From Herbaspirillum hiltneri N3 (GTDB lineage Bacteria > Pseudomonadota > Gammaproteobacteria > Burkholderiales > Burkholderiaceae_D): 64,000 nt of DNA. Below are positions 1 to 64,000 of this stretch, piece after piece; positions within the stretch are counted from its first letter, which is position 1, and every line of letters begins with the position of its first letter. The notes under the pieces are model-generated. The model had not been told where the DNA came from. It was given only the letters and a program-made list of their open reading frames with translations, and did not search any database. The position numbers were made by a program, and so were the translations under genes. The stretch covers positions 3,224,001 through 3,288,000 of the forward strand of contig NZ_CP011409.1 in NCBI RefSeq assembly GCF_001267925.1. Reading direction: 5' to 3'.

Positions 1-399
1 GGAGACACTCGAAAAGCAGATCTTCCCGCCGCACTGCAACGACGCCTGGCGCGCGGCGATGACCTGCCCGGCTTCGGCCACCATCTGTATCCCGACGGCG
101 ACGTGCGCGCCAATGCGCTGCTGGCGGAAGTGTTGCCGCATCGTCCGGCATGGCGCGAGATCATCACCGCCAGCCACGGCCTGATCGGCCAGCATGCGTC
201 GGTGGACTTCGCCCTGGTGGCGCTGCGACGCCATCTGCAATTGCCGGTGGGCGCAGCGTTCGGCCTGTTCGCGCTCGGGCGCGGCATGGGCTGGATCGCA
301 CAGGCGCTGGAGCAGCGCGCGAGCGGCGAACTGATCCGCCCGCGCGCGGCTTACACCGGACCTCGTCCAGCCACGCCCACCGCGCGTTCGCCCTCCTAG
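1..399 (+). CDS. Citrate synthase family protein, C-terminal part (5' end outside window)
   Basis: Frame 1 is open from the first base to a TAG at 397-399. The translation carries the citrate-synthase-family signature GFGHHLYPDGDVRA (about residues 24-37 of the fragment), where the histidine belongs to the active site. The helical tail (FALVALRRHL, then FALGRGMGWIAQALEQ) matches the end of the small domain. The tail GELIRPRAAYTGP is typical of short citrate-synthase or citryl-CoA-lyase-like paralogues that lie beside CoA-ligase genes. Family membership is clear. Whether it makes citrate, methylcitrate or cleaves citryl-CoA cannot be told from this fragment. Confidence 0.85.
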   Translation, partial: GDTRKADLPAALQRRLARGDDLPGFGHHLYPDGDVRANALLAEVLPHRPAWREIITASHGLIGQHASVDFALVALRRHLQLPVGAAFGLFALGRGMGWIAQALEQRASGELIRPRAAYTGPRPATPTARSPS

Positions 400-542
400 G
401 CATCGCCGGCAACGATCTGCGCCGGTAAGGCTCGCGACAGCAAATCGGGCTATCATCGTCGTTCCGGAATAAGCACGCCGCGCGCACCTTGCATTCTGCG
501 CGTGCCGCCTCGCTTACCGCCATAACAACAACTGGAGACCGC

Positions 543-2189
543 ATGAGCGCCCACATCATCGACCGCACGCCCGAGGCCTACGGCTATCCGCTGCTGATCA
601 AGCAATTGCTGCATTCCTCCATGGCGACCGCGCCCGCCCAGGAGATTGTCTACGGCATCGACAATCAGCGCCGCCACACTTACGCCGACCTCAACGTGCG
701 CATCCAGCGCCTGGGCAACATGCTGCGCGAGCTCGGCCTGCAACCCGGCAACACCGTCGCCGTAATGGACTGGGACAGCCATCGCTATCTCGAGTGCTTC
801 TTCGCCGTGCCGATGCTCGGCTGCGTGCTGCAGACCGTCAACGTACGCCTGTCGCCCGAGCAGATTGCCTACACGCTGAACCACGCACAGGCCGATGTAC
901 TGCTGGTGAATTCGGATTTCCTTCCGGTGCTCAAGCAGATCCGCGGCGAGCTGACTACGCTCACGCGTTGCGTGCTGATCGGCGACGACGGTACGCCGGC
1001 GCCGCGCGGTCCAGGTTTCGCGGGCGAATACGAAGAACTGCTGGCGCAAGCGTCGCCGGTTTGCGAATTCCGCGACTTCGATGAGAACGCGCGCGCCACC
1101 ACCTTCTACACCACCGGCACCACCGGCCTGCCCAAGGGCGTCTACTTCAGCCACCGCCAGCTGGTGCTGCACACGCTGGCGGTCACCGCCGGCCTGGCGC
1201 TGGCGCCTCAGCAAGGCCGCCTGCATCGCGACGACGTCTACATGCCGCTCACGCCGATGTTCCACGTACACGCCTGGGGTCTGCCTTATGTCGCCACGAT
1301 GGCCGGGCTCAAGCAGGTTTACCCGGGCCGCTACGTGCCCGACACCATTCTCAGACTGATCGATACGGAGAAAGTCACCTTCTCGCATTGCGTACCGACC
1401 ATCCTGCACATGGTGCTGAGTGCGCCGGCGGCAAAAGACGTCGACTTGTCGAACTGGAAAATGATCATCGGCGGCTCCGCCATGACCAGCGCGCTGGCGC
1501 AGACGGCGCGGGAACGCGGTATCGATGTCTTCACCGGCTACGGCATGTCGGAGACCTGCCCCATCCTCTCGCTTGCCCACGTACCCACCGCCGAACTCGG
1601 CACGGAACAGGATGTCGCCACCCGCGTGAAAACCGGTCGCCCCTTGCCCCTGGTGGCCCTGCGCACGGTCGATGCCGACATGAACGATTGCCCGCACGAC
1701 GGCAAGAGCACCGGCGAAGTGGTGGTGCGCGCGCCTTGGCTCACACAAGGCTACCTGCATAATCCGGAGGCGTCGCAAGGTCTGTGGGAAGGCGGCTGGC
1801 TGCACACCCAGGACATCGGCAACATCGATGCGCGCGGCTACCTGCAGGTGACCGACCGCATCAAGGACGTGATCAAGACCGGCGGCGAATGGGTGTCCTC
1901 ACTGGAGATCGAAGAAATCATCGCGCGCCATCCCGCCGTGGCGGAGATCGCGGTGATCGGCGTGAAGGATGCGAAATGGGGCGAACGCCCGGTGGCGCTG
2001 GTGGTGCTGAAGGCCGGCCACGAAGGCATCAGCGCCGACGACATCCGCAAGCTGGTGCTGGCGGCAGCCGACGACGGCGTGATTTCAAAGTACGGCGTGC
2101 CGGACCGCATCGAGTTCGTCAAGGAACTGGCGCGCACCAGCGTCGGCAAACTCAACAAGCGCGTGATGCGCGAGCAGTATCCGTCGTAA
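543..2189 (+). CDS. AlkK-like medium/long-chain fatty-acyl-CoA ligase (AMP-forming)
   Basis: This 548-residue member of the ANL adenylating superfamily activates a carboxylic acid to its AMP ester and then to the CoA thioester. The nucleotide loop YTTGTTGLPKGV lies near residues 187-199, the A5 motif GYGMSETCP near 331, the hinge motif TDRIKDVIKTGGEWVSS near 437 and the catalytic lysine motif GKLNKRVMRE near the end. Length and motifs fit the AlkK type (about 546 residues), but the acyl substrate is not fixed by sequence. I chose ATG 543 because CTGGAGA lies just upstream; an in-frame ATG at 489 has no such site. It is co-directional with the citrate-synthase-like gene, 143 bases downstream. 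Confidence 0.9.
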   Translation: MSAHIIDRTPEAYGYPLLIKQLLHSSMATAPAQEIVYGIDNQRRHTYADLNVRIQRLGNMLRELGLQPGNTVAVMDWDSHRYLECFFAVPMLGCVLQTVNVRLSPEQIAYTLNHAQADVLLVNSDFLPVLKQIRGELTTLTRCVLIGDDGTPAPRGPGFAGEYEELLAQASPVCEFRDFDENARATTFYTTGTTGLPKGVYFSHRQLVLHTLAVTAGLALAPQQGRLHRDDVYMPLTPMFHVHAWGLPYVATMAGLKQVYPGRYVPDTILRLIDTEKVTFSHCVPTILHMVLSAPAAKDVDLSNWKMIIGGSAMTSALAQTARERGIDVFTGYGMSETCPILSLAHVPTAELGTEQDVATRVKTGRPLPLVALRTVDADMNDCPHDGKSTGEVVVRAPWLTQGYLHNPEASQGLWEGGWLHTQDIGNIDARGYLQVTDRIKDVIKTGGEWVSSLEIEEIIARHPAVAEIAVIGVKDAKWGERPVALVVLKAGHEGISADDIRKLVLAAADDGVISKYGVPDRIEFVKELARTSVGKLNKRVMREQYPS

Positions 2190-2215
2190 TCATCTGACGC
2201 GATAGCGCGGGACGT

Positions 2216-3286
2216 TCAGTCGTCCTGCGACATCACGCGGTTCTTCCCGCTTTGCTTGGCCTTGTAGAGGCGCTTGTCGGCCAGGCGGATCAGATCGCTC
2301 TGGATCTGATCTTCCTTCGGAATCACGGTCGCCGTGCCGATGCTGACGGTCACCCATTCGCTGGTGACCGAATGCGCATGGCCGATATGCAGCGACTCCA
2401 CCATCTCGCGCAACTTTTCGCCGGCAGCGCGCGCGCCGTCGGCATCGGTGCCCGGCAAGATGACGGCGAACTCTTCGCCGCCGTAGCGCGCACTGAGGTC
2501 GGACGAGCGCACCGCGCTGGCTTCCATCGCGCGCGCCACGTTCTTGAGCACCTGGTCACCGGCGACGTGGCCGTAGTTGTCGTTGTACAGCTTGAAGTTG
2601 TCGACGTCGATCAGCAGCAGCGAAATCTCTTGCTGCACGCGCTTGGCGCGCTTCCATTCCGCATTCAGGTAGTCGTCGAAATAGCGCCGGTTGGCTATGC
2701 TGGTCAGGCCGTCGGTGTTGGTCAGGCGCTGCAGTTCGAAATTGCTTTTCTGCAGCTGCTGCTGGCTCTCGCGCAAGGCGCGATAGGCGGCGTCGCGCTG
2801 CACCTGGTTGTTGTACGAGCGCGAGTGGTAGCGAATCCGCGCGATCAGTTCGATCGTGTCCGGCAGCTTCACCATGTAGTCGTTGACGCCGGTGGCGAAG
2901 GCGTCGCGCTTGACCAGCGCGTCTTCCTTGCTCGACAGCACGATGATGGGAATATCCATCGTCAGCGGATTGCTGCGGTACTGTTTGACCAGCGTGAGGC
3001 CGTCGACGCCGGGCATCACCAGGTCTTGCAGGATCACGGTCGGCTGGGTCTTTTCGGCGATGTCCACGGCGTCTTCGGCGCGCGCGCAGAAATGGAAATC
3101 GATGTCGGGTTCGGTCAACAACGCGCGCCGGATCGCTTCGCCGACCATGGCCTGGTCATCGACCAGCAATACCATGATCTTGTAGTCGGCCGGCGGCAGG
3201 TGTATGCCGAGGTCGCTGTCGTTGCTGTCCTTGCTGTCGCTGCCGGTGAGAGTCGGGGACCCCATCTTGTCGTTCCTTTGCATCAT
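2216..3286 (-). CDS. wspR: WspR: response regulator diguanylate cyclase (REC-GGDEF)
   Basis: Output protein of the Wsp pathway; phosphorylation by WspE is expected to switch on synthesis of c-di-GMP from two GTP. The REC domain (about 36-155) has acceptor Asp88 in LQDLVMPGVDG. A coiled linker follows, then a GGDEF domain with active GGEEF at 269-273. An inhibitory RxxD site (RSSD, 260-263) sits exactly five residues before it, so product feedback is likely. Compared with typical WspR (about 340 residues) there is a short acidic Ser/Asp-rich N-terminal extension. Its ATG overlaps the wspF stop (ATGA), and it is the last gene of the operon. An in-frame ATG at 3283 is also possible. Confidence 0.95.
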   Translation of the reverse strand: MMQRNDKMGSPTLTGSDSKDSNDSDLGIHLPPADYKIMVLLVDDQAMVGEAIRRALLTEPDIDFHFCARAEDAVDIAEKTQPTVILQDLVMPGVDGLTLVKQYRSNPLTMDIPIIVLSSKEDALVKRDAFATGVNDYMVKLPDTIELIARIRYHSRSYNNQVQRDAAYRALRESQQQLQKSNFELQRLTNTDGLTSIANRRYFDDYLNAEWKRAKRVQQEISLLLIDVDNFKLYNDNYGHVAGDQVLKNVARAMEASAVRSSDLSARYGGEEFAVILPGTDADGARAAGEKLREMVESLHIGHAHSVTSEWVTVSIGTATVIPKEDQIQSDLIRLADKRLYKAKQSGKNRVMSQDD

Positions 3287-4311
3287 GTAAATTGACTGAC
3301 CAGCGCCTTGGCGATGTCCGCTATAGGTAAAATTTCGGTGGCGGCATCCAGCGCCGCAGCCGCCTTCGGCATCCCGTAGACGGAACTGCTTTCACGGTCC
3401 TGCGCGATCGTGTGCCAGCCGGCGTCGCGAATGGCCTTGAGACCGGCGGCGCCATCGCGCCCCATGCCGGTCAGCAGCACTCCCACTGCCTGGCCGCGCC
3501 ACTGCCGCACCACACTGTTGAAAAACACGTCGATCGAAGGATGATAGACATCCTCCGGCGACTCCGGTACATAACCGAGACTGTCGCGATTCCTGAACAG
3601 CAAGTGCTGGTTGGTGCCGGCCATCAGCACCGTGCCGCGTTGCGGCCGGTCACCTTCCTGCGCCACCTTCACCGTCAGCCCGCTTTGCTGCTGCAACCAG
3701 CCCGCCATGCCGACGGCGAAAGCGGGATCGATATGCTGCACGATCACGATGGCTGCCGGGAAGCTTTCCGGCAGCGCACGCAGGATCACCGCCAGCGCAC
3801 CCGGTCCGCCTGCCGATGCGCCTATCGCGACCAGCTTGTCGGGAACCGTGACGACAGTCGGGATTTTCTTCACCGCGACCGGCGCCGACGCATGCGCCCG
3901 CGACGGCGGCGCCGACTTGCGTTCCATCCGGCCGATGCGCGTTATCTTTTCCATCAGCACGGCAGACCCCTGGCGCCAGTCGCTGCCCGACAGCGCCGGC
4001 GTATCGACGGCATCGAGCGCACCATGGCCCAGCGCCTGATACACCTTGTCGGCGCAGGCGCCGATATCGGCAGTGACGACCAGGATCGGGCATGGCGTCT
4101 GCTGCATGATGCGGCGCGTCGCCTCGACGCCATCCATGCCCGGCATGACGATGTCCATCAGAATGAGGTCGGGCAATTGCCAGGCGCACAGTTCCACCGC
4201 CTGCGCGCCGTCCTGCGCCACCCACAGCAACTGGTGTTCGGGCCACTCCGCCAGCACACGGCGCAGGATCTCGACCACCATGGGAACGTCGTTGACGATG
4301 GCGATCTTCAT
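3283..4311 (-). CDS. wspF: WspF: CheB-like methylesterase response regulator
   Basis: This 342-residue protein has an N-terminal REC domain (acceptor Asp53 in LILMDIVMPGMDG) and a C-terminal CheB methylesterase domain. The Ser of VAIGASAGGPG, the His of VIVQHIDPAF and the Asp of LLTGMGRDGAAGL form the expected catalytic triad. In Wsp systems it removes methyl groups from WspA and so dampens signalling; loss of WspF is the classic route to constitutive WspR activity and wrinkly colonies in Pseudomonas. Its ATG overlaps the wspE TGA by one base, and its own TGA overlaps the wspR ATG, so translational coupling is likely. Confidence 0.95.
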   Translation of the reverse strand: MKIAIVNDVPMVVEILRRVLAEWPEHQLLWVAQDGAQAVELCAWQLPDLILMDIVMPGMDGVEATRRIMQQTPCPILVVTADIGACADKVYQALGHGALDAVDTPALSGSDWRQGSAVLMEKITRIGRMERKSAPPSRAHASAPVAVKKIPTVVTVPDKLVAIGASAGGPGALAVILRALPESFPAAIVIVQHIDPAFAVGMAGWLQQQSGLTVKVAQEGDRPQRGTVLMAGTNQHLLFRNRDSLGYVPESPEDVYHPSIDVFFNSVVRQWRGQAVGVLLTGMGRDGAAGLKAIRDAGWHTIAQDRESSSVYGMPKAAAALDAATEILPIADIAKALVSQFT

Positions 4312-6602
4312 CAGGCTGCTCCGATCAGGTCGACCACCGCCTGCAGCAGCGTCTCATCATGGAAGCTGCTCTTGGTGAAATAGTGGTCGGCGCCGGCTTC
4401 CAGGCCGCGCTGGCGATCTTCTTCGCGATCCTTGTACGATACGATCATCACCGGCAGGTTGCGCAGGTGCGGAGCCTGCCGGATCAGCGTGACCAGTTCG
4501 ATGCCGTCCATGCGCGGCATGTCGATGTCGGTGATGACCAAGTCGAATTGTTCGGTACGCACCGCGTTCCAGCCGTCCATGCCGTCGACCGCAACAGTGA
4601 CCTGGTAGCCGCGGTTGCTCAGCAACTTGCGCTCGAGTTCGCGCACCGTCAGAGAATCGTCCACCACCAATACCCTCTTGCGCACCATACCTGCGTCATC
4701 GGCGCTTGCCTGGCCGACGTTCTCGAGCTGGCCGGCAACGCTGAGCTTCTCGACCGAGCGCAGCATGTCGGCCACGTCCAGGATCAGCACCGGAGCGCCG
4801 TCTTCCATCAATGCGCCGGCTTGCACGTTGGGGATCTTGCCCAGGCGTGCATCGAGCGCCTGCACCACCAGCATGCGCTCGCCGAGGAAGCGATCCACCG
4901 CCACGCCGTAGGCATGCTCGTTGTCGCCGATGACCACCACCATGACCGACTCGCCCCTGGCGCGCAAATCGCCTTTCTGCAAGATCTGGTGCGCGCTGAC
5001 GAGACCTATCTGACGGCCTTCGAAACTGAAATGCTGGTAGCCCTCGAGCACGTCCAGTTCATCGCGCTGCAACTCGAGCGTGCGGTTGACGTAAGCCAGC
5101 GGGAACGCATACGGCTCGCCATCGATGCTCACCAGCAGGCTGCGGATCACCGACAGCGTCAGCGGCAACTGCAACTGGAAGCGCGTGCCCTGACCGATGG
5201 TGCTGGTGATGCGCACCGTCCCGCGCACTTGCTTGAGCATGTCGGCCACGACGTCGAGACCGACGCCGCGACCGGAAATATCCGTGACCGTATCGCGCAG
5301 GCTGAAGCCGGGCAGCAACAGGAATTCCAGCAACTCGCTTTCACTCAGGCGCGCGACGATATCGTCGGTCGACAGCTTGCGCGCGACGATGGCTTTTTTC
5401 AGCCGCTCCATGTCTATACCGGCGCCGTCGTCGCTGACGTTGACCTGCAGCATACCGGCGCTATGGCGCGCCTCCAGCGTAATGCGGCCCTGCTCCGGTT
5501 TGCCTGCCCGCAGGCGCTGTTGCGGCGACTCGATGCCGTGGTCGGCGGCGTTGCGCAGCAGATGACCGATCGGGGCGTCGAGTTTTTCCAGAATGTCGCG
5601 GTCGATCTGGGTAGCGCTGCCGACGATGTCCAGCCGCACCGACTTGCCCAGCGTGTGGCCGATATCGCGCACCATCCGCGCATAGTTGCCCGATCCTGCG
5701 CCGGCGCCGTCGGAGAACGGCCGCATGCGGCAGGCCAGCGCTTCTTCGTAGAGCCGTTGGGACAGATTGACGGAATGGCGATCGAACATCTCGAGCTCGG
5801 CCAGCTGATCGCCGACCATGTGCTGCGCTTGCAGCATCAGGGCACGCACTTCATTGAGCGCAACTTGCGCGGCGTCGCCGCCGGCGCTCATCTTTTGCTG
5901 CAGCATGTCAAGCGCCTGCGCGGCTTCGCGCTGCAGGCGCTTGACGCGCAGCATCGATGCGGCAAACGGTTTGAGGCGGCGCGATTCCACCAGCGACTCG
6001 CCGCTCAGGCTGAGCAGACGGTCGAGATTGTCGGCGGAGACGCGCACCGAACGGCCGGCGCCGGCGCCGGTGCCCACATAGGCGGCGTCGCGCGTTTCGG
6101 CCTGCATTACCGGCGCCGCGGCGTTGGCGTCCGGCACGGCCGCAATGACTGGCGCCTCGTCCTCATCATCGCTGCTATCGGTCATCGCCACACTGAGCGC
6201 GAGCATGAAGGCATCGATCTCGGGCTTGCCTTCCTTGTCGCCCCAGGTTTCATCGTCGCCCGGCGCATTGGCGATCCGGGTCAGCAAGTCGACGCCCTTG
6301 AACAAGGCGTCGATCTGGCGTCGCCGCAAGCTCAGCCTGCCCTGTTGCGCCAGTACGAAACAATCTTCCATCACGTGCGCGACATTGACACCGGCATTGA
6401 GCGTGATGATGCGCGCCGCGCCCTTGAGCGAATGGGCGGCGCGCATGCAGGCTTCCAGCGGCTCGGCCAACTGCTCGGGATCGACGTCGCCGGCATGGCG
6501 CTCAAGTTCGAGCAAGCCGGCGTTGAGCACCTGCACCTGGCTTTCCACTTCATGCCGGAACAACTCCAGCATGGTCATCTGCCGCAGATCGGTCGAACTC
6601 AT
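4311..6602 (-). CDS. wspE: WspE: hybrid CheA-like histidine kinase with C-terminal receiver
   Basis: 763 residues. The HPt domain carries His57 in AAHSLKGAAR. The catalytic ATPase has an N-box (HLLRNAADHGIES) and G-boxes (DDGAGID, DISGRGVGLDVV). A CheW-like domain follows. The terminal REC domain (about 641-763) has acceptor Asp692 in VITDIDMPRMDG and a conserved Lys in VSYKDR. The kinase is expected to phosphorylate WspR and WspF. Asp/Glu-rich and Ala-rich linkers separate HPt from the dimer region. It overlaps wspD upstream (its ATG at 6602 lies inside the end of wspD) and wspF downstream. Confidence 0.95.
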   Translation of the reverse strand: MSSTDLRQMTMLELFRHEVESQVQVLNAGLLELERHAGDVDPEQLAEPLEACMRAAHSLKGAARIITLNAGVNVAHVMEDCFVLAQQGRLSLRRRQIDALFKGVDLLTRIANAPGDDETWGDKEGKPEIDAFMLALSVAMTDSSDDEDEAPVIAAVPDANAAAPVMQAETRDAAYVGTGAGAGRSVRVSADNLDRLLSLSGESLVESRRLKPFAASMLRVKRLQREAAQALDMLQQKMSAGGDAAQVALNEVRALMLQAQHMVGDQLAELEMFDRHSVNLSQRLYEEALACRMRPFSDGAGAGSGNYARMVRDIGHTLGKSVRLDIVGSATQIDRDILEKLDAPIGHLLRNAADHGIESPQQRLRAGKPEQGRITLEARHSAGMLQVNVSDDGAGIDMERLKKAIVARKLSTDDIVARLSESELLEFLLLPGFSLRDTVTDISGRGVGLDVVADMLKQVRGTVRITSTIGQGTRFQLQLPLTLSVIRSLLVSIDGEPYAFPLAYVNRTLELQRDELDVLEGYQHFSFEGRQIGLVSAHQILQKGDLRARGESVMVVVIGDNEHAYGVAVDRFLGERMLVVQALDARLGKIPNVQAGALMEDGAPVLILDVADMLRSVEKLSVAGQLENVGQASADDAGMVRKRVLVVDDSLTVRELERKLLSNRGYQVTVAVDGMDGWNAVRTEQFDLVITDIDMPRMDGIELVTLIRQAPHLRNLPVMIVSYKDREEDRQRGLEAGADHYFTKSSFHDETLLQAVVDLIGAA

Positions 6603-7306
6603 GTCAGGCTCCGATTCAAGGCATAAAACAGCAAACCGCAGTCGAGCAGTCCGAGTTGCCGATCACGCCAGGCGATCAGCGATTGCGTATAGGTCATTCC
6701 CGCATGCGTCATGGTCGACGGCGGCGGCTGCACGGCATTGGCGGCATAGCCGTAGACGCCGGCGACTTCATCGACCGGGAACACCAGCACCTGCTGCTCG
6801 TGCTCCACCACCAGCAGGCGTTGTGCAGTCCGGGCCGACGGCGCGTCGGCCATGCCGAGCATGCGCGCCAACGATACGCAGATCTTCAGCGCGCCGCGGA
6901 TATTGGTCAGCCCGAGCACGGCAGGGTTGGCCTGGCTCGGCAAGCTGTGGACGGCGCGCGCCTCGATCACTTCAACCACGGCGGCGGTCGGAAACGCCAG
7001 CCACTCGGCGCCGACGCGAAACGCCAGCATCGACGCCGTGGCGTCGCCGCGACCGCGTGCCTCCCTCCCCCCTTTACCTTCACCCTCATCCTCGCCTGCC
7101 GGGGAAAACAAGTTGGCGCCGTCGTCGCCGCCGAACACCGGCCGGTCGAGCAGCGCCGAGGCAGCCGACGCGAAGGTCGGGCAATTGAGGCAGCGGAAGT
7201 ATTCCTTGAGTTTGACGCAGCTGTTGTCGCCGCGTACGCCGATGCGGTTCCAGCAATCGTCGACGGCGATTTCCACGGCGAACGGCGAGGAAGCGAAATC
7301 AGACAT
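6599..7306 (-). CDS. wspD: WspD: CheW-type scaffold protein with N-terminal Cys motif
   Basis: 235 residues. The C-terminal two thirds form a CheW domain (LAFRVGAEWLAFPTAAVVEV through VAGVYGY), the adaptor joining WspA to the kinase. The first 50 residues hold four cysteines in the pattern DCWNRIGVRGDNSC...RCLNCP, which I recall as a WspD-specific segment in Pseudomonas; its role is not known to me. Residues about 66-90 are a low-complexity Glu/Gly/Arg linker (SPAGEDEGEGKGGREARGRG), discussed as a finding. The start overlaps the wspC end by 8 bases, and the end overlaps the wspE start by 4. Confidence 0.92.
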   Translation of the reverse strand: MSDFASSPFAVEIAVDDCWNRIGVRGDNSCVKLKEYFRCLNCPTFASAASALLDRPVFGGDDGANLFSPAGEDEGEGKGGREARGRGDATASMLAFRVGAEWLAFPTAAVVEVIEARAVHSLPSQANPAVLGLTNIRGALKICVSLARMLGMADAPSARTAQRLLVVEHEQQVLVFPVDEVAGVYGYAANAVQPPPSTMTHAGMTYTQSLIAWRDRQLGLLDCGLLFYALNRSLT

Positions 7307-8627
7307 GCGAGCGCTCCTCGCCGGCCTGCTTCAGTTGCGCACCTTCGGTGCGTTTGGCGCGTTCCTGCAAACGCTGCGCGCCGACGGCGTCACCCTGCGC
7401 CGCCAGCAAGGCGGCCAGGTGCAGCAATGCTTCCCGATGATCGGGCTGCAGGTAGATCGCCTTGCGGTACAACTGCTGCGCGGCGCCGGTATCCTGGCGC
7501 GCATCGCTGATCAGGCCCTGCAAATGATAAGCGTCGGCGTTGGGGCCGACGCTGCGCAATTGCTGTTCGCACAGCGCCTCGGCTTGCGCCAGTTCGCCGC
7601 GGTCGGCGCAGGCGCGCGCCTGCGCGAGCAAGTCATCGGGGACGGCGGCAGACGGCGCTGCAGCGGGGACCGGTTGACGAGGCGGCACAGCCCGGACGCG
7701 CAGCGGCGGCGCGGGTTCAGGAGTGGCAATCCGAGCCGCCGGCGCCGCCAGCTTCGGCGGCGGCAGGTCGATGCGTTCCACGGCTTTCTTGCGGCGGAAG
7801 CCGAAACTGAGCGGAATACCTATCGATTCGACATGCGGCTTGAGCAGCAATCCGGCCTCTGCCGGTCCGACGAAAATGCAACCGTCGTGCTCAAGCAGGC
7901 GCTCCAGCACCTGCACCGCCTGCATCTGTACGTCGCGGTCGAAATAGATCAGCACGTTGCGGCAAAAGATGAAATCGTAAGGCGCTTCGTTGCGCATGAA
8001 GTCGTCCGCCAGCATATTGCCGAAACGGAAAGCGACCTGTTGCCGCACGTCCCCGGCAAGCGCCCAGTCGGGTTGGCCGGCGCCTTCATGACCGTCGCTG
8101 AAATAGCGTTCGCGATACGCAAGCTGCTTGCCGCGGAAGGAATTGCGGCCGTAGATGGCGCGCTGCGCTGCGGCCAGGGAACGATGGCAGATATCGATGC
8201 CGTCGATGCGGAACTGTGCAGGCGGCACACCGGCGTCGAGCAGCGCCATCGCGATGGAATACGGTTCTTCACCGGTGGAACACGGCAGGCTCAGAATGCG
8301 CACGATGGCGTTGGGCGAACGGATGATCTTGTCGCGGGCCAACCGCGCCACGGCGAGGATTGCTTCGCGATCGCGGAAGAACCAGGTCTCCGGCACCACC
8401 ACGAGTTCGATGAGTTCCTGCAATTCGCCCACACCGGATTGCAGGATGTGCAGATAGCCGGTCATGTCGGCCTGGCCCAGCACGTTCATGCGCTCGCGCA
8501 CGCCGCGCTCGATCAGGGTGCTGCCGACCGAGGCGATGTCCAGCCCCATGTGCTGCTTGAGCATGGCGGCGATCGGCTCGATGGCCGCATGGTGAGCATG
8601 CAAACTCGGGGATGCGTTGGCGTTCAT
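7299..8627 (-). CDS. wspC: WspC: CheR-type methyltransferase with TPR tail
   Basis: 442 residues. The CheR SAM-dependent methyltransferase domain is marked by ETWFFRD, by the SAM-binding segment ILSLPCSTGEEPYSIAMAL and by FIFCRNVLIYFD. A Pro/Ala-rich linker leads to tetratricopeptide repeats (about 335-430). It methylates glutamates on WspA and opposes WspF. The start is set by the ATGA overlap with the wspB stop at 8624-8627; the frame is open further upstream but only as a shadow of wspB. Length and TPR tail agree with WspC rather than a chemotaxis CheR, which lacks the TPRs. Confidence 0.94.
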   Translation of the reverse strand: MNANASPSLHAHHAAIEPIAAMLKQHMGLDIASVGSTLIERGVRERMNVLGQADMTGYLHILQSGVGELQELIELVVVPETWFFRDREAILAVARLARDKIIRSPNAIVRILSLPCSTGEEPYSIAMALLDAGVPPAQFRIDGIDICHRSLAAAQRAIYGRNSFRGKQLAYRERYFSDGHEGAGQPDWALAGDVRQQVAFRFGNMLADDFMRNEAPYDFIFCRNVLIYFDRDVQMQAVQVLERLLEHDGCIFVGPAEAGLLLKPHVESIGIPLSFGFRRKKAVERIDLPPPKLAAPAARIATPEPAPPLRVRAVPPRQPVPAAAPSAAVPDDLLAQARACADRGELAQAEALCEQQLRSVGPNADAYHLQGLISDARQDTGAAQQLYRKAIYLQPDHREALLHLAALLAAQGDAVGAQRLQERAKRTEGAQLKQAGEERSHV

Positions 8628-9100
8628 GCCGGACTCTCCTCGGGAAACAGCAGCGCCTGCACCTCGGCGTCGAGCATGTCGGCCACCCTGACCCACTGGA
8701 TCAGGCCGTCGCCGTGACGCATGACCGGACCGAGGTAACGCGCATTGTCGTGCGCCAGGCCGGAGCCGGTAAAGTCGGCGGCCTCGCAGCGCAGCGTGTC
8801 GGTGGCGCGTTCGACCACCAGTCCGAGCAATTGCGGCTCCCCTGATGTGTTCCGTCGCCCTTCCGGCCTGTAGTGAACCAGCACCATGCGCGTACTCAGG
8901 CGTGCGGCGGCAGGCGTGCCGAGCGCCAGCATGCTGACGTCCAGCACCGGCACGTTGCGCCCCTGGTGGCTGAAGATGCCGCGCACCCACGGCGGCGCTT
9001 CGGGCACCTGCTTGCAAGGCGCCGGCGGCAGCACTACCGCCACCTCGGCGGCATCGAGCGCATAACGCTCATTGCCGATCTGAAAAATCAGGAACAGCAT
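8624..9100 (-). CDS. wspB: WspB: CheW-type scaffold protein
   Basis: A single CheW domain of 158 residues (MLFLIFQIGNERYALDAAEV ... WVRGIFSHQGRNVPVLDVSML ... LLGLVVE). This is the first of the two adaptors in the cluster and lacks the Cys-rich N-terminus of WspD. It begins 10 bases after the wspA stop and ends in an ATGA overlap with wspC. Its role is to couple WspA to the WspE kinase core at the membrane cluster. Confidence 0.93.
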   Translation of the reverse strand: MLFLIFQIGNERYALDAAEVAVVLPPAPCKQVPEAPPWVRGIFSHQGRNVPVLDVSMLALGTPAAARLSTRMVLVHYRPEGRRNTSGEPQLLGLVVERATDTLRCEAADFTGSGLAHDNARYLGPVMRHGDGLIQWVRVADMLDAEVQALLFPEESPA

Positions 9101-9110
9101 GGCCGGCCGC

Positions 9111-10739
9111 TCAGGCCGATACCTTGAAACGCGAGACGCCGTTGCGCAGGCCGTTCGACACCAGGTTCAGCTCGTCGATGGCCTGGCTGGACTGCTGCAG
9201 CGACTCGACGGTCTGCTGGGCGGCTTCGCTCAGTTGCAGCAGCGCCTGGTTGATCTGCTCGGCGCTGTTGGCCTGCGTCTGCATGCCTTCGTTGACCACC
9301 TGGAAGCGCGGCGCCAGCGCCTGCACCTGGGCGATGATCTGCGACAGCTGGGTACCGACCTGCTGCACTTCGGCCATGCCGCGACGCACTTGGTCGGAAA
9401 ACTTGTCCATGCCCATGACGCCGGCGGCGACCGCCGACTGGATTTCCTTGACCATCAGTTCGATGTCGTAAGTGGCGACCGCGGTCTGGTCGGCCAGGCG
9501 GCGGATTTCCGTCGCCACGACCGAGAAGCCGCGGCCGTACTCGCCGGCTTTCTCAGCCTCGATCGCGGCGTTCAGCGACAGCAGGTTGGTCTGGTCGGCG
9601 ACTTTGGTGATGGTGGTGACGACCTGATTGATGTTGCCGGCCTTCTCGTTGAGGATGGCCAGCTTGCCGCTGACCGAGCCGGCTGCTTCCATGACGTCCT
9701 GCATGGTGTCTTCCATGCGCGTCAGGCCGCTCTGGCCGCTGCCGGCCAGCGTAGCCGCCTGTTCCGACACCAGCGAAACTTCGTTCATGGTGCGTACCAG
9801 GTCGCGCGCGGTCGCAAAGATCTCGCGCGAGGTGACGCCGATTTCCGTGGTGGTGGCAGCGGTCTCGGAGGCGGTGGCTTGCTGCTGGCGCGACGTCGCG
9901 GCGATCTCGGTCACCGAGGTCGATACCTGCGTCGAGGATTTCTGCGCCTGGCCGACCAGTGCAGTCAACTCGTCGGTCATGCGGTTGAAGCCTGCCGCCA
10001 GATGCGAGAACTCATCCCGGCGCTCGAAATACAGGCGTTGCGAAAAATCACCGGCGCGCATGACGTCGAGGATGCCCATCAGGCGCTGCATCGGACTGGT
10101 AATCGCGCGCAGCAGGAAGTAACCGCACACCAGCGCCGCCGCCAGCGCGGCGATGACCGCGATGAGCATGCTGGTCTTGGCCTGGGTCACGGCATCGGTG
10201 ATGCGTTGCGCCGAATCGTTGGAGATCGCCTTGTTGACTTCCACCATCTTCTGCGTCAATGCGTAGCCGGTGCGCCAGGCAGGCCGCAACTGGTCGGAGA
10301 CGATCTTGTAGACGGCCGGGTTGGGACTGGACAAATCCATGCGCAGGATGTCCTGCTGGATCTGACGGTATGCCATGCGGGCCTGCTTGAACTGGTCGAA
10401 CAAGGCGCGGTCGCGCGCGCTGAAGATGGTTTTTTCGTATTCTTCCTGCAGATGGTTGAGGCGCTCTGCATTGGCGCGCAGCAGCTCGATGTCGGACTGG
10501 CGCGTTGCGTCAGTGCCGTCGACCTGCGAGATTTGCTGACCCAGCAGCAGGTTTTCATACCAGGCGGCGTTGATCATGGTGCTGTAATACAGCCCAGGCG
10601 TTGAGTCCTGGCGCAGGCTGGTGGCCTCGTCATCGATCTTGGCCAGCCTGGTGTAGGCGATGCCGGCCATGATCACCATCAGGATCAGGATGACCGCAAA
10701 GCTGCCGAGGATTCGCTGTTTGATCGTCCAATTTTTCAT
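9111..10739 (-). CDS. wspA: WspA: membrane methyl-accepting receptor of the Wsp system
   Basis: 542 residues. Transmembrane segments are at about 11-28 and 190-210 and enclose a roughly 160-residue helical periplasmic domain of four-helix-bundle type. HAMP follows at about 210-265, then the MCP signalling domain with hairpin tip [25 protein letters not shown]. In Pseudomonas WspA senses surface contact or envelope stress rather than a soluble attractant. It is the promoter-proximal gene of a seven-gene cluster in canonical order A-B-C-D-E-F-R. Upstream there is only a weak GA-rich ribosome site, and I see no convincing promoter in 10740-10900. Confidence 0.94.
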
Positions 10740-10929
10740 GCTGACGGGGCTCTCTCAATAGGATGGAAGACGGTGTGGAAGATGATGCGGCACAGAATGT
10801 GAAACCAATGCGAAACTAATATCGCAAAATCATCAAAAAACCGCTAGATTCTTGCTTCCCGCGCATTATCGCCGAATCGCCCGCGCATTGCCACTCGCGG
10901 CGACCTTCGTCCCGCTGCGCGCAGAATGA

Positions 10930-10964
10930 AAAACGCCGGTGCAGAAACTCTGCACCGGCGTTTT
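10930..10964 (-). terminator. Rho-independent terminator after purU
   Basis: A perfect 16-bp stem (AAAACGCCGGTGCAGA with its complement) surrounds a 3-base loop. Read on the minus strand it ends in TTTT just past the purU stop. The A/T flanks make it symmetrical, but no plus-strand gene precedes it. Confidence 0.85.
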
Positions 10965-10989
10965 CGTCAGGGAGACCAAAAAGATCGGA

Positions 10990-11859
10990 TCAGTTGAAGA
11001 TCACCGTCTTGTGGCCGTTCAGCAGGATGCGGTGTTCCGTGAACCATTTGACGGCGCGCGCCAGCACGACGGACTCGATGTCGCGCCCGATGGCCGTCAG
11101 CGTTTCAGGCCCCATGGAGTGGTCCACGCGCTCGACGCCCTGTTCGATGATCGGACCTTCGTCGAGATCGCTGGTGACGAAATGCGCGGTGGCGCCGATC
11201 AGCTTCACGCCGCGGTCATGCGCCTGGTAATACGGCTTGGCGCCCTTGAAGCTGGGCAGGAAGGAATGGTGGATATTGATGGCGCGGCCCTTGAGCGCGG
11301 CGCACATCGATGGTGACAGGATCTGCATGTAGCGCGCCAGCACCACCAGGTCGATCTGGTTGTGTTCGACGATTTCCAGGATGCGCGCTTCCTGCGCCAG
11401 CTTGGCCTCTTCGGATGCACCGGCTGCCAATGGCAGATGATGGAAGGGAATGTTGTAGCTTGCCGCCAGTTGGTAGAAATCGGTGTGATTGGACACGATG
11501 GCCGGGATTTCCACCGGCAACAGGCCGCTCTTGTAGCGGAACAGCAGGTCGTTGAGGCAATGGCCGATCTTCGACACCATCAGCAACACGCGCGGCTTCT
11601 GGGCGGCGTCGTGCAGCTGCCAGTCCATGTTGAGCGAAGCGCCGAGCAGCGCAAAATCGGCGCGCAGCACTTCGTCGCTGATCGCCGTGTCTTCCGAGGC
11701 GAAATGCACGCGCATGAAGAACAATTTCGATTGGGCGTCGCCGAACTGGGCGGAGTCGATGATGTTGCAACCGTGATCGGCAAGGAAGCCCGACACGCGA
11801 TGGACGATGCCGCGCTGGTCGAGACAGGAGATGGTGAGGATGTATTCCGGGTGAGTCAT
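10990..11859 (-). CDS. purU: PurU: formyltetrahydrofolate deformylase
   Basis: 289 residues. It hydrolyses 10-formyl-tetrahydrofolate to formate and THF, balancing the one-carbon pool. An N-terminal ACT domain (about 1-80, YILTISCLDQRGIVHRVSGFLADHGCNI) is followed by a formyltransferase-fold catalytic domain. The active-site segments are INIHHSFLPSFKGAKPY and GATAHFVTSDLDEGPII. The ATG at 11859 opens the conserved ACT domain; the frame runs further upstream without family similarity. It stands alone, with a strong terminator 26 bases downstream. Confidence 0.95.
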   Translation of the reverse strand: MTHPEYILTISCLDQRGIVHRVSGFLADHGCNIIDSAQFGDAQSKLFFMRVHFASEDTAISDEVLRADFALLGASLNMDWQLHDAAQKPRVLLMVSKIGHCLNDLLFRYKSGLLPVEIPAIVSNHTDFYQLAASYNIPFHHLPLAAGASEEAKLAQEARILEIVEHNQIDLVVLARYMQILSPSMCAALKGRAINIHHSFLPSFKGAKPYYQAHDRGVKLIGATAHFVTSDLDEGPIIEQGVERVDHSMGPETLTAIGRDIESVVLARAVKWFTEHRILLNGHKTVIFN

Positions 11860-12190
11860 AGTCGATCTTGATGGCACTGTCGCCAGCCGCCAGTCCCGAA
11901 GAAGCTTCAAGAATGCAGCCGAACGGCGAAAAACCGCTATTGTCGCATGCCCGGCGCACGCGCACAAAGCTCCAAACCCGGATCAGGGGTCTGGATGGCA
12001 CGAAAAACCCGTAAAAACCGTTAAAAACGGGCGAACAAGGTCAACAACCCTTCCCGGCCATACCGGAAAAGCCTCGCATTGCCCGTCACGACCTGATCAG
12101 TCCGGTCGCGCACGGACATGCCGCCGCCGCGCCTGCGGCAAGCAGCTGTCGGTCGCCGGTGAAGGCGACTATGTGAAGTTGCTCAGCGGC
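11860..12190. other. Intergenic region, 331 bp, no gene seen
   Basis: Between purU and the bactofilin gene, both on the minus strand. GC-rich, with no ORF, tRNA or strong hairpin that I can support. The purU promoter should lie near 11860-11960. Confidence 0.5.
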
Positions 12191-12721
12191 TTAAGCCGTT
12201 TTGGCCTGGAGCAATTCGCGCTGCTCGGCGCTGCCGCCCACCTGCACGTCGCCGCTGAGCTGGCCGCCTTCTTCGATCACCAGTTTGCCGTAGCGGATCT
12301 TGCCCGAGACGCGGCCGCTGGAATAGATCACCAGTTTCTGGCGAACCGTGAGGTCGCCGTCGAAGTCGCCGCGAATTTCGGCGAGGTCGATTTCAGCAGA
12401 GCCCTTGAAGGCGCCCTTCTCGGCGATCTGGATCACGCGCGAATCCATGGTCGCTTCGACGCGGCCTTCGACCACGAGCGTATCGCAGTCGTTGATTTCC
12501 ACGCCCTTGAGTTTGATGTTCGGACCGACGATCAGCTTGCTGCCCATTTCGTTGGAGCCGGAGTTGTTGTTCGGCTGCGATCCGGAAGCAGAAGCGGAAG
12601 TCGGATTAGCCGTCTTGGACACATTGGATACGCCCGGTTGCGTCAAGTTGTTGTTGGCGCTGAAAGGGGAATTTGGCGAATTGGTTTCTCGTTTGCCAAA
12701 GAGGGTTTCTGAGCGAAGCAT
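12191..12721 (-). CDS. Bactofilin (polymer-forming cytoskeletal protein)
   Basis: 176 residues. A disordered Asn/Ser-rich N-terminus (about 1-60) precedes a bactofilin (DUF583) beta-helix of stacked short repeats: SKLIVGPNIKLKGVEI, TLVVEGRVEATMDSRVIQIAEKGAFKGSAEIDLAEIRGDFDGDLTV, LVIYSSGRVSGKIRYGKLVIEEGGQLSGDV. Bactofilins self-assemble without nucleotide and organise envelope or polar structures. The start is at ATG 12721, 6 bases after AGGAG. No M23 peptidase partner is adjacent, unlike many bactofilin loci. Confidence 0.92.
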   Translation of the reverse strand: MLRSETLFGKRETNSPNSPFSANNNLTQPGVSNVSKTANPTSASASGSQPNNNSGSNEMGSKLIVGPNIKLKGVEINDCDTLVVEGRVEATMDSRVIQIAEKGAFKGSAEIDLAEIRGDFDGDLTVRQKLVIYSSGRVSGKIRYGKLVIEEGGQLSGDVQVGGSAEQRELLQAKTA

Positions 12722-13108
12722 GGAATCTCCTGAAGATAAATGTGCGGTGCAAGACGTGGCACTGATAAAACAAATCGGGGACATGATCTTCATATGGTGG
12801 CGCACTGTTCTACGCGATGATGAACGCTGTCCTCCGCGGAGGGTGAGATCGCTGTAATGCTGATGCCGTTTGCGTTTTCTCGACACGAGTGGTGCAGCGA
12901 TCTCAGGCGATTCGGCACATCAAGAAATAGAAAGTTCACGAGAATTTTGTAACAGTGAAATGAGATTGCAGAACATTCGCGCAGTTGAATTCCCCTCGTC
13001 GATTTTTAATCCGTATAAAATTTTCGCGACACGCAAATATCACTGCGCGCATCATCATTTTTTATGCGCGTTTTCACTCTGCGGAGGCGATATTTTTTTG
13101 GCGAGGAC

Positions 13109-13144
13109 GATGGTGTCGCCAATCGGCGACACCATCTTTTTTTT
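13109..13144 (+). terminator. Orphan rho-independent terminator
   Basis: A perfect 12-bp stem (GATGGTGTCGCC, loop AATC, GGCGACACCATC) is followed by eight T residues on the plus strand. No plus-strand gene lies upstream, because the neighbouring bactofilin is on the minus strand. An untranslated transcript is therefore possible. Confidence 0.8.
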
Positions 13145-13311
13145 CGTCGACGGATGAACGGCGGTTACATTTTTTTGCGGCTGCTTTTTTCTTTTTCCAT
13201 TTTGACTCCGCCCTCTCTTTCGCGCTCTCTTTCTCTCTTCCTTTCTCGCCCCCTTCTTTATCTCGCCCTCGCTGACTTCGCCGGTGTCGCCGGCATCGGT
13301 CCTCCGACGGC

Positions 13312-13340
13312 TTGACTTTTTGCATGCCGCAAGAGATTCT
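13312..13340 (+). promoter_or_regulatory. Possible sigma-70 promoter for the YjgN-family gene
   Basis: TTGACT (13312-13317), a 17-base spacer, then GATTCT (13335-13340), about 75 bases before the ATG at 13416. The -35 is good and the -10 is poor. Confidence 0.35.
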
Positions 13341-13415
13341 TTGCCGCACTCAAGGACGCGCCGGGATCATTGCCGACGTCTTGCGGCGCCTTCCATAACA
13401 ACGAACGGGGTAAAC

Positions 13416-14522
13416 ATGAGCGACACTTTCGATCCGCCGGGACAGCCTGAGCCCACTCCACCGGTCAGTTTCGCATCGCTGTTACCGGCACACACCGGGC
13501 CGTCGGTGGAGGCGTTTTCGTTCAGCGGACGCGGCTCCGAATATTTCCGCATATGGATAGTCAATCTGCTGCTGTCAGTGGTCACCTTCGGCATTTACTC
13601 GGCGTGGGCCAAGGTCCGCCGCTTGCGTTATTTTTATGACAACACGACGGTGGCCGGCACCAGCTTCGAGTACCACGGCAATCCCATCGCCATCCTCAAG
13701 GGCCGCATCGTGGCGGTGGTGCTGCTGTTCGGCTACCAGTTCGCGTTCAACTACAATCCGCTGCTGGGCATGATTGCGTTGCTGGTGTTTGCGTTGGCGG
13801 TGCCGTGGCTGATCTGGCGCAGCCTGCAATTCAAGCTGTACAACTCCAGTTATCGCGGCATCCGTTTCGGTTTTCGCGGCAATGCCGGCGGCGCTTACAA
13901 GGTGTATCTGCTGCTGCCGCTGTTGACCCTGCTGACGCTGTACCTGCTGACGCCCTTCACGCACCAGCGCATTAAGCGCTTCCAGCACAATGAATCGCGC
14001 TTCGGCGCCAGCCATTTTTCGTTTGACGGCTCGGTCGGCAGTTTTTACAAGACTTACCTGGTCGGCTTCGGGATTTACCTGGCGGGCTTCATTGCGATCG
14101 TGGTGGCGCTGGGCGGCACCGCGCTGATCGCGGCAGGCCGGCAGTTCGGCGCGCACAGCGTGTTCTCGTTCATGCTGCTGTTCTTTGCGCTGTATGCGTG
14201 GACGTTCCTGATGTATCCGCTGTTCCTGACGCTACTGCAGAATCTGATCTGGAACCACACCCGGCTCGGCGAACACCACTTCCGCAGCGCGATGCGCTGG
14301 CCGCGCATGATGTTCATCGCCTTCACCAACATCATCGGCATCGTCGTGACGCTGGGATTGTTCACGCCGTTCGCGCAGATCCGCGCGCTGCGCTACAAGA
14401 TCGAATCGATGAGCCTGCATGCCGCCGGCAATCTCGACGAGTTCATTGCCGACCATGCGGCGCAAGGTTCCGCCGCTGGCGAGGGCATGAGCGACCTGCT
14501 CGACTTCGATCTGTCGCTTTGA
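13416..14522 (+). CDS. YjgN-family (DUF898) polytopic membrane protein
   Basis: 368 residues. It shows the DUF898 pattern: FSGRGSEYFRIWIVNLLLSVVTFGIYSAWAKVRRLRYFY near residues 34-72, related repeats further on (FDGSVGSFYKTYLVG), and LGLFTPFAQIRALRYK near the end. About six or seven transmembrane helices are visible. The function of the family is unknown. The start is ATG 13416, after GGGG; the frame is open upstream without similarity. The M48 protease gene begins 8 bases after its stop, a pairing I have seen in other proteobacteria, so the two probably act together in the envelope. Confidence 0.9.
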   Translation: MSDTFDPPGQPEPTPPVSFASLLPAHTGPSVEAFSFSGRGSEYFRIWIVNLLLSVVTFGIYSAWAKVRRLRYFYDNTTVAGTSFEYHGNPIAILKGRIVAVVLLFGYQFAFNYNPLLGMIALLVFALAVPWLIWRSLQFKLYNSSYRGIRFGFRGNAGGAYKVYLLLPLLTLLTLYLLTPFTHQRIKRFQHNESRFGASHFSFDGSVGSFYKTYLVGFGIYLAGFIAIVVALGGTALIAAGRQFGAHSVFSFMLLFFALYAWTFLMYPLFLTLLQNLIWNHTRLGEHHFRSAMRWPRMMFIAFTNIIGIVVTLGLFTPFAQIRALRYKIESMSLHAAGNLDEFIADHAAQGSAAGEGMSDLLDFDLSL

Positions 14523-14530
14523 GCGCCGCG

Positions 14531-15523
14531 ATGCAGGTTGCAGCGTTCTATTTCGACGGCAAGACCTCGCGTCGCCATACGGTCACGCTGGACGTGGCCG
14601 ACGGCCTCGCCACCATCAGCGGCGAGGCCGAGCGGGTGTGTCCGATCAACCAGCTGCGTGTCTCCGAGCGGCTCAACCGGGCTGCGCGCAAGGTGACCTA
14701 TCCCGATGGCGCTTATCTTGAAATCCAGGACAACGCCGCCTTCACCAGCCTGCTGCACGCCACGGCGCACCGCGATTCGCTGGTGGTGCGGATGCAGCAG
14801 AACTGGCGCGCCACGCTGGCAGCCGCGGCCACGCTGGTGGCGGTGCTGGTGCTGGGTTACCTGTATCTGTTGCCGCTGGCGGCGGAGGTCGTCGCCCGCT
14901 CGTTGCCCATCAGCGTCGAGCAGCGCATCGGCGACGGCGCACTGGATTTCCTCGATGATCATGTCCTGCTGCCGACGCAGTTGCCGGCCGCAAGGCGCAC
15001 CGCCATCACGACGCGCTTTCGTGCGCTGACGGCGGAGGTCGAAGGGGTGCCGCACTACGAGATCGTGTTCCGCAAGAGCCGCATCGGGCCGAATGCGCTC
15101 GCGCTGCCGTCGGGTCAGATCGTGCTGACCGACGAGATCGTCACGCTGCTGGACGACGACGATGCCGTCATGGGCGTGCTCGCACATGAACTGGGCCACG
15201 TACACCGGCGCCACCTGATGCGCCGCCTGATCCAGAGTTCGGCGATCGGCGCGGCTGCGACGGCGCTGTTTGGCGACGTCTCGGCGGTGATCGCCAACGT
15301 CCCGACGGTGCTGCTGGACATGAAATATTCGCGCGACGTCGAGCGCGAAGCCGACGACTATGCCGTGGAGCTGTTCAAGGCAAATGGCATCAGCCGCAAG
15401 AAATTGGCGTACGTGTTCGAGAAGCTGGGGGAGAAGGAAGCTGCCGGCGGCGGCGTGCCGCCCTACCTGTCGAGCCACCCGGCCAGCGCCGAACGGGTCG
15501 AGCGCATCCTCAACGCGCAATAA
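14531..15523 (+). CDS. M48-family membrane-anchored metalloprotease
   Basis: 330 residues. An N-terminal beta-rich domain (about 1-88) precedes a transmembrane helix (about 95-118) and an M48 zinc peptidase domain. HELGH is at 219-223, and the downstream glutamate ligand is in READDYAV near residue 276. The tail SSHPASAERVERI is typical of BepA/YggG-like M48C proteases. It probably digests misfolded envelope proteins. It is co-transcribed with the YjgN-family gene (8-base gap). I chose ATG 14531 because it follows that stop; longer frames overlap the upstream gene. Confidence 0.92.
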   Translation: MQVAAFYFDGKTSRRHTVTLDVADGLATISGEAERVCPINQLRVSERLNRAARKVTYPDGAYLEIQDNAAFTSLLHATAHRDSLVVRMQQNWRATLAAAATLVAVLVLGYLYLLPLAAEVVARSLPISVEQRIGDGALDFLDDHVLLPTQLPAARRTAITTRFRALTAEVEGVPHYEIVFRKSRIGPNALALPSGQIVLTDEIVTLLDDDDAVMGVLAHELGHVHRRHLMRRLIQSSAIGAAATALFGDVSAVIANVPTVLLDMKYSRDVEREADDYAVELFKANGISRKKLAYVFEKLGEKEAAGGGVPPYLSSHPASAERVERILNAQ

Positions 15524-15544
15524 GCCGCCGGCCGCCGCGAAAAC

Positions 15545-15919
15545 TCAGGCCGGCACCTGATCGAGGAAGCCGGTCATGCTGCGCAAGCGTCCCCCCTCCA
15601 GCACAGCGTAATCGGTGCCCTTGATCATGGCTTCCTCGCCATCCAGTCCCAGCGCCCACGAAAAACGCAGATGATCGCCATGAGAGTCGGCCGCGCCGAT
15701 GCGGCTGAAACGAAAGCCCGGGAAGCGCTCATGCACCGCCGCGACCAGTTGCGAGATGGCCGCGTGGCCCTCGCCTTGCATGAGCGGATCGCGGTAGCTG
15801 GCATCAGCGGTCCAGAGTTCGTCGATCAGGCCGGCGCGGCGCGCGGCGTCGGGCTCGTTCCAGACCGCGATGTAGAGGTCGACCAGCTTGCTCGTCTGTT
15901 CGTTGTTCAGGTTTGTCAT
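15545..15919 (-). CDS. SnoaL/NTF2-like small protein
   Basis: 124 residues with the cone-shaped NTF2/SnoaL-fold pattern: LVDLYIAVWNEPDAARRAGLIDELWTADASYRDPLM, then a core ending LRSMTGFLDQVP. Proteins of this type are often hydrolases, isomerases or ligand binders; no catalytic assignment is possible. I chose ATG 15919, preceded by GGAG; an in-frame ATG at 15931 overlaps that site. It is divergent from an MmyB-like regulator with a palindrome between them, so the regulator probably controls this gene. Confidence 0.85.
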   Translation of the reverse strand: MTNLNNEQTSKLVDLYIAVWNEPDAARRAGLIDELWTADASYRDPLMQGEGHAAISQLVAAVHERFPGFRFSRIGAADSHGDHLRFSWALGLDGEEAMIKGTDYAVLEGGRLRSMTGFLDQVPA

Positions 15920-16041
15920 GTCCGGCTCCATGTGGTGAATATGGTGAGTAAAGTGGAAATCAGCTGATCGCCGCCCGGCGCATCCTTCAGCGTCCGGCGC
16001 AACGTCAGGCACATCTTTGCGCACGCTTCGTCGCACCGGCA

Positions 16042-16058
16042 ATTACCTCGGAGGTAAT
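16042..16058. promoter_or_regulatory. Operator palindrome in divergent SnoaL/XRE region
   Basis: ATTACCTC-G-GAGGTAAT, perfect arms of 8 bp around one base, 17-35 bases before the XRE start codons and about 120 bases before the SnoaL gene. It is a likely binding site for the adjacent regulator. Confidence 0.65.
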
Positions 16059-16074
16059 GTGAGAAAGACGGACG

Positions 16075-16932
16075 ATGGGCTATGATCGCCCCATGATCAC
16101 GACACCATCCCTCGCCCCCACGCCATCTCGTGCCGCCGCACGCAGCGCCAGCGACCTGCTGCGCGAATGGCGCCTGCGACGCCGCATGAGCCAGCTCGAC
16201 CTGGCTTGCGAAGCCGACATCTCGACGCGCCATCTGAGCTTCCTCGAGACCGGCCGCTCGCAACCGAGCCGGGAGATGCTGCTGCGGCTGGCCGAGCGGC
16301 TTGATATCCCGCTGCGCGAACGCAATACCTTGCTGATGGCGGGCGGCTTCGCACCGTTGTTCCCGGAACGTGCGCTGGACGATCCGGCGCTACAGGCGGC
16401 GCGAGCGGCGGTCGACCAGATCCTGACCGGCCACGAACCGTTTCCCGCGCTGGCGATCGACCGCCACTGGAACCTGGTCTCCGCCAACCGCGTCATTCCG
16501 CTGCTGCTGGCCGGCGTGGCGCCGGAACTGCTGGCAGCACCCGTCAACGTCATGCGCCTGAGCCTGCATCCGCAAGGACTGGCGCCGCGCATCGTCAACC
16601 TGCCCGAATGGCGTCGCCACCTGTCGGATCGCCTGCGCCAGCAGATCGCCTTGAGCGCCGATCCGGTGCTGATCGACCTGATGAAGGAATTGCAGGACTA
16701 CCCGGAGCCCTCCGAGGCCAAAGCCGGCGCCGATGAACATCCGGCCTCGCCTTACGCCGCCGTGGCGGTGCCGTTCCAGCTCGCGACGGAGCAAGGCACG
16801 CTGTCTTTCTTCAGCACCACCACTATCTTCGGCACGCCGGTCGACATCACCTTGTCGGAGCTGGCGCTGGAGTGCTTCTTCCCGGCCAATGCGGAGACTT
16901 CAGCCGCCTTGCGGGCATTGTTGCCGGACTGA
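16075..16932 (+). CDS. XRE regulator with MmyB-like ligand-binding domain
   Basis: 285 residues from ATG 16075, or 279 from ATG 16093 (MITTPSLA). The helix-turn-helix is at about 25-80 (LLREWRLRRRMSQLDLACEADISTRHLSFLETGRSQPS). The remainder is the MmyB-type PAS-like domain (FPALAIDRHWNLVSANRVIPLLL ... NVMRLSLHPQGLAPRIVNLPEW), reported to bind fatty-acid-like ligands in relatives. The ligand here is unknown. The operator at 16042-16058 suggests autoregulation and control of the divergent SnoaL-like gene. Confidence 0.9.
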   Translation: MGYDRPMITTPSLAPTPSRAAARSASDLLREWRLRRRMSQLDLACEADISTRHLSFLETGRSQPSREMLLRLAERLDIPLRERNTLLMAGGFAPLFPERALDDPALQAARAAVDQILTGHEPFPALAIDRHWNLVSANRVIPLLLAGVAPELLAAPVNVMRLSLHPQGLAPRIVNLPEWRRHLSDRLRQQIALSADPVLIDLMKELQDYPEPSEAKAGADEHPASPYAAVAVPFQLATEQGTLSFFSTTTIFGTPVDITLSELALECFFPANAETSAALRALLPD

Positions 16933-17018
16933 ATTCGCAAGAAGTTTCCTAGTAGCATTGTTTCATGGCTATTGACGCGACCTACCTACGGTACTTCTAC
17001 GATCACGCCAAAAAGCCG

Positions 17019-17047
17019 TTTACATTTCGCACTAGTGTGCTAAATTA
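17019..17047 (+). promoter_or_regulatory. Promoter/operator of TetR gene, copy 1 of shared site
   Basis: The 20-bp site TTTCGCACTAGTGTGCTAAA (17025-17044) has inverted GCAC/GTGC and TTT/AAA ends. It lies between a -35-like TTTACA (17019) and AAATTA (17042) with 17-base spacing. A near-identical copy lies at 17725-17744. Confidence 0.7.
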
Positions 17048-17053
17048 ACAGGC

Positions 17054-17674
17054 ATGGATACCGTCATTACCCGTACAGCCAAAAGCGAGCTGACCCTGGC
17101 CGCCATCGTCGACACCGCCCTCGACATGGCCGCAAACGAAGGACTCGAGTCGCTTTCGCTGGGCGAAGTCGCCAAACGGCTCAACATCAGCAAGAGCGGC
17201 GTGTTTTCGCGCGTCGGCTCGCGCGAGGCTTTGCAGCAGGCGGTGCTGGACGAGTTCGACCGGCGTTTCGTGGAAGAGATTTTCAAGCCCGCGATGGCGC
17301 TGCCGCGCGGTCTCCCGCGCTTGAACAAGATGATCCGCAACTGGCTGCAGCGCACCAACAACGACGTCAGCTGCCTCTACATCGCCGGCGCCTTCGAGTA
17401 CGACGACGTGGTCGACAGCCCGATGCGCGACCGCATCAAGAAGAACATCCTGCAGTGGCGCGGCATGCTGCACCGGACCATCGAGCAGGCGCTGGAAGAA
17501 GGCCAGTTGCGGCCGGACACCGATCCGCAGCAACTGGTATTCGAGCTGTATTGCCTGATGGTCGGACTGATGCACGATGCGCGGTTCCTGCGCGATCCGC
17601 AGGCGCTGGAGCGGGTGCAGACAGCCTATGACCGGCTGATTTCGACTTACCGCAGTTTCAATTACCACGGCTGA
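17054..17674 (+). CDS. TetR-family regulator
   Basis: 206 residues. The N-terminal TetR helix-turn-helix (about 15-60) reads IVDTALDMAANEGLESLSLGEVAKRLNISKSGVFSRVGSREALQQAVLDEF. The C-terminal domain is helical, with WLQRTNNDVSCLYIAGAFEYDD, and its ligand is unknown. A palindrome in its promoter is repeated almost exactly before the next gene, so it most likely represses itself and the small membrane protein at 17758. ATG 17054 has no good Shine-Dalgarno but is the only sensible start. Confidence 0.92.
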   Translation: MDTVITRTAKSELTLAAIVDTALDMAANEGLESLSLGEVAKRLNISKSGVFSRVGSREALQQAVLDEFDRRFVEEIFKPAMALPRGLPRLNKMIRNWLQRTNNDVSCLYIAGAFEYDDVVDSPMRDRIKKNILQWRGMLHRTIEQALEEGQLRPDTDPQQLVFELYCLMVGLMHDARFLRDPQALERVQTAYDRLISTYRSFNYHG

Positions 17675-17718
17675 ACCGGCCCAGGCCGCGCCGCATACAG
17701 AGCGTATGTTCGCTTTTA

Positions 17719-17747
17719 TTTAAATTTCGCACTATCGTGCTAAACAG
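17719..17747 (+). promoter_or_regulatory. Promoter/operator, copy 2 of the TetR site
   Basis: TTTCGCACTATCGTGCTAAA (17725-17744) differs from copy 1 at two central bases only and sits in the same place relative to a TTTAAA -35-like hexamer. It lies 14 bases before the ATG at 17758. Confidence 0.7.
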
Positions 17748-17757
17748 AGAGGGAATC

Positions 17758-17967
17758 ATGTGGATTATCATTGGCGCCATTGCACTGCCCATCGCGGCAG
17801 CGCTGTTTTTCCAGTTGTTGCAGGCGATGAACCTGGTACCGGAAAGCAACGAGGATTTCATCTTCATCGAAGCTGCGGAATTAGCGGAACAACAGACTGA
17901 CGCAACAGCCAGGAACAATGCTTTCGTTGCGGCGGTCAATATCCAGGTCCCCGTGAAGGATTTCTGA
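17758..17967 (+). CDS. Small single-pass membrane protein, unknown
   Basis: 69 residues beginning MWIIIGAIALPIAAALFFQLLQAMN, an uncleaved membrane helix, followed by an acidic soluble tail (about 30-69, ending VNIQVPVKDF). I do not recognise the family. The ATG follows GAGGGAA at a good distance, and the upstream region carries the second copy of the TetR operator, so it is probably the regulated target of the preceding gene. Confidence 0.72.
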   Translation: MWIIIGAIALPIAAALFFQLLQAMNLVPESNEDFIFIEAAELAEQQTDATARNNAFVAAVNIQVPVKDF

Positions 17968-18044
17968 ACGTCTGCGTTGGCAGCGTCGGCATTGCCTCAC
18001 TGGATTGACAGCCTCCTTATCAACACCAGCCCGACGAACCGCCG

Positions 18045-18746
18045 ATGTCCACACCCAAGAACGAACCGACCTTGTCCGCCGAGATCTTTCCCGACCGGCA
18101 ACCGAACACCCTTTCCTGCATGCTCGCCCTGCTGATCGCCGTGATCAGCTGGTTTGCGCTGAGCGCCCAGACCGACATCACCATCGACCGCCTGCTCGAT
18201 CGCGGCTTGACGGTCATGGATGGCGTCGAGCGTCTGACGAGTTATCTCACCAACCTGACCATCCTGCTGAGTGCGGTGAGCTTTTCCGCGCTGGCCCTGC
18301 CCGGCGTCAATCAGGTCAGCCGCTTCTTCCGCAAGCCGCAGGTCATTACGGCGGTGGTGGCATACATGATCTTCGTCGGCATTGCCTACAACCTCCTGCT
18401 ACGCCAGCTGTGGCAGCCGACCGGTTTCCGCGCGCTGGTCAATGAAAGCCTGCATACCGTGACGCCGCTGCTGGCGCTGGTGTACTGGATTTTTTTCGTG
18501 CCGCGCTTTCAGCCCAGTCTGAAGAAATGCCTGCTGTGGCTGGTCTACCCGCTCGGCTACCTGAGCATCACGCTGTGGCGCGGCGGCAGTTCCGGCTTCT
18601 ATCCCTATCCCTTCATCAACGTGCGCGACCTCGGCTATCCGCACGTGCTGCTCAACGCCACCGGCCTGTTCGCCGGTTTTCTGGTTCTGATGGGCCTGTT
18701 GCTGGTCATCAACAACACCGGCAAGAATCTGCTGCTGCGCCGCTGA
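18045..18746 (+). CDS. Pr6Pr-family (FAR-17a/AIG1-like) membrane protein
   Basis: 233 residues with about six transmembrane helices. Characteristic pieces are LTSYLTNLTILLSAVSFS, an ESLHTVTPLLALVYWIFF segment in which a His is conserved, and YPYPFINVRDLGYPHVLLNATGLFAGFLVLMGLLLV. This fits the Pr6Pr/androgen-induced-gene group; eukaryotic members are esterases of hydroxylated fatty-acid esters, but bacterial roles are unknown. It starts at ATG 18045 and lies downstream of the small TetR-controlled gene with a 77-base gap, so co-transcription is possible. Confidence 0.85.
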   Translation: MSTPKNEPTLSAEIFPDRQPNTLSCMLALLIAVISWFALSAQTDITIDRLLDRGLTVMDGVERLTSYLTNLTILLSAVSFSALALPGVNQVSRFFRKPQVITAVVAYMIFVGIAYNLLLRQLWQPTGFRALVNESLHTVTPLLALVYWIFFVPRFQPSLKKCLLWLVYPLGYLSITLWRGGSSGFYPYPFINVRDLGYPHVLLNATGLFAGFLVLMGLLLVINNTGKNLLLRR

Positions 18747-18898
18747 AGCCTCGCTCATTCGATCGCGGATGTAAAAAAATGTTGTCGAAAATCGCGGGAA
18801 TCGAGGTTTCTTTCTCAAGTTGTCACGCAGACGACCGATAAAGGCTGTGGACAGACTGTATTCCCCATCACTGGAGCGCGATCATTTCTCTCACCTAC

Positions 18899-19501
18899 AT
18901 GCCTGACCCCGCTACGGGCAGGCGCCGCAACCCGGCCACGCACGATGCCATCCTGGACGCCACCTGCGTCCTGCTGGATGAGATCGGCTTCGACAAGCTC
19001 TCGCTTGAAGGCGTGGCTGCGCGCGCAGGTGTGGGTAAAGCGACGATCTATCGCTGGTGGCCGAACAAGAGTTCGCTGGCCATGGAAGCATTGCTGCGTG
19101 AAGTCGGTCCGAATGTCGCCTTCCCGGAAACCGAATCGGCCCGCCACGACATCGAGAATCAGATCCGCAAGCTGGCCAAGCTGTATCGCGGCAAGACCGG
19201 CCGCGTGGTGTGCGAAATGATCGGCCTGTCGCAATTCGACGCCGAGACCATGCGCCTGTTCAACGACAACTTCCTCGATCCGCGCCGCAACGCCGCCAAA
19301 CAAGTCCTGTTGCGCGGCATCCAGAACGGCGAATTCAAGCCTGACCTCGACTTTGATGTCATCTTCGACCTGCTGTACGGTCCGATCATCCAGCGCATGC
19401 TCATGCGCCACGCCGGCATCGACGAGCGCCATGTTGACCTGCACGTCGCCTTGGTGCTCGACGGCATCACCCCCGCCAAAACCAATATCGAATTAATTTA
19501 A
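18899..19501 (+). CDS. TetR/AcrR-family regulator
   Basis: 200 residues. The helix-turn-helix (about 12-60) reads ILDATCVLLDEIGFDKLSLEGVAARAGVGKATIYRWWPNKSSLAMEAL. The helical C-terminal domain, with RNAAKQVLLRGIQNGEFKPDLDFDVIFDLLYGPIIQRML, is of the TetR_C_11-like type. Target and ligand are unknown. No divergent gene and no obvious palindrome lie immediately upstream. Confidence 0.92.
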   Translation: MPDPATGRRRNPATHDAILDATCVLLDEIGFDKLSLEGVAARAGVGKATIYRWWPNKSSLAMEALLREVGPNVAFPETESARHDIENQIRKLAKLYRGKTGRVVCEMIGLSQFDAETMRLFNDNFLDPRRNAAKQVLLRGIQNGEFKPDLDFDVIFDLLYGPIIQRMLMRHAGIDERHVDLHVALVLDGITPAKTNIELI

Positions 19502-19897
19502 CAACATTCTCGCAAGATTTGTTGCGCCGTAGGAATTTTGCACCTAGAATTAGAGACGAAACGTATCGTCTTGTTTTTCTATTGCACAACAACGCATCCA
19601 CCTCGGTTGGAATGCGCTCAACCTCAGCGAGAACCGTAAATGCCCTGTCACAATTTGGCGACCTCCGGTCGGCCAGAGACACGACCGCTTGCCTGCGCAG
19701 CGACGCCACGGCCCGGCGGTCGGCTTTCCATTTCCCGGTCTGTCCTTGCTCTTCTGCCGCGCCTGTCACCCGAACGGCGCCGCGACTGTTCGCACCTGCT
19801 GCTTCGCCTGTCTGAATGAAGACGCGGGCGCCATGCCGAGAATGAAATAAGAAACCGAATAAATTCAATCAAGTCAGTTTGCAGATGCGGGGGCACT
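19502..19897. other. Intergenic region, 396 bp, nothing assigned
   Basis: It starts AT-rich (19500-19600) and becomes GC-rich. A 133-codon frame on the minus strand has no recognisable features and reads as Arg-rich noise. I see no terminator or RNA. Confidence 0.5.
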
Positions 19898-20317
19898 ATG
19901 CAGAACGATGTGGCAAATGCAGGAAATAACACGAGCAACCGGAACATCAGCTGTCGCCAACCCGGCCGCATGAATGCGCCGCAGCGTTCGGGCCATGACA
20001 TTCCGTGCAGCAGTCAGCACGACGAGATACCGCATATCGCCCACGCCGACGTCCAGGTGCATCGCACCGTGTCGTTCTGGAGTTTCCTGCTGTTGCCCAT
20101 GGCAGTCGTACTGGGATGGACTCAATATGCTTCCCTGAGCGCGGCGCCGTGGATGGACATGGCCGAGATGCAGAATCCCGGCCACTGGAACGACGCCATG
20201 CGTTACTACATCTGGCTGCAGCTGGTCTGGGTGCCGGCCAACATGGTTCTCTTCCTGGTCTGGTGCGCGCTTGGCGTGCGGATCTGGAACTGCAGACGCA
20301 AACTCCCGGCGTTGTAA
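19898..20317 (+). CDS. Hypothetical membrane protein
   Basis: 139 residues. A polar N-terminus (about 1-55) precedes two hydrophobic helices (about 58-80, VSFWSFLLLPMAVVLGWTQYA, and about 105-130, YYIWLQLVWVPANMVLFLVWCALGVRIW). I do not recognise it. The real start may be the ATG at 19970 (MNAPQRSGHD). Membrane helices with sensible codon use suggest it is real, but there is no partner or motif to suggest a role. Confidence 0.55.
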   Translation: MQNDVANAGNNTSNRNISCRQPGRMNAPQRSGHDIPCSSQHDEIPHIAHADVQVHRTVSFWSFLLLPMAVVLGWTQYASLSAAPWMDMAEMQNPGHWNDAMRYYIWLQLVWVPANMVLFLVWCALGVRIWNCRRKLPAL

Positions 20318-20518
20318 TTCCACTTGATCGCACCGCCCCGCGCGCCCTCCTCCGGACGACGTGTCGCCACCTCGCAGCCAGGACGGCAATGCCGTGCAAT
20401 GCGAGCAGGCATCTGATTCGCCGGCTGCCCACATGGCGGACAACACATCCGGCCGGACGCCTGAAAAAAAGTATCCTCAAAGACGCACCCGAATCGTATG
20501 AACAGGCAAACGTTTCTA

Positions 20519-20524
20519 TATAAT
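20519..20524 (+). promoter_or_regulatory. Consensus -10 hexamer TATAAT before the EAL gene
   Basis: A perfect TATAAT, 48 bases before the TTG start and in an AT-rich stretch. The region 16-18 bases upstream (around GTATGA) is a weak -35. Confidence 0.45.
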
Positions 20525-20571
20525 CATTGGCAAAAATAAAATTAATTTGAGCGAGTCCGCCTCATCTGTTT

Positions 20572-23355
20572 TTGTATCTGCTCGAACGAAAAACAAGAAA
20601 AAGGGACCTGAAGAAAACGCCCGCATCACCGGTCACGGAAAGTGCAGCCACCGATTCATGCACAACACATCAAGAATCCTCTTATAAGCCAACGACAGTG
20701 AAGAAGCGCCTGCCCAAAGTCCTCAGCATTCTGGCCTGGCCCATTGGGTGCCTCATCCTGGCAATCGTCATGTGGTCGCTGCTGCTGGCGCGCCTCAATG
20801 ACCGCGAAGCGGAAATCGGCAAGAACGCCCTGCAGGAAGCGGGCGTCCAGTCGAAGTCGTATGCCGAGCAACTGGCCCGCGCCGTCAGCCAGGTCGACCA
20901 GATCACCCTGCACCTCAAGTACTACTGGACTTACACCGACGGCCACCTGAGCGTGGAAGACCAGCAGCAGCAAGGTCTCTATCCGACCTCCTCGCTGCTG
21001 TATGTCACCATCTCGGATCGCGACGGCAAACTCCTGACCAGCTCGCTGTCGCTGCAAAAGCTGACAAACGTCGCCAATCGCGATTACTTCCTGACCCATA
21101 AGAATCACGCCCACAGCGGACTGCTGATCAGCAATCCGGCGATCGGCATACGCTCGCAACGCATGCTGATCCGCTTTTCGCGCCGCCTCGACGACGCAGT
21201 GGGCAACTTCAACGGCATCGTCATGGTCGCAGTGGAACCTGCCTTCCTGGCGCCGTCGCAAGATGAATCGGCGCTCGGCAAGAAGGACTTCATCGCGCTG
21301 TTCCAGCCGGATGGCACGCCGCTGCTGTCGCGCACAATGGATGCGCTGCAGACGCAGGAAACCGCCTTCAAATCGCGGCCGCCGCTGGCCGGCGCCAGCG
21401 GCGCCATGGTCATGCCCGGCTCCACCTTCGACGATGGCGAGGAGCGTATCGTGGCATGGCATGCGGTGCGCGGTTATCCGCTGGTGGCGGCGGTGGGCGT
21501 GTCGACGCGCGACGTCTATGCCGCGTTCCGCGAGCGCGCCTCCGACTACATGTTCATCGCCAGCGCCTGTTCGGCGTTCCTGGCGATCTGCGCAGTGGTC
21601 GGCATGCTGTTCTCGATGCGGCTGGCGATCCGCAAGCACGAAACCGAAAAGGCCCGTGAAGCCTACGGCATCGTCACCGAAGGCGGCGCCGATGGTTTTT
21701 ACATGTGGCTGGCGCTACGCGGCAAGGACGGCGAGATCGTCGACTTCCAGGTGCTCGACTGCAACGAACGCGGCGCTGCCATCTTCGGCATCAACAAGTC
21801 CGAACTCATCGGCAGCCACATGTCGCGGTTCTATTCGCCCGAGTATTTTGCGACGCTGATGCGGACCTTCCGCAGCGCCATGGAAAACGGCGAATACGAA
21901 GACGAATTCGAGACCCCGCCGGAAAGCCCGCTCGGCGCCTCATGGCTGCATCGGCGCATGGTGCGCACGCGTTTCGGACTGGCCATCACGGTGCGCGACA
22001 TCAGCGAAAGCAAGACGCATGAACTGGCCCTGCTGGACCAGATCAACACCGATGAATTGACAGGCCTGCCCAACCGTCATTGGGTGTTGCGCTACCTGAA
22101 CCGGCTGTTGCACGACGCCGCCGGCGACGGCCGCGGTTTCGCCGTGCTGTTCGCCGACCTCGACGACTTCAAGAACGTCAACGACACGCTCGGCCACTCC
22201 AGCGGCGACCTGCTGTTGCAAGCGGTCACACAGCGGCTGCGCGAGCTGGTCCCCGCGCCGCATGAAGTGGTGCGCTTCGGCGGCGATTCGTTCACGGTGA
22301 TTCAGCAAGGTGGCAGCATCGATGACGCGGCCCAGCTGGCGGATCGCATCCTGCAGGCGTTTTCACGCCCGCTGATGCTGTCCAACCAGAACATCCTGCA
22401 GGTCAACCTGTCGATCGGGATCAGCATCTTCCCGCGCGACGGCAGCAGTGTCGACGCGCTGCTCAAACATGCCGACACCGCCATGCACGCCGCCAAATCG
22501 GAGGGCAAGAAACGCTTCCGCTTCTACCAGCCGCAATTGTCCGAGCGGCTGCAGATCAAGATAGAAAATGAAAATGCCTTGCGCCTGGCGATCGAGCGTG
22601 ACGAGTTCGTGCTGTATTTCCAGCCGCGCGTGAATGCGGTCAGCGGTGAATTCTGCAGCATGGAAGCACTGGCGCGCTGGAGGCATCCGGTGCGCGGTAT
22701 CGTCTCGCCGCTCGAGTTCATCCCCGTGGCGGAAGAAACCGGCCTGATCCTGCAACTGGGTGAACTGATCATCCGCAAGGCCTGCGCGCAACTGGCGCAA
22801 TGGCGTATCGCCGGCCTGCCGCTGCTGCCGATGTCGGTCAACGTCTCCTCGCGCCAGCTCAACCAGGGCAATCTCAACGACATCATTGCCTCCGCGCTGG
22901 CTGAATACGCGATCACCCCAGCCCAGCTGGAACTGGAACTGACCGAATCCTGCATGATGGCCGACGCCATCGAGGTCGCCGAAGAACTGGCGTCGTTCCG
23001 CAAGCTCGGCATCAAGTTGCTGGTGGACGATTTCGGCACCGGCTATTCATCGCTGTCGCAGCTGCAGCGCCTCGACCTGGACGTGCTGAAAGTGGACAAG
23101 GCCTTCACCGCCGAACTAGGCGTGCGGGCCGAAAGCGAAGTACTCTTCAACGCCATGGTGTCGATGGCGCACGCCCTGCGCATGACGGTGGTCGCCGAAG
23201 GCGTGGAAACCGAAGCGCAACTGCACCTGCTGCAGGCCTTGCACTGCGACGAGGTACAGGGTTACTACATCTCGCATCCCGTCCCCGCCGCCGACATTCC
23301 GCCGCTCATGCAACGCCGCTATCTGTTCCCTGCTGCTCCGGTCACGCTGGACTGA
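20572..23355 (+). CDS. Membrane c-di-GMP protein: Cache-PAS-GGDEF-EAL
   Basis: About 927 residues from TTG 20572; GTG 20698 (VKKRLPKVLSILAW) is the main alternative and neither has a strong ribosome site. A transmembrane helix (about 50-72), a periplasmic double-Cache domain (about 75-325) and a second helix (about 325-350) come first. A PAS-like domain (about 360-485) follows. The GGDEF domain has GGDSF (near 570) in place of GGDEF, so cyclase activity is doubtful. The EAL domain (about 660-905) keeps EALARW, ELELTES, DDFGTGYSS and KVDKAF. It is most likely a ligand-regulated phosphodiesterase that lowers c-di-GMP, opposite to WspR. Confidence 0.93.
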   Translation: MYLLERKTRKRDLKKTPASPVTESAATDSCTTHQESSYKPTTVKKRLPKVLSILAWPIGCLILAIVMWSLLLARLNDREAEIGKNALQEAGVQSKSYAEQLARAVSQVDQITLHLKYYWTYTDGHLSVEDQQQQGLYPTSSLLYVTISDRDGKLLTSSLSLQKLTNVANRDYFLTHKNHAHSGLLISNPAIGIRSQRMLIRFSRRLDDAVGNFNGIVMVAVEPAFLAPSQDESALGKKDFIALFQPDGTPLLSRTMDALQTQETAFKSRPPLAGASGAMVMPGSTFDDGEERIVAWHAVRGYPLVAAVGVSTRDVYAAFRERASDYMFIASACSAFLAICAVVGMLFSMRLAIRKHETEKAREAYGIVTEGGADGFYMWLALRGKDGEIVDFQVLDCNERGAAIFGINKSELIGSHMSRFYSPEYFATLMRTFRSAMENGEYEDEFETPPESPLGASWLHRRMVRTRFGLAITVRDISESKTHELALLDQINTDELTGLPNRHWVLRYLNRLLHDAAGDGRGFAVLFADLDDFKNVNDTLGHSSGDLLLQAVTQRLRELVPAPHEVVRFGGDSFTVIQQGGSIDDAAQLADRILQAFSRPLMLSNQNILQVNLSIGISIFPRDGSSVDALLKHADTAMHAAKSEGKKRFRFYQPQLSERLQIKIENENALRLAIERDEFVLYFQPRVNAVSGEFCSMEALARWRHPVRGIVSPLEFIPVAEETGLILQLGELIIRKACAQLAQWRIAGLPLLPMSVNVSSRQLNQGNLNDIIASALAEYAITPAQLELELTESCMMADAIEVAEELASFRKLGIKLLVDDFGTGYSSLSQLQRLDLDVLKVDKAFTAELGVRAESEVLFNAMVSMAHALRMTVVAEGVETEAQLHLLQALHCDEVQGYYISHPVPAADIPPLMQRRYLFPAAPVTLD

Positions 23356-23356
23356 A

Positions 23357-24757
23357 TCACTTCGCCTGCACCAGCACCGCCTTCGACACATCTGCCGCCG
23401 CATTGCCTTCCATCACGACAATGCGCGCTGCAGCCTCAACCGATGAAACGCCGGGCGCCGCCAGCTCTCGCAACGGTCCGATGGCCGTGCCATTCGACAT
23501 GCCCTTGGCATCGGTGACGAAACGCGCAACCGGCGCTGCCTGGCCATCGAGATAGACGCTGTAAGCGGTCTGCGGCTTGAGCTTGAACAACGACACTTCC
23601 AGCGCGTCGACCACGCCGAGATTGCGCGACACCACAAAGCCGCGCGCCTCGGCGGGACCGCTGGCCGCCGCTTGCAGGCGGATGTTGAGCGGATCGCTGT
23701 TCACGCGCGCAACCAGATTGGCGGCGCCGCCGTCCGCACCGGCGACATGCGACAGATACACCAGCGCCTGCGGCGCCTGACCGCCGCCGATATGCGCAAT
23801 CACCTTGTTGGAAGCCGTGTCGATGACCTCGACGCCATCCCCGTTCTCGAGTCCGACATAGATGCGGCTGCTGTCATCCGCAGTCCATATCCCATGCGGC
23901 AAGGCGCCGGTGGCGATGGTCGCAATGAGCTTCGCGTCCTTGTCGGTGGTGTAGACCTTGACGACGTTTTCACCGCCGACGGTGACATACGCCAGCACCT
24001 TGCCGCCGACCCTGGCAAACGACAGATGGTTGGTGATGAAGCCGGTGTCGATCACGCCGACGACTTGCTGCGTGCGGGTATCGATGCGCGTGACCTTGCC
24101 GACGTCCTTGTGCGTCATCCAGACTTCCTTGTAGTCCGGGGTGAATTGCAGGAACGGTGAAAACGGACTGACGACGTCGATTTTCTTCACCACCTTGTGC
24201 GACTGTACGTCGATCACGTCGACTTGCGGCGTGAAGCTCGACACCGCAAACGCCAGCTTGTTGTCCGGCATGAACTGCACCATGCCGGGACCGACGCCGG
24301 TCTGGATGCGACCGGTCTCCTTGAAGCTGACCGGATCGATTACCGAGATGTAATCCTCGCCGCGCACCACCACCCAGACTTCCTTGCCGTCGGCGCTGAA
24401 GAAACCTTCATGCGGCGAGCGACCGACGTAAGTCGTACCCTTGACCTTGTTGGTTGCCGTGTCGATGAAGGTCACCGAGTTGGAACCGTTGGAGACCACC
24501 AGCAGCGTCTTGTGGTCGGGTGAAAATCCCATGCCGTGCACGTTGATCTGCCCCTTGTACAGCGGCGACAGCACGTCCGGACGCGGATTGCCGAGGCGGA
24601 TCTGACCGACCAGCGTGTTGGTGGCGGGATTGATGACGCTGACGGTATTGTTGTTCTGGTCGGCGGTGTAGACGCGATCGTCGGCCGACGGCAAAGCCGA
24701 GGCGGCGTGTGCGAACAAGGCTGCGACAGCGCCGAGCGCCAATGCGGATTTTTTCAT
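23357..24757 (-). CDS. Exported YncE-like beta-propeller protein
   Basis: 466 residues. A Sec signal peptide (MKKSALALGAVAALFAHAASA) leads into repeated propeller blades of the type VYTADQNNNTVSVINPATNTLVGQIRLG, LLVVSNGSNSVTFIDTATNKVKGTTYVG and VWVVVRGEDYISVIDPVSFKETGRIQTG. A beta-rich C-terminal domain (about 350-466) ends in VLVQAK. The role is unknown; such proteins often lie beside copper or redox genes. It follows the DUF305 gene by 39 bases on the same strand and is probably transcribed with it from the promoter carrying the 25394-25407 box. Confidence 0.88.
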   Translation of the reverse strand: MKKSALALGAVAALFAHAASALPSADDRVYTADQNNNTVSVINPATNTLVGQIRLGNPRPDVLSPLYKGQINVHGMGFSPDHKTLLVVSNGSNSVTFIDTATNKVKGTTYVGRSPHEGFFSADGKEVWVVVRGEDYISVIDPVSFKETGRIQTGVGPGMVQFMPDNKLAFAVSSFTPQVDVIDVQSHKVVKKIDVVSPFSPFLQFTPDYKEVWMTHKDVGKVTRIDTRTQQVVGVIDTGFITNHLSFARVGGKVLAYVTVGGENVVKVYTTDKDAKLIATIATGALPHGIWTADDSSRIYVGLENGDGVEVIDTASNKVIAHIGGGQAPQALVYLSHVAGADGGAANLVARVNSDPLNIRLQAAASGPAEARGFVVSRNLGVVDALEVSLFKLKPQTAYSVYLDGQAAPVARFVTDAKGMSNGTAIGPLRELAAPGVSSVEAAARIVVMEGNAAADVSKAVLVQAK

Positions 24758-24796
24758 GTTGGTGGTGTCCCTGAGTTGGATTGTGATTGGTTAAAA

Positions 24797-25282
24797 CTAT
24801 TGGCCGCCGGCGCCGCCATGACGCTGCAACCAGGCTTGCATGACCTTGATTTCATTCTGCTGTTCGGTGATGATGCCCAGCGCCAGATTGCGGATTTCCG
24901 GATCATCGGAGTACAGCAGCACGGCCTTCGCCATGTCGATCGCGCCCTGGTGATGCGGCATCATCATCGTGATGAAATCGTGTGCCGGTTTGCCGTTCAT
25001 CGGCGCCTGCGCCATGCCGTAGTCCATCACCGCCATGGCGTCGTCCATCAATCCTGCAAACGGCTTTGCGGTGCTGGCGATGAAGGCCGGCGGCGCCATG
25101 CCGTGCGCGGCGGCGGTTTCAGTGGCGTGATGGTGCTGCATATGCTGGCTATTCTGCATATCCTGGGCCAGCACATTACCGCTGCTGCACAGGAAAATCG
25201 TCGCTGCCAGCACCGAGCCGGCGACTGCCATTGCAGCAGCGACGTGGCGCTGCCCGGCCATGAATCTCATTGTTTGTTCCAT
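24797..25282 (-). CDS. DUF305-family exported protein
   Basis: 161 residues. A signal peptide (hydrophobic core AAAMAVAGSVLAATIFLCSSGNVLA) is followed by a Met/His-rich stretch (DMQNSQHMQHHH) and the DUF305 core. The core carries the family signature HDFITMMMPHHQGAIDMAKAVL and EIRNLALGIITEQQNEIKVMQAWLQRH. The Met/His enrichment is consistent with periplasmic copper binding, which is often proposed for this family but is inferred here. The start at 25282 has a good GGGAGG site. A CusR-like box lies 112-125 bases upstream. Confidence 0.9.
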   Translation of the reverse strand: MEQTMRFMAGQRHVAAAMAVAGSVLAATIFLCSSGNVLAQDMQNSQHMQHHHATETAAAHGMAPPAFIASTAKPFAGLMDDAMAVMDYGMAQAPMNGKPAHDFITMMMPHHQGAIDMAKAVLLYSDDPEIRNLALGIITEQQNEIKVMQAWLQRHGGAGGQ

Positions 25283-25393
25283 GCAAACCTCCCTTGTATT
25301 TCTGATCGTGGACGATCCATCGCACCGGTGAACGGTGCACAGGATTGACGCTCAGTGTAGGAGGCGCAAAGGGTTAAACGGATGACAAAGCGG

Positions 25394-25407
25394 TGACAAA
25401 TTTGTCA
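25394..25407 (-). promoter_or_regulatory. CusR/HprR-like box before the DUF305 unit
   Basis: Perfect palindrome TGACAAATTTGTCA, identical to the one at 27955-27968, with an extra direct half-site TGACAAA at 25383-25389. It fits the published CusR-type pattern TGACAANNTTGTCA. It lies downstream of msrA and upstream of the DUF305-propeller genes. Confidence 0.8.
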
Positions 25408-25444
25408 TGCTTCCCTCCGCGTGGAAGGAAGCACGTCGGACAAA

Positions 25445-26158
25445 TTATTTCTTGAAGACGGTGACCGGCGCGGCGCGATAGTCGGAGGGAAACAGCTGTT
25501 TGAAATTCTCGATCTTTGGCAGATCGAAACGCGCGATATAGCCTTGCGTCGGATGCAGCGTCGCAAAATCCTGATGGTAGTCTTCGGCCGCATAAAACGC
25601 CGCCGGCGCCAACGGCGTCAATTGCGTGACGATGCGCGCCGGGTAGACCTTGGCCGCATCAAGCTGGGCGATGTAGTCGGCGGCGATGCGCTTCTGCTCA
25701 TCGCTCTGGTAGAAGATGGCCGAACGATATTGCGTGCCGCTGTCCGGCCCCTGACGATTGAGCTGGGTCGGGTCGTGCACAACCGAGAAATAGATTTGCA
25801 GGATCTTGCCGTAAGAAACCTTGCGCGGATCGAAGGTCACCTTGACCGATTCGGCATGGCCGGTAGAACCGCTGCCGACCATCTCGTAGCGCGCAGTTTC
25901 CTTGTTGCCGCCGGCATAGCCGGACACCGCGCTGGTCACGCCGAGAGTGTGCTGGAACACTGCCTGCACGCCCCAGAAACAACCGCCGGCGAGAACCACT
26001 GTTTCGGTGGCGGCATTGCTGGCGGGCGCGCTTTTCGGCGGTGGAATCCTGAATGCCGATTCCGCAGCAAAAGCGGGCGAGGCAGGCAATGCAGACATCG
26101 TGATTGCCGAAGCGGCAAACAGAAGCGGCAAACCGTATTTGTGCAAAGTGTTTTTCAT
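25445..26158 (-). CDS. msrA: MsrA: exported peptide-methionine (S)-S-oxide reductase
   Basis: 237 residues from ATG 26158 (ATG 26161 adds one Met; the AAGG site fits 26158 better). A signal peptide (about 1-35, ending SPAFA) precedes the MsrA catalytic core. The core contains VVLAGGCFWGVQAVFQHTLGVTSAVSGYAGG with the nucleophilic Cys, and GHAESVKVTFDP. It repairs Met-S-sulfoxide. A signal peptide is unusual for MsrA and places it in the periplasm beside MsrP, which reduces both isomers. It overlaps the msrQ stop. Confidence 0.92.
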   Translation of the reverse strand: MKNTLHKYGLPLLFAASAITMSALPASPAFAAESAFRIPPPKSAPASNAATETVVLAGGCFWGVQAVFQHTLGVTSAVSGYAGGNKETARYEMVGSGSTGHAESVKVTFDPRKVSYGKILQIYFSVVHDPTQLNRQGPDSGTQYRSAIFYQSDEQKRIAADYIAQLDAAKVYPARIVTQLTPLAPAAFYAAEDYHQDFATLHPTQGYIARFDLPKIENFKQLFPSDYRAAPVTVFKK

Positions 26159-26841
26159 CATTTACCTTCTTTCATCAAAGCAGTTCCTGTATTGCCGGCG
26201 CCGCGCCGCGACCACAGTTGCGCCAGTCGCTGGAGGTTTTTTTCCGACAGCACGCGCGTCAGCAACAGCAGCGCCACGATCATCGAAAACAGGATCGGTT
26301 GCGCCAGCAGATTCTTGCCCGCCTTGACCCACCAGAAATGCAGCACGCCCAGCGGCACGATCACATAGGTGAGCCGGTGCAGCCATTGCCAGCGCTTGCC
26401 GCCCAACCTGCGCACCATGGCGTTGGTGCTGGTGACGGCCAGTGGAATCAGCAGTACGAAGGCCAGCACGCCGACCGTGATGAACGGCCGCTTGACGATG
26501 TCGGCCCACATCTCCCGTACGTCGAAGAAATGATCGAGCCAGAAGAAAATCGTGAAATGCAACGCGACATAGAAAAATGCATACAACCCCAGCATGCGAC
26601 GCAGGCGCACCAGCCAGTTCCACTTCGTCAGCTTGCGCAGCGGCGTCACCGCCAGCGTGATGCACAGGAAATACAAGGCCCAGTCGCCGGTATTACGGGT
26701 GATGAATTCGATCGGGTTGGCGCCCAGCCGGTCGAGGAAGCCGAACGCCACCAGCCGCGCCAGCGGCAGCAGCGCCAGCACGAACAGCAGGTTGCGCAGG
26801 TGCTGCACCTGGCGCTGCGTAAGATTTTTCAGGGATGGCAT
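26158..26841 (-). CDS. msrQ: MsrQ: haem membrane subunit of the MsrPQ system
   Basis: 227 residues with six hydrophobic helices of the ferric-reductase-like fold. Histidines in LYAFFYVALHFTIFF, WQWLHRLTYVIVPLGVLHFWW and nearby segments are the expected b-haem ligands. It passes electrons from the quinone pool to MsrP. I chose the start MPSLKNLTQRQ at 26841, 14 bases after the msrP stop; the frame is open upstream inside msrP. Its stop overlaps the msrA start. Confidence 0.93.
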   Translation of the reverse strand: MPSLKNLTQRQVQHLRNLLFVLALLPLARLVAFGFLDRLGANPIEFITRNTGDWALYFLCITLAVTPLRKLTKWNWLVRLRRMLGLYAFFYVALHFTIFFWLDHFFDVREMWADIVKRPFITVGVLAFVLLIPLAVTSTNAMVRRLGGKRWQWLHRLTYVIVPLGVLHFWWVKAGKNLLAQPILFSMIVALLLLTRVLSEKNLQRLAQLWSRRGAGNTGTALMKEGK

Positions 26842-26854
26842 GTCGGCTCCGGCG

Positions 26855-27829
26855 TCAGAAATATTTCTTGAGATCCATGCCGGTGTACAAGCCCGCGACA
26901 TCGTTGTAGCCGTTGAACATCAGCGTCTTGCGCTTGCGTGCGAAGAAGCCGTCTTCGCCGATACGGCGCTCGCTGGCCTGCGACCAGCGCGGATGATCGA
27001 CGTTGGGATTGACGTTGGAATAGAAGCCGTATTCCTGCGCGGCGTACATGTTCCAGGCGGTCTTCGGCTGATCCTTGACGAAGCGGATCCTGACGATGGA
27101 CTTGGCCGATTTGAAACCGTACTTCCACGGCACGATGACGCGCACCGGCGCGCCGTTCTGGTTCGGCAGCACTTCGCCGTACATGCCCATGGTCAGCAAG
27201 GTCAGCGGATGATTGGCCTCGTCCATACGCAGGCCTTCGGTATACGGCCATTGCAGGATGGGATCGGACAAGCCGGGCATCTGCTTCTTGTCAGCCAGCG
27301 TGACGAACTCGATGTATTTAGCGTTGCCGGTGGGCTCGGCCTTCTTGATCAGCGCCGACAGCGAATAGCCGATCCATGGAATCACCATCGACCAGCCTTC
27401 GACGCAGCGCAGGCGGTAGATGCGTTCTTCCAGCGGCGCCAGCTTCATGAGCGCGTCGAGATCGAGCGTGAACGGCTTCTTCACCTCACCTTCGATGCTG
27501 ACGGTCCAGGGAGCGGTCTTGAGCGTGCCGGCGGTGCGTGCAGGATCCGCCTTGTCGGTGCCGAATTCGTAATAATTGTTGTACGTCGTCGCATCCTGGT
27601 AGGCGGTCGGCTTGTCCATCACGGCATAGGCGCTGTTGAGCTTGGCCGGCAACTTGCGCGCCGTGGCCGACTGGGCAAATGCGCTGCCGGCGCCGAGCAG
27701 GCCGCTGCCGGCGATCGCACCCGCCGCCACCTTGCCCATGAAGGCGCGGCGCGAGGCGTAGACCTCTTGCGGCGTGATCTCCGAAGCGAGCGGAATATCG
27801 ATCTGGTCTGGACGGATTTTGATCAGCAT
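26855..27829 (-). CDS. msrP: MsrP: periplasmic molybdopterin methionine-sulfoxide reductase
   Basis: 324 residues. The twin-arginine signal ([29 protein letters not shown]) marks export in the folded state by Tat. The oxidoreductase Mo-pterin domain has the Mo-ligating Cys in [15 protein letters not shown]. It reduces oxidised methionines in periplasmic proteins with electrons from MsrQ. The start MLIKIRPDQ at 27829 follows AGGAAACC; a longer upstream reading would remove the usual short leader. It is the first gene of the msrPQ-msrA operon, divergent from the two-component system, with a box at 27955-27968 between them. Confidence 0.95.
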
Positions 27830-27954
27830 GGCGGTTTCCTGAAATAATGGATGGATGCGGCTTATTGCCCGGAAGCATGAAAACGCATGGCGCGGGCGCT
27901 TCTTTTGCACCATCATCCTATGGCAGGGGCAGTGTCATCAAGATGGCAATTTGA

Positions 27955-27968
27955 TGACAAATTTGTCA
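27955..27968. promoter_or_regulatory. CusR/HprR-like box in the divergent msrP/regulator region
   Basis: Perfect TGACAAATTTGTCA, within GATGACAAATTTGTCATC (an 18-bp perfect palindrome). It is 126 bases from the msrP start and 85 bases before the regulator ATG, so it can serve both promoters. Confidence 0.82.
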
Positions 27969-28052
27969 TCGTGCGCCCGCCCCGAATTGCTAGAATGCAG
28001 CCACATCTGCCCTACAACCAGTCTGACAACCTCTGAACCCCACAAGCCCAGC

Positions 28053-28724
28053 ATGGCCATCCTTGTCATCGAAGACGATCCGAAAACCGGCGACTACCTC
28101 AAGAAGGGATTGCGCGAGTCCGGCTATACGGTCGATCTCGCACGCACCGGCACCGACGGCCTGCATATGGCGATGGAACAGAACTACGACCTGGTGGTGC
28201 TCGACGTCATGCTGCCCGGCACCGACGGCTGGCAGGTGATGAGCGCGCTGCGCGCCAAACGCGACCTGCCGGTGATTTTCCTGACGGCGCGCGACCATGT
28301 CGACGACCGCATCCGCGGGCTGCAACTGGGCGCCGACGACTACCTGGTCAAGCCGTTTTCATTCACCGAGCTGGTGTTGCGCATCCGCACGCTGCTGCGC
28401 CGCGGCGTCACGCGCGACGCCGAGGTGTACCAGGTCGCCGATCTGCAGCTCGATCACGTACGCCACAAGGTCACCCGGCAAGGCGTCAATATCGTGCTGA
28501 CCAACAAGGAATTCCTGCTGCTGCATCTGCTGATCAAACGCCAGGGCGAAGCCTTGTCGCGCTCGGTGATCGCCTCGCAGGTGTGGGACATGAATTTCGA
28601 CAGCGACACCAACGTCGTCGACGTTGCGGTCAAGCGCCTGCGCGCCAAGATAGACGCGCCGTTCGAAAAGAAACTGATCCACACCGTGCGCAGCATCGGC
28701 TACATGTTTTCCGAAACGCCATGA
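28053..28724 (+). CDS. OmpR-family response regulator, CusR/HprR-like
   Basis: 223 residues. The REC domain has Asp51 in [13 protein letters not shown] and conserved Lys in YLVKPFSF. The winged-helix DNA-binding domain includes [53 protein letters not shown], typical of the heavy-metal/HprR (YedW) branch. The start MAILVIEDD at 28053 is the family start. It is expected to bind the TGACAAATTTGTCA boxes and switch on msrPQ-msrA and the DUF305 unit. In E. coli HprSR controls msrPQ in response to hypochlorous acid or peroxide; the stimulus here is inferred only. Confidence 0.93.
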
Positions 28725-28734
28725 AGGACGCAGC

Positions 28735-30144
28735 ATGAGGCCATGGCGCTCCTGGACACTGGCGTTCCGTGTCAGCGCGCTGTTTGCGCTGATCGCCTTC
28801 CTGGTGGTGACGGGGCTGGGCATGTATCTCTACAACTCCGCGCGCCAGTCGCTGGAAGTGCGCGCCGACTACACGCTGATCGGCCGCGTCGAACATTTCC
28901 GCAACCTGCTGCACGACCTCTACAACGTCGAGCAGATGGAGCAGCGTCCCGCCCTGTTCGAAAGCATGCTCGGCAACGAGCAGGATGTGCGCATCTTCCG
29001 CCGCCAGGGCGAGGCGCCGTTCATCAACATGAATCCCGACAAGCTGACGCCGCCGGAGATGACGCCGGTCGCCATCGGCATGCCGCTGGGCATCGCCTCG
29101 CTGCATGACGGCATGCGCGCCGACGGCGTGCGGGTGCGCTGGGTCTCCGCGCTGGCTGACGTCGGCAACCATAACGACACCGTCGAGATTGTCGCCGCCT
29201 ATGTCATGACGCAAGAGTCGCGCATGATGACGGTGTATCTATGGCGCGTGGTGGCCGCCGTGGCGCTGGCGGTGCTGCTGACGTCTGTGCTCGGTTTCGC
29301 CGTGCTGCGGCGCGACCTGAGGCCGCTTACGCGCATGAGCCGCCGCGCCGCCGAAATCACCCCGTCCAATCTCAGTACCCGGCTGCGGGAAGAAGATGCG
29401 CCGGCCGAATTGCGCCAGCTCGCCGGTGCGCTCAACGCCATGCTCGATCGCCTCGAAAACGGCTACGAACATCTGTCGCAATTTTCCGCCGACCTGGCGC
29501 ATGAGATCCGCACGCCGGTCAACATCCTGATGGGGCAGACGCAAGTGACGCTGGGTCAACGCCGCAGCGTAGAAGAGTATGAGCAACTGCTGGAATCGAA
29601 CCTGGAGGAATTGACGCGCCTGTCGCGCATCATCGAGAACATCCTGTTCCTGGCGCAGACCGACCATGCCGAACTGATGGTTGATCGCAGTGCGATTGAA
29701 TTGTCGGAAGAGCTGCAAAAGATCGCCGATTATTTCGAAGGCGTGGCAGCCGAACGCGACATGCAGTTCGAGGTCGATGTCGCACCGGGTCTGGCCTGCA
29801 GCGCCAACCTGGTGATGGGGCGGCGCGCGGTCAGCAACCTCGTGGTCAACGCGGTGCGCTACGGCGACGTCGGCACCGCCATCAGGATCGGCGCGCGACC
29901 GGTTGCCGGTGGTGTCGCCATTGACGTCGCCAACCGCGGCGCGCCGATGACGCGGCAACAAATGGAACGCATGTTCGACCGCTTCTATCGCGGCGACAAG
30001 TCACGCAGTGAATTCACCGAATCCAACGGGCTCGGCCTGGCGATCGTCAAGGCCATCATGACCGTGCATGGCGGCACAGCCGCCGTGGCTTGCTCCGCCG
30101 ACGGCTGGATCGCCTTCAGCCTGTTCTTCCCCACGCGGGGGTGA
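28735..30144 (+). CDS. Sensor histidine kinase, CusS/HprS-like
   Basis: 469 residues. Transmembrane helices lie at about 13-33 and 163-187 and enclose a periplasmic sensor of about 130 residues. HAMP follows, then HisKA with phospho-His in FSADLAHEIRTPVNILMGQ (near residue 256) and HATPase with the N-box NLVVNAVRYG and G-box NGLGLAIVKAIM. It starts 10 bases after the regulator stop. The heavy-metal-sensor-kinase layout matches CusS/HprS; the sensor domain alone does not reveal copper or oxidant specificity. Confidence 0.93.
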   Translation: MRPWRSWTLAFRVSALFALIAFLVVTGLGMYLYNSARQSLEVRADYTLIGRVEHFRNLLHDLYNVEQMEQRPALFESMLGNEQDVRIFRRQGEAPFINMNPDKLTPPEMTPVAIGMPLGIASLHDGMRADGVRVRWVSALADVGNHNDTVEIVAAYVMTQESRMMTVYLWRVVAAVALAVLLTSVLGFAVLRRDLRPLTRMSRRAAEITPSNLSTRLREEDAPAELRQLAGALNAMLDRLENGYEHLSQFSADLAHEIRTPVNILMGQTQVTLGQRRSVEEYEQLLESNLEELTRLSRIIENILFLAQTDHAELMVDRSAIELSEELQKIADYFEGVAAERDMQFEVDVAPGLACSANLVMGRRAVSNLVVNAVRYGDVGTAIRIGARPVAGGVAIDVANRGAPMTRQQMERMFDRFYRGDKSRSEFTESNGLGLAIVKAIMTVHGGTAAVACSADGWIAFSLFFPTRG

Positions 30145-30161
30145 GAGACACCTCGGGCCGA

Positions 30162-31862
30162 TCAGCCGGCGGCTTGCTTCAGCGCCGACAGCTCCGCGCG
30201 AACGCGCACCATCACCGCATCCCAATTGCCTGCCGTGGTCTGCCGGAACAGGCGCGCCGAGGCATACCAGGGACTGTCGTCGCGCTCCAGCAACCAGCGC
30301 CAGTCGGCGGCGTACGACAACAATATCCACACCGGTACACCAAGCGCGCCGGCCAGATGCACGGCGGCGGTATCGACGCCGATCACCAGATCCAGGTTGG
30401 CGATCAGCGCGGCGGTGTCATCGAAGTCCTGCAATTCACGGCCCGGCCATTGCAGCGCCGGCGCGGTCTCCAGCCAGTCGGCATCGCGCCGGCGCAGTTC
30501 CGGTTGCAGCAGGAAGAATTCAGCATTGGCCATATCCAGCAACGGCGCAAACGCCTGCAAGGGAATCGAGCGGCGGCGGTCGTTGTGATTGCCGGCATTG
30601 CCCGAGCAAACTATGCCGACGCGCAGCGGCCGGCCGCCTTCCCTGCCCTGCTCAAGCAATTGCGCCCAACGCTGCTGCGCGTGCGCTCCCGCGCGCAGAT
30701 ACGCTTGCGGCGACGGGATCGTATCCGGACGCGTGCCGAACATCAGCGGCAGGCTCATCAACGGCAGCTGGTAATCGGCTGCCGGCAAGGCTTCACCGAT
30801 GGCTTTCACGATGATGCGTGTGGGCTCGCCGGAGTCCGGGTCGGTCTCCAGCGCTTGCAACAGCGTTTTCAGCGCGGCGTGCACTTCGAGCACGACGTTT
30901 GCGCCGGATGCCGCGACCTGTTGCGCGTAACGCGAAAATTGAATCGTGTCCCCCAGGCCCTGCTCCGCCCACAGCAACACGGTCTTGCCGGCGGCGGCAT
31001 GCGCACCGGGCCAGCGTGCAACGTCGCCATGCCGCTGCGGATCGGCGAGTTCGCCCTGCCAGCGCGCCTCGTACAAGGGCCACGCCTCGTCGAAACGTCC
31101 CAGCGCCAGCAAGGTCAGCGCCAGGTTGACACTGGCGTCGGCATAACCGGCGCGCAGGCTCAGGGCCTTCCGGGCGGCGGCGATCGATTCCTCATAGCGA
31201 CGCAGGCGTCCCAGAGATGCGGCGCGGCACACCCAGCCATCACCGAAGTCCGGCTCCTGCGCCAGCACCTGGTCGACGCTGGCCAGCGCCTCTTCGTTGA
31301 GATGAAGTTCGTGTTGCAGCAACGCCAGATCGAAGCGATACACAGTCTGTGCGGGCGCCAGCGCAACCGCCTTCTGCATGCTCTGCAAGGCCTCGCCCGG
31401 CCGTTGCAAACGTCCCAGCGAGATGGCGTGGAGGTGCCAGGCGTCGGCGTTCTGCGGGGCCAGTCGGAAGAGATGTTCAAGCGTTTGCAGCGCTTCTTCG
31501 TGACGGTTGAACTGCTGCAGCAGCAAGGCTGCGGCGTGGAAGATGTCGGCATGCTGCACCCCGGCGGCGATCAGTTGCAGATAAAGGCTGAGCGCCTCCT
31601 GGTGCAGACCGGCTTCGTACAGCACGCGGCCGAGCTTGTAACTCACCGCGAGTTCGCCGGGCGTCAACGCCAATGCGCGGCGGTACAGCCCGATCGCCTG
31701 CGCGTGCAGCTGTAGTCCCGCGGCTACGGCGCCGGCCAAGTGCAGCAAATTGAAATCGGCGTCGACCTGCTGCGCCAGCGGCTGCAGGATGGCGTGGGCA
31801 GCCTCCAGCTGGCCGTGCTGGAAAAACAGGTAAGCCTGGGCGATGGCGTCGTTATTGTTCAT
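30162..31862 (-). CDS. TPR protein with glycosyltransferase-9-like domain
   Basis: 566 residues. About eight to nine tetratricopeptide repeats cover residues 1-270 (for example AWHLHAISLGRLQRPGEALQSMQKAVALAP). The C-terminal half has a GT-B pattern: KTVLLWAEQGLGDTIQFSRYAQQVA, LRVGIVCSGNAGNHNDRRRSIPL, and DLVIGVDTAAVHLAGALGVPVWILLSYAADWRWLLERDDSPWYASARLFRQ. This resembles ADP-heptose/GT9 folds fused to TPRs, sometimes called O-GlcNAc-transferase-like. Donor and acceptor are unknown. The start at 31862 (MNNNDAIAQAY) precedes the first TPR. Confidence 0.87.
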   Translation of the reverse strand: MNNNDAIAQAYLFFQHGQLEAAHAILQPLAQQVDADFNLLHLAGAVAAGLQLHAQAIGLYRRALALTPGELAVSYKLGRVLYEAGLHQEALSLYLQLIAAGVQHADIFHAAALLLQQFNRHEEALQTLEHLFRLAPQNADAWHLHAISLGRLQRPGEALQSMQKAVALAPAQTVYRFDLALLQHELHLNEEALASVDQVLAQEPDFGDGWVCRAASLGRLRRYEESIAAARKALSLRAGYADASVNLALTLLALGRFDEAWPLYEARWQGELADPQRHGDVARWPGAHAAAGKTVLLWAEQGLGDTIQFSRYAQQVAASGANVVLEVHAALKTLLQALETDPDSGEPTRIIVKAIGEALPAADYQLPLMSLPLMFGTRPDTIPSPQAYLRAGAHAQQRWAQLLEQGREGGRPLRVGIVCSGNAGNHNDRRRSIPLQAFAPLLDMANAEFFLLQPELRRRDADWLETAPALQWPGRELQDFDDTAALIANLDLVIGVDTAAVHLAGALGVPVWILLSYAADWRWLLERDDSPWYASARLFRQTTAGNWDAVMVRVRAELSALKQAAG

Positions 31863-31902
31863 GGCCGCGATGTTAACACGCGACGGCATGCCAATGCCCC
31901 GG

Positions 31903-32715
31903 CTAGGCGTTGAAGTAACGCCCGGGAGATTCGCCGAAACAGCGTCGGAACATGGCGATGAAATTGCTCGGCGAGGCATAGCCCAGCGCATCCGCGACAG
32001 CGGCCACCTGTTCGCCGCGCGCCAGCCGTTCCAGCGCATGCGTGAGCAATGCCTGCTGGCGCCATTGGGCAAAGCTGCAGCCGACCTCGAGACGAAACAG
32101 CCGGCTCATCGTGCGCGGCGACAGACCGGCCCATTCGGCCCATTGCTCGAGCGTGCGATTGTCGGCCGGCTCCTGCATGATGGCCGAGACGATCCGCAGC
32201 AAACGGCGATCCGTCGGCAACGGCAGATGCAGCGGCTCGTGCGGCGCTTGCCGCACCTCGTCGAGCAGCACGTTCATCACGCGCCGTTGCGCCGGCGACA
32301 ATTCGTCCTGCATGCTCCACGTCACCGCGCGCCGCACCAGCGCACGCATCAGGTCGGAGACGCCGATCACGCAGGGCTTGTCGGGCAGGCCGCGGCAGGC
32401 CTCGGGTGAGATCAGGATGCTCCAGCCGCTCATGACGCCCATGATGTCGGCCTGATGCAACTCTCTCGGCGGAATCCAGCCGGCGCGCTGCGGCGGCAAC
32501 AGCCACGACCCGTGTTTGGTGCGGGCATGCACCAGTCCGCTTTCTATGCAAAAAAGCTGGCCGCGCAGATGGGTATGCCAGTCGTATTCGCGCGTGCCGA
32601 TCTTGAGCCGCTGGAAATCGTCGGCGCGCAGGTCATCACCCCAGATCGCGATCAGCGGTGGTCCGTCGGCGCGGTCGCTGACGTCGGCGAATTGCGCATA
32701 GAGTTCTTTTGTCAT
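31903..32715 (-). CDS. AraC-family regulator, NimR/RipA-like
   Basis: 270 residues. A cupin-like sensor (about 40-110, EYDWHTHLRGQLFCIESGLVHARTKHGSWLLPPQRAGWIPP) is followed by the two AraC helix-turn-helix motifs (TLEQWAEWAGLSPRTMSRLFRLEVGCSFAQWRQQ and VAAVADALGYASPSNFIAMFRRCFGESPGRYF). It is divergent from an FAD monooxygenase gene, which it probably controls. The effector is unknown. Confidence 0.92.
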   Translation of the reverse strand: MTKELYAQFADVSDRADGPPLIAIWGDDLRADDFQRLKIGTREYDWHTHLRGQLFCIESGLVHARTKHGSWLLPPQRAGWIPPRELHQADIMGVMSGWSILISPEACRGLPDKPCVIGVSDLMRALVRRAVTWSMQDELSPAQRRVMNVLLDEVRQAPHEPLHLPLPTDRRLLRIVSAIMQEPADNRTLEQWAEWAGLSPRTMSRLFRLEVGCSFAQWRQQALLTHALERLARGEQVAAVADALGYASPSNFIAMFRRCFGESPGRYFNA

Positions 32716-32849
32716 GGCCGGATTTCAGTATATTCTGTCCAAACAACGTTATCACGCTTTCCCGCTTTTGTTCAATACTGGGCTTCACGACAGGGCTGCA
32801 ACGCAATCCCGCCGCCTTTCCATGTGTATTCCCAGAGCGAAAGAACAAC

Positions 32850-34088
32850 GTGAAACCATCCACCACTCCACCTCTGCACGTAATCGTCATCGGCGCCGGC
32901 CTGGGCGGCCTGTGCCTGGCCCAAGGCCTCAAAAAGCATAGCATCGCGGTCACCGTCTACGAAAAGGACGCGTCGCCGTTCAGCCGCACCCAGGGTTATC
33001 GCATCCGCATCGACCAGGGCGGCCGCGACGCCCTGCAAGCCTGCCTGCCGCCGGCCCGCTACCAGCTGTTCGACGCCACTTGCGCACGGGCCGCAACAAG
33101 CGTCGACACCATCAATGGACAACTGGAGCCGCTGGCCGGAAAGTGGGTCAGCAGTTGGCGCAAGGGCGCTGCGGACGGCGCGCCGGATAGCCTTGCCGAT
33201 CGCCAGACCATGCGCCGGGTGTTGCTGCAGGACCTGCGACGCGAAGTGCATTTCGGCGCGCAATTCCTGCAATACGAAGAGATGCCGGATGGCCGGGTGA
33301 CTGCGCATTTCGTCAACGGCCGCAGTGCCGTGGGCGACGTCCTGGTGGCTGCCGACGGGGTCCACTCGGCGGTGGCGGCACAGCGCTTCCCGGCAATGCG
33401 GCCGCAGGACACCGGCGACGTCTGCCTGTACGGCAAGACGCCGCTGACAGCGACCTTGCGCGCAACGCTGGCGCACCGGCTGCAAGCCGGCACCAGCGTC
33501 ATTTTCGAAAAGGGACTGGCGGGCGTGATCGACGTCATGCGCTTCGAGGCGAACGGCAGTGGCGGCGGTTTCGACGCCGACCTGCCGCAGCCGGATGACT
33601 ATCTGTACTGGGCGCTGGTCGGTGCGCGCGAACGCTTCGGCTTGTCGCGCGATCCGGATGCGGTGCTGCGCTTCAGTGCGGCCGAACTGACGCAAATCAT
33701 CGGCACCGTCACCGCCGACTGGTCGCCGGCGCTGAAGCTGGTGTACGAATCCTGCGATCCGGCCGCCCGCACGCTGGTGCCGATCCGCACCGCGAGCGTG
33801 CCGCGCCTGTGGAAGGCGTCGCGGGTGACCGCGCTGGGCGACGCCATTCACGCCATGAGCCCGGCCGGCGGCTTGGGCGCCAACTCCGCACTTGCCGACG
33901 CCGCTCTGCTCACGCGCGTGCTGGTCGAAGCGCAAGAAGCCAGCGGCATGGCCACGGCCGACACCATCACCCCCGCTGTCGACCTGTATGAAAGCCTGAT
34001 GTGTGCGCGCAGTTTTGCCGCGCTGGCGTCTTCGCAGCGTGGCAATCGCCAGCTGCTGGGGCGCGACGCGAGCACGCTGACCGGCTGA
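32850..34088 (+). CDS. FAD-dependent monooxygenase (PHBH fold)
   Basis: 412 residues from GTG 32850. The N-terminal dinucleotide-binding motif is VIVIGAGLGGLCLAQGLKKHSIAVTVYEKD. A DG motif (VLVAADGVHSAVAAQRFP, near 170) and the FAD GD motif (VTALGDAIHAMSPAGGLGANSALADAALL, near 330) are present. This is class A flavoprotein monooxygenase architecture acting on an unidentified aromatic or polyketide-like substrate. The GTG start places the Rossmann motif normally; an upstream ATG at 32709 would add 47 residues without similarity. It is divergent from the AraC gene. Confidence 0.9.
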   Translation: MKPSTTPPLHVIVIGAGLGGLCLAQGLKKHSIAVTVYEKDASPFSRTQGYRIRIDQGGRDALQACLPPARYQLFDATCARAATSVDTINGQLEPLAGKWVSSWRKGAADGAPDSLADRQTMRRVLLQDLRREVHFGAQFLQYEEMPDGRVTAHFVNGRSAVGDVLVAADGVHSAVAAQRFPAMRPQDTGDVCLYGKTPLTATLRATLAHRLQAGTSVIFEKGLAGVIDVMRFEANGSGGGFDADLPQPDDYLYWALVGARERFGLSRDPDAVLRFSAAELTQIIGTVTADWSPALKLVYESCDPAARTLVPIRTASVPRLWKASRVTALGDAIHAMSPAGGLGANSALADAALLTRVLVEAQEASGMATADTITPAVDLYESLMCARSFAALASSQRGNRQLLGRDASTLTG

Positions 34089-34112
34089 CGCCGCCAGGAA
34101 ACTGCGCCCGGT

Positions 34113-35015
34113 TCAGGTCTCCGGGTGCAATGGGGCGCGCGAGCCATACCGGTTGGCGTAGACCCAGGTGAATTCCGCGCCAAGCAGGAATATCTGCGCC
34201 GAATAATAGATCCACGCCAGCAGCAAGGCGAACGACCCGGCCGCGCCGAATCCCGAGGTCATGCCGGCGCGGCCCAGGTACAGGCCGATCAGGTACTTGC
34301 CGATGATGAACAGTATGGTTGTCGCCACCGCGCCGGCGCGTACGTCGTGCCAGGCCAGCCGCACGCTTGGCAGGTATTTGTAGATCACCGAGAACAAGCC
34401 CGTAAACACCGCGAACGAAATCGCGAAGTTCAGCGCCTGCAACAGGATTTCCCAACCGGTGAACCAGCTGCCCCACCATTTCCCCAGCGCCGCCAGTCCC
34501 GCGCTGGCCACCAGCGAAATGATCAGCATGAAGCCGAGGCCGAGTATCAGTCCGAACGACAGCAGCCGCTTGCGGATCAGCAGCCAGATGCCGCTGTCGC
34601 GCGGCGCCGCCGGAATGTGCCAGATGCGGTCAAGTGCGCTCTGCAACTCGGCGAACACGGCGGTGGCCCCGATCACCAGCGTGACAATGCCGAGGCCGGC
34701 GGCGATGATGCCGTCGCGCGGTTCACTCACCGATTTCAGCAAGCCCTGCACCGCCATCGCTCCCTCCACACCGACCACGCCCTGGATCTGCCCGACGATT
34801 TCGCCTTGTGCTGCGTCGTGGCCGAACACCATCCCCGCCACTGCAATCGCGATTACCAGCATCGGCGCCAGCGAAAAGATCGTGTAGTAGGCAATTGCGG
34901 CTCCCATGCTCGGCGCGAAGTCGTCCAGCCAGGCCGTCACTGCGCCTTTGCTGAGCTGCCAGGCTTGTTGCAGACGGGTCTCATCGGGAAGCTTGCGAAT
35001 GAAGGTGTGGGACAT
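34113..35015 (-). CDS. YihY/BrkB-family inner membrane protein
   Basis: 300 residues with about six transmembrane helices and the family landmarks MGAAIAYYTIFSLAPMLVIAIAV, IGATAVFAELQSALDRIWHIP, GFMLIISLVASAGLAAL and GAAGSFALLLAWIYYSAQIFLLGAEFTWVYA. Older annotation calls this family ribonuclease BN, which is wrong. It is thought to be a transporter-like or envelope protein. I chose the start MSHTFIRKLPD at 35015; the frame continues upstream without similarity. Confidence 0.93.
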   Translation of the reverse strand: MSHTFIRKLPDETRLQQAWQLSKGAVTAWLDDFAPSMGAAIAYYTIFSLAPMLVIAIAVAGMVFGHDAAQGEIVGQIQGVVGVEGAMAVQGLLKSVSEPRDGIIAAGLGIVTLVIGATAVFAELQSALDRIWHIPAAPRDSGIWLLIRKRLLSFGLILGLGFMLIISLVASAGLAALGKWWGSWFTGWEILLQALNFAISFAVFTGLFSVIYKYLPSVRLAWHDVRAGAVATTILFIIGKYLIGLYLGRAGMTSGFGAAGSFALLLAWIYYSAQIFLLGAEFTWVYANRYGSRAPLHPET

Positions 35016-35176
35016 GGCTTGGTTCCGGGCAAATAAGGAGTCGGATCGCGGCGATGCCGGTTGATTCCCGGAAAAGGGTCTTTTCGCCGTTTTCGCGGCT
35101 GCCGATGGTTTTTCCGGTCCGGCAGCGTCGTTATGCGGCAACGCAGCGATTGTTCATATTCCTGAAATGCCGTATA

Positions 35177-35194
35177 TTTCAGTAATTACTGAAA
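35177..35194 (+). promoter_or_regulatory. Operator palindrome before the gbsR-cyd operon
   Basis: TTTCAGTAATTACTGAAA, a perfect 18-bp palindrome, 42 bases before the GbsR start. A looser TGAAAT/ATTTCA pair (35163-35180) overlaps it. It is a likely site for GbsR-type autoregulation. Confidence 0.7.
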
Positions 35195-35235
35195 ATTCAA
35201 AACAATCCACAATGCCGAACTCCCAGGAATTCTCC

Positions 35236-35865
35236 ATGGAACCCAACACCCTCAGCCCCCTGATGCAGCGTTTCATCCTCCATTTCGGCGAAATGGGCAG
35301 CCGCTGGGGCATCAACCGCACCGTGGGCCAGATCTACGCCCTGCTGTACGTGCAGGCGCGCCCGCTTAACGCCGATGAAATCGCCGATTACCTGAGTTTT
35401 TCCCGCTCCAACGTCAGCATGGGACTCAAGGAGCTGCAGTCGTGGCGGCTGGTCAAGTTGCTGCACCAGCCCGGCGACCGCCGTGAATATTTCGAACCGC
35501 CGAAAGACATCTGGGACATTTTCAAGGCCTTGCTGGAAGAACGCCGCCGCCGCGAGATCGAACCGACACTGTCGATGCTGCGCGACGCCCTGCTCGAAAC
35601 GCCGGCCAGCGCCGACGACAAGCACGCGCAAAAACGCATGCGCGAAATGTATGACCTGATCGAGCTGTCCAGTTCCTGGTTCGACGACGTGCAGCGGCTG
35701 TCGCCGGAAACCTTGTCCTCGCTCATGAAGATGGGCTCGAAGATCAAGAAGCTGCTCGACGTGAAGGACAAGTTCCGCTTCGGCGGCGAGAAGGCCGACA
35801 AGAACGACAAGGCCGACAAGGAAGAGAAGGCGGCGGCTGCCTCTGCCGCCAAGGCGAAGGAGTGA
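35236..35865 (+). CDS. GbsR/MarR-family regulator of the cyd operon
   Basis: 209 residues. The winged helix of GbsR type (about 10-100) reads FILHFGEMGSRWGINRTVGQIYALLYVQARPLNADEIADYLSFSRSNVSMGLKELQSWRLV. The tail is Lys/Asp/Ala-rich and low in complexity (EKADKNDKADKEEKAAAASAAKAKE). ATG 35236 is preceded by AGGAA at 6-base spacing; ATGs at 35167 and 35212 are less well placed. cydP follows 3 bases after its stop, so the regulator heads the cytochrome bd operon. Confidence 0.9.
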   Translation: MEPNTLSPLMQRFILHFGEMGSRWGINRTVGQIYALLYVQARPLNADEIADYLSFSRSNVSMGLKELQSWRLVKLLHQPGDRREYFEPPKDIWDIFKALLEERRRREIEPTLSMLRDALLETPASADDKHAQKRMREMYDLIELSSSWFDDVQRLSPETLSSLMKMGSKIKKLLDVKDKFRFGGEKADKNDKADKEEKAAAASAAKAKE

Positions 35866-35868
35866 TCC

Positions 35869-36153
35869 ATGTCCAGACCTTCATGGTTGCTGCGCACGCA
35901 TAGCCTCTGGCACCTGCCGCGCCTGACCAAACTTCCGCTCGGCGCCGAGATCGCCTTGATCCTGGTGGTCAAGATCGCGCTCCTGACGCTGCTGGCGAAA
36001 ACCTTTTTCTCCGAACCGCAGGCCAGGAAGATGCGCATGCCCACCGCCCAGGTGGAACAGCATCTGCTGGCGCCGGCACCTGAATCCGTTTCCACACCTG
36101 CCGTCCCCACCGTCTCCACTTCCACCACCGAGGTCCCCCATGCTTCCCATTGA
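35869..36153 (+). CDS. cydP: CydP: small cytochrome-bd-associated membrane protein
   Basis: 94 residues. The opening MSRPSW...RLTKLPLGAEIALILVVKIALLTLLAKTFFSEP carries one membrane helix (about 26-47) and matches CydP, a small subunit described beside betaproteobacterial cydA. The extended Pro/Ser/Thr-rich C-terminus (about 60-94) is longer than usual, and its last 14 bases overlap cydA. It is translated within the gbsR-cydP-cydA string. Confidence 0.82.
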   Translation: MSRPSWLLRTHSLWHLPRLTKLPLGAEIALILVVKIALLTLLAKTFFSEPQARKMRMPTAQVEQHLLAPAPESVSTPAVPTVSTSTTEVPHASH

Positions 36154-37750
36154 CGAAGTCGTCAGTCTGTCGCGCCTTCAGTTCGCCATCACGGCGCTGT
36201 ATCACTTCCTGTTCGTTCCCCTGACGCTCGGCCTGTCCTGGATCCTGGTCATCATGGAATCCGTCTACGTCATGACCGGCAGCCCCATCTACAAGGACAT
36301 GACGCGTTTCTGGGGCAAGCTGTTCGGCATCAACTTCGCCATGGGCGTGGCCACCGGCATCACGCTCGAATTCCAGTTCGGCACCAACTGGTCGTACTAC
36401 TCGCACTACGTCGGCGACATCTTCGGCACCCCGCTGGCGATCGAAGGCATGGCGGCGTTCTTCCTCGAGTCGACCTTCGTCGGCCTGTTCTTCTTCGGCT
36501 GGGATCGACTGTCGCGCGTCAAGCATCTGATGGTGACCTTCCTGGTGGCGTTGGGATCGAGCCTGTCGGCGTTGTGGATCCTGATCGCCAACGGCTGGAT
36601 GAACAATCCGGTCGGCGCGGAATTCAATTTCGAAACCATGCGCATGGAACTGGTCAGCATGACCGACGTGATCTTCAATCCGGTGGCGCAGGTGAAGTTC
36701 GTGCACACCGTCGCGGCCGGCTATGTCACGGCGTCAATGTTCGTGCTGGGTGTATCCGCCTGGTATCTGCTCAAGGGCCGCGATACCGCATTCGCGCTGC
36801 GCTCGTTTGCGGTCGCCGCCGGCTTCGGCCTGGCCTCGACGCTGTCGGTGATCGTGCTCGGCGACGAATCCGGCTACACCGCCGGCGAAGTCAACAAGGT
36901 CAAGCTTGCCGCCATCGAAGCCGAATGGGAAACCCACCCTGCGCCGGCCGGCATCACCATCTTCGGCCTGCCCGACAACAAGGGCGAGCGCACCGACTAT
37001 GCGTTCAAGGTGCCTTACGTCCTCGGCCTGATCGCCACGCGCTCGGTCGATACGCCGGTGATCGGCATCAAGGATCTGAAGAAGGAACACGAAGTGCGCA
37101 TCCGCAACGGCATGCTGGCCTATGCCGCGCTGACGCGACTGAAATCCGGCGACAAGTCGCCCGAGGCGCGCGCCGAGTTCGACAAGCTCAAGCATGACCT
37201 CGGCTATGGCCTGCTGCTCAAGAAGTACACGCCCAACGTGATCGACGCCACGCCGCAGCAGATCGCCAATGCGGTCGACGACACCATCCCGAACGTAGCG
37301 CCGCTGTTCTGGTCGTTCCGCGGCATGGTGGCGCTGGGCATGCTGTTCCTGTTCATCTTCTCGGCGGCGTTCTACTTCCTGGTGCGCAAGCAACTGGCGC
37401 CGCAACGCTGGCTGCTGCGGCTGGCCGTGTTTAGCATCCCATTGCCGTGGATCGCCGCCGAACTGGGCTGGATCGTGGCCGAATACGGCCGCCAGCCCTG
37501 GACCATTGCCGGCATCCTGCCGACGCATCTGTCGGCCTCGACCCTGCAAGCGTCGAGCCTGTATTTCAGCCTGGCCGGATTTATCCTGTTCTATACCTTC
37601 CTGCTGGTCGTGGAAATGATGCTCATGGTCAAGTACGCCAAGCGCGGGCCAAGCAGCCTGCACACCGGCAAATACCACTGGGAGCTGCTGGAGAAGGAAA
37701 AGAAACCGGCTGTTGCTGCGAAGCCGCCGCTGCCGAAACCGGCGCGCTGA
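36140..37750 (+). CDS. cydA: CydA: cytochrome bd ubiquinol oxidase subunit I
   Basis: 536 residues with about nine transmembrane helices. The family segments are SRLQFAITALYHFLFVPLTLGLSW (haem-ligand His), FVHTVAAGYVTASMFVLGVSAWYLL (second His) and GWIVAEYGRQPWTIAGILPT. The long periplasmic Q-loop (about 250-380) is of the E. coli long type. With CydB it oxidises ubiquinol and reduces oxygen at high affinity. It overlaps cydP by 14 bases. Confidence 0.97.
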   Translation: MLPIDEVVSLSRLQFAITALYHFLFVPLTLGLSWILVIMESVYVMTGSPIYKDMTRFWGKLFGINFAMGVATGITLEFQFGTNWSYYSHYVGDIFGTPLAIEGMAAFFLESTFVGLFFFGWDRLSRVKHLMVTFLVALGSSLSALWILIANGWMNNPVGAEFNFETMRMELVSMTDVIFNPVAQVKFVHTVAAGYVTASMFVLGVSAWYLLKGRDTAFALRSFAVAAGFGLASTLSVIVLGDESGYTAGEVNKVKLAAIEAEWETHPAPAGITIFGLPDNKGERTDYAFKVPYVLGLIATRSVDTPVIGIKDLKKEHEVRIRNGMLAYAALTRLKSGDKSPEARAEFDKLKHDLGYGLLLKKYTPNVIDATPQQIANAVDDTIPNVAPLFWSFRGMVALGMLFLFIFSAAFYFLVRKQLAPQRWLLRLAVFSIPLPWIAAELGWIVAEYGRQPWTIAGILPTHLSASTLQASSLYFSLAGFILFYTFLLVVEMMLMVKYAKRGPSSLHTGKYHWELLEKEKKPAVAAKPPLPKPAR

Positions 37751-37835
37751 CGTCCGTGCAGAAACTTGTGCCGGCGCTCGGGCAGAAACTCACGCAACTC
37801 ACCACATTCACGAAGAAGTACACAAGGAAATCCTC

Positions 37836-38978
37836 ATGATCTTCGATTACGAAACCTTAAAAATCATCTGGTGGGCCTTCGTCGGCGTGCTCATCATCGG
37901 CTTCGCGCTGACCGACGGCTTCGACTTCGGCGTGGGCATGATGCTGCCCTTCGTCGGCAAGACCGACGCCGAACGCCGCGTGCTGATCAATTCCATCGGC
38001 CCGACCTGGGAAGGCAACCAGACCTGGTTCATCACCGCCGGCGGCGCCACCTTCGCGGCCTGGCCGCTGGTCTACGCGACGGCCTTCTCGGGCTTTTACA
38101 TCGCGCTGATGGTGTTGCTGTTTTCGCTGTTCTTCCGTCCGGTCGGCTTCGACTATCGCAGCAAGGTGGCCGATCCGCGCTGGCGCAATGCCTGGGACTG
38201 GGGCCTGTTCGTGGGCGGCATCGTGCCGCCGCTGATCTGCGGCGTGGCCTTCGGCAACCTGTTGCTAGGCGTGCCGTTCCACTACGACGAGACCATGCGC
38301 GTGGAATACACCGGCAGCTTCTTCGAACTGCTCAATCCCTTCGGCCTGCTGTCCGGCGTGCTGAGCGTGGCGATGCTGCTGACCCACGGCGCCACCTTCA
38401 TCATGGTGAAGACCGAAGCGGTGATCGCGGCGCGTGCGCGCAAGATTGCACTGTGGGGTGCACTCGCCACCCTCGCCTTGTTCGTGGCGGCCGGTTTCTG
38501 GGTGGCGCACGGCATTGACGGCTACAGCATCACCGACATGCCGAGCGCCAACAGCGCCTTCATGCCGCTGGCGAAGACGGTCGAGATCGTCTCCGGCGCG
38601 TGGATGGACAACTATGCGCGGTGGCCCGAAACCAAGGCGATCCCGATCACCGCCATCGCCGGACTGCTGCTGGTGCTGGTCTTCGGCGCGTGGCGCAAGG
38701 CGCGACTGGCGTTCATCAGCAGCGGCATCGCCGTAGCCGGCATCATCCTGACCGCAGCCACGGCAATGTTTCCGTTCATCATGCCGTCGTCGCTGGACCC
38801 GCGCAGCAGCCTGACCATCTGGGATTCGGTGTCGAGTCACAAGACGCTGGGCATCATGTTCTGGCTGGTGCTGTTCTTCGTGCCGCTGATCATGATGTAC
38901 ACCGCCTGGGTGTATCGCGTGATGCGCGGCAAGGTGACGCTCAAGCACATCGCCGACAATGAACATACGGCTTACTAA
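37836..38978 (+). CDS. cydB: CydB: cytochrome bd ubiquinol oxidase subunit II
   Basis: 380 residues with about eight or nine membrane helices. It carries the CydB landmarks IIWWAFVGVLIIGFALTDGFDFGVGMMLPFVG, INSIGPTWEGNQTWFITAGGATFAAWPLVYAT and SSLTIWDSVSSHKTLGIMFW. ATG 37836 follows AGGAAATCCTC; a longer upstream frame has no similarity. It is the structural partner of CydA, 85 bases downstream in the same operon. Confidence 0.97.
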   Translation: MIFDYETLKIIWWAFVGVLIIGFALTDGFDFGVGMMLPFVGKTDAERRVLINSIGPTWEGNQTWFITAGGATFAAWPLVYATAFSGFYIALMVLLFSLFFRPVGFDYRSKVADPRWRNAWDWGLFVGGIVPPLICGVAFGNLLLGVPFHYDETMRVEYTGSFFELLNPFGLLSGVLSVAMLLTHGATFIMVKTEAVIAARARKIALWGALATLALFVAAGFWVAHGIDGYSITDMPSANSAFMPLAKTVEIVSGAWMDNYARWPETKAIPITAIAGLLLVLVFGAWRKARLAFISSGIAVAGIILTAATAMFPFIMPSSLDPRSSLTIWDSVSSHKTLGIMFWLVLFFVPLIMMYTAWVYRVMRGKVTLKHIADNEHTAY

Positions 38979-39020
38979 CCACCGCTTACTAACCATTGAA
39001 TAGTCGAGAAGGAGAACATC

Positions 39021-39200
39021 ATGTGGTATTTCGCCTGGATACTCGGGGTCGGCCTGGCGCTGGCCTTCGGCATCATCAACGTCATGTGGCTGGAAGCCAA
39101 CTACGCCTTCGGCCGCCGCAAGGAAGATGAGACCCGCGAACGCTTTGTCGCCGCCAGCGCCCAGGCCGAGCTGGCAAAAAAACGCCCGTCCAAACCTTGA
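39021..39200 (+). CDS. cydX: CydX (YbgT-like) small subunit of cytochrome bd
   Basis: 59 residues beginning MWYFAWILGVGLALAFGIINVMWLEANYAF, the highly conserved CydX helix, with a longer charged tail than E. coli CydX (37 residues). It is needed for stability and activity of the oxidase. The ATG follows GAAGGAGAAC, 42 bases after cydB. Confidence 0.93.
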   Translation: MWYFAWILGVGLALAFGIINVMWLEANYAFGRRKEDETRERFVAASAQAELAKKRPSKP

Positions 39201-39207
39201 GGCCGCG

Positions 39208-39705
39208 ATGAAAACACCTTCCGCCCATCTCGTCGATACCGACGCCGCTCTGCTGCAGGACTTGCCCGGCGCGGATTTTTCCGATGCGTTCAGCATTGCC
39301 CTCAGCGATGAACAAGCGCGCCAGTCGGCCGCTCAACTGGCGGAGCTGATGTTCCGCCGCAAACCGTCCTGGATCTCGCTGCTGCTGTCGATCCGCAATC
39401 GCGCGGTGGCGATGTTCGGCCTCCGGGCCGCCGACATGCAGATCGACGACGGGGTACGCCGTGCCGTAGGAGGGTTTCCGATGATCAGCCAGAGCGATGA
39501 TCTGGTGCAGCTCGGCTTCGACGACAAGCACCTGGATTTCCGCGTCTGGGTGCGGCGCGATGCGGCCACGCCGACTTCACCGGCGCAGCTGACGCTGACC
39601 ACCGTGGTGCGCACCAACCAGTTGCTGGGCCGCGCCTATCTCGGCGCGATCATGCCGTTTCACCGGTGCATCGTGCCGGCGATGCTGAACAGCTTGCGTA
39701 GCTGA
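39208..39705 (+). CDS. DUF2867-family protein
   Basis: 165 residues, apparently soluble, with the DUF2867 pattern: ADFSDAFSIALSDEQARQSAAQLAELMFRRKPSWISLLLSIRNRAVAMFGL, DDKHLDFRVWVRR and TTVVRTNQLLGRAYLGAIMPFHRCIVPAMLNSL. The function is unknown. It begins 7 bases after cydX and ends just before a terminator, so it is the last gene of the cyd operon. Confidence 0.87.
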   Translation: MKTPSAHLVDTDAALLQDLPGADFSDAFSIALSDEQARQSAAQLAELMFRRKPSWISLLLSIRNRAVAMFGLRAADMQIDDGVRRAVGGFPMISQSDDLVQLGFDDKHLDFRVWVRRDAATPTSPAQLTLTTVVRTNQLLGRAYLGAIMPFHRCIVPAMLNSLRS

Positions 39706-39727
39706 ACGCCGCTTGTCCTGCAAAAAC

Positions 39728-39762
39728 AAAAAGCCCCGCCGTTTGATCGGCGGGGCTTTTTT
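39728..39762 (+). terminator. Terminator of the cyd operon (probably bidirectional)
   Basis: AAAAAGCCCCGCCG, loop TTTGAT, CGGCGGGGCTTTTTT. The flanking A and T runs allow use from both the DUF2867 side and the ohr side. Confidence 0.92.
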
Positions 39763-39805
39763 ACATCGTCGGTCGCACATCGCGGCCGGCGACCTGTTTC
39801 AGTTC

Positions 39806-40231
39806 TTAAACCAGTGTCAGCGTCACGTTGATGTTGCCGCGTGTGGCGTTCGAGTATGGGCAGACTTGATGCGCCTTGTCGATCACCGATTGCGCAACCG
39901 CGCGGTCCAGGCCCGGCAGGGAAATGTTCAGCGCCACTTCGATGCCGAAGCCGCCTGGGATGGTGCCGATGCCGACGGTGCCGGTGATGCTGGTGTCAGC
40001 AGGAATGGCGATCTTTTCCTGGCCGCCGACGAACTTGATCGCACCGAGGAAACAGGCTGAATACCCGGCAGCGAACAGCTGTTCAGGGTTGGTGCCGTTG
40101 CCGCCTGCGCCACCCAGTTCTTTTGGCGTGGTCAGCTTGATGTCCAGGACGCCGTCGGACGACTTGGCCGAGCCTTCACGGCCGCCGGTTGCAGTTGCAG
40201 TCGCTTGGTAGAGTGCTTTTTCGATTTTCAT
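39806..40231 (-). CDS. ohr: Ohr: organic hydroperoxide reductase
   Basis: 141 residues of the Ohr/OsmC fold. The two catalytic cysteines are in AAGYSACFLGAIKFV and KAHQVCPYSNATRGNINV. It reduces organic hydroperoxides with lipoylated-protein electrons. ATG 40231 (MKIEKALYQ) follows GGAAAC; the upstream open frame is not family-like. It lies downstream of its regulator ohrR on the same strand, with a 237-base gap holding an operator-like sequence. Confidence 0.95.
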   Translation of the reverse strand: MKIEKALYQATATATGGREGSAKSSDGVLDIKLTTPKELGGAGGNGTNPEQLFAAGYSACFLGAIKFVGGQEKIAIPADTSITGTVGIGTIPGGFGIEVALNISLPGLDRAVAQSVIDKAHQVCPYSNATRGNINVTLTLV

Positions 40232-40362
40232 TTTGTTTCCTTTCGGTGGTTTCAGAAGAAGATGCGGGGGGAGCATCGGGTTATCAGATCAGTAATGAAT
40301 CAGTAATGGATCAATAAATAAGTCAGGGCAAGAATTCATTTAAATCCCAAACCATGCAAACT

Positions 40363-40377
40363 GCAAGGAATTTAAAT
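40363..40377 (-). promoter_or_regulatory. OhrR-site-like sequence before ohr
   Basis: GCAAGGAATTTAAAT matches GCAAGCAATTTAAAT in the ohrR operator (40979-40993) in 14 of 15 positions. A further CATTTAAAT is at 40337. The whole spacer 40290-40440 is AT-rich. Confidence 0.55.
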
Positions 40378-40468
40378 TTTAAACAATAAAATTGCTAACA
40401 ATATAAATAATAAACGAGTAAAACGTAATACGACCGCTCCTGCAAATACCAAAATCACGCAACGACAA

Positions 40469-40945
40469 TCAGGAATCTTCAGCGTCTTCCAGCAAGCCCT
40501 TGCGCAAGTCTTTCAGTTGCTCACGCAGGCTGGCGACTTGTTCCAGCGGCGGCAAGGCGCACATCAGCCGTTCCGGCACCGCCGTTGCCCGCTTGCGCAG
40601 GGCGCGTCCATCCTGGCTGAGCCGGACCACGACGCGACGCTCGTCTTCGGTGTCGCGGGCGCGGTGCAGCAAACCCATCGCTTCCATGCGCTTGAGCAAC
40701 GGTGTCAGCGTACCCGAATCGAGGAACAGCTTGCCGCCCAGATCCGACACGGTGACTTCGTCCTTTTCCCACAACACCAGCATCACCAGATATTGCGGAT
40801 AAGTGATGTCGAGGTCTTTCAAAATCTTCTTGTAGACCTTGGTCATCGCCAACGACGCCGAGTACATGGCGAAGCACAATTGATTTTCAAGCATCAGGGC
40901 CTGATCAATTGCTGCTGCGTTCTTCGATGTGTTTGCGTTTGCCAT
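40469..40945 (-). CDS. ohrR: OhrR: MarR-family organic-peroxide sensor
   Basis: 158 residues with a MarR winged helix ([63 protein letters not shown]). The redox-active Cys24 is in [15 protein letters not shown]; its oxidation by organic peroxides releases DNA. It probably represses ohr and itself through the sites at 40971-40990 and 40363-40377. Confidence 0.95.
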
Positions 40946-40970
40946 GGAGTGAATAATACATAGTCAAAAA

Positions 40971-40990
40971 TTAAATTGCAAGCAATTTAA
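40971..40990 (-). promoter_or_regulatory. OhrR operator before ohrR
   Basis: TTAAATTGC-AA-GCAATTTAA, perfect 9-bp arms, 26 bases upstream of the ohrR ATG. Composition and position fit known OhrR sites. Confidence 0.78.
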
Positions 40991-41040
40991 ATAAAAACCC
41001 GCATTGATTTAAAAATACAACAAACTTGCCGATCGGCAAG

Positions 41041-42018
41041 TCAGTCGCCCGGCGGCGCGACCAAGCGCTCGAAACGCTGCTCCACCATCTCCTTGCCCCA
41101 CTGCGCGCCCGGCCATTCTTCCTTGAGCTGGAATCCGCAGCCCTCATACAGACGGCGCGCCGCATCGAGTCCCTGGAAAGTCCACAGCTGTACCGAGGCA
41201 AATCCCTGCGCATCGCAAAATGCCATCGCTGCATCCATCAAACGGCGCCCTACGCCCGCACCGCGCAGGCCGTCGTCGACGATGAACCAGCGCAGGTGCG
41301 CCTTGTTGTCGCCCAAGTCCTGGCCGTCGATGGCCACCGATCCGACGATGCGCTGCCCCTGCACGGCCAGCCACAAACCATTGCGAGGATGATCCAGGCG
41401 CGGCACGAACTCCGCCATGCCGGCAGCCACCTTGCTCTCGAAAAAGCTGCCGAAGCCGACGCTGCGCGCATAGAACAGGGCGTGCATCTGGACAATGCGG
41501 CCGATCACGCCCGCCTGATAACCGGCGACGATGCGAATCTCGCCGGCCTGCTCCATTGCCTTGCCGGAGCGGCGCGCCTCCAGCGCCTGCGCATAGATAC
41601 CCAGTCCTTGCGCCACGGCGTCCTGCTGATTTGCGCTCAATTGTTCGAGCGCACCGACAACCTGCTTGCGGCCGAACGCTTGGACGGCAGCCAGTGTGCG
41701 CCGGCCTTGCGGTGTCAGCGCCAGCCATTTGACACGGCCGTCGCTGTCGCTGGCCTGCTCCTGCAATTCCCCGGCCTCGATCAGCTTGCGCACCATACGG
41801 CTGACGCTGGATTTTTCAAGATCGAGGAATTCGGCAAGCTGCGCGGCGCTCATCGATTTGCGCGAACCGATCTCGATGATGGCGTGCACGGCGGACGGCG
41901 GATAATCGGTCGCCGCCAGCGTGGATTTCATGAAGCCCAGCTCGCGCACCATCCGGCGCGAAGCGGTGCGGATGCCGTCGACAAAATAAAAATCCGGTGA
42001 AGAGCCTGCTTTTTGCAT
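41041..42018 (-). CDS. MarR-GNAT fusion protein
   Basis: 325 residues from ATG 42018, chosen because AGGGACGG precedes it and because the alternative ATG at 42039 lies inside the operator. The MarR winged helix (about 25-140) includes MSAAQLAEFLDLEKSSVSRMVRKLIEAGELQEQASDSDGRVKWLALTPQGRRTL. The C-terminal acetyltransferase (about 160-315) includes LRWFIVDDGLRGAGVGRRLMDAAMAFCDAQGFASVQLWTFQGLDAARRLYEGCGF. Such fusions are known in proteobacteria, but the acetylation substrate is usually unknown. It is divergent from an SDR gene and shares the palindrome at 42037-42063 with it. Confidence 0.92.
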   Translation of the reverse strand: MQKAGSSPDFYFVDGIRTASRRMVRELGFMKSTLAATDYPPSAVHAIIEIGSRKSMSAAQLAEFLDLEKSSVSRMVRKLIEAGELQEQASDSDGRVKWLALTPQGRRTLAAVQAFGRKQVVGALEQLSANQQDAVAQGLGIYAQALEARRSGKAMEQAGEIRIVAGYQAGVIGRIVQMHALFYARSVGFGSFFESKVAAGMAEFVPRLDHPRNGLWLAVQGQRIVGSVAIDGQDLGDNKAHLRWFIVDDGLRGAGVGRRLMDAAMAFCDAQGFASVQLWTFQGLDAARRLYEGCGFQLKEEWPGAQWGKEMVEQRFERLVAPPGD

Positions 42019-42036
42019 ATTTTCCGTCCCTCTTTT

Positions 42037-42063
42037 CATATAGTTGTATTATACAACTATATG
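42037..42063. promoter_or_regulatory. 27-bp operator between MarR-GNAT and SDR genes
   Basis: CATATAGTTGTA-TTA-TACAACTATATG, perfect 12-bp arms around 3 bases. It ends 48 bases before the SDR ATG and 18 bases before the MarR-GNAT ATG (42018). Confidence 0.85.
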
Positions 42064-42111
42064 CCGAGATGAATCATCATGATTGACTTGCTTCCCTCAG
42101 GAGAAAACGCC

Positions 42112-42903
42112 ATGGAAACAATGCCGAAAAAGGAATGCCACGCCAGCCCCTCCAACATGGCCGGACAAGTCGCATTGGTGACCGGAGGCGGCAGCGGCAT
42201 CGGTCGCGCTGCAGCGATTCGCATGGCGAGTGCGGGTGCGGCTGCGGTCGTGATTGCCGGACGGCGTCGCCCGGAGGGAGAAGCCGTCGCCGCCGAATGC
42301 CGCGCCGCCGGCGCGCAAAGCCTTTATGTGCAAACCGATGTCACGCAGGAAAGCGAGGTTCAACGCCTGATCGACACCGTACTGGCGCAATTCGGACGTC
42401 TGGATGCGGCATTCAACAATGCCGGGCGCCAGGAACGACGGGCCTCCCTGCACGCACAGGAGTCCGGTGTTTACGACGCCATCTTCGATGCCAATGTCCG
42501 CGCCGTGTTCCTGTGCCTGAAATATCAGTTGCCGCCCATGCTGGCGCGCGGCAAGGGCAGCATCGTCATCAACACGTCCGTCAGCGGCGTGCGCAATCCC
42601 AATCCCGGGCTTGCGCTCTACTCCGCCTCCAAGGCCGCCGCGATTTCACTGATGCGGTCGGCCGCCATGGAATACGCCTCCCACGGCATTCGCATCAACG
42701 CGATTGCTCCGGGCAGAGTGGTGACCGACATGATGCTCGCATCGGGCATCGCCGACATGTCCGCGGTGGCCGCAGGCCTGCCCCTCAAACGCATGGGGCA
42801 ACCGGAGGAAGTCGCCGAAGCCGTGCTCTGGCTGCTGTCCGGCGCGGCATCGTACGTGGTCGGTCATGTGCTGGCGGCAGATGGCGGGTTCCTCGCATCA
42901 TGA
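42112..42903 (+). CDS. Short-chain dehydrogenase/reductase (SDR)
   Basis: 263 residues of classical SDR type. The cofactor motif is VALVTGGGSGIGRA, NNAG is present, and the catalytic Ser (INTSVSG) and YxxxK (YSASK) are in place. The end VGHVLAADGGF is normal. An arginine-rich segment after beta2 (AGRRRPEG) suggests NADP preference, which is inference. The start METMPKKE follows CAGGAG. The substrate is unknown; divergent control by the MarR-GNAT regulator is likely. Confidence 0.92.
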   Translation: METMPKKECHASPSNMAGQVALVTGGGSGIGRAAAIRMASAGAAAVVIAGRRRPEGEAVAAECRAAGAQSLYVQTDVTQESEVQRLIDTVLAQFGRLDAAFNNAGRQERRASLHAQESGVYDAIFDANVRAVFLCLKYQLPPMLARGKGSIVINTSVSGVRNPNPGLALYSASKAAAISLMRSAAMEYASHGIRINAIAPGRVVTDMMLASGIADMSAVAAGLPLKRMGQPEEVAEAVLWLLSGAASYVVGHVLAADGGFLAS

Positions 42904-43056
42904 GCTCGGCGTCCCGGTACGCGACGGCGTGAACAGGCCATCACTCGCTGCCGCCAATCCCCTGTATCATGCGGACCAGCATGAGTGCGGCGGCAAAAAT
43001 GCCGCTTATTGCATACCGCTTCTTCTTGCCATCCATCATCCCGCCCCCTCCGAAAA

Positions 43057-44238
43057 ATGCATTCGACAAAATCCTCCATCTCGCTCGCCCTGTTCTGCAA
43101 GGTGGTCGATAACTACGGCGATATCGGCATCTGCTGGCGGCTGGCGCGGCAATTGCAAAAGGAACACGGCGTCGCTCTCACTTTATGGGTCGACGACCTG
43201 AAGAGCTTCCGCAGGATCTGCCCTGAAGTCGCGACCGACTGCGAGACGCAGGAAATTCAGGGCGTCATCGTCAGGCACTGGCGCGATCAGAACGGCGTCT
43301 TTGCCGCCGGCGACGTGGCCGACATCGTCGTTGAATTCTTCGCCTGCGACATCCCGCCCGGCTATATCAAGGCAATGTCCGAATGCACTCCACATCCGGT
43401 GTGGCTGAATCTGGAAGGCCTGACGGCGGAAACCTGGGTGGAAGGCTGCCACATGCTGCCTTCGCCGCATCCGCAATTGCCGTTGACGAAGTATTTCTTC
43501 TTTCCGGGATTCAACAAACGCACCGGCGGCCTGCAAGTCGAAGCCGGCCTGATTGCGCGGCGCGAGGCCTTCCAGGCCGATCCGCGCGCCGCCGCCGATT
43601 TCCTGGCGCAATTCGGCGTGACCGAAACCGGGATGGACGCGCTCAAGGTATCGCTCTTCTGCTATCCGCAAGCGCCGATCGCCGCGCTGTTCGCGGCGTG
43701 GCAAGCCGGCGAACGCGCCGTCGTCTGCCTGGTGCCGGAAGGCGTCGGCGGCGATGCGGTGACGGATTTTCTCGGCCGGCAATCGACGGCGGGCGCCCAT
43801 GCCACGCGCGGCAGCCTGACCGTGCGCGTCATCCCCTTCGTGCCGCAGCCCGATTACGACAAACTGCTATGGGCCTGCGACGTCAATTTCGTGCGCGGCG
43901 AAGACTCCTTCGTCCGCGCGCAATGGGCGGCCAAACCGTTCATCTGGCATATCTACCCGCAAGACGAGAACCTGCACCACGTCAAGTTGAAGGCTTTCCT
44001 GAACACCTGCCTGGCGGCAACTGCGAGCCTGACGGCGCTGACGCTGGCCTGGAACGGCGCCGCCGGCGATGGCGACGTTGTCGATGCGGTCGACCTTGCC
44101 GCGCTATGGCGTGATATGGAGGCAGAGCTGCCCGACATTGCCAGGCTGTCCACGAAATGGGAGCAGACGTTGCTGGAAAACGGCGATTTGGCGACGAATT
44201 TGCTGAAGTTTGCAGAAACAGTTCCGCCACGAGCCTGA
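43057..44238 (+). CDS. earP: EarP: EF-P arginine 32 rhamnosyltransferase
   Basis: 393 residues of GT104. The N-terminal motif ALFCKVVDNYGDIGICWRLARQLQKEHG carries the two catalytic Asp (18 and 22). The nucleotide-sugar segment FVRGEDSFVRAQWAAKPFIWHIYPQDENLHHVKL is also present. It transfers rhamnose from dTDP-rhamnose to EF-P. The start MHSTKSSIS at 43057 puts the motif at the normal distance. efp follows 143 bases downstream on the same strand. Confidence 0.96.
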   Translation: MHSTKSSISLALFCKVVDNYGDIGICWRLARQLQKEHGVALTLWVDDLKSFRRICPEVATDCETQEIQGVIVRHWRDQNGVFAAGDVADIVVEFFACDIPPGYIKAMSECTPHPVWLNLEGLTAETWVEGCHMLPSPHPQLPLTKYFFFPGFNKRTGGLQVEAGLIARREAFQADPRAAADFLAQFGVTETGMDALKVSLFCYPQAPIAALFAAWQAGERAVVCLVPEGVGGDAVTDFLGRQSTAGAHATRGSLTVRVIPFVPQPDYDKLLWACDVNFVRGEDSFVRAQWAAKPFIWHIYPQDENLHHVKLKAFLNTCLAATASLTALTLAWNGAAGDGDVVDAVDLAALWRDMEAELPDIARLSTKWEQTLLENGDLATNLLKFAETVPPRA

Positions 44239-44381
44239 AGCGACGCAAATATAGGTTAAAATATAGGGCTAATTTTTACGCATCAATGCATCAACAATCT
44301 AATCGTACGTGGGCTTGCGGTGTTTTTTGCCAGTAGGCTACAGAAGATTTTTACGCAACCTACTTTTTACGTATATTCGCT

Positions 44382-44957
44382 ATGAAATTTGCAAAAGAAA
44401 TTCGCGTCGGCAACATCATTATGGTTGACAGCAAGCCAATGATCGTCCTGCGCTCCGACGTCAACGGTTCGAGCCGCACCGGCTTCACTTACAAGTGGAA
44501 GATGAAGAACTTGCTGACCAACAGCCCGCAGGAAAACGTTTTCCGCGGCGACGACAAGTTCGACGTGGTCGTGCTGGACAAGAAGGCAGTGACTTATTCC
44601 TACTTCGCCGATCCGCTGTACGTGTTCATGGACTCCGAATACAACCAGTTCGAAATCGAAGGCGAAAACCTGGGCGACGCCCTGGGCTACCTGAAGGACG
44701 GCATGGAATGCGAAGCGGTCTTCTACGACGGCAAGGCAATTTCGGTCGAACTGCCGACCACCATCGTTCGCCAGGTTGTGTACTCGGAACCGGCCGTCAA
44801 GGGCAACACTTCGGGCAACGTCCTGAAGGAAGCCAAGATCGAAAACGCGATCGAAGCGAATCAGATCGTCGTGATGGTTCCGCTGTTCGTCAGCCAGGAC
44901 GACCAGATCGAAATCGATACACGCACCAACGAATACAAGAAAGTCGTCCGTAACTGA
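44382..44957 (+). CDS. efp: Elongation factor P
   Basis: 191 residues with all three EF-P domains. Loop residues SSRTGF carry Arg32, the EarP target, in place of the Lys of the EpmA pathway; the residue and the neighbouring earP agree. It relieves ribosome stalling on polyproline stretches. A terminator follows at 45005. Confidence 0.98.
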
Positions 44958-45004
44958 TCAACGTCAGATACATCGGCAGGCTTCACTTGCCTGACTTGCT
45001 GCAA

Positions 45005-45037
45005 TAAAAAACGCTGCGAATTTCGCAGCGTTTTTTT
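45005..45037 (+). terminator. Rho-independent terminator after efp
   Basis: Stem ACGCTGCG with CGCAGCGT, a 5-base AT loop and seven T residues. Confidence 0.92.
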
Positions 45038-45086
45038 CGTCCTCGCGATTCCCCGCGCGGTTCACTTCCACGTCCCCCTCTCCCGT

Positions 45087-45911
45087 CTACTCCAAGCCTT
45101 TGGCCTCCGCCAGGCGACGCGCCGCCTTGCCGCCTTCGCTGGCCCAAAATGCCGTATCGGCGGCCTGGATGCGCTGCGCCGAATTCTCCATGTGACGCAA
45201 GGCCGCCGCACGCGCAGCATCGGCGTCGCCGTCGTCGATCGCCTGCGCAATCACGGCATGCTCGTTGCGCACCTGCTGGCCGAAATCCTCCCGGCGCGCC
45301 TCGTTGATGCGCGCGACCCGGATCGCCGCCTGCAGGAACTGGCTCAGGAACTGCAACAGCGAGGTGTATAGCGGATTGTGCGCCGCCTCGGAAATCGCCG
45401 CATGGAAAGCGAAGTCTTCCGGCACGCCGTCGCGCCCCGCCAGTACCGCCTTGTCGATATCCTTCAATGCCTGCCGGATGCGTTGGTTCTGCGCCTTGGT
45501 GCGGCGCTGTGCCGCCAGCGCCGCCATCTCGCCCTCGACGCCGCGGCGCAATTCGATCACGCGCAACACTGCCTGGATCGAGTCGTGCACATCGATATCG
45601 AGCCGGAACGGGGTGGCGTTGTTCGGCTCCAGCACCACGGTGCCGCTGCCGCGCCGCGACCCGACCAGGCCCTCCGACTTGAGCCGCGAAATCGCTTCAC
45701 GGATGACGGTGCGGCTGACCTGGAAACGTTCGGTCAGTTCATTCTCGGAAGGCATGCGCGCGCCCGGTGCGAAATCGCCCTGGCGGATCTGCTCGACCAG
45801 CGCGCCGGTCACGCGATCGGCCAGCGTCCCCTTGGCGGAATCGGGTGCGCCGGACGGTGCGGTGCGGGAAACAGTTTTGGAAAGCTGAGTATTTTTCATG
45901 TTGATTGACAT
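45087..45911 (-). CDS. GntR-family regulator, FadR subfamily (FCD domain)
   Basis: 274 residues from ATG 45911; ATG 45899 (MKNTQLSK) is an alternative. The GntR winged helix (about 30-100) reads ALVEQIRQGDFAPGARMPSENELTERFQVSRTVIREAISRLKSEGLVGSRRGSGTVV. The FCD ligand domain (about 115-245) contains the metal-binding His pattern (EDFAFHAAISEAAHN ... NEHAVIAQAI ... ALRHMEN). It is divergent from denD and probably responds to erythronate or a related sugar acid. Confidence 0.93.
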   Translation of the reverse strand: MSINMKNTQLSKTVSRTAPSGAPDSAKGTLADRVTGALVEQIRQGDFAPGARMPSENELTERFQVSRTVIREAISRLKSEGLVGSRRGSGTVVLEPNNATPFRLDIDVHDSIQAVLRVIELRRGVEGEMAALAAQRRTKAQNQRIRQALKDIDKAVLAGRDGVPEDFAFHAAISEAAHNPLYTSLLQFLSQFLQAAIRVARINEARREDFGQQVRNEHAVIAQAIDDGDADAARAAALRHMENSAQRIQAADTAFWASEGGKAARRLAEAKGLE

Positions 45912-45939
45912 GATACCGCTTTCTTCTTACACTGATCGC

Positions 45940-45958
45940 AAAGTTGTATGACAACTTT
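45940..45958. promoter_or_regulatory. FadR-type GntR operator between gntR and denD
   Basis: AAAGTTGT-ATG-ACAACTTT, perfect 8-bp arms containing the TTGTNNNACAA core known for FadR-subfamily regulators. Confidence 0.85.
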
Positions 45959-46032
45959 ACAGTTTCACCCAATCAAACAGCAATCTGTTCATAGCCCGCA
46001 GCGAGGGGCACGAGCAGGTCAAAGGAGAACAC

Positions 46033-47007
46033 ATGCATATTGTCATCACCGGCGGCGCCGGTTTCCTGGGCAGTCGCCTGGCGCGTCAATTGCTCAAGCG
46101 CGGTCAGCTGACCGGCAGCGACGGCAAGCAGCAAACCATCAGCCGCATCACCCTGCTCGACGTCGTGGCCGCGCAAGGCTTCGACGATGCGCGCATTGAA
46201 GCGGTGGTCGGCGACATCGCCGACGCTGCGGTGATCGAACGCGCCATCACCAGGGACACGCAATCGATCTTCCATCTGGCGGCCATTGTCAGCGGCCAGG
46301 CCGAAGCCGATTTCGAACTCGGCATGAAGATCAACTTCGACGCCACCCGCCTCATCCTGGAACGCGCCCGTGCGCTCGGCACCAAGCCGCGCGTGGTGTT
46401 CACCAGCTCGGTGGCGGTGTTCGGCGGCGACCTGCCGGCGCAAGTTCCCGACAACGCGCTGCTGATGCCGCAAAGTTCTTACGGCGCACAAAAGGTGATG
46501 GGCGAATTGCTGGTCAACGACTACAGCCGCAAGGGTTTCATCGACGGCCGCGCGCTGCGCATGCCGACCATTTCAGTGCGTCCCGGCGCGCCCAACAAGG
46601 CCGCGTCGAGCTTCGCCAGCGGCATCATCCGCGAACCGCTCAACGGCCAGCCTTCGGTCTGTCCGGTCGCGCCCGAGACGCGCATGTGGCTGATGTCGCC
46701 GCGCAAGGCCATCGACAACCTGATCCACGGTCACGAAATCAATGGAGCCGATCTCGGCCTGGCGCGCTTCCTCAGCATCGATGGCCTGTCGGTCTCGGTG
46801 CGCCAGATGGTCGATGCGCTGGAACAGGTTGCCGGCGCCGACGTCGTCAAGCTGATCGAATGGAAGGAAGACGAAACCATCAAGCGCATCGTCAATTCCT
46901 GGCCCGGCAGCTTCGAAGCCAAGCGCGCCAAGGCGCTGGGTTTCACTGCGGACAGCGATTTCGCCGGCATCGTGAAGGCGCATATCGAGGATGAAGTGAA
47001 GAAGTAA
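46033..47007 (+). CDS. denD: DenD-like D-erythronate dehydrogenase (extended SDR)
   Basis: 324 residues. The NAD motif is IVITGGAGFLGSRLARQLL; catalytic Ser-Ser (VVFTSSVAVFGG) and YxxxK (YGAQK) are present. The segment ALRMPTISVRPGAPNKAASSFASGIIREPLNGQ is characteristic of DenD, which oxidises D-erythronate at C2. The usual partners (DUF1537 kinase OtnK, isomerase, aldolase) are not in the window, so the pathway is incomplete here. It is preceded by AAAGGAGAAC and controlled by the divergent GntR. Confidence 0.88.
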   Translation: MHIVITGGAGFLGSRLARQLLKRGQLTGSDGKQQTISRITLLDVVAAQGFDDARIEAVVGDIADAAVIERAITRDTQSIFHLAAIVSGQAEADFELGMKINFDATRLILERARALGTKPRVVFTSSVAVFGGDLPAQVPDNALLMPQSSYGAQKVMGELLVNDYSRKGFIDGRALRMPTISVRPGAPNKAASSFASGIIREPLNGQPSVCPVAPETRMWLMSPRKAIDNLIHGHEINGADLGLARFLSIDGLSVSVRQMVDALEQVAGADVVKLIEWKEDETIKRIVNSWPGSFEAKRAKALGFTADSDFAGIVKAHIEDEVKK

Positions 47008-47027
47008 TCCGCGATTGCTTCCTGCGG

Positions 47028-47061
47028 AAACGGCGCCGGTTCATACAACGGCGCCGTTTTT
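47028..47061 (+). terminator. Rho-independent terminator after denD
   Basis: An 11-bp stem, AAACGGCGCCG with CGGCGCCGTTT, with a 10-base loop and terminal T run. Confidence 0.85.
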
Positions 47062-47133
47062 GTTTCCGGCGCAAAGCGAGAAGATGAATCTGGAGAAAAT
47101 GAATCGGTCGCGCGGCTGCCTGCCATGCGTCCA

Positions 47134-47160
47134 TAAAAAAAGCGCGGATAAATCCGCGCT
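47134..47160 (-). terminator. Rho-independent terminator of the mms operon
   Basis: Read on the minus strand: AGCGCGGAT, a 2-base centre, ATCCGCGCT, then TTTTTT. It lies 57 bases beyond the mmsB stop. Confidence 0.85.
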
Positions 47161-47216
47161 GAATTGGAGACTGCAAGTTGTGCCGTTCCCCCGCCACAAC
47201 TTTCCCTTCACATCCG

Positions 47217-48110
47217 CTACTTCGCTTTCGCCAGCATGTTGAACACGCTGGAAAAATCCAGTCCGCCCGATCCCGACTTGCTGTGGATGTCGTACAGATT
47301 GCGCGCCAAGGCGCCCATCGGCACGCTGCTGCCGGTAGCCAGCGCGTTCTCGACGGCCAGGCCCAGGTCCTTGAGCATCAGGTCGACGCCGAAGCCGCCG
47401 GCGTAGCCTTTCGATGCCGGCGCATTTTCCATCACGCCGGGGCAAGGATTGTAGACTTCCAGCGTCCAGTTGCGGCCCGAGCTCTTGGACATCACTTCCG
47501 ACAAGACCTTGGGGTCCATGCCGTTGGCGATGCCGAGGCGGATCGCTTCGGAGGTGCCAATCATCAGGATGCCCAGCAGCATGTTGTTGCACACCTTGAC
47601 GGTCTGGCCGCTGCCGCTGGCGCCGGCGTGGTAGATCGCCTTGCCCATCTTTTCGAGATAGGGCCGGGCGAGAGCGAAACCGTCGTCGGTGCCGCCGACC
47701 ATGAAGGTCAGCGTTCCGGCAGTGGCGCCGCCGGTGCCGCCGGAGACCGGGGCGTCCAGCATGGTGTAGCCTTTTTCCAGCGCGGCGGCGGCGACCTTGC
47801 GGGCGCTTTCCGGAGCGATGGTCGAGCAGTCGATCAGCAGGGTGCCGGGCCTGATGTTAGCCAGGATGCCCTTGTCACCGAGGTAGATCGACTCGACGTG
47901 CTTGCTGGCCGGCAGCATGGTGATAACGACCTTGGCCTTGGTCACGGCGGCCATGGCATCGGCTTCCGTGACGCCGCCGGACTCGACCAGCTTGTCGACG
48001 CTGGCCTTGACCAGGTCATGCCCGCTGACCGCATAGCCCGCCTTGACCAGGTTCTGCGCCATGGGCAAGCCCATGTTGCCCAGGCCAATGAAAACGATAT
48101 CGGCGCTCAT
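47217..48110 (-). CDS. mmsB: MmsB: 3-hydroxyisobutyrate dehydrogenase
   Basis: 297 residues of the beta-hydroxyacid dehydrogenase family. The NAD motif is FIGLGNMGLPMAQNLVKAGYAVSG, the substrate motif DAPVSGGTGGATAGTLTFMVGG, and the catalytic Lys is in GSGQTVKVCNNMLLG. It oxidises 3-hydroxyisobutyrate to methylmalonate semialdehyde in valine breakdown. It follows mmsA by 33 bases, which supports the assignment over other family members. Confidence 0.93.
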   Translation of the reverse strand: MSADIVFIGLGNMGLPMAQNLVKAGYAVSGHDLVKASVDKLVESGGVTEADAMAAVTKAKVVITMLPASKHVESIYLGDKGILANIRPGTLLIDCSTIAPESARKVAAAALEKGYTMLDAPVSGGTGGATAGTLTFMVGGTDDGFALARPYLEKMGKAIYHAGASGSGQTVKVCNNMLLGILMIGTSEAIRLGIANGMDPKVLSEVMSKSSGRNWTLEVYNPCPGVMENAPASKGYAGGFGVDLMLKDLGLAVENALATGSSVPMGALARNLYDIHSKSGSGGLDFSSVFNMLAKAK

Positions 48111-48143
48111 GTTGTTCTCCTCTGCTTGTTCAATGGCGGATGC

Positions 48144-49652
48144 TTACTTCAGCGAGATGGTCGTGTTGACCTGGCCGGCCTCTTCATCCGGCGCATACCA
48201 GCGCGCGGTCACGGTCTTGGTCTGCGTCCAGAACAGTACCGCCTGCTTGCCGTTCGGGCCGAGATCGCCGAGCTTGGAAGCGCGCGAACCGGTAAAGCTG
48301 AAATACGCCACAGGCACCGGGATCGGCACGTTGATGCCGACCTGGCCGACGTCGATTTCGTTCTGGAACTTGCGTGCCGCCCAACCGGACGAGGTGAAGA
48401 TCGAGGTGCCGTTGCCGTTCGGATTGGCGTTGATGAAAGCGATGGCGTCGTCCAGGGTGTCGACTTCGACGATGCACATCGCCGGTCCGAAGATCTCCTG
48501 TTCGTAGATGTCCATGCCGGCCTTGACGCCGGTGAACACGGTCGGGCCGACGAAGTTGCCGGACTCGTTGCCGGGCACCTTGCAGTTGCGGCCGTCGAGC
48601 AGCAGCTTGGCGCCCTGCTCCACGCCGACGCCGATCAGGCGCTCGACACGTTCCTTGGCGGCCTTGGAAACCAGCGGGCCGACATCGGCCTTGCGATCGC
48701 TGCCCGGACCGACTTTCATCGCCTTGGAGCGCTCGACGATTTCCGGGATCCATTCCTTGGTCTTGCCGACCAGAACCACCACCGAGTTCGCCATGCAACG
48801 CTGGCCGGCCGCGCCGAATGCTGCACCCAGCAAGTTGTTGATGGCTTGATCCTTCGGTGCGTCAGGCAGCACGATGCAGTGGTTCTTGGCGCCCATCATG
48901 CACTGTGCGCGCTTGCCGGCTTCGCTGGCGCGGCGGTAGACGTGGGTGCCGACATTGGTCGAACCGATGAAGGACACGGCCTTGATATCGGGATGATCGC
49001 AGATCATGTTGGCGACGTCAGGACCGCCATGCACCACGTTCAGCACGCCCGGCGGCAGGCCGGCCTTGTTGGCCAGTTCGACCAGGAACAGCGACGAGGT
49101 CGGATCCTGTTCGGACGGCTTGAGCACGAAGGTGTTGCCGCAGGCGACCGCGATCGGGAACATGAAGCAAGGCAGCATGACCGGGAAGTTGAACGCGGTG
49201 ATGCCGGCGCCCACGCCGATCGGCTGGTGAATGGTGTAGACGTCGACGCCGCCGGCCACGTTCTCGGCCAGCTCGCCCAGTTGCAGCGAAGTGATCGAAC
49301 AGGCGTGCTCCACCACTTCGAGGCCGCGCATGACTTCGCCTTCGGCGTCCGGCAGAGTCTTGCCGTGCTCACGCGTGATCAGTTCGGCCAGCGGCGCGAT
49401 ATTGTCGCGCAGCAGTTGCTGGAACTTGAGCATGATGCGCATGCGTTGCGCCAGCGAAGTATTGCGCCAGGTCTTGAACGCCTCCTTGGCGTTGGCGACG
49501 GCACGATCGACTTCCTCCTTGGTTGCGAACGGCACGCGCGCGACGACTTCCTGCGTGGCCGGATTGAGCACGTCGCGCCATTCTTTCGAAGTCGACTGGA
49601 CGTGTTCGCCGTTGATGTAGAGGGGAACGTTAGGAATGTTGGCTTGGCTCAT
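48144..49652 (-). CDS. mmsA: MmsA: CoA-acylating methylmalonate-semialdehyde dehydrogenase
   Basis: 502 residues. ALDH fold with KPSEQDP cofactor contacts, the nucleophilic Cys in AAGQRCMANS, and ITREHGKTLPDAEGEVMRGLEVVEHAC. The MmsA-specific sequence IYTIHQP-like/PIGVGAGITAFNFPVMLPCFMFPIAVACGNTF supports the CoA-dependent type. It converts methylmalonate semialdehyde to propionyl-CoA, and malonate semialdehyde to acetyl-CoA. It lies between the binding protein and mmsB in one transcription unit. Confidence 0.95.
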   Translation of the reverse strand: MSQANIPNVPLYINGEHVQSTSKEWRDVLNPATQEVVARVPFATKEEVDRAVANAKEAFKTWRNTSLAQRMRIMLKFQQLLRDNIAPLAELITREHGKTLPDAEGEVMRGLEVVEHACSITSLQLGELAENVAGGVDVYTIHQPIGVGAGITAFNFPVMLPCFMFPIAVACGNTFVLKPSEQDPTSSLFLVELANKAGLPPGVLNVVHGGPDVANMICDHPDIKAVSFIGSTNVGTHVYRRASEAGKRAQCMMGAKNHCIVLPDAPKDQAINNLLGAAFGAAGQRCMANSVVVLVGKTKEWIPEIVERSKAMKVGPGSDRKADVGPLVSKAAKERVERLIGVGVEQGAKLLLDGRNCKVPGNESGNFVGPTVFTGVKAGMDIYEQEIFGPAMCIVEVDTLDDAIAFINANPNGNGTSIFTSSGWAARKFQNEIDVGQVGINVPIPVPVAYFSFTGSRASKLGDLGPNGKQAVLFWTQTKTVTARWYAPDEEAGQVNTTISLK

Positions 49653-49746
49653 GATGCATTTTCCATAGTGATGTAGAAGGAACCGGCAATCGTGTCAAAC
49701 CCGCGTCGGAGATGGTTGGCAGGTAAAACACGACTCCCGGAAAAAC

Positions 49747-50961
49747 TTATTTGACCAGCGGGCAAGCCGCGTCCATCGGACGGAAGGCTTGTTGCGCAGG
49801 AATGGTCGACAGCAATTTCAGGTAATCCCAGGGCGCCTTCGATTCAGCCGGCGACTTGACCTGGTACAGGTACATGTCGTGGATCACGCGGCCATCAGGA
49901 CGGATCGAGGCATTGCGCATGACGACGTCGCTGATCGGAATCTCGCGCATTTTTTGCGAGACGACTTTCCAGTCGGCGGTCTTGGCGGCGGCGCGCGCCT
50001 TCAGGAAGTGGTACACGCTGGAATACACGCCGGCCTGCACCATGGTCGGCTTGTTGTTCTTGAACTGCGCTTCAAAACGCTTGGAGAAACCACGCGTCTG
50101 TTCGTCGTAATCCCAGTAGAAGCCGTCGGTGTAGACCAGGCCCTGGGCGGCATCGAGACCGAGTGCATGGACATCGGACAGGAACACCAGCAGCGCCACC
50201 AGGCGTTGATCCTTGCCGCCCACGGCGAACGAACGCGCCTGCTTGATCGCGTTGACGACGTCGGTGCCGCCGTCAGCCAGGCCGATCACCTGGGCCTTGG
50301 AAGCCTGCGCCTGCAGCAGGAAGGACGAGAAGTCGGAAGCGTTCAGCGGATGACGGACCGAACCCAGCACGGTGCCGCCGTTGGCCTTGACGACGTCGGA
50401 GGCGTCCTTCTCCAGCGAGTGGCCGAAGGCGTAGTCAACCGTGACGAAATACCAGGACTTGTTGCCCAGCTTGGTCAGCGCAGCAGCCGCACCGGCCGCT
50501 TGCGAATAGGTGTCGAACATCCAGTGGAAACCATTGGACGCGCATTCGGCAGTGGTCAGCGCGCCGGTGGCCGGGCCGCTATACATGGCGATGCCGCCCT
50601 TTTCCTTGATCAGCTTCTGCACAGCCAGCGCCACCGACGAATTGGTCAGGTCGGCGATTGCCTCGACCTTGTCGCGGTCCAGCCATTCACGTGCGCGCGT
50701 CACGCCGACGTCGGGCTTGTTCTGGTTGTCGGCTGACAGCACTTCGATCTTCATGCCCTTGCATTCGGCCTTGAGGCAATCCTCGATCGCCAGCCTGGCT
50801 GCGACCACCGAACCCTGGCCGCCCATGGCGGAGTACGGACCGGACATGTCGGTCAGGATGCCGATTTTGACGGTGTCGGAGTTTTGCGCCTGGACGGCGC
50901 CGGAAATACAGGTCAGGGAAAGCGCTGCGACGGCCAGGCCGGCGCGGATATTCTTTTGCAT
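49747..50961 (-). CDS. Periplasmic ABC substrate-binding protein, branched-chain amino acid type
   Basis: 404 residues. A Sec signal (MQKNIRAGLAVAALSLTCISGAVQA) precedes a type I periplasmic binding fold (Peripla_BP_6), including VKIGILTDMSGPYSAMGGQGSVVAARLAIEDCL and GHSLEKDASDVVKANGGTVLGSVRHPLNASDFSSFLLQAQASKAQVIGLADGG. No permease or ATPase genes lie nearby, so it must use a transporter encoded elsewhere. Its position ahead of mmsA and mmsB suggests a valine-related or 3-hydroxy-acid ligand; that is inference. Confidence 0.92.
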   Translation of the reverse strand: MQKNIRAGLAVAALSLTCISGAVQAQNSDTVKIGILTDMSGPYSAMGGQGSVVAARLAIEDCLKAECKGMKIEVLSADNQNKPDVGVTRAREWLDRDKVEAIADLTNSSVALAVQKLIKEKGGIAMYSGPATGALTTAECASNGFHWMFDTYSQAAGAAAALTKLGNKSWYFVTVDYAFGHSLEKDASDVVKANGGTVLGSVRHPLNASDFSSFLLQAQASKAQVIGLADGGTDVVNAIKQARSFAVGGKDQRLVALLVFLSDVHALGLDAAQGLVYTDGFYWDYDEQTRGFSKRFEAQFKNNKPTMVQAGVYSSVYHFLKARAAAKTADWKVVSQKMREIPISDVVMRNASIRPDGRVIHDMYLYQVKSPAESKAPWDYLKLLSTIPAQQAFRPMDAACPLVK

Positions 50962-51067
50962 GGAGTCTCCTCGTTTATATATTTTTATGAAATTGCTCTG
51001 TGGCGATTTCGAGGTTCATTTTGCATGTGCGTTAATATCGTTACAATAACCAATAATTCAAAAGCCT

Positions 51068-51083
51068 TTTGCATAATTGCAAA
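51068..51083. promoter_or_regulatory. Palindrome before the LysR gene
   Basis: TTTGCA-TAAT-TGCAAA lies 30 bases before the LysR ATG. It is a possible LysR or other regulatory site in the divergent region. Confidence 0.45.
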
Positions 51084-51113
51084 GACATGACAAAAATGCA
51101 CAATGGAGACAAG

Positions 51114-52031
51114 ATGCTGGATTGGGACAACCTGCGGGTATTTCTCGAGCTTACGCGCAGCCAGGGATTGGTCGATGCCGCCAAGAAACTCGGCATCGAT
51201 CATTCGACCGTATCGCGGCGCATCAAGCGCTTCGAAGATCAGGTCGGCAGTCAGCTGTTCGACCGCAACAATCACGGCTACAGCCTGACCGCCGACGGCT
51301 ACCGGCTGGTGGAATACGCGGAGAAGATAGAAAGCACCGTCTACGCCGCCGCCGAAGAACTGGGCGGCCATAACAGGCTGCTGTCGGGCCAGGTGCGCCT
51401 GGGCGCGACGGAGGGCTTCGGCACCTTCGTATTGGCGCCGCACATCGCGCATTTCTGCGCGCGCAATCCGCACATCTCGGTGGACATGCTGCCGATGCCG
51501 CGATTCGTCAATCTGTCCAAGCGCGAGGCCGACATCAGCGTGACCATCGAGCGGCCGGTCAGCGGTAATTACGTTGTCACGAAACTGGCGGACTATGCCC
51601 TGAAGCTGTACGCCACACCGGCCTATCTCGACGGCCATCCGCCCGTGCGCAGCGTGGACGATCTCGAGTCGCATGCCTTCATCGGCTATATTGACGATCT
51701 GGTGTTCAGCGAAGAACTGCGCTACAAGGAGAACATCGCGCCCGAGGCTTTTCGCGCCTTCCGCAGCACCAGCGTGATCGCGCAATACACGGCGGCACGC
51801 AGCGGCCAGGCGCTGGCGATCCTGCCCTGCTTCCTGGCCCAGCAGTCGGACGACCTGGTGCCGGTGCTGCCCGATGAAGTCGAAATCAAGCGCTCGTTCT
51901 GGCTGGTGGCCGCCAGTGAACAGCGGCACGTGGCGCGGGTGTCGGCCTTATGGAGCTACCTGCGCGACTGTATGGAGCCGAACAAGGAATTTTTGATGGG
52001 GAAGTCGCGTCAGATGACGTGGATCAAATGA
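51114..52031 (+). CDS. LysR-family regulator divergent from the mms operon
   Basis: 305 residues. The N-terminal helix-turn-helix (LRVFLELTRSQGLVDAAKKLGIDHSTVSRRIKRFEDQVGSQLFDR) precedes a periplasmic-binding-like effector domain. ATG 51114 is preceded by GGAGACAAG; the frame extends to 51069 but without a site. It is divergent from the binding protein-mmsA-mmsB unit and probably regulates it; the inducer is unknown. Confidence 0.93.
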   Translation: MLDWDNLRVFLELTRSQGLVDAAKKLGIDHSTVSRRIKRFEDQVGSQLFDRNNHGYSLTADGYRLVEYAEKIESTVYAAAEELGGHNRLLSGQVRLGATEGFGTFVLAPHIAHFCARNPHISVDMLPMPRFVNLSKREADISVTIERPVSGNYVVTKLADYALKLYATPAYLDGHPPVRSVDDLESHAFIGYIDDLVFSEELRYKENIAPEAFRAFRSTSVIAQYTAARSGQALAILPCFLAQQSDDLVPVLPDEVEIKRSFWLVAASEQRHVARVSALWSYLRDCMEPNKEFLMGKSRQMTWIK

Positions 52032-52109
52032 GAACGCGCAACCAGCGCGCATTGTATGTGTTTCAGCAATCCCACCAGAGCCTCCCGGCTCGCACATCAG
52101 GAGATCAGC

Positions 52110-52691
52110 ATGGCAGCAAAGAAGATTTTATTGTTGACCGGCGACTTTGCCGAAGATTACGAGACCATGGTGCCCTTCCAGGCGCTGCAAATGGTCGGTC
52201 ACACGGTGCACGCCGTCTGCCCCGGCAAGAAGGCCGGCGACAAGATCAAGACTGCCATCCACGATTTTGAAGGCGACCAGACCTATACCGAAAAGCCGGG
52301 CCACCAGTTCGCGCTCAATGCCAGCTTCGACGACGTCGATCCGGCCAAATACGACGCCGTTGTCATTGCCGGCGGCCGCGCGCCGGAATACCTGCGCCTG
52401 GACGCCAAGGTGATCGCCATCGTGCGCCATTTCGCCGAAGCGAAGAAGCCGATCGCGGCGGTCTGCCACGGCGCGCAGTTGTTGGCGGCGGCGGGCGTGA
52501 TCGAGGGCAAGAAGATTTCGGCTTATCCGGCCTGCGCGCCGGAAGTCAAACTGGCCGGCGGCCACTATGCCGAGATCGCCGTCGACAGCGCCGTCACCGA
52601 CGGCAACTTCGTCACCTCGCCGGCATGGCCGGGGCATCCGGAGTGGCTGGCGCAGTTCCTCAAGGTGCTGGGCACGGAGATCAAGCTGTAG
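52110..52691 (+). CDS. DJ-1/PfpI-family protein
   Basis: 193 residues with the flavodoxin-like DJ-1 fold. The nucleophile elbow is [14 protein letters not shown], with an acidic partner in FAEDYET. The PfpI subgroup includes intracellular proteases and glyoxalase III or deglycase-like enzymes; activity cannot be chosen from sequence. CAGGAG precedes the ATG, and a terminator follows the stop. Confidence 0.92.
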
Positions 52692-52707
52692 TCTTTTGCT
52701 TAGCCCG

Positions 52708-52745
52708 AAAAAAAGCCGCAGCCTGTGATGGGCTGCGGCTTTTTT
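52708..52745 (+). terminator. Rho-independent terminator after the DJ-1 gene
   Basis: AAAAAAGCCGCAGCC, loop TGTGATG, GGCTGCGGCTTTTTT. The A run makes it usable from the minus-strand hydratase gene as well. Confidence 0.93.
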
Positions 52746-52759
52746 ACGTCATTTGCTGC

Positions 52760-53551
52760 TCAACGCCTGGCGATCCAGGCCGGCGATTCCTTTTCGAGGA
52801 AGGCGCGCAGGCCCTCCTTGCCCTCATCCGACGCGCGCAGATCGGCGATCACGCCGATGGTGTAGTCGCGCAGCGCCGGCGTGGCGGGCAAGGGATTGGC
52901 GACCTGCGCCAGCTCCTTGGCTCGCCGCATGGCCTGCGGGCCGTTGGCCAGCAAGGTGGCGATGATTTGTTCGGTCTTTGCCTCCAGCTCCGCCGCCGGC
53001 ACCACTTCATGCACCAGGTCGATGGCGGCGGCGCGGATGGCCGTGAAGCGCTCGGCGGTAACGAAGTAGCGGCGCGCCTGCGACGTGCCGATCTTGGCGA
53101 TCACGTACGGACTGATGACCGCAGGCGCCAGGCCGAGCTTGACTTCCGACAGCGCGAAAAACGCCTGGTCGCTGGCGATAGCGACGTCGCAACAGGCCAC
53201 CAGGCCGACGCCTCCGCCCATCACCGTGCCCTGGATACGCGCCACGGTCGGGCATGGGAAATTGTTGAGGTTTTCCATCAGCGCGGCGAGCTGGTGCGCG
53301 TCCTTGATGTTGTCCTCGCGCGTGGCGTCGGCCATGCGGCGCATCCAGCCGAGATCGGCGCCGGCGGAAAAGGATTTGCCGGTCGAGGCCAGCACCAGCA
53401 CCTTGACTTGCGGGTTGTCGCGCGCTTGCGCGATCAAGTCGATCAGATGGGCGATCAACAGGTCGTCGAAGGCGTTGTGGACTTCGGGGCGGTTCAGGGT
53501 GATGGTGGCTACCCCGCGCGCGTCGATGGCGAGATCGGCGGCTTGGCTCAT
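52760..53551 (-). CDS. Enoyl-CoA hydratase/isomerase family protein (LiuC-like)
   Basis: 263 residues of the crotonase fold. The oxyanion-hole segments are FSAGADLGWMRRMA and IQGTVMGGGVGLVACCDVAIASDQAFFALSEVKLGLAPAVISPYV, and the catalytic Glu position is in the latter. The GADLGWM and SEVKLGLAPAVISP sequences are close to methylglutaconyl-CoA hydratases of leucine breakdown. No leucine-pathway neighbours are present, so this stays tentative. Confidence 0.87.
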   Translation of the reverse strand: MSQAADLAIDARGVATITLNRPEVHNAFDDLLIAHLIDLIAQARDNPQVKVLVLASTGKSFSAGADLGWMRRMADATREDNIKDAHQLAALMENLNNFPCPTVARIQGTVMGGGVGLVACCDVAIASDQAFFALSEVKLGLAPAVISPYVIAKIGTSQARRYFVTAERFTAIRAAAIDLVHEVVPAAELEAKTEQIIATLLANGPQAMRRAKELAQVANPLPATPALRDYTIGVIADLRASDEGKEGLRAFLEKESPAWIARR

Positions 53552-53589
53552 GGTGTGCTCCTTTGTCTTCTATTGATTACTTGATGGCT

Positions 53590-53958
53590 GATGGTAAAAG
53601 AAAAATGCGGTCAAGGGGATGTGCGGGAGGAGATTAGCCGGAAATGAGGAGATTGGTTGTCTTTGGGAGGACAAAGGCGGAGGTGAGTGCGGCGGGATTT
53701 GCGGCGGGTTTCGCCCGCTTTGCGGGCGTGCGCGTTTCGGCTTTGCCGAAACATTGCTTTTTGTTCTTGGGATTATTTTTTACGGCGTTAACTTCGAAGC
53801 CGGCTAACGAACGCTGCGCGTCCGGGGATTCGCCTACCTTCGGCAGGCCGCGGTTTCGCTTGCAAGCGAAACCCTTCGAATCCCCCAAGTGATGTGCGCA
53901 GGCACATCACTTGGGGACGTCAAAATAAAAATGCCCGCATCAGCGGGCATTTTTGTTT
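53590..53958. repeat. Hairpin-rich intergenic element, probable dispersed repeat
   Basis: Perfect inverted repeats lie in a row: GCCCGC/GCGGGC (53713-53727), TTTCGGC/GCCGAAA (53735-53751), the 22-bp palindrome at 53852-53873 (GGTTTCGCTTG and complement) and a 15-bp-arm hairpin at 53883-53916 with loop GCAG. Both strands are open for 82-84 codons (53644-53892 plus, 53634-53888 minus from a TTG). The minus frame reads DSKGFACKRNRGLPKVGESPDAQR, which resembles small hypothetical proteins predicted repeatedly in related genomes. I treat it as a repeat element rather than a gene. Confidence 0.55.
53927..53954 (-). terminator. Terminator of the tRNA cluster
   Basis: AAAAATGCCCGC, loop ATCA, GCGGGCATTTTT; on the minus strand it follows the last tRNA-Glu by 5 bases. 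Confidence 0.9.
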
Positions 53959-54034
53959 TGGCGTCCCCAGGGGGATTCGAACCCCCGTACTCACCGTGAA
54001 AGGGTGATGTCCTAGGCCTCTAGACGATGGGGAC
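53959..54034 (-). tRNA. tRNA-Glu (UUC), copy 2
   Basis: 76 bases including encoded CCA. The acceptor stem is GTCCCCA/TGGGGAC, the anticodon loop reads CTTTCAC with anticodon TTC, and GGTTCGAATCC forms the T-loop. It is identical to the copy at 54081-54156. Confidence 0.97.
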
Positions 54035-54080
54035 AAAGTCCTGTACTGCAGTAACCGTTCAAATAGCACATTGCAAAAGC

Positions 54081-54156
54081 TGGCGTCCCCAGGGGGATTC
54101 GAACCCCCGTACTCACCGTGAAAGGGTGATGTCCTAGGCCTCTAGACGATGGGGAC
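54081..54156 (-). tRNA. tRNA-Glu (UUC), copy 1
   Basis: 76 bases including CCA, the same sequence as the other copy. It lies 46 bases upstream of it in transcription order. Confidence 0.97.
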
Positions 54157-54242
54157 ATCGCATACATCATGTCCCGCAGCTGTTACCGTACTACGACTGT
54201 GTGGCATCACAGTTTGTTACCTGCATCTTACTGCTTGTTCGC

Positions 54243-54318
<76 letters not shown>

Positions 54319-54388
54319 TTGCGAAGAAGCGAGATTATGCAATACCCATGGGTAAATAGCAAGCGGGTTTTTAGAAAAGACCCTCTTT

Positions 54389-55804
54389 TTATGACAAATA
54401 GTTTTGCAAGCGCGCCAACACAACGTCACGCCCGAACAATTCCAGCACCGCGTCGATCGCCGGGGTCTGCAACTGACCTGCGACGATCAGGCGCAACGGC
54501 ATCGCCAGCAGCGGCATCTTGAGCGTGTGGGCGGCCAGCACTTCCTTGATCATGGCGCCCAGCGCGGCCTTGTTCCATTCCACCGTGGCGCAGCGTGCGG
54601 CGAAATCCTGCAGCGCCGGCTTGATCGCGTCGGTGATGTGCTGCGCCACCAGCGCTGCATCAGGAGCCGGCTGACGGTAGAACATCTGCACCGCGGTCGC
54701 CAGTTCATTAACGGTGTTGGCGCGCTCCTTGAGCAGTGCTATGGTCTGCGCCAGCGGCGGCGCGCCGTCGAATTGCGCCCCCTCTTTTTCCAGCAGCGGA
54801 CGCGCCAGCGCGGCCAGGCGTTCGTTGTCGGCCAGCTTGATGTAGTGGTTATTGAGCCAGGCCAGTTTTTCCGGATTGAATTGCGCGGGCGACTTCGACA
54901 AGTGGTCGAGGTCGAACCAGCCGCAGAATTGTTCCATCGAGAAAATCTCTTCGTCGCCGTGGCTCCAGCCCAGGCGCGCGAGGTAATTCAGCATCGCTTC
55001 CGGCAAGAAACCTTGCGCCGGATAATCCATCACGCTGACCGCACCGTGGCGTTTGGACAGCTTCTCGCCGTCCGCGCCGAGGATCATCGGCACGTGGCCA
55101 TATTGCGGCAGCGTGCCGCCCAGCGCCTTGAGGATGTTGATCTGGCGCGGTGTGTTGTTGACATGGTCGTCGCCGCGGATCACATGGGTGATCTTCATGT
55201 CCCAGTCGTCCACCACCACGCAGAAGTTGTAGGTCGGGGTGCCGTCCGGACGTGCGATCACCAGGTCATCCAGCTCGCGGTTGGAAATCGTGATAGGCCC
55301 CTTGACCACGTCGTCCCAAGTGACGTCGCCGTCGAGCGGATTGCGGAAACGCACTACCGGCTTGCGCCCCTCCGGAATCGCCGGCAAGGTCTTGCCGCGC
55401 TCCGGACGCCAGGTACCGTCGTAACGCGGCTTTTCACCGGCGGCGCGTTGACGCTCGCGCATCGCTTCAACTTCTTCCGGCGAGGAGTAGCAATGATAGG
55501 CGGTGCCCTGCAACAGCATTTCCGCCACCACTTCGCGGTAGCGGGCCATGCGCTTCATCTGATAGAACGGACCTTCGTCATGGCTCAGTCCCAGCCACTG
55601 CATGCCGTCGATGATGGCCTGCACCGCTTCCGGGGTGGAACGCTCCAGGTCGGTGTCTTCGATGCGCAGGATGAAGGTGCCGCCAAAACGGCGCGCATAG
55701 GCCCACGAAAACAAGGCCGTACGTGCGCCGCCCAGGTGAAGATAGCCAGTCGGGCTGGGCGCAAAACGGGTGCGAACGGGAGTAGTAGGTGCTGTGGATG
55801 TCAT
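54389..55804 (-). CDS. gltX: Glutamyl-tRNA synthetase
   Basis: 471 residues of class I aminoacyl-tRNA synthetase. The HIGH-like motif is in [21 protein letters not shown] and the KMSKS-like motif is KLSKRH in [21 protein letters not shown] helical anticodon-binding C-terminus follows. The start is ATG 55804. It runs into tRNA-Ala and two tRNA-Glu genes on the same strand (70-base gap) before a single terminator, so the enzyme and its own tRNA may share a transcript. Confidence 0.97.
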
Positions 55805-55927
55805 GATAAATAAAAACGGCCTTGGAACGCCAAAGCCGTTGTCAGTCTGATCGGAAAGACGCCATTTTACCGCGTCGGCCGCCGCGATGGAACGCAGCGG
55901 CGGCAGACGGCGGGCGGCGCCCCGGTT

Positions 55928-56374
55928 TTACTTCACGGTGATGTTGATGGTCTTGCTCATGGCCGGACCATAGGACTGGTGCGCGCCGTCGGCGAACTGC
56001 ATGGTCAGCTTGTACTTGCCGGGCGGCAGCGTCACCTTGGCTTCGGTCTGGCCCTTGCCGTAATGCAGGTGAGTGTCGTCCATCGGAATCGGCGCGCCCT
56101 TGGCGATCGGACCGGTATTGATCAGCAAGTGATGATGGCCGGTGTTGGGCGCCATCTCGCCGGCCGGCTTGACTTCCATGCCGGTGACGGCGAACTTGGC
56201 GTCGAACGGACTGGTGACGACCGCACCATCCATCGGCGCCGTGAACGACACCGACGGCTCGGCCGCCTGCGCCGTTGCGGCGAGCAGGACGGATGCGGCA
56301 AGCAGGGTCTTGATGAATCGGGATGGTCGAGACTGTCGGGATGGTCGGGATGTCACAGATATCAGGGATGTCAT
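55928..56374 (-). CDS. DUF4399-family exported protein
   Basis: 148 residues from ATG 56374, preceded by AGGAGAACTGCA. A long basic n-region (TSRPSRQSRPSRFIK) and hydrophobic core (TLLAASVLLAATAQAAEP) form a signal peptide. The mature domain is beta-rich and has the DUF4399 pattern: VSFTAPMDGAVVTSPFDAKFAVTGMEVKPAGEMAPNTGHHHLLINTG and HLHYGKGQTEAKVTLPPGKYKLTMQFADGAHQSYGP. The conserved histidines suggest metal binding. The function is unknown. Confidence 0.88.
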   Translation of the reverse strand: MTSLISVTSRPSRQSRPSRFIKTLLAASVLLAATAQAAEPSVSFTAPMDGAVVTSPFDAKFAVTGMEVKPAGEMAPNTGHHHLLINTGPIAKGAPIPMDDTHLHYGKGQTEAKVTLPPGKYKLTMQFADGAHQSYGPAMSKTINITVK

Positions 56375-56437
56375 TGCAGTTCTCCTGGCTACGTTCGTTA
56401 ATCGGATTCCCCCCATGGCGCCGCCGGCATCAGCCGG

Positions 56438-57526
56438 TCAATCGTTCTGGATCACGATGCTCGGAAACTTGCTGGTCATGTCCTTGGCTTTTTCCGCCAC
56501 TTTGACGGCAACCTTGCGCGCGATGCTCTTGTAAATCTCCGCCACCGCGCCGTTCGGCTCGGCCACCACCGTCGGACGGCCGGAATCGGTCTGCTCGCGA
56601 ATCTCCATCGTCAGCGGCAAGGCGCCGAGGAAGTCGACGCCGAAGTCGGCGCACATCTTCTCGCCGCCGCCGCTGCCGAAGATCGCTTCAGCGTGGCCGC
56701 AGTTGGAGCAGATGTGCGTGCTCATGTTCTCGACGATGCCGAGGATGGGGATACCCACCTTCTCGAACATCTTCAGGCCCTTGCGCGCATCCAGCAAGGC
56801 GATGTCCTGCGGCGTCGTGACGATCACCGCACCGGTGACCGGCACCTTTTGCGACAGCGTCAGCTGTACGTCGCCGGTGCCCGGCGGCATGTCGACGATC
56901 AGATAATCAAGATCGCGCCAGTTGGTCTGGTCCAGCAATTGCTGCAAGGCTTGCGTGACGATCGGGCCGCGCCACACCATCGGCTCGTCCGGATCGATCA
57001 TGAAGCCGATCGAGGAGACTTGCAGGCCATGGTTTTCCAGCGGCTCCATGGTCTTGCCGTCCTTGGTTTCCGGTTTGGCGTCGATGCCCAGCATCATCGG
57101 CTGCGACGGGCCGTAGATGTCGGCGTCGAGGATGCCCACCCGCGCACCTTCGGCGGCCAGCGCCAGCGCCAGGTTGGCGGCGGTGGTGGATTTGCCGACA
57201 CCGCCCTTGCCCGAAGCCACGGCGATGATGTTCTTGACGTTGGATTTAAGCTTGATGCCGCGCTGCACCGCATGCGCGACGATCTTGAAATAGACGTTGG
57301 CCTTGACCGTGCCGACGCCGGCCACGCTGCGCACGGCGGCCTCGGCGGCGCTGCGGATGGGTTCGATCTGGCTGTTGGCCGGATAGCCCAGTTCGACGTC
57401 GACGGCGACATCGGCGCCGGTGATCTGAATGTTCCTGACCGACTTGCCCGCCACCAGATCCTTGCCGGTATTGGGGTCGATAACCTGGGACAGCGCTGCT
57501 TTGACGACTTCTGCGGTGATGCTCAT
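56438..57526 (-). CDS. apbC: Mrp/ApbC: Fe-S cluster carrier ATPase
   Basis: 362 residues. An N-terminal MIP18-like (DUF59) domain (about 1-90) precedes a P-loop NTPase with deviant Walker A ([20 protein letters not shown]) and a cluster-binding CxxC ([18 protein letters not shown]). It delivers Fe-S clusters to apoproteins. ATG 57526 follows AGGAGAGGTA; the frame extends upstream without similarity. It is divergent from metG, a conserved arrangement in proteobacteria. Confidence 0.95.
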
Positions 57527-57745
57527 TACCTCTCCTTGATAGACATGCGCAAGTCTAAACCAATCGGGCCGCCGCCACAGGCGGATCGACAAAGCATCAT
57601 CGGCAAAAAATTGCCTTCCAGACATCAAATCGGCGTTCCGATGACTGCGGCTTGCGCCTTGTTTGTCCATCACCCCTGCGCCAAAAGCCTCGCGGCTGCT
57701 AAAATGGCCCTCTTTCCGATCACCCACCCAAAGCAAGCATTGCCA

Positions 57746-59821
57746 ATGAGCACTTCATCGTCACGCCAACTTTTCGTTACCACCGCCCTTCCCTACGCCA
57801 ACGGCGCGTTCCACATCGGCCACATCATGGAATACATCCAGGCCGATATCTGGGTCCGGTTCCAACGAATGCAGGGCCATGAAGTCCATTTCGTCGGCGC
57901 CGACGATGCCCACGGTGCGCCGATCATGATCGCGGCTGAAAAAGCCGGCGTGACGCCGCAGCAGTTCGTCGCCGACATCTCGGCCGGACGCAAGCAATAC
58001 CTGGACGGCTTCCACATCGCCTTCGACAACTGGAGCTCGACCGACAGCAAGGAAAACCACCAGCTGTCGCAAGACATCTACCGCGCCCTGCGCGACGATG
58101 CCAAACTGATCACGACCAAGACCATCGACCAGTTCTTCGACCCGGTCAAGAACATGTTCCTGCCGGACCGCTACATCAAGGGCGAATGCCCGAAGTGCGG
58201 CACCAAGGACCAGTACGGCGACTCCTGTGAAAACTGCAGCGCCGTCTATGCGCCGACCGACCTCAAGAATCCGTACTCGACGCTGTCGGGCGCGACGCCG
58301 GTAATGAAATCGTCGGAGCACTTCTTCTTCAAGCTGTCGGATCCGAAGTGCGTGGCCTTCCTGCGTGAATGGGCCCTGGACAATAACCGCCTGCAGCCGG
58401 AAGTCGCCAACAAGTGCCGTGAATGGCTGGACGGCAAGGATGAAGAAAACACCGGCCTGGGCGACTGGGACATCAGCCGCGACGCGCCTTACTTCGGCAT
58501 CGAAATTCCCGATGCGCCGGGCAAGTACTTCTATGTCTGGCTGGATGCGCCGATCGGTTACCTGGCTTCGCTGAAAAATTACTTCGAGAAGACCGGTCGC
58601 GATTTCGACGCCTTCATGGCCGACGACAAGACCGAGCAGTACCATTTCATCGGCAAGGACATCACCTACTTCCACACGCTGTTCTGGCCCGCCATGCTCA
58701 AGTTCGCCGGCCGCAAGACGCCGACCAACGTATTCGCGCACGGCTTCATCACCGTCAGTGGCGAAAAAATGTCGAAGTCGCGCGGCACCGGCATCTCGCC
58801 GCTGCGCTACCTCGACATCGGCATGAACCCGGAATGGCTGCGCTACTACATCGCCGCCAAGCTCAACGCCAAGGTGGAAGACGTCGACTTCAACCCGGAC
58901 GACTTTGTGGCACGCGTCAACGCCGACCTGATCGGCAAATACGTCAACATCGCCAGCCGCGCGGCCGGCTTCATCGCCAAGCGTTTCGACGGCAAGCTGT
59001 CCACCGCGTGGGCGACTGCCGACGACGCTTTCCTGGCGAAGCTGCGCGGCATCGCGCCGGACATCCTGGCGCTCTACGAGCAACGCGAATACGGCAAAGC
59101 CCTGCGCGCGATCATGGAGCAAGCCGACGTCATCAACGCCTACGTTGACGCCAACAAGCCATGGGAACTGGCCAAGGACACCGCCAAGGATGCGCAATTG
59201 CATGAAGTCTGCAGCCGCCTGCTGGAGGCCTTCCGCATCCTGACCGTCTACCTGAAACCGGTGCTGCCGCAACTGGCCGCGCAGGTCGAGGGCTTCCTCA
59301 ATGTCGCGCCGTTCGCCTGGGCTGACGTCCAGACCGCGCTGCCCGATGGCCACGTGATCAACGCCTACGCCCACCTGATGCAACGCGTCGATCCCAAGAT
59401 GCTGGATGCGCTGTTCGATGCGCCGGAAGTTGCTGCTGCACCTGCCGAAACCGCTGACGCCGGCATCGAAGAACTCGCGCCCGAAATCAGCATCGACGAT
59501 TTCGCCAAGATTGATTTGCGCATTGCCAAAATTGTGAATTGCGAAGCCGTCGAAGGCTCGACCAAGCTGCTGCGGCTGACGCTGGACGCCGGCGAAGGCA
59601 AGACGCGCAATGTGTTCTCCGGCATCGCTTCGGCCTACAAGCCGGAAGAGCTGGTCGGCAAGCTGACCGTGATGGTCGCCAACCTGGCGCCGCGCAAGAT
59701 GAAGTTCGGCATTTCCGAAGGCATGGTGCTGGCCGCTTCGGCCAAGGATGAAAAAGCCAAGCCTGGCATCTATGTGCTCAATCCGTGGCCGGGCGCCGAG
59801 CCGGGCATGCGGGTTCGTTGA
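57746..59821 (+). CDS. metG: Methionyl-tRNA synthetase
   Basis: 691 residues. Class I motifs HIGH ([12 protein letters not shown]) and KMSKS ([12 protein letters not shown]) are present, and zinc-knuckle cysteines lie in [17 protein letters not shown]. The C-terminal tRNA-binding (EMAP-like) domain, about 590-691, includes [45 protein letters not shown] 57746 is the family start; the frame is open for a long way upstream, opposite mrp. Confidence 0.97.
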
Positions 59822-59844
59822 TCCGGCGTCACACGGACAAGCTC

Positions 59845-60333
59845 ATGGCAGACACCGACCTTCTGATCCGCGAAGCCACCGTCGACGACGCGGAGCTGAT
59901 CGCCGAACTCACGCGCGCCAGCTGGGCCAACAAGGTTGCGCCCAGCTCGAGCGGCCATCGTGAAGAACCCAAGCGCGTTGCTGAAGACCTGCAACGCGGC
60001 GGCGGTTTCGTGCTGCTGCGCGACGATGTGCCGGCCGGTTCGGTGCGCTGGCTGCCGCTGGACACTGAACTCGGCGTCTGGGAAATCCTGCGCATGGGCA
60101 TCCTGCCCGGCTATCGCGGCGAACGGCTGTCGCAGCATCTGATGGAAGCGCTGATTCATCGCGCCCTCGCCGCCGACATCGGCGAGCTGCGCCTGGCGGT
60201 CCGCAGCGACCAGGAGCAACTGCTCGACGTCTACGCCGCCTTCGGCTTTGAAATCGCCCCCGAGCTGGAATACACCCGCGCCAACCCGATGGAGCCTGCA
60301 CCCATCGTGATGCGTCGCTGGCTGCGCAACTAA
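59845..60333 (+). CDS. GNAT-family N-acetyltransferase
   Basis: 162 residues with the GNAT fold. The acetyl-CoA loop is ILRMGILPGYRGERLSQHLMEALIHRAL, followed by LRLAVRSDQEQLLDVYAAFGFEIAPELEYTRANPMEPAPIVMRRWL. The substrate is unknown. It begins 23 bases after metG and is probably co-transcribed. A terminator follows. Confidence 0.9.
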   Translation: MADTDLLIREATVDDAELIAELTRASWANKVAPSSSGHREEPKRVAEDLQRGGGFVLLRDDVPAGSVRWLPLDTELGVWEILRMGILPGYRGERLSQHLMEALIHRALAADIGELRLAVRSDQEQLLDVYAAFGFEIAPELEYTRANPMEPAPIVMRRWLRN

Positions 60334-60353
60334 GAAACCTTCTCCGCATTCAG

Positions 60354-60377
60354 AGCCGTCGCCTGCGACGGCTTTTC
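60354..60377 (+). terminator. Rho-independent terminator after metG-GNAT
   Basis: AGCCGTCG, loop CCTG, CGACGGCT, then TTTCTTTTTCTT. Confidence 0.85.
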
Positions 60378-60468
60378 TTTTTCTTCCCCGTCCCTGTTTC
60401 CACTCGTCATCACGTCGGCTTGCACCGGCACGCCGATGCTGCACGGCGTCAGGCGCCGGACTTGATTT

Positions 60469-60484
60469 ATCGAATCAATTCGAT
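60469..60484 (+). promoter_or_regulatory. Palindrome before the SorC gene
   Basis: ATCGAAT-CA-ATTCGAT, perfect 7-bp arms, 47 bases before the SorC ATG. It is a probable autoregulatory operator. Confidence 0.6.
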
Positions 60485-60531
60485 TATTGTACAAACGTTC
60501 AATACTACTGAGCATCTGTTCAAACATAAAA

Positions 60532-61578
60532 ATGGCTACCGGGGAACGTCAGGACATCGCTTATTCGGCCGTGCGCGTCGCACGCCTGTACTACTTCCAG
60601 AACATGACGACGGCTGCCATCGCGGAAGAGATCGGCACTTCGCGCGCGACCGTGTCGCGTCTGCTGTCCTACGCCATGGAAAACGGCCTGGTCGAGATCC
60701 GCGTGCACGATCCGCAGGAACTCTCTGGCAATCTCGAAGCTGCCATCACCAAACACCATCCGCTGCGCTCGATCCAGGTAGTGCCGGTGCCGGCCGCCGC
60801 CACCGAGCGCGAAAGCATGCAGCGCGTCGCCGCGCACACCGCCGCCTACCTGAATACGCTGATGCAGCCGTCCACCGTCATCGGCCTGGCCTGGGGCAAC
60901 ACCGTCGCCGCCATCGCCGACAACCTGAGTCCGAAGGCCGTACACGACGTCGACGTGGTGCAGCTCAACGGTTCCGGCGCCGGCGCCAACATCGTCAACA
61001 CCTTCGGCGAATCGCTGGTGTCGCGCTTCGCCCAGAACTATGGCGGCCGCGCCCACAGCTTCCCGGTGCCGGCGTTCTTCGACTATGCCGACACGCGCAC
61101 CGCGCTGTGGCGCGAACGCAGCATCAAGGCCATCCGCACGCTGCAGAACGACGCGTCGATCCTGCTGTTCAGCATCGGCGCTGCCGAAACCGGCAGCCAC
61201 ATCCACACCGGCGGCTACCTCGACAAGCAGGACCAGCAAGACATCCGCCGCGACGACGTGATCGGCGACATCGCCACCGTGTTCTTCCGCGATGACGGCA
61301 GCTGGCGCGACGTCGCGCTCAATGCGCGCAGCAGCGGTCCGGATCTCGACCGCTTCCAGCGCGCCGCGCATTCGATCTGCGTGGTGTCCGGCAAGGGCAA
61401 GATTCCCGGCCTGCGCGCAGCGTTACTGGGCGGCTTCATCAATGAACTGGTGATCGACGAACCCACCGCCCGGCTGCTGGTGCAACAGCTGGACGAAAAC
61501 GAAGGCGAGGCGGCAACGGAAGCGCCCGCCGGCAAGACCGCAAACAACAAGACCAACCGCAAGAAATCAAAGCAATGA
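60532..61578 (+). CDS. SorC-family sugar-binding transcriptional regulator
   Basis: 348 residues. The N-terminal helix-turn-helix (YFQNMTTAAIAEEIGTSRATVSRLLSYAMENGLVEIRV) precedes a SorC/DeoR-like sugar-phosphate domain (about 75-325). The Lys/Asn-rich tail (KTANNKTNRKKSKQ) is low in complexity. I chose ATG 60532 (MATGERQDIAYS); ATG 60487 is possible. The stop overlaps the glpD ATG, so the regulator is coupled to the dehydrogenase, as EryD-type regulators are in polyol clusters. Confidence 0.9.
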   Translation: MATGERQDIAYSAVRVARLYYFQNMTTAAIAEEIGTSRATVSRLLSYAMENGLVEIRVHDPQELSGNLEAAITKHHPLRSIQVVPVPAAATERESMQRVAAHTAAYLNTLMQPSTVIGLAWGNTVAAIADNLSPKAVHDVDVVQLNGSGAGANIVNTFGESLVSRFAQNYGGRAHSFPVPAFFDYADTRTALWRERSIKAIRTLQNDASILLFSIGAAETGSHIHTGGYLDKQDQQDIRRDDVIGDIATVFFRDDGSWRDVALNARSSGPDLDRFQRAAHSICVVSGKGKIPGLRAALLGGFINELVIDEPTARLLVQQLDENEGEAATEAPAGKTANNKTNRKKSKQ

Positions 61579-63116
61579 GCAACGTAATGAGTACAGCGAC
61601 CACTTCGGAAACCTACGATCTCCTGATCATCGGCGGCGGCATCAACGGCGCCGGCGTGGCGCGCGATGCCGCCGGACGCGGTCTCAAGGTCGCCCTGTGC
61701 GAGCAAAACGATTTCGCCGGCGCGACCTCGTCGGCCAGCACCAAGCTGATCCACGGCGGGCTGCGCTATCTCGAATACTATGAATTTCGCCTGGTCGCCG
61801 AAGCGCTGGCCGAGCGCGAACATCTGCTCAACATCGCACCGCACATCGCCTGGCCGCTGCGCTTCGTCATGCCGCACGTCAAGGGCCTGCGCCCACGCTG
61901 GATGATCCGCCTCGGCTTGTGGATGTACGACCATATCGGCGGCCGCATCACGCTGCCGCATTCGGCAGGCATCAAGCTCGATCAGATGAATGCGCCGAGT
62001 GGTCTGCGCATGGATATCACGCGCGGCTTCGCCTATTCCGACGCCTGGGTCGATGACGCCCGCCTGGTGATCCTGAACCTGCTGAGCGCCCAGGAACACG
62101 GTGCCGACATCTTCGCGCGCACGCGCCTGGTCGACGCCAGGCGCAGCAACGGCCTGTGGCAATGTGAAGTCGAAAACACCGTCACCGGAACACGCGAGCA
62201 GCTCACCGCGCGTGCGGTCGTCAACACCGCCGGACCGTGGGTGGCGAAGATAGACCAGCTGCTCAACCCGGCCCGGCAAGGCAAAGTGCATGCCGCCGTC
62301 AAGCTGGTGCGCGGCAGCCACATCGTGGTGCCGCGCCTGTTTGCCGGCGAGCACGCCTACATCCTGCAAAACGACGACAAGCGCATCGTCTTCATGATTC
62401 CCTACGAAGACAAGTTCACGCTGATCGGCACCACCGACGTGCCGCAGGAGAACATGGACAACGGCGCCACGATCAGCACCGACGAAGAAGCCTACCTGCT
62501 GCGCGCGGTCAATCAGTATCTCGCCAAGCCCATCAGCGACGCCGACATCGTCTGGCGCTACGCCGGCGTGCGCCCGCTGTTCGACGACGAGTCCGACAAT
62601 CCGTCGGCGGTCACGCGCGACTACACGCTGATGCTGCATGACGCCGACAACGTTCCGTGCGTGTCGGTCTACGGCGGCAAGATCACCACCTATCGCCGCC
62701 TGGCCGAATCGGTACTGGAAAAACTGGCGCCCTGGACCAGGACCCGCCGCGGCTCATGGAGCAAGGACGAAGCCCTGCCCGGCGGCAAGTTCAAGCGCGC
62801 CGACCGCGCCCAGGAACTGGATTACCTGAAAAAGAAATACGCCGGGCTCGATGCCCACTTCCTGACGCGCCTGTTCGGTCGCCACGGCCGCATCGCCCAC
62901 GTCATCCTCAAGGAAGCGCAGACGCCGGACGAACTGGGCCGCGACTTCGGCGGCGGCCTGGTGCAGCGCGAGGTCGATTACCTGATCACGAACGAATGGG
63001 CTTACCAGCCGGACGACATCCTGTGGCGCCGCACCAAGTGCGGCCTGCACATGAGCCAAGAGCAGCGCGCCGAGTTTGCCGCGTGGTTCAACGAACGCTG
63101 CCCGCGCCGGAGCTGA
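61575..63116 (+). CDS. glpD: GlpD-family FAD-dependent glycerol-3-phosphate (or polyol-phosphate) dehydrogenase
   Basis: 513 residues. The FAD motif is DLLIIGGGINGAGVARDAAGRGLKVALCEQNDF, followed by TSSASTKLIHGGLRYLEYYEFRLV. Substrate-region sequences are FMIPYEDKFTLIGTTDVPQ, RYAGVRPLFDD and VYGGKITTYRRLAE, and a C-terminal cap domain completes it. It passes electrons to the quinone pool. GlpD is the default call; the adjacent regulator is SorC-type, not DeoR-type GlpR, so an EryB-like substrate cannot be excluded. Confidence 0.9.
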   Translation: MSNVMSTATTSETYDLLIIGGGINGAGVARDAAGRGLKVALCEQNDFAGATSSASTKLIHGGLRYLEYYEFRLVAEALAEREHLLNIAPHIAWPLRFVMPHVKGLRPRWMIRLGLWMYDHIGGRITLPHSAGIKLDQMNAPSGLRMDITRGFAYSDAWVDDARLVILNLLSAQEHGADIFARTRLVDARRSNGLWQCEVENTVTGTREQLTARAVVNTAGPWVAKIDQLLNPARQGKVHAAVKLVRGSHIVVPRLFAGEHAYILQNDDKRIVFMIPYEDKFTLIGTTDVPQENMDNGATISTDEEAYLLRAVNQYLAKPISDADIVWRYAGVRPLFDDESDNPSAVTRDYTLMLHDADNVPCVSVYGGKITTYRRLAESVLEKLAPWTRTRRGSWSKDEALPGGKFKRADRAQELDYLKKKYAGLDAHFLTRLFGRHGRIAHVILKEAQTPDELGRDFGGGLVQREVDYLITNEWAYQPDDILWRRTKCGLHMSQEQRAEFAAWFNERCPRRS

Positions 63117-63117
63117 C

Positions 63118-63915
63118 ATGAAGCCGCTGAACCAGCTTCCACGCGAACAAGCCAGGCAAGTCACGACCGTCTTTACCGACATCGACGACACCCTCACCAC
63201 CGGTGGCAAGCTCAGCGCTCAAGCCTATGAGGCGCTGGAATCGCTGCAGCGCAGCGGCTTGCGCGTCATTCCCGTGACCGGACGTCCGGCCGGCTGGTGC
63301 GACCATATCGCGCGCATGTGGCCGGTCGACGGCGTCATCGGAGAAAACGGCGCGCTCTACATGTGGCGTGACGGCGCCAGCGGCAAACTGCACACGCGCC
63401 ATCTGCTGGAAGAAGATATCCGCCGTGAAAACACCGCCCGCCTGGCTGCGGTGCGCGAAAAAATCCTGCGCGAAGTCCCGGGCTGCGCGGTCGCCTCGGA
63501 TCAGTTCTGCCGCCAGTACGATCTGGCCATCGATTTCTGCGAAGACGTGCCATCATTGGAACTTGATGTAATCGATTGCATCGTAAGGATTATGGAAGAA
63601 GCAGGCATGACCGCCAAAATCAGCTCGATTCACGTCAACGGCTGGTTCGGCGACTACGACAAACTCAGCATGGCGCGCCTGATGATGCAGGAGCGCTACG
63701 ACATCGATCTGGACGACGAAGCCGAACGCCATCGTTGCGTGTTCGCCGGCGACTCGCCCAACGATGCGCCGATGTTCGCCTATTTCCCGCTGTCGGTGGG
63801 TGTGGCCAACGTGCTCGATTTTGCCGATCGCCTGCCGCATCCGCCTCGTTTCATCACGCACCGGGCCAGCGGCGCCGGATTTGCCGAACTGACGCAACAC
63901 CTGCTGGAGCCATGA
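63118..63915 (+). CDS. HAD-superfamily phosphatase (Cof-like)
   Basis: 265 residues. HAD motif I is TDIDDTLT with Asp21 and Asp23, motif II is IPVTGRP, and motif IV is FAGDSPNDAPMF. A cap domain of Cof/mannosyl-3-phosphoglycerate phosphatase type lies between. It starts one base after the glpD stop and ends in an ATGA overlap with the next gene, so it belongs to the same operon and probably acts on a small phosphorylated polyol or sugar acid. Confidence 0.9.
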   Translation: MKPLNQLPREQARQVTTVFTDIDDTLTTGGKLSAQAYEALESLQRSGLRVIPVTGRPAGWCDHIARMWPVDGVIGENGALYMWRDGASGKLHTRHLLEEDIRRENTARLAAVREKILREVPGCAVASDQFCRQYDLAIDFCEDVPSLELDVIDCIVRIMEEAGMTAKISSIHVNGWFGDYDKLSMARLMMQERYDIDLDDEAERHRCVFAGDSPNDAPMFAYFPLSVGVANVLDFADRLPHPPRFITHRASGAGFAELTQHLLEP

Positions 63916-64000
63916 CCACCCTTCTCAACCTGCTTTCCGCATTGGCCCTGCTGGTATGGGGCACCCACATCGTGCGCACCGACGTGCTGCGCGTCTACGG
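63912..64000 (+). CDS. Na/Pi-cotransporter family protein, N-terminal fragment
   Basis: Only 29 codons lie in the window: MTTLLNLLSALALLVWGTHIVRTDVLRV and on. The opening helix and the GTHIVRTDVLRVYG sequence are characteristic of NptA/PhoU-domain Na+/phosphate cotransporters. Its ATG overlaps the HAD stop, so phosphate transport is coupled to the SorC-glpD-HAD operon. Confidence 0.75.
   Translation, partial: MTTLLNLLSALALLVWGTHIVRTDVLRVY

Follow-up and report, generated by a model that had tools for sequence, protein, structure and literature searches.

Gene content of the locus

Within the window, the whole stretch of 64,000 nt analysed here, adjoining genes on the minus strand encode the catalytic subunit MsrP (26855..27829; NF003767, 486.1 bits against a cut-off of 207) and the heme-binding membrane subunit MsrQ (26158..26841; NF003831, 181.6 bits, cut-off 130) of a periplasmic methionine-sulfoxide reductase; with both models above cut-off, the pair belongs to the MsrPQ system. 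Read from 27829, MsrP has 324 aa and a leader of the twin-arginine type; the listed open reading frame begins further upstream. The stop of msrQ overlaps the start of msrA (25445..26161, minus strand; TIGR00401, 166.2 bits, cut-off 108.1) in an ATGA, and the MsrA protein, in which the sequence shows an N-terminal leader, carries a single Cys, Cys61, in a GCFWG motif. The first-pass annotation had regarded a signal peptide on this enzyme as unusual; the leader stands, but not its rarity. Of 7996 homologues with E values of at most 1e-40, 120 were listed; a simple hydrophobicity rule assigns a leader-like N-terminus to 116 of these, which rules out the exported MsrA as a special trait of this locus, and the Cys after the catalytic one is missing in 119. 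A strong hairpin after msrA (25399..25446, minus strand; -26.3 kcal/mol, z -6.1, equalled in 0 of 200 shuffles) is a possible transcript boundary; it has no T-run and terminator prediction did not call it.

On the same strand, a DUF305 protein with a leader (24797..25282; PF03713, 66.1 bits, cut-off 27) is rich in Met and His, with 17 and 10 of them in 161 aa, and scores below the CopM model NF049983 (81.4 against 90 bits). A 466-aa YncE/YVTN-type beta-propeller, also with a leader (23357..24757; PF21783, 65.2 bits, cut-off 27.1), falls below the YncE equivalog cut-off (62 against 400 bits). The propeller gene adjoins DUF305 in 10 of 10 plasmid homologues inspected. Such plasmid pairs are often found beside ECF sigma factors.

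The plus strand encodes a response regulator of the cztR/silR/copR subfamily (28053..28724; TIGR01387, 339.8 bits, cut-off 279.2) and a sensor histidine kinase with an HprS-like sensor region (28735..30144; TIGR01386, 434.6 bits, cut-off 292.55). The identities first proposed for the gene products, from MsrP to the propeller and the kinase, hold in these profile searches. Among the eight proteins scanned between 20572 and 30144, there is no ECF sigma or anti-sigma factor and no methionine-rich peptide, the two-component pair being present instead.

While the regulator meets the model of the heavy-metal response regulator subfamily (TIGR01387), it lies below the equivalog cut-offs of both CusR (299.3 against 420 bits) and HprR (296.9 against 353 bits). 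Its identity is 58% to CusR and 53% to HprR, and a tree places it in a 13-row clade of its own (support 100/98), apart from CusR and from HprR, the latter a long branch whose own placement is unsure. Alignment to HprS covers the sensor over its full length and alignment to CusS the kinase half only (residues 172-457 by BLASTP, plus one chance-level stretch); no Met/His loop of the CusS type is present. Residues 31-172 of the sensor hold 9 Met and 0 Cys, and both Met78 and Met158 are invariant in the 33 sequences compared, the window included. In HprS, the periplasmic Met72 and Met153 and the membrane Cys165 have functional roles. The equivalent of Met72 is kept in 33 of 33 sequences and that of Met153 in 29 of 33, four relatives having I, V or L instead; the transmembrane Cys165 has no counterpart.

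A shared box with a fixed promoter geometry

A 14-bp palindrome, TGACAAATTTGTCA, lies at 25394..25407 before the DUF305 gene and at 27955..27968 between the regulator gene and msrP. The first-pass annotation had reported these two copies and no other in the window, and the pattern search agrees exactly: the same two sites are the only exact matches to TGACAANNTTGTCA, and the next-best matches carry 2 mismatches. Neither TGACAWWWWTGTCA nor the strict pattern appeared in 300 dinucleotide shuffles of the window.

The -10 hexamers of the two minus-strand promoters, TAGGAT for msrP (27915..27920) and TACACT for DUF305 (25354..25359), both lie at exactly 34 bp from the palindrome. Another 6-nt element, a putative third half-site, is found 5 bp past each palindrome on the minus strand: TTGCCA on the msrP side (27944..27949), making an 11-bp repeat, and TTGTCA on the DUF305 side (25383..25388). 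The regulator promoter has a -10 of the extended type, TAGAAT (27991..27996, plus strand), 22 bp from the palindrome, and this spacing is 22-23 bp in most orthologues. The earlier equation of the box with the CusR pattern is borne out by the E. coli cusC promoter, which it matches in both sequence and 34-bp geometry; in cusC as in hiuH, 34 bp separate the palindrome from a -10 hexamer read by eye.

The box also occurs elsewhere on the chromosome. In the 4.97-Mb genome TGACAWWWWTGTCA occurs 3 times and its reverse-pattern control 0 times; the copy beyond the two in the window, at G000:C1:4862393, precedes an operon for a DUF5666 protein, a cytochrome b561 and an MsrP-like protein. The 3 genomic matches to TGACAANNTTGTCA are the two window boxes and a site upstream of an MFS transporter (G000:C1:2201193), which has no W4 core and no TANNNT 34 bp downstream and was judged unrelated. 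The genome survey reached one mismatch, and the four one-mismatch sites elsewhere (L004-L007), without TANNNT 34 bp downstream, were judged by eye to be chance matches.

Conservation in Herbaspirillum and re-pairing in other genera

The search of related genomes proposed in the first-pass annotation found the box upstream of every regulator, msrP and DUF305 orthologue counted. Among 34 Herbaspirillum genomes, 28 regulator orthologues were found, each of at least 87% identity, and all 28 are boxed (27 perfect, 1 with one mismatch). The msrP gene of the regulator locus is boxed in 28 of 28 cases, with TANNNT at 34 bp in 27 and at 33 bp in 1. DUF305 orthologues of at least 60% identity are boxed in 10 of 10 (6 perfect, 4 with one mismatch), even where unlinked to msrP (G074), and have TANNNT at 34 bp in 9; the G150 promoter reads CAAACT instead. 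The regulator count leaves out a 71% copy (G145) and G149, where regulator and kinase are broken but whose msrP is among the 28. The msrP count leaves out copies not beside the regulator (G145, G147, G157, G160, G169), and that of DUF305 a fragment (G155:C74), a copy with an internal stop and a one-mismatch box (G159) and one of 34% identity (G168). Over 26 intergenic regions, conservation is 97% in the box columns against 60% in the remaining ones.

The distant operon follows the same rule. DUF5666 orthologues of at least 68% identity have a perfect box in 21 of 21 cases and TANNNT at 33-34 bp in 20, and 9 paralogues below 50% show no box better than 3 mismatches within 600 bp upstream. DUF5666 is present in 21 of 28 genomes with the regulator against 0 of 6 without (p 0.0013, kinship ignored), and DUF305 in 10 of 28 against 0 of 6 (p 0.15, kinship again ignored); these six include G160, which is 63% complete, and G149 with its broken regulator. 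G150 and G164 have a box before an exported MsrB. At the remaining 27 MsrB loci read (about 50-60% identity), no match better than 3 mismatches lies within 600 bp upstream, and the MsrB of G167 has a leader yet no box; this reading covers the 30 of 37 matches for which a locus was available.

Outside Herbaspirillum, the box sits between the regulator orthologue and the divergent module. Regulator and box face DUF305-yncE in G356, DUF5666-cytochrome b-MsrP-like genes in G025 and Chimaeribacter arupi, and the order cytochrome b-MsrP-like-DUF5666 in G282, where the regulator box has one mismatch; the regulator of G409 has no box directly upstream. Chimaeribacter arupi was the one informative locus in a scan of 80 regulator loci, the remaining 79, which include short ones, containing no window-type msr, DUF305 or YncE gene at E 1e-6. 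Among 50 msrPQ loci from other genera of the family (from 113 matching genomes), one of which, L092, is without upstream sequence, no box of at most one mismatch lies upstream of msrP.

A probable single regulon and its proposed signal

Sequence comparison strongly supports a single CusR/HprR-family regulon joining MsrPQ, the exported MsrA, the DUF305 protein and the propeller: throughout the genus the box keeps both its sequence and its spacing to the -10, and in other lineages regulator and box recur with single modules. This regulon would extend to the DUF5666-cytochrome b561-MsrP-like operon and, in two genomes, to an exported MsrB. The wider defence module suggested at first is partly supported: a single regulon fits the conserved box and -10 and would gain a third operon, while the copper half is weakened on the grounds given below.

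As a whole, the observations are probably best explained by an oxidant-responsive defence against periplasmic methionine sulfoxide, a variant of the HprSR/CusSR-MsrPQ theme. Placed between HprSR and CusSR in a clade of its own, the two-component system would sense a periplasmic oxidant, most likely reactive chlorine species, through its Met-bearing sensor. Once phosphorylated, the regulator may activate its targets by binding, about 53 bp ahead of the transcription start, to TGACA-W4-TGTCA and to the third half-site one turn further downstream. With respiratory electrons and thiol chemistry, msrPQ-msrA would repair periplasmic methionine sulfoxide; DUF305-yncE would probably provide a methionine sink, a metal buffer or repair partners; and the distant operon, with a putative role for DUF5666, would be the third target. 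The regulator would also control its own gene via the differently spaced promoter.

Copper and reactive chlorine might both be answered, through cross-talk with a CopRS-like system, in the manner of the sites shared by E. coli HprR and CusR. PMC8249747 describes a common recognition sequence for these two regulators, with differing affinities, and three regulators of the heavy-metal subfamily pass the family cut-off in the genome. The palindrome upstream of the CopR-like regulator is, however, of the TTACA type and not TGACA, and we hold this dual response to be possible, if doubtful.

We regard as unlikely a copper-responsive defence in which the pair would be a CusSR equivalent sensing Cu(I), MsrPQ and MsrA would guard Met-rich copper proteins and DUF305 would be a CopM-like chaperone. 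The TGACA box of CusR type with its cusC-like spacing, a regulator nearer to CusR than to HprR, the closeness of DUF305 to the CopM model and the CusSR-mediated copper induction of msrPQ in E. coli (PMC9302797) would fit such a role. Yet the three boxed operons of the genome (exact TGACAWWWWTGTCA sites) encode neither an efflux pump nor a copper oxidase; a separate CusR-like paralogue, with the palindrome TTACATTCCTGTAA upstream, stands beside a multicopper oxidase and groups with E. coli CusR at a modestly supported fork (90/77); and the sensor half does not align with CusS and lacks the Met/His loop of that protein. With no copper-export gene at the three boxed operons, a CusR site common to this locus and copper efflux was rejected as the main reading of the box.

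The same type of box was found 34 bp from TANNNT before an outer-membrane efflux gene in 6 of 6 loci read. This gene is a Pfam OEP member in the 4 loci tested (L223, L228, L248, L272), which belong to four genomes without a regulator orthologue of at least 87% identity, one of them (G145) having a 71% regulator. Another regulator can therefore use the box and its geometry, and our main reading is weakened, and that of a paralogous reader strengthened, because the efflux boxes share the 34-bp spacing. That a paralogue such as the efflux operon's regulator reads the boxes, leaving the adjacent one a bystander for DUF305 and DUF5666, is nevertheless improbable in view of the box carried by 28 of 28 regulator orthologues, the joint occurrence of regulator, box and single modules in other genera, and the DUF5666 orthologue found in 0 of 6 genomes without such a regulator.

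The preferred reading, an oxidant-responsive regulon under the adjacent pair, describes a compact system that can be read from the sequence and that gains support from the reshuffling of its parts between lineages. One switch would govern exported MsrA and MsrB, DUF305, the YncE-like propeller and the DUF5666-cytochrome b-molybdoenzyme operon, so that families of unknown role would gain a testable common function linked to oxidant defence. The asymmetric promoter code (34 bp to targets, 22-23 bp to the regulator) could serve in finding further members. More speculatively, the pair may represent a third kind of CusR/HprR system, unrecognised so far and dedicated to envelope methionine oxidation. 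Its modular target kit would comprise MsrPQ, exported MsrA/MsrB, DUF305-YncE as a reusable methionine sink (a counterpart of MrpX) and DUF5666-cytochrome b561-MsrP-like as a second sulfoxide (or related) reductase. These modules would be assorted differently from species to species under an unchanged regulator, box and 34-bp geometry.

Comparison with known systems

Most of what is known about methionine repair in the periplasm concerns MsrPQ, which is controlled by HprSR or CusSR in E. coli and by ECF sigma factors in other organisms. As in the HprSR-hiuH-msrPQ arrangement of E. coli, the two-component genes are divergent from the msrPQ operon, the palindrome is 34 bp from the -10, the sensor aligns fully with HprS and the Met72 equivalent is invariant. 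Unlike there, the box is TGACA-W4-TGTCA instead of TTACA-N4-TGTAA (TTACAAAATTGTAA), the regulator is below the HprR cut-off and in another clade, and the boxed operons add MsrA, DUF305-yncE and DUF5666-cytochrome b-MsrP-like, with no hiuH. E. coli CusSR-cusCFBA shares with the locus the cusC box sequence, the exact 34-bp geometry and the 58% regulator identity; it differs in its sensor region, in the efflux genes that the three boxed operons here lack and in the separate CusR-like regulator that this genome keeps beside a multicopper oxidase.

Export of MsrA recalls the PilB-type MsrAB of Neisseria and Haemophilus, and the best solved-structure matches of the protein are the MsrA/MsrB entries 3bqe-3bqh, which we take to be the MsrA domain of PilB; here, however, a separate one-Cys MsrA without fused MsrB is encoded within the msrPQ operon. 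With CopM and other DUF305 copper proteins, the DUF305 protein shares its family, leader and Met/His-richness, but it is below the CopM model cut-off and genetically tied to a YncE-like propeller. Finally, the SigF/NrsF-MrpX-YedY1 system of Azospira and the BcrS/AbcS-BcrXQP system of Brucella, which serve hypochlorite defence, likewise combine MsrPQ-type repair with an exported Met-rich protein; they employ an ECF sigma factor and a methionine-rich (MXKDX) peptide, whereas the present locus has a two-component system, DUF305, a propeller and MsrA.

The boxed units and their promoters

The perfect palindrome TGACAAATTTGTCA, a box of the CusR type (TGACA-W4-TGTCA), lies at 25394-25407, before the DUF305 unit, and at 27955-27968, between msrP and a response regulator gene (28053-28724, plus strand), as the first-pass annotation had claimed, and the window holds no further copy with up to one mismatch. 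The patterns TGACAWWWWTGTCA and TGACAANNTTGTCA were both absent from 300 shuffles of the window. The gene content is also as described there: the minus strand encodes a YncE-like propeller, DUF305, MsrA, MsrQ and MsrP, the plus strand a heavy-metal-type response regulator and its sensor kinase (28735-30144). The msrQ and msrA genes overlap by ATGA, and the gaps between msrP and msrQ and between DUF305 and yncE are of 13 and 39 bp. The 162 bp separating msrA from DUF305 contain the second box and a very stable hairpin (25399-25446), which directly follows msrA, overlaps the box and lacks a T-run.

On the msrP and DUF305 sides, a -10 hexamer of the form TANNNT (TAGGAT and TACACT, respectively) begins exactly 34 bp past the palindrome, and a third half-site is found 5 bp past it (TTGCCA and TTGTCA). 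The E. coli promoters of cusC (TGACAATTTTGTCA, 34 bp, TAAAGT) and hiuH (TTACAAAATTGTAA, 34 bp, TATCCT) are built alike, their hexamers being read by eye in loci L277/L278. On the regulator side, the -10 is of the extended type and in most genomes lies 22-23 bp from the palindrome.

Across the 4,965,474 bases of the host genome (G000), TGACAWWWWTGTCA occurs in 3 copies and its reversed control in none. The third box, a perfect one, stands 87 bp upstream of an operon for DUF5666, a cytochrome b561 of the prokaryotic family and a molybdopterin protein resembling MsrP (G000:C1:4862393-4864530, locus L341), and the next long frame downstream is oppositely oriented. The closest solved relative of this molybdoprotein is 1xdq, an entry named 'Bacterial Sulfite Oxidase' that corresponds to YedY/MsrP of E. 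coli. A second msrPQ copy (G000:C1:4752290-4753264, L039), whose MsrP is 77% identical to that of the window, has neither box nor adjoining regulator; only G000 and G137 carry two copies among nine genus genomes compared. At G000:C1:2201193 (L001), an MFS transporter gene is preceded by a perfect TGACAANNTTGTCA that lacks the W4 core.

Conservation within Herbaspirillum

The search of related genomes for gene order and box, proposed in the first-pass annotation, revealed a box kept across the genus and modules that vary. In counts that stem from related genomes and are not independent, an orthologue of the regulator with at least 87% identity is present in 28 of 34 genomes and is always preceded by the box, which is perfect in 27 and has one mismatch in G168. 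The msrP promoters of the regulator loci, G149 with its broken regulator copy included, are likewise all boxed (28 of 28), and the spacing is 34 bp in all but one, where it is 33 bp. At the G149 locus (L231), the regulator-kinase copy seems to be split into overlapping pieces, and the box and the msrP start are present. In G166, about 9.6 kb (L265 5001-14598) lie between regulator and msrP, with a copy of the box at either edge. By eye, the stretch carries a LacI-type regulator and genes for a TonB-dependent receptor, a monooxygenase-like protein and TonB/ExbBD-like proteins. In G167 (L269), msrA itself is directly opposite the regulator, with the box between them.

The DUF305 and DUF5666 orthologues were collected by protein search, those of DUF305 blind to the box. 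All ten intact DUF305 orthologues are boxed (6 perfectly, 4 with one mismatch), TANNNT standing at 34 bp in nine of them, and the boxed DUF305 of G074 is on a different contig from msrP. All 21 DUF5666 orthologues are boxed too, and TANNNT follows after 34 bp in 15 of them and after 33 bp in 5. Nine DUF5666 paralogues of less than 50% identity lack a box, the best match within 600 bp having 3 mismatches. G150 and G164 each have a boxed gene for an exported MsrB; no box was found at the leader-bearing MsrB of G167 or at the 27 other MsrB loci read, where the best match has 3 mismatches. Over 26 intergenic regions, conservation reaches 97% in the columns of the box and 60% in the remaining ones.

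Re-pairing of regulator and box in other genera

In other genera of the family, 50 msrPQ loci, taken from 50 of the 113 genomes with a match, show no box with up to one mismatch upstream of msrP (one of them, L092, comes without upstream sequence). Among 300 genomes from the order, six encode a very close regulator, and four of these six belong to other genera; a Chimaeribacter arupi locus was added from a GTDB scan. The regulator faces DUF305-yncE across a perfect box in G356, where the 20-kb stretch holds no msr gene. In G025 and C. arupi it is opposite the DUF5666-cytochrome-MsrP-like module, again with a perfect box, and the msrPQ locus of G025 (L098) has no box. In G282 it is opposite the same genes in the order cytochrome, MsrP-like, DUF5666, with one mismatch in the box, and in G409 its neighbours are a propeller and a small protein of the Tat type, the box being more distant. 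Near out-of-genus regulators, a smaller YVTN propeller is paired with a small Tat-type protein (L348 6258-7650, L351 10295-11677), which in L348 is a HiPIP.

It is difficult to account for such separate pairing of regulator and box with different modules except by a single regulon. The observation of the first-pass annotation thus stands, and the single regulon put forward there is well supported by this comparison of conserved box and re-paired modules.

The regulator, its sensor and the efflux boxes

The regulator passed the general heavy-metal model and failed both the CusR and the HprR models. A tree of 60 sequences places it in a 13-member clade (support 100/98) together with the orthologues from outside the genus and apart from CusR and HprR, the exact position of HprR being unsure because of its long branch. 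Two further regulators of G000 exceed the family cut-off. One, at L357 (G000:C1:1106073), adjoins a multicopper oxidase gene (Pfam) and is preceded by the palindrome TTACATTCCTGTAA; in the tree it shares with E. coli CusR a fork of 7 rows with modest support (90/77). The remaining one follows what by eye is an RND pump gene and has no such box.

A like box with TANNNT at 34 bp also precedes outer-membrane efflux genes in all six loci read (L223, L225, L228, L248, L270 and L272), and Pfam assigned OEP in each of the four checked with it. The genomes G145, G147, G157 and G169, four of the six, have no regulator orthologue reaching 87% identity, that of G145 being at 71%, so that box and geometry alone cannot name the regulator. 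The efflux boxes are probably used by another one.

The window sensor aligns with E. coli HprS over residues 27 to 450, whereas with CusS it aligns only from 172 onward, plus a chance-level stretch. Its Met78 and Met158 are methionine in 33 of 33 sequences and its Met164 in 29 of 33. Met78 and Met164 correspond to HprS Met72 and Met153; HprS Cys165, in contrast, is absent. El Hajj et al. (2022) reportedly dealt with the roles of these three HprS residues. Oxidation of HprS methionines induces msrPQ, according to a review (PMC13367049).

Comparison with known systems

Of the copper or hypochlorite defence ascribed to the module, copper is the weaker half. The exported MsrA, held to be unusual, proved ordinary among its homologues, as 116 of the 120 listed begin with a putative leader, judged simply by hydrophobicity. 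The DUF305 protein has 17 Met per 161 residues, and its CopM score falls slightly under the cut-off. On plasmids, DUF305 adjoins a YncE-like gene in all ten records inspected, out of 104 with a match. With flanks of 9 kb in four and 4 kb in six (L352-L355, L368-L373), 6 of these 10 stretches contain an ECF-type sigma or anti-sigma factor, and 6 a gene annotated as sulfite oxidase or molybdopterin oxidoreductase. TDT or YeiH exporters and CrcB are often nearby as well.

In a literature lying mostly outside subscription journals, we found no paper treating DUF305 together with YncE and, in the portions covered, no published description of such a regulon. MsrPQ repairs periplasmic proteins, and its induction in E. 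coli responds to reactive chlorine via HprSR and to copper via CusSR (PMC9302797, PMC12503329). Azospira and Brucella combine an MsrPQ-type pair with an exported methionine-rich peptide in hypochlorite defence (PMC5748585, PMC8315932). The DUF305 protein could be a methionine sink like this peptide, or could bind copper. Judged from its sequences, the system is a variation on the HprSR/CusSR-MsrPQ theme that adds further modules and has a regulator clade of its own.
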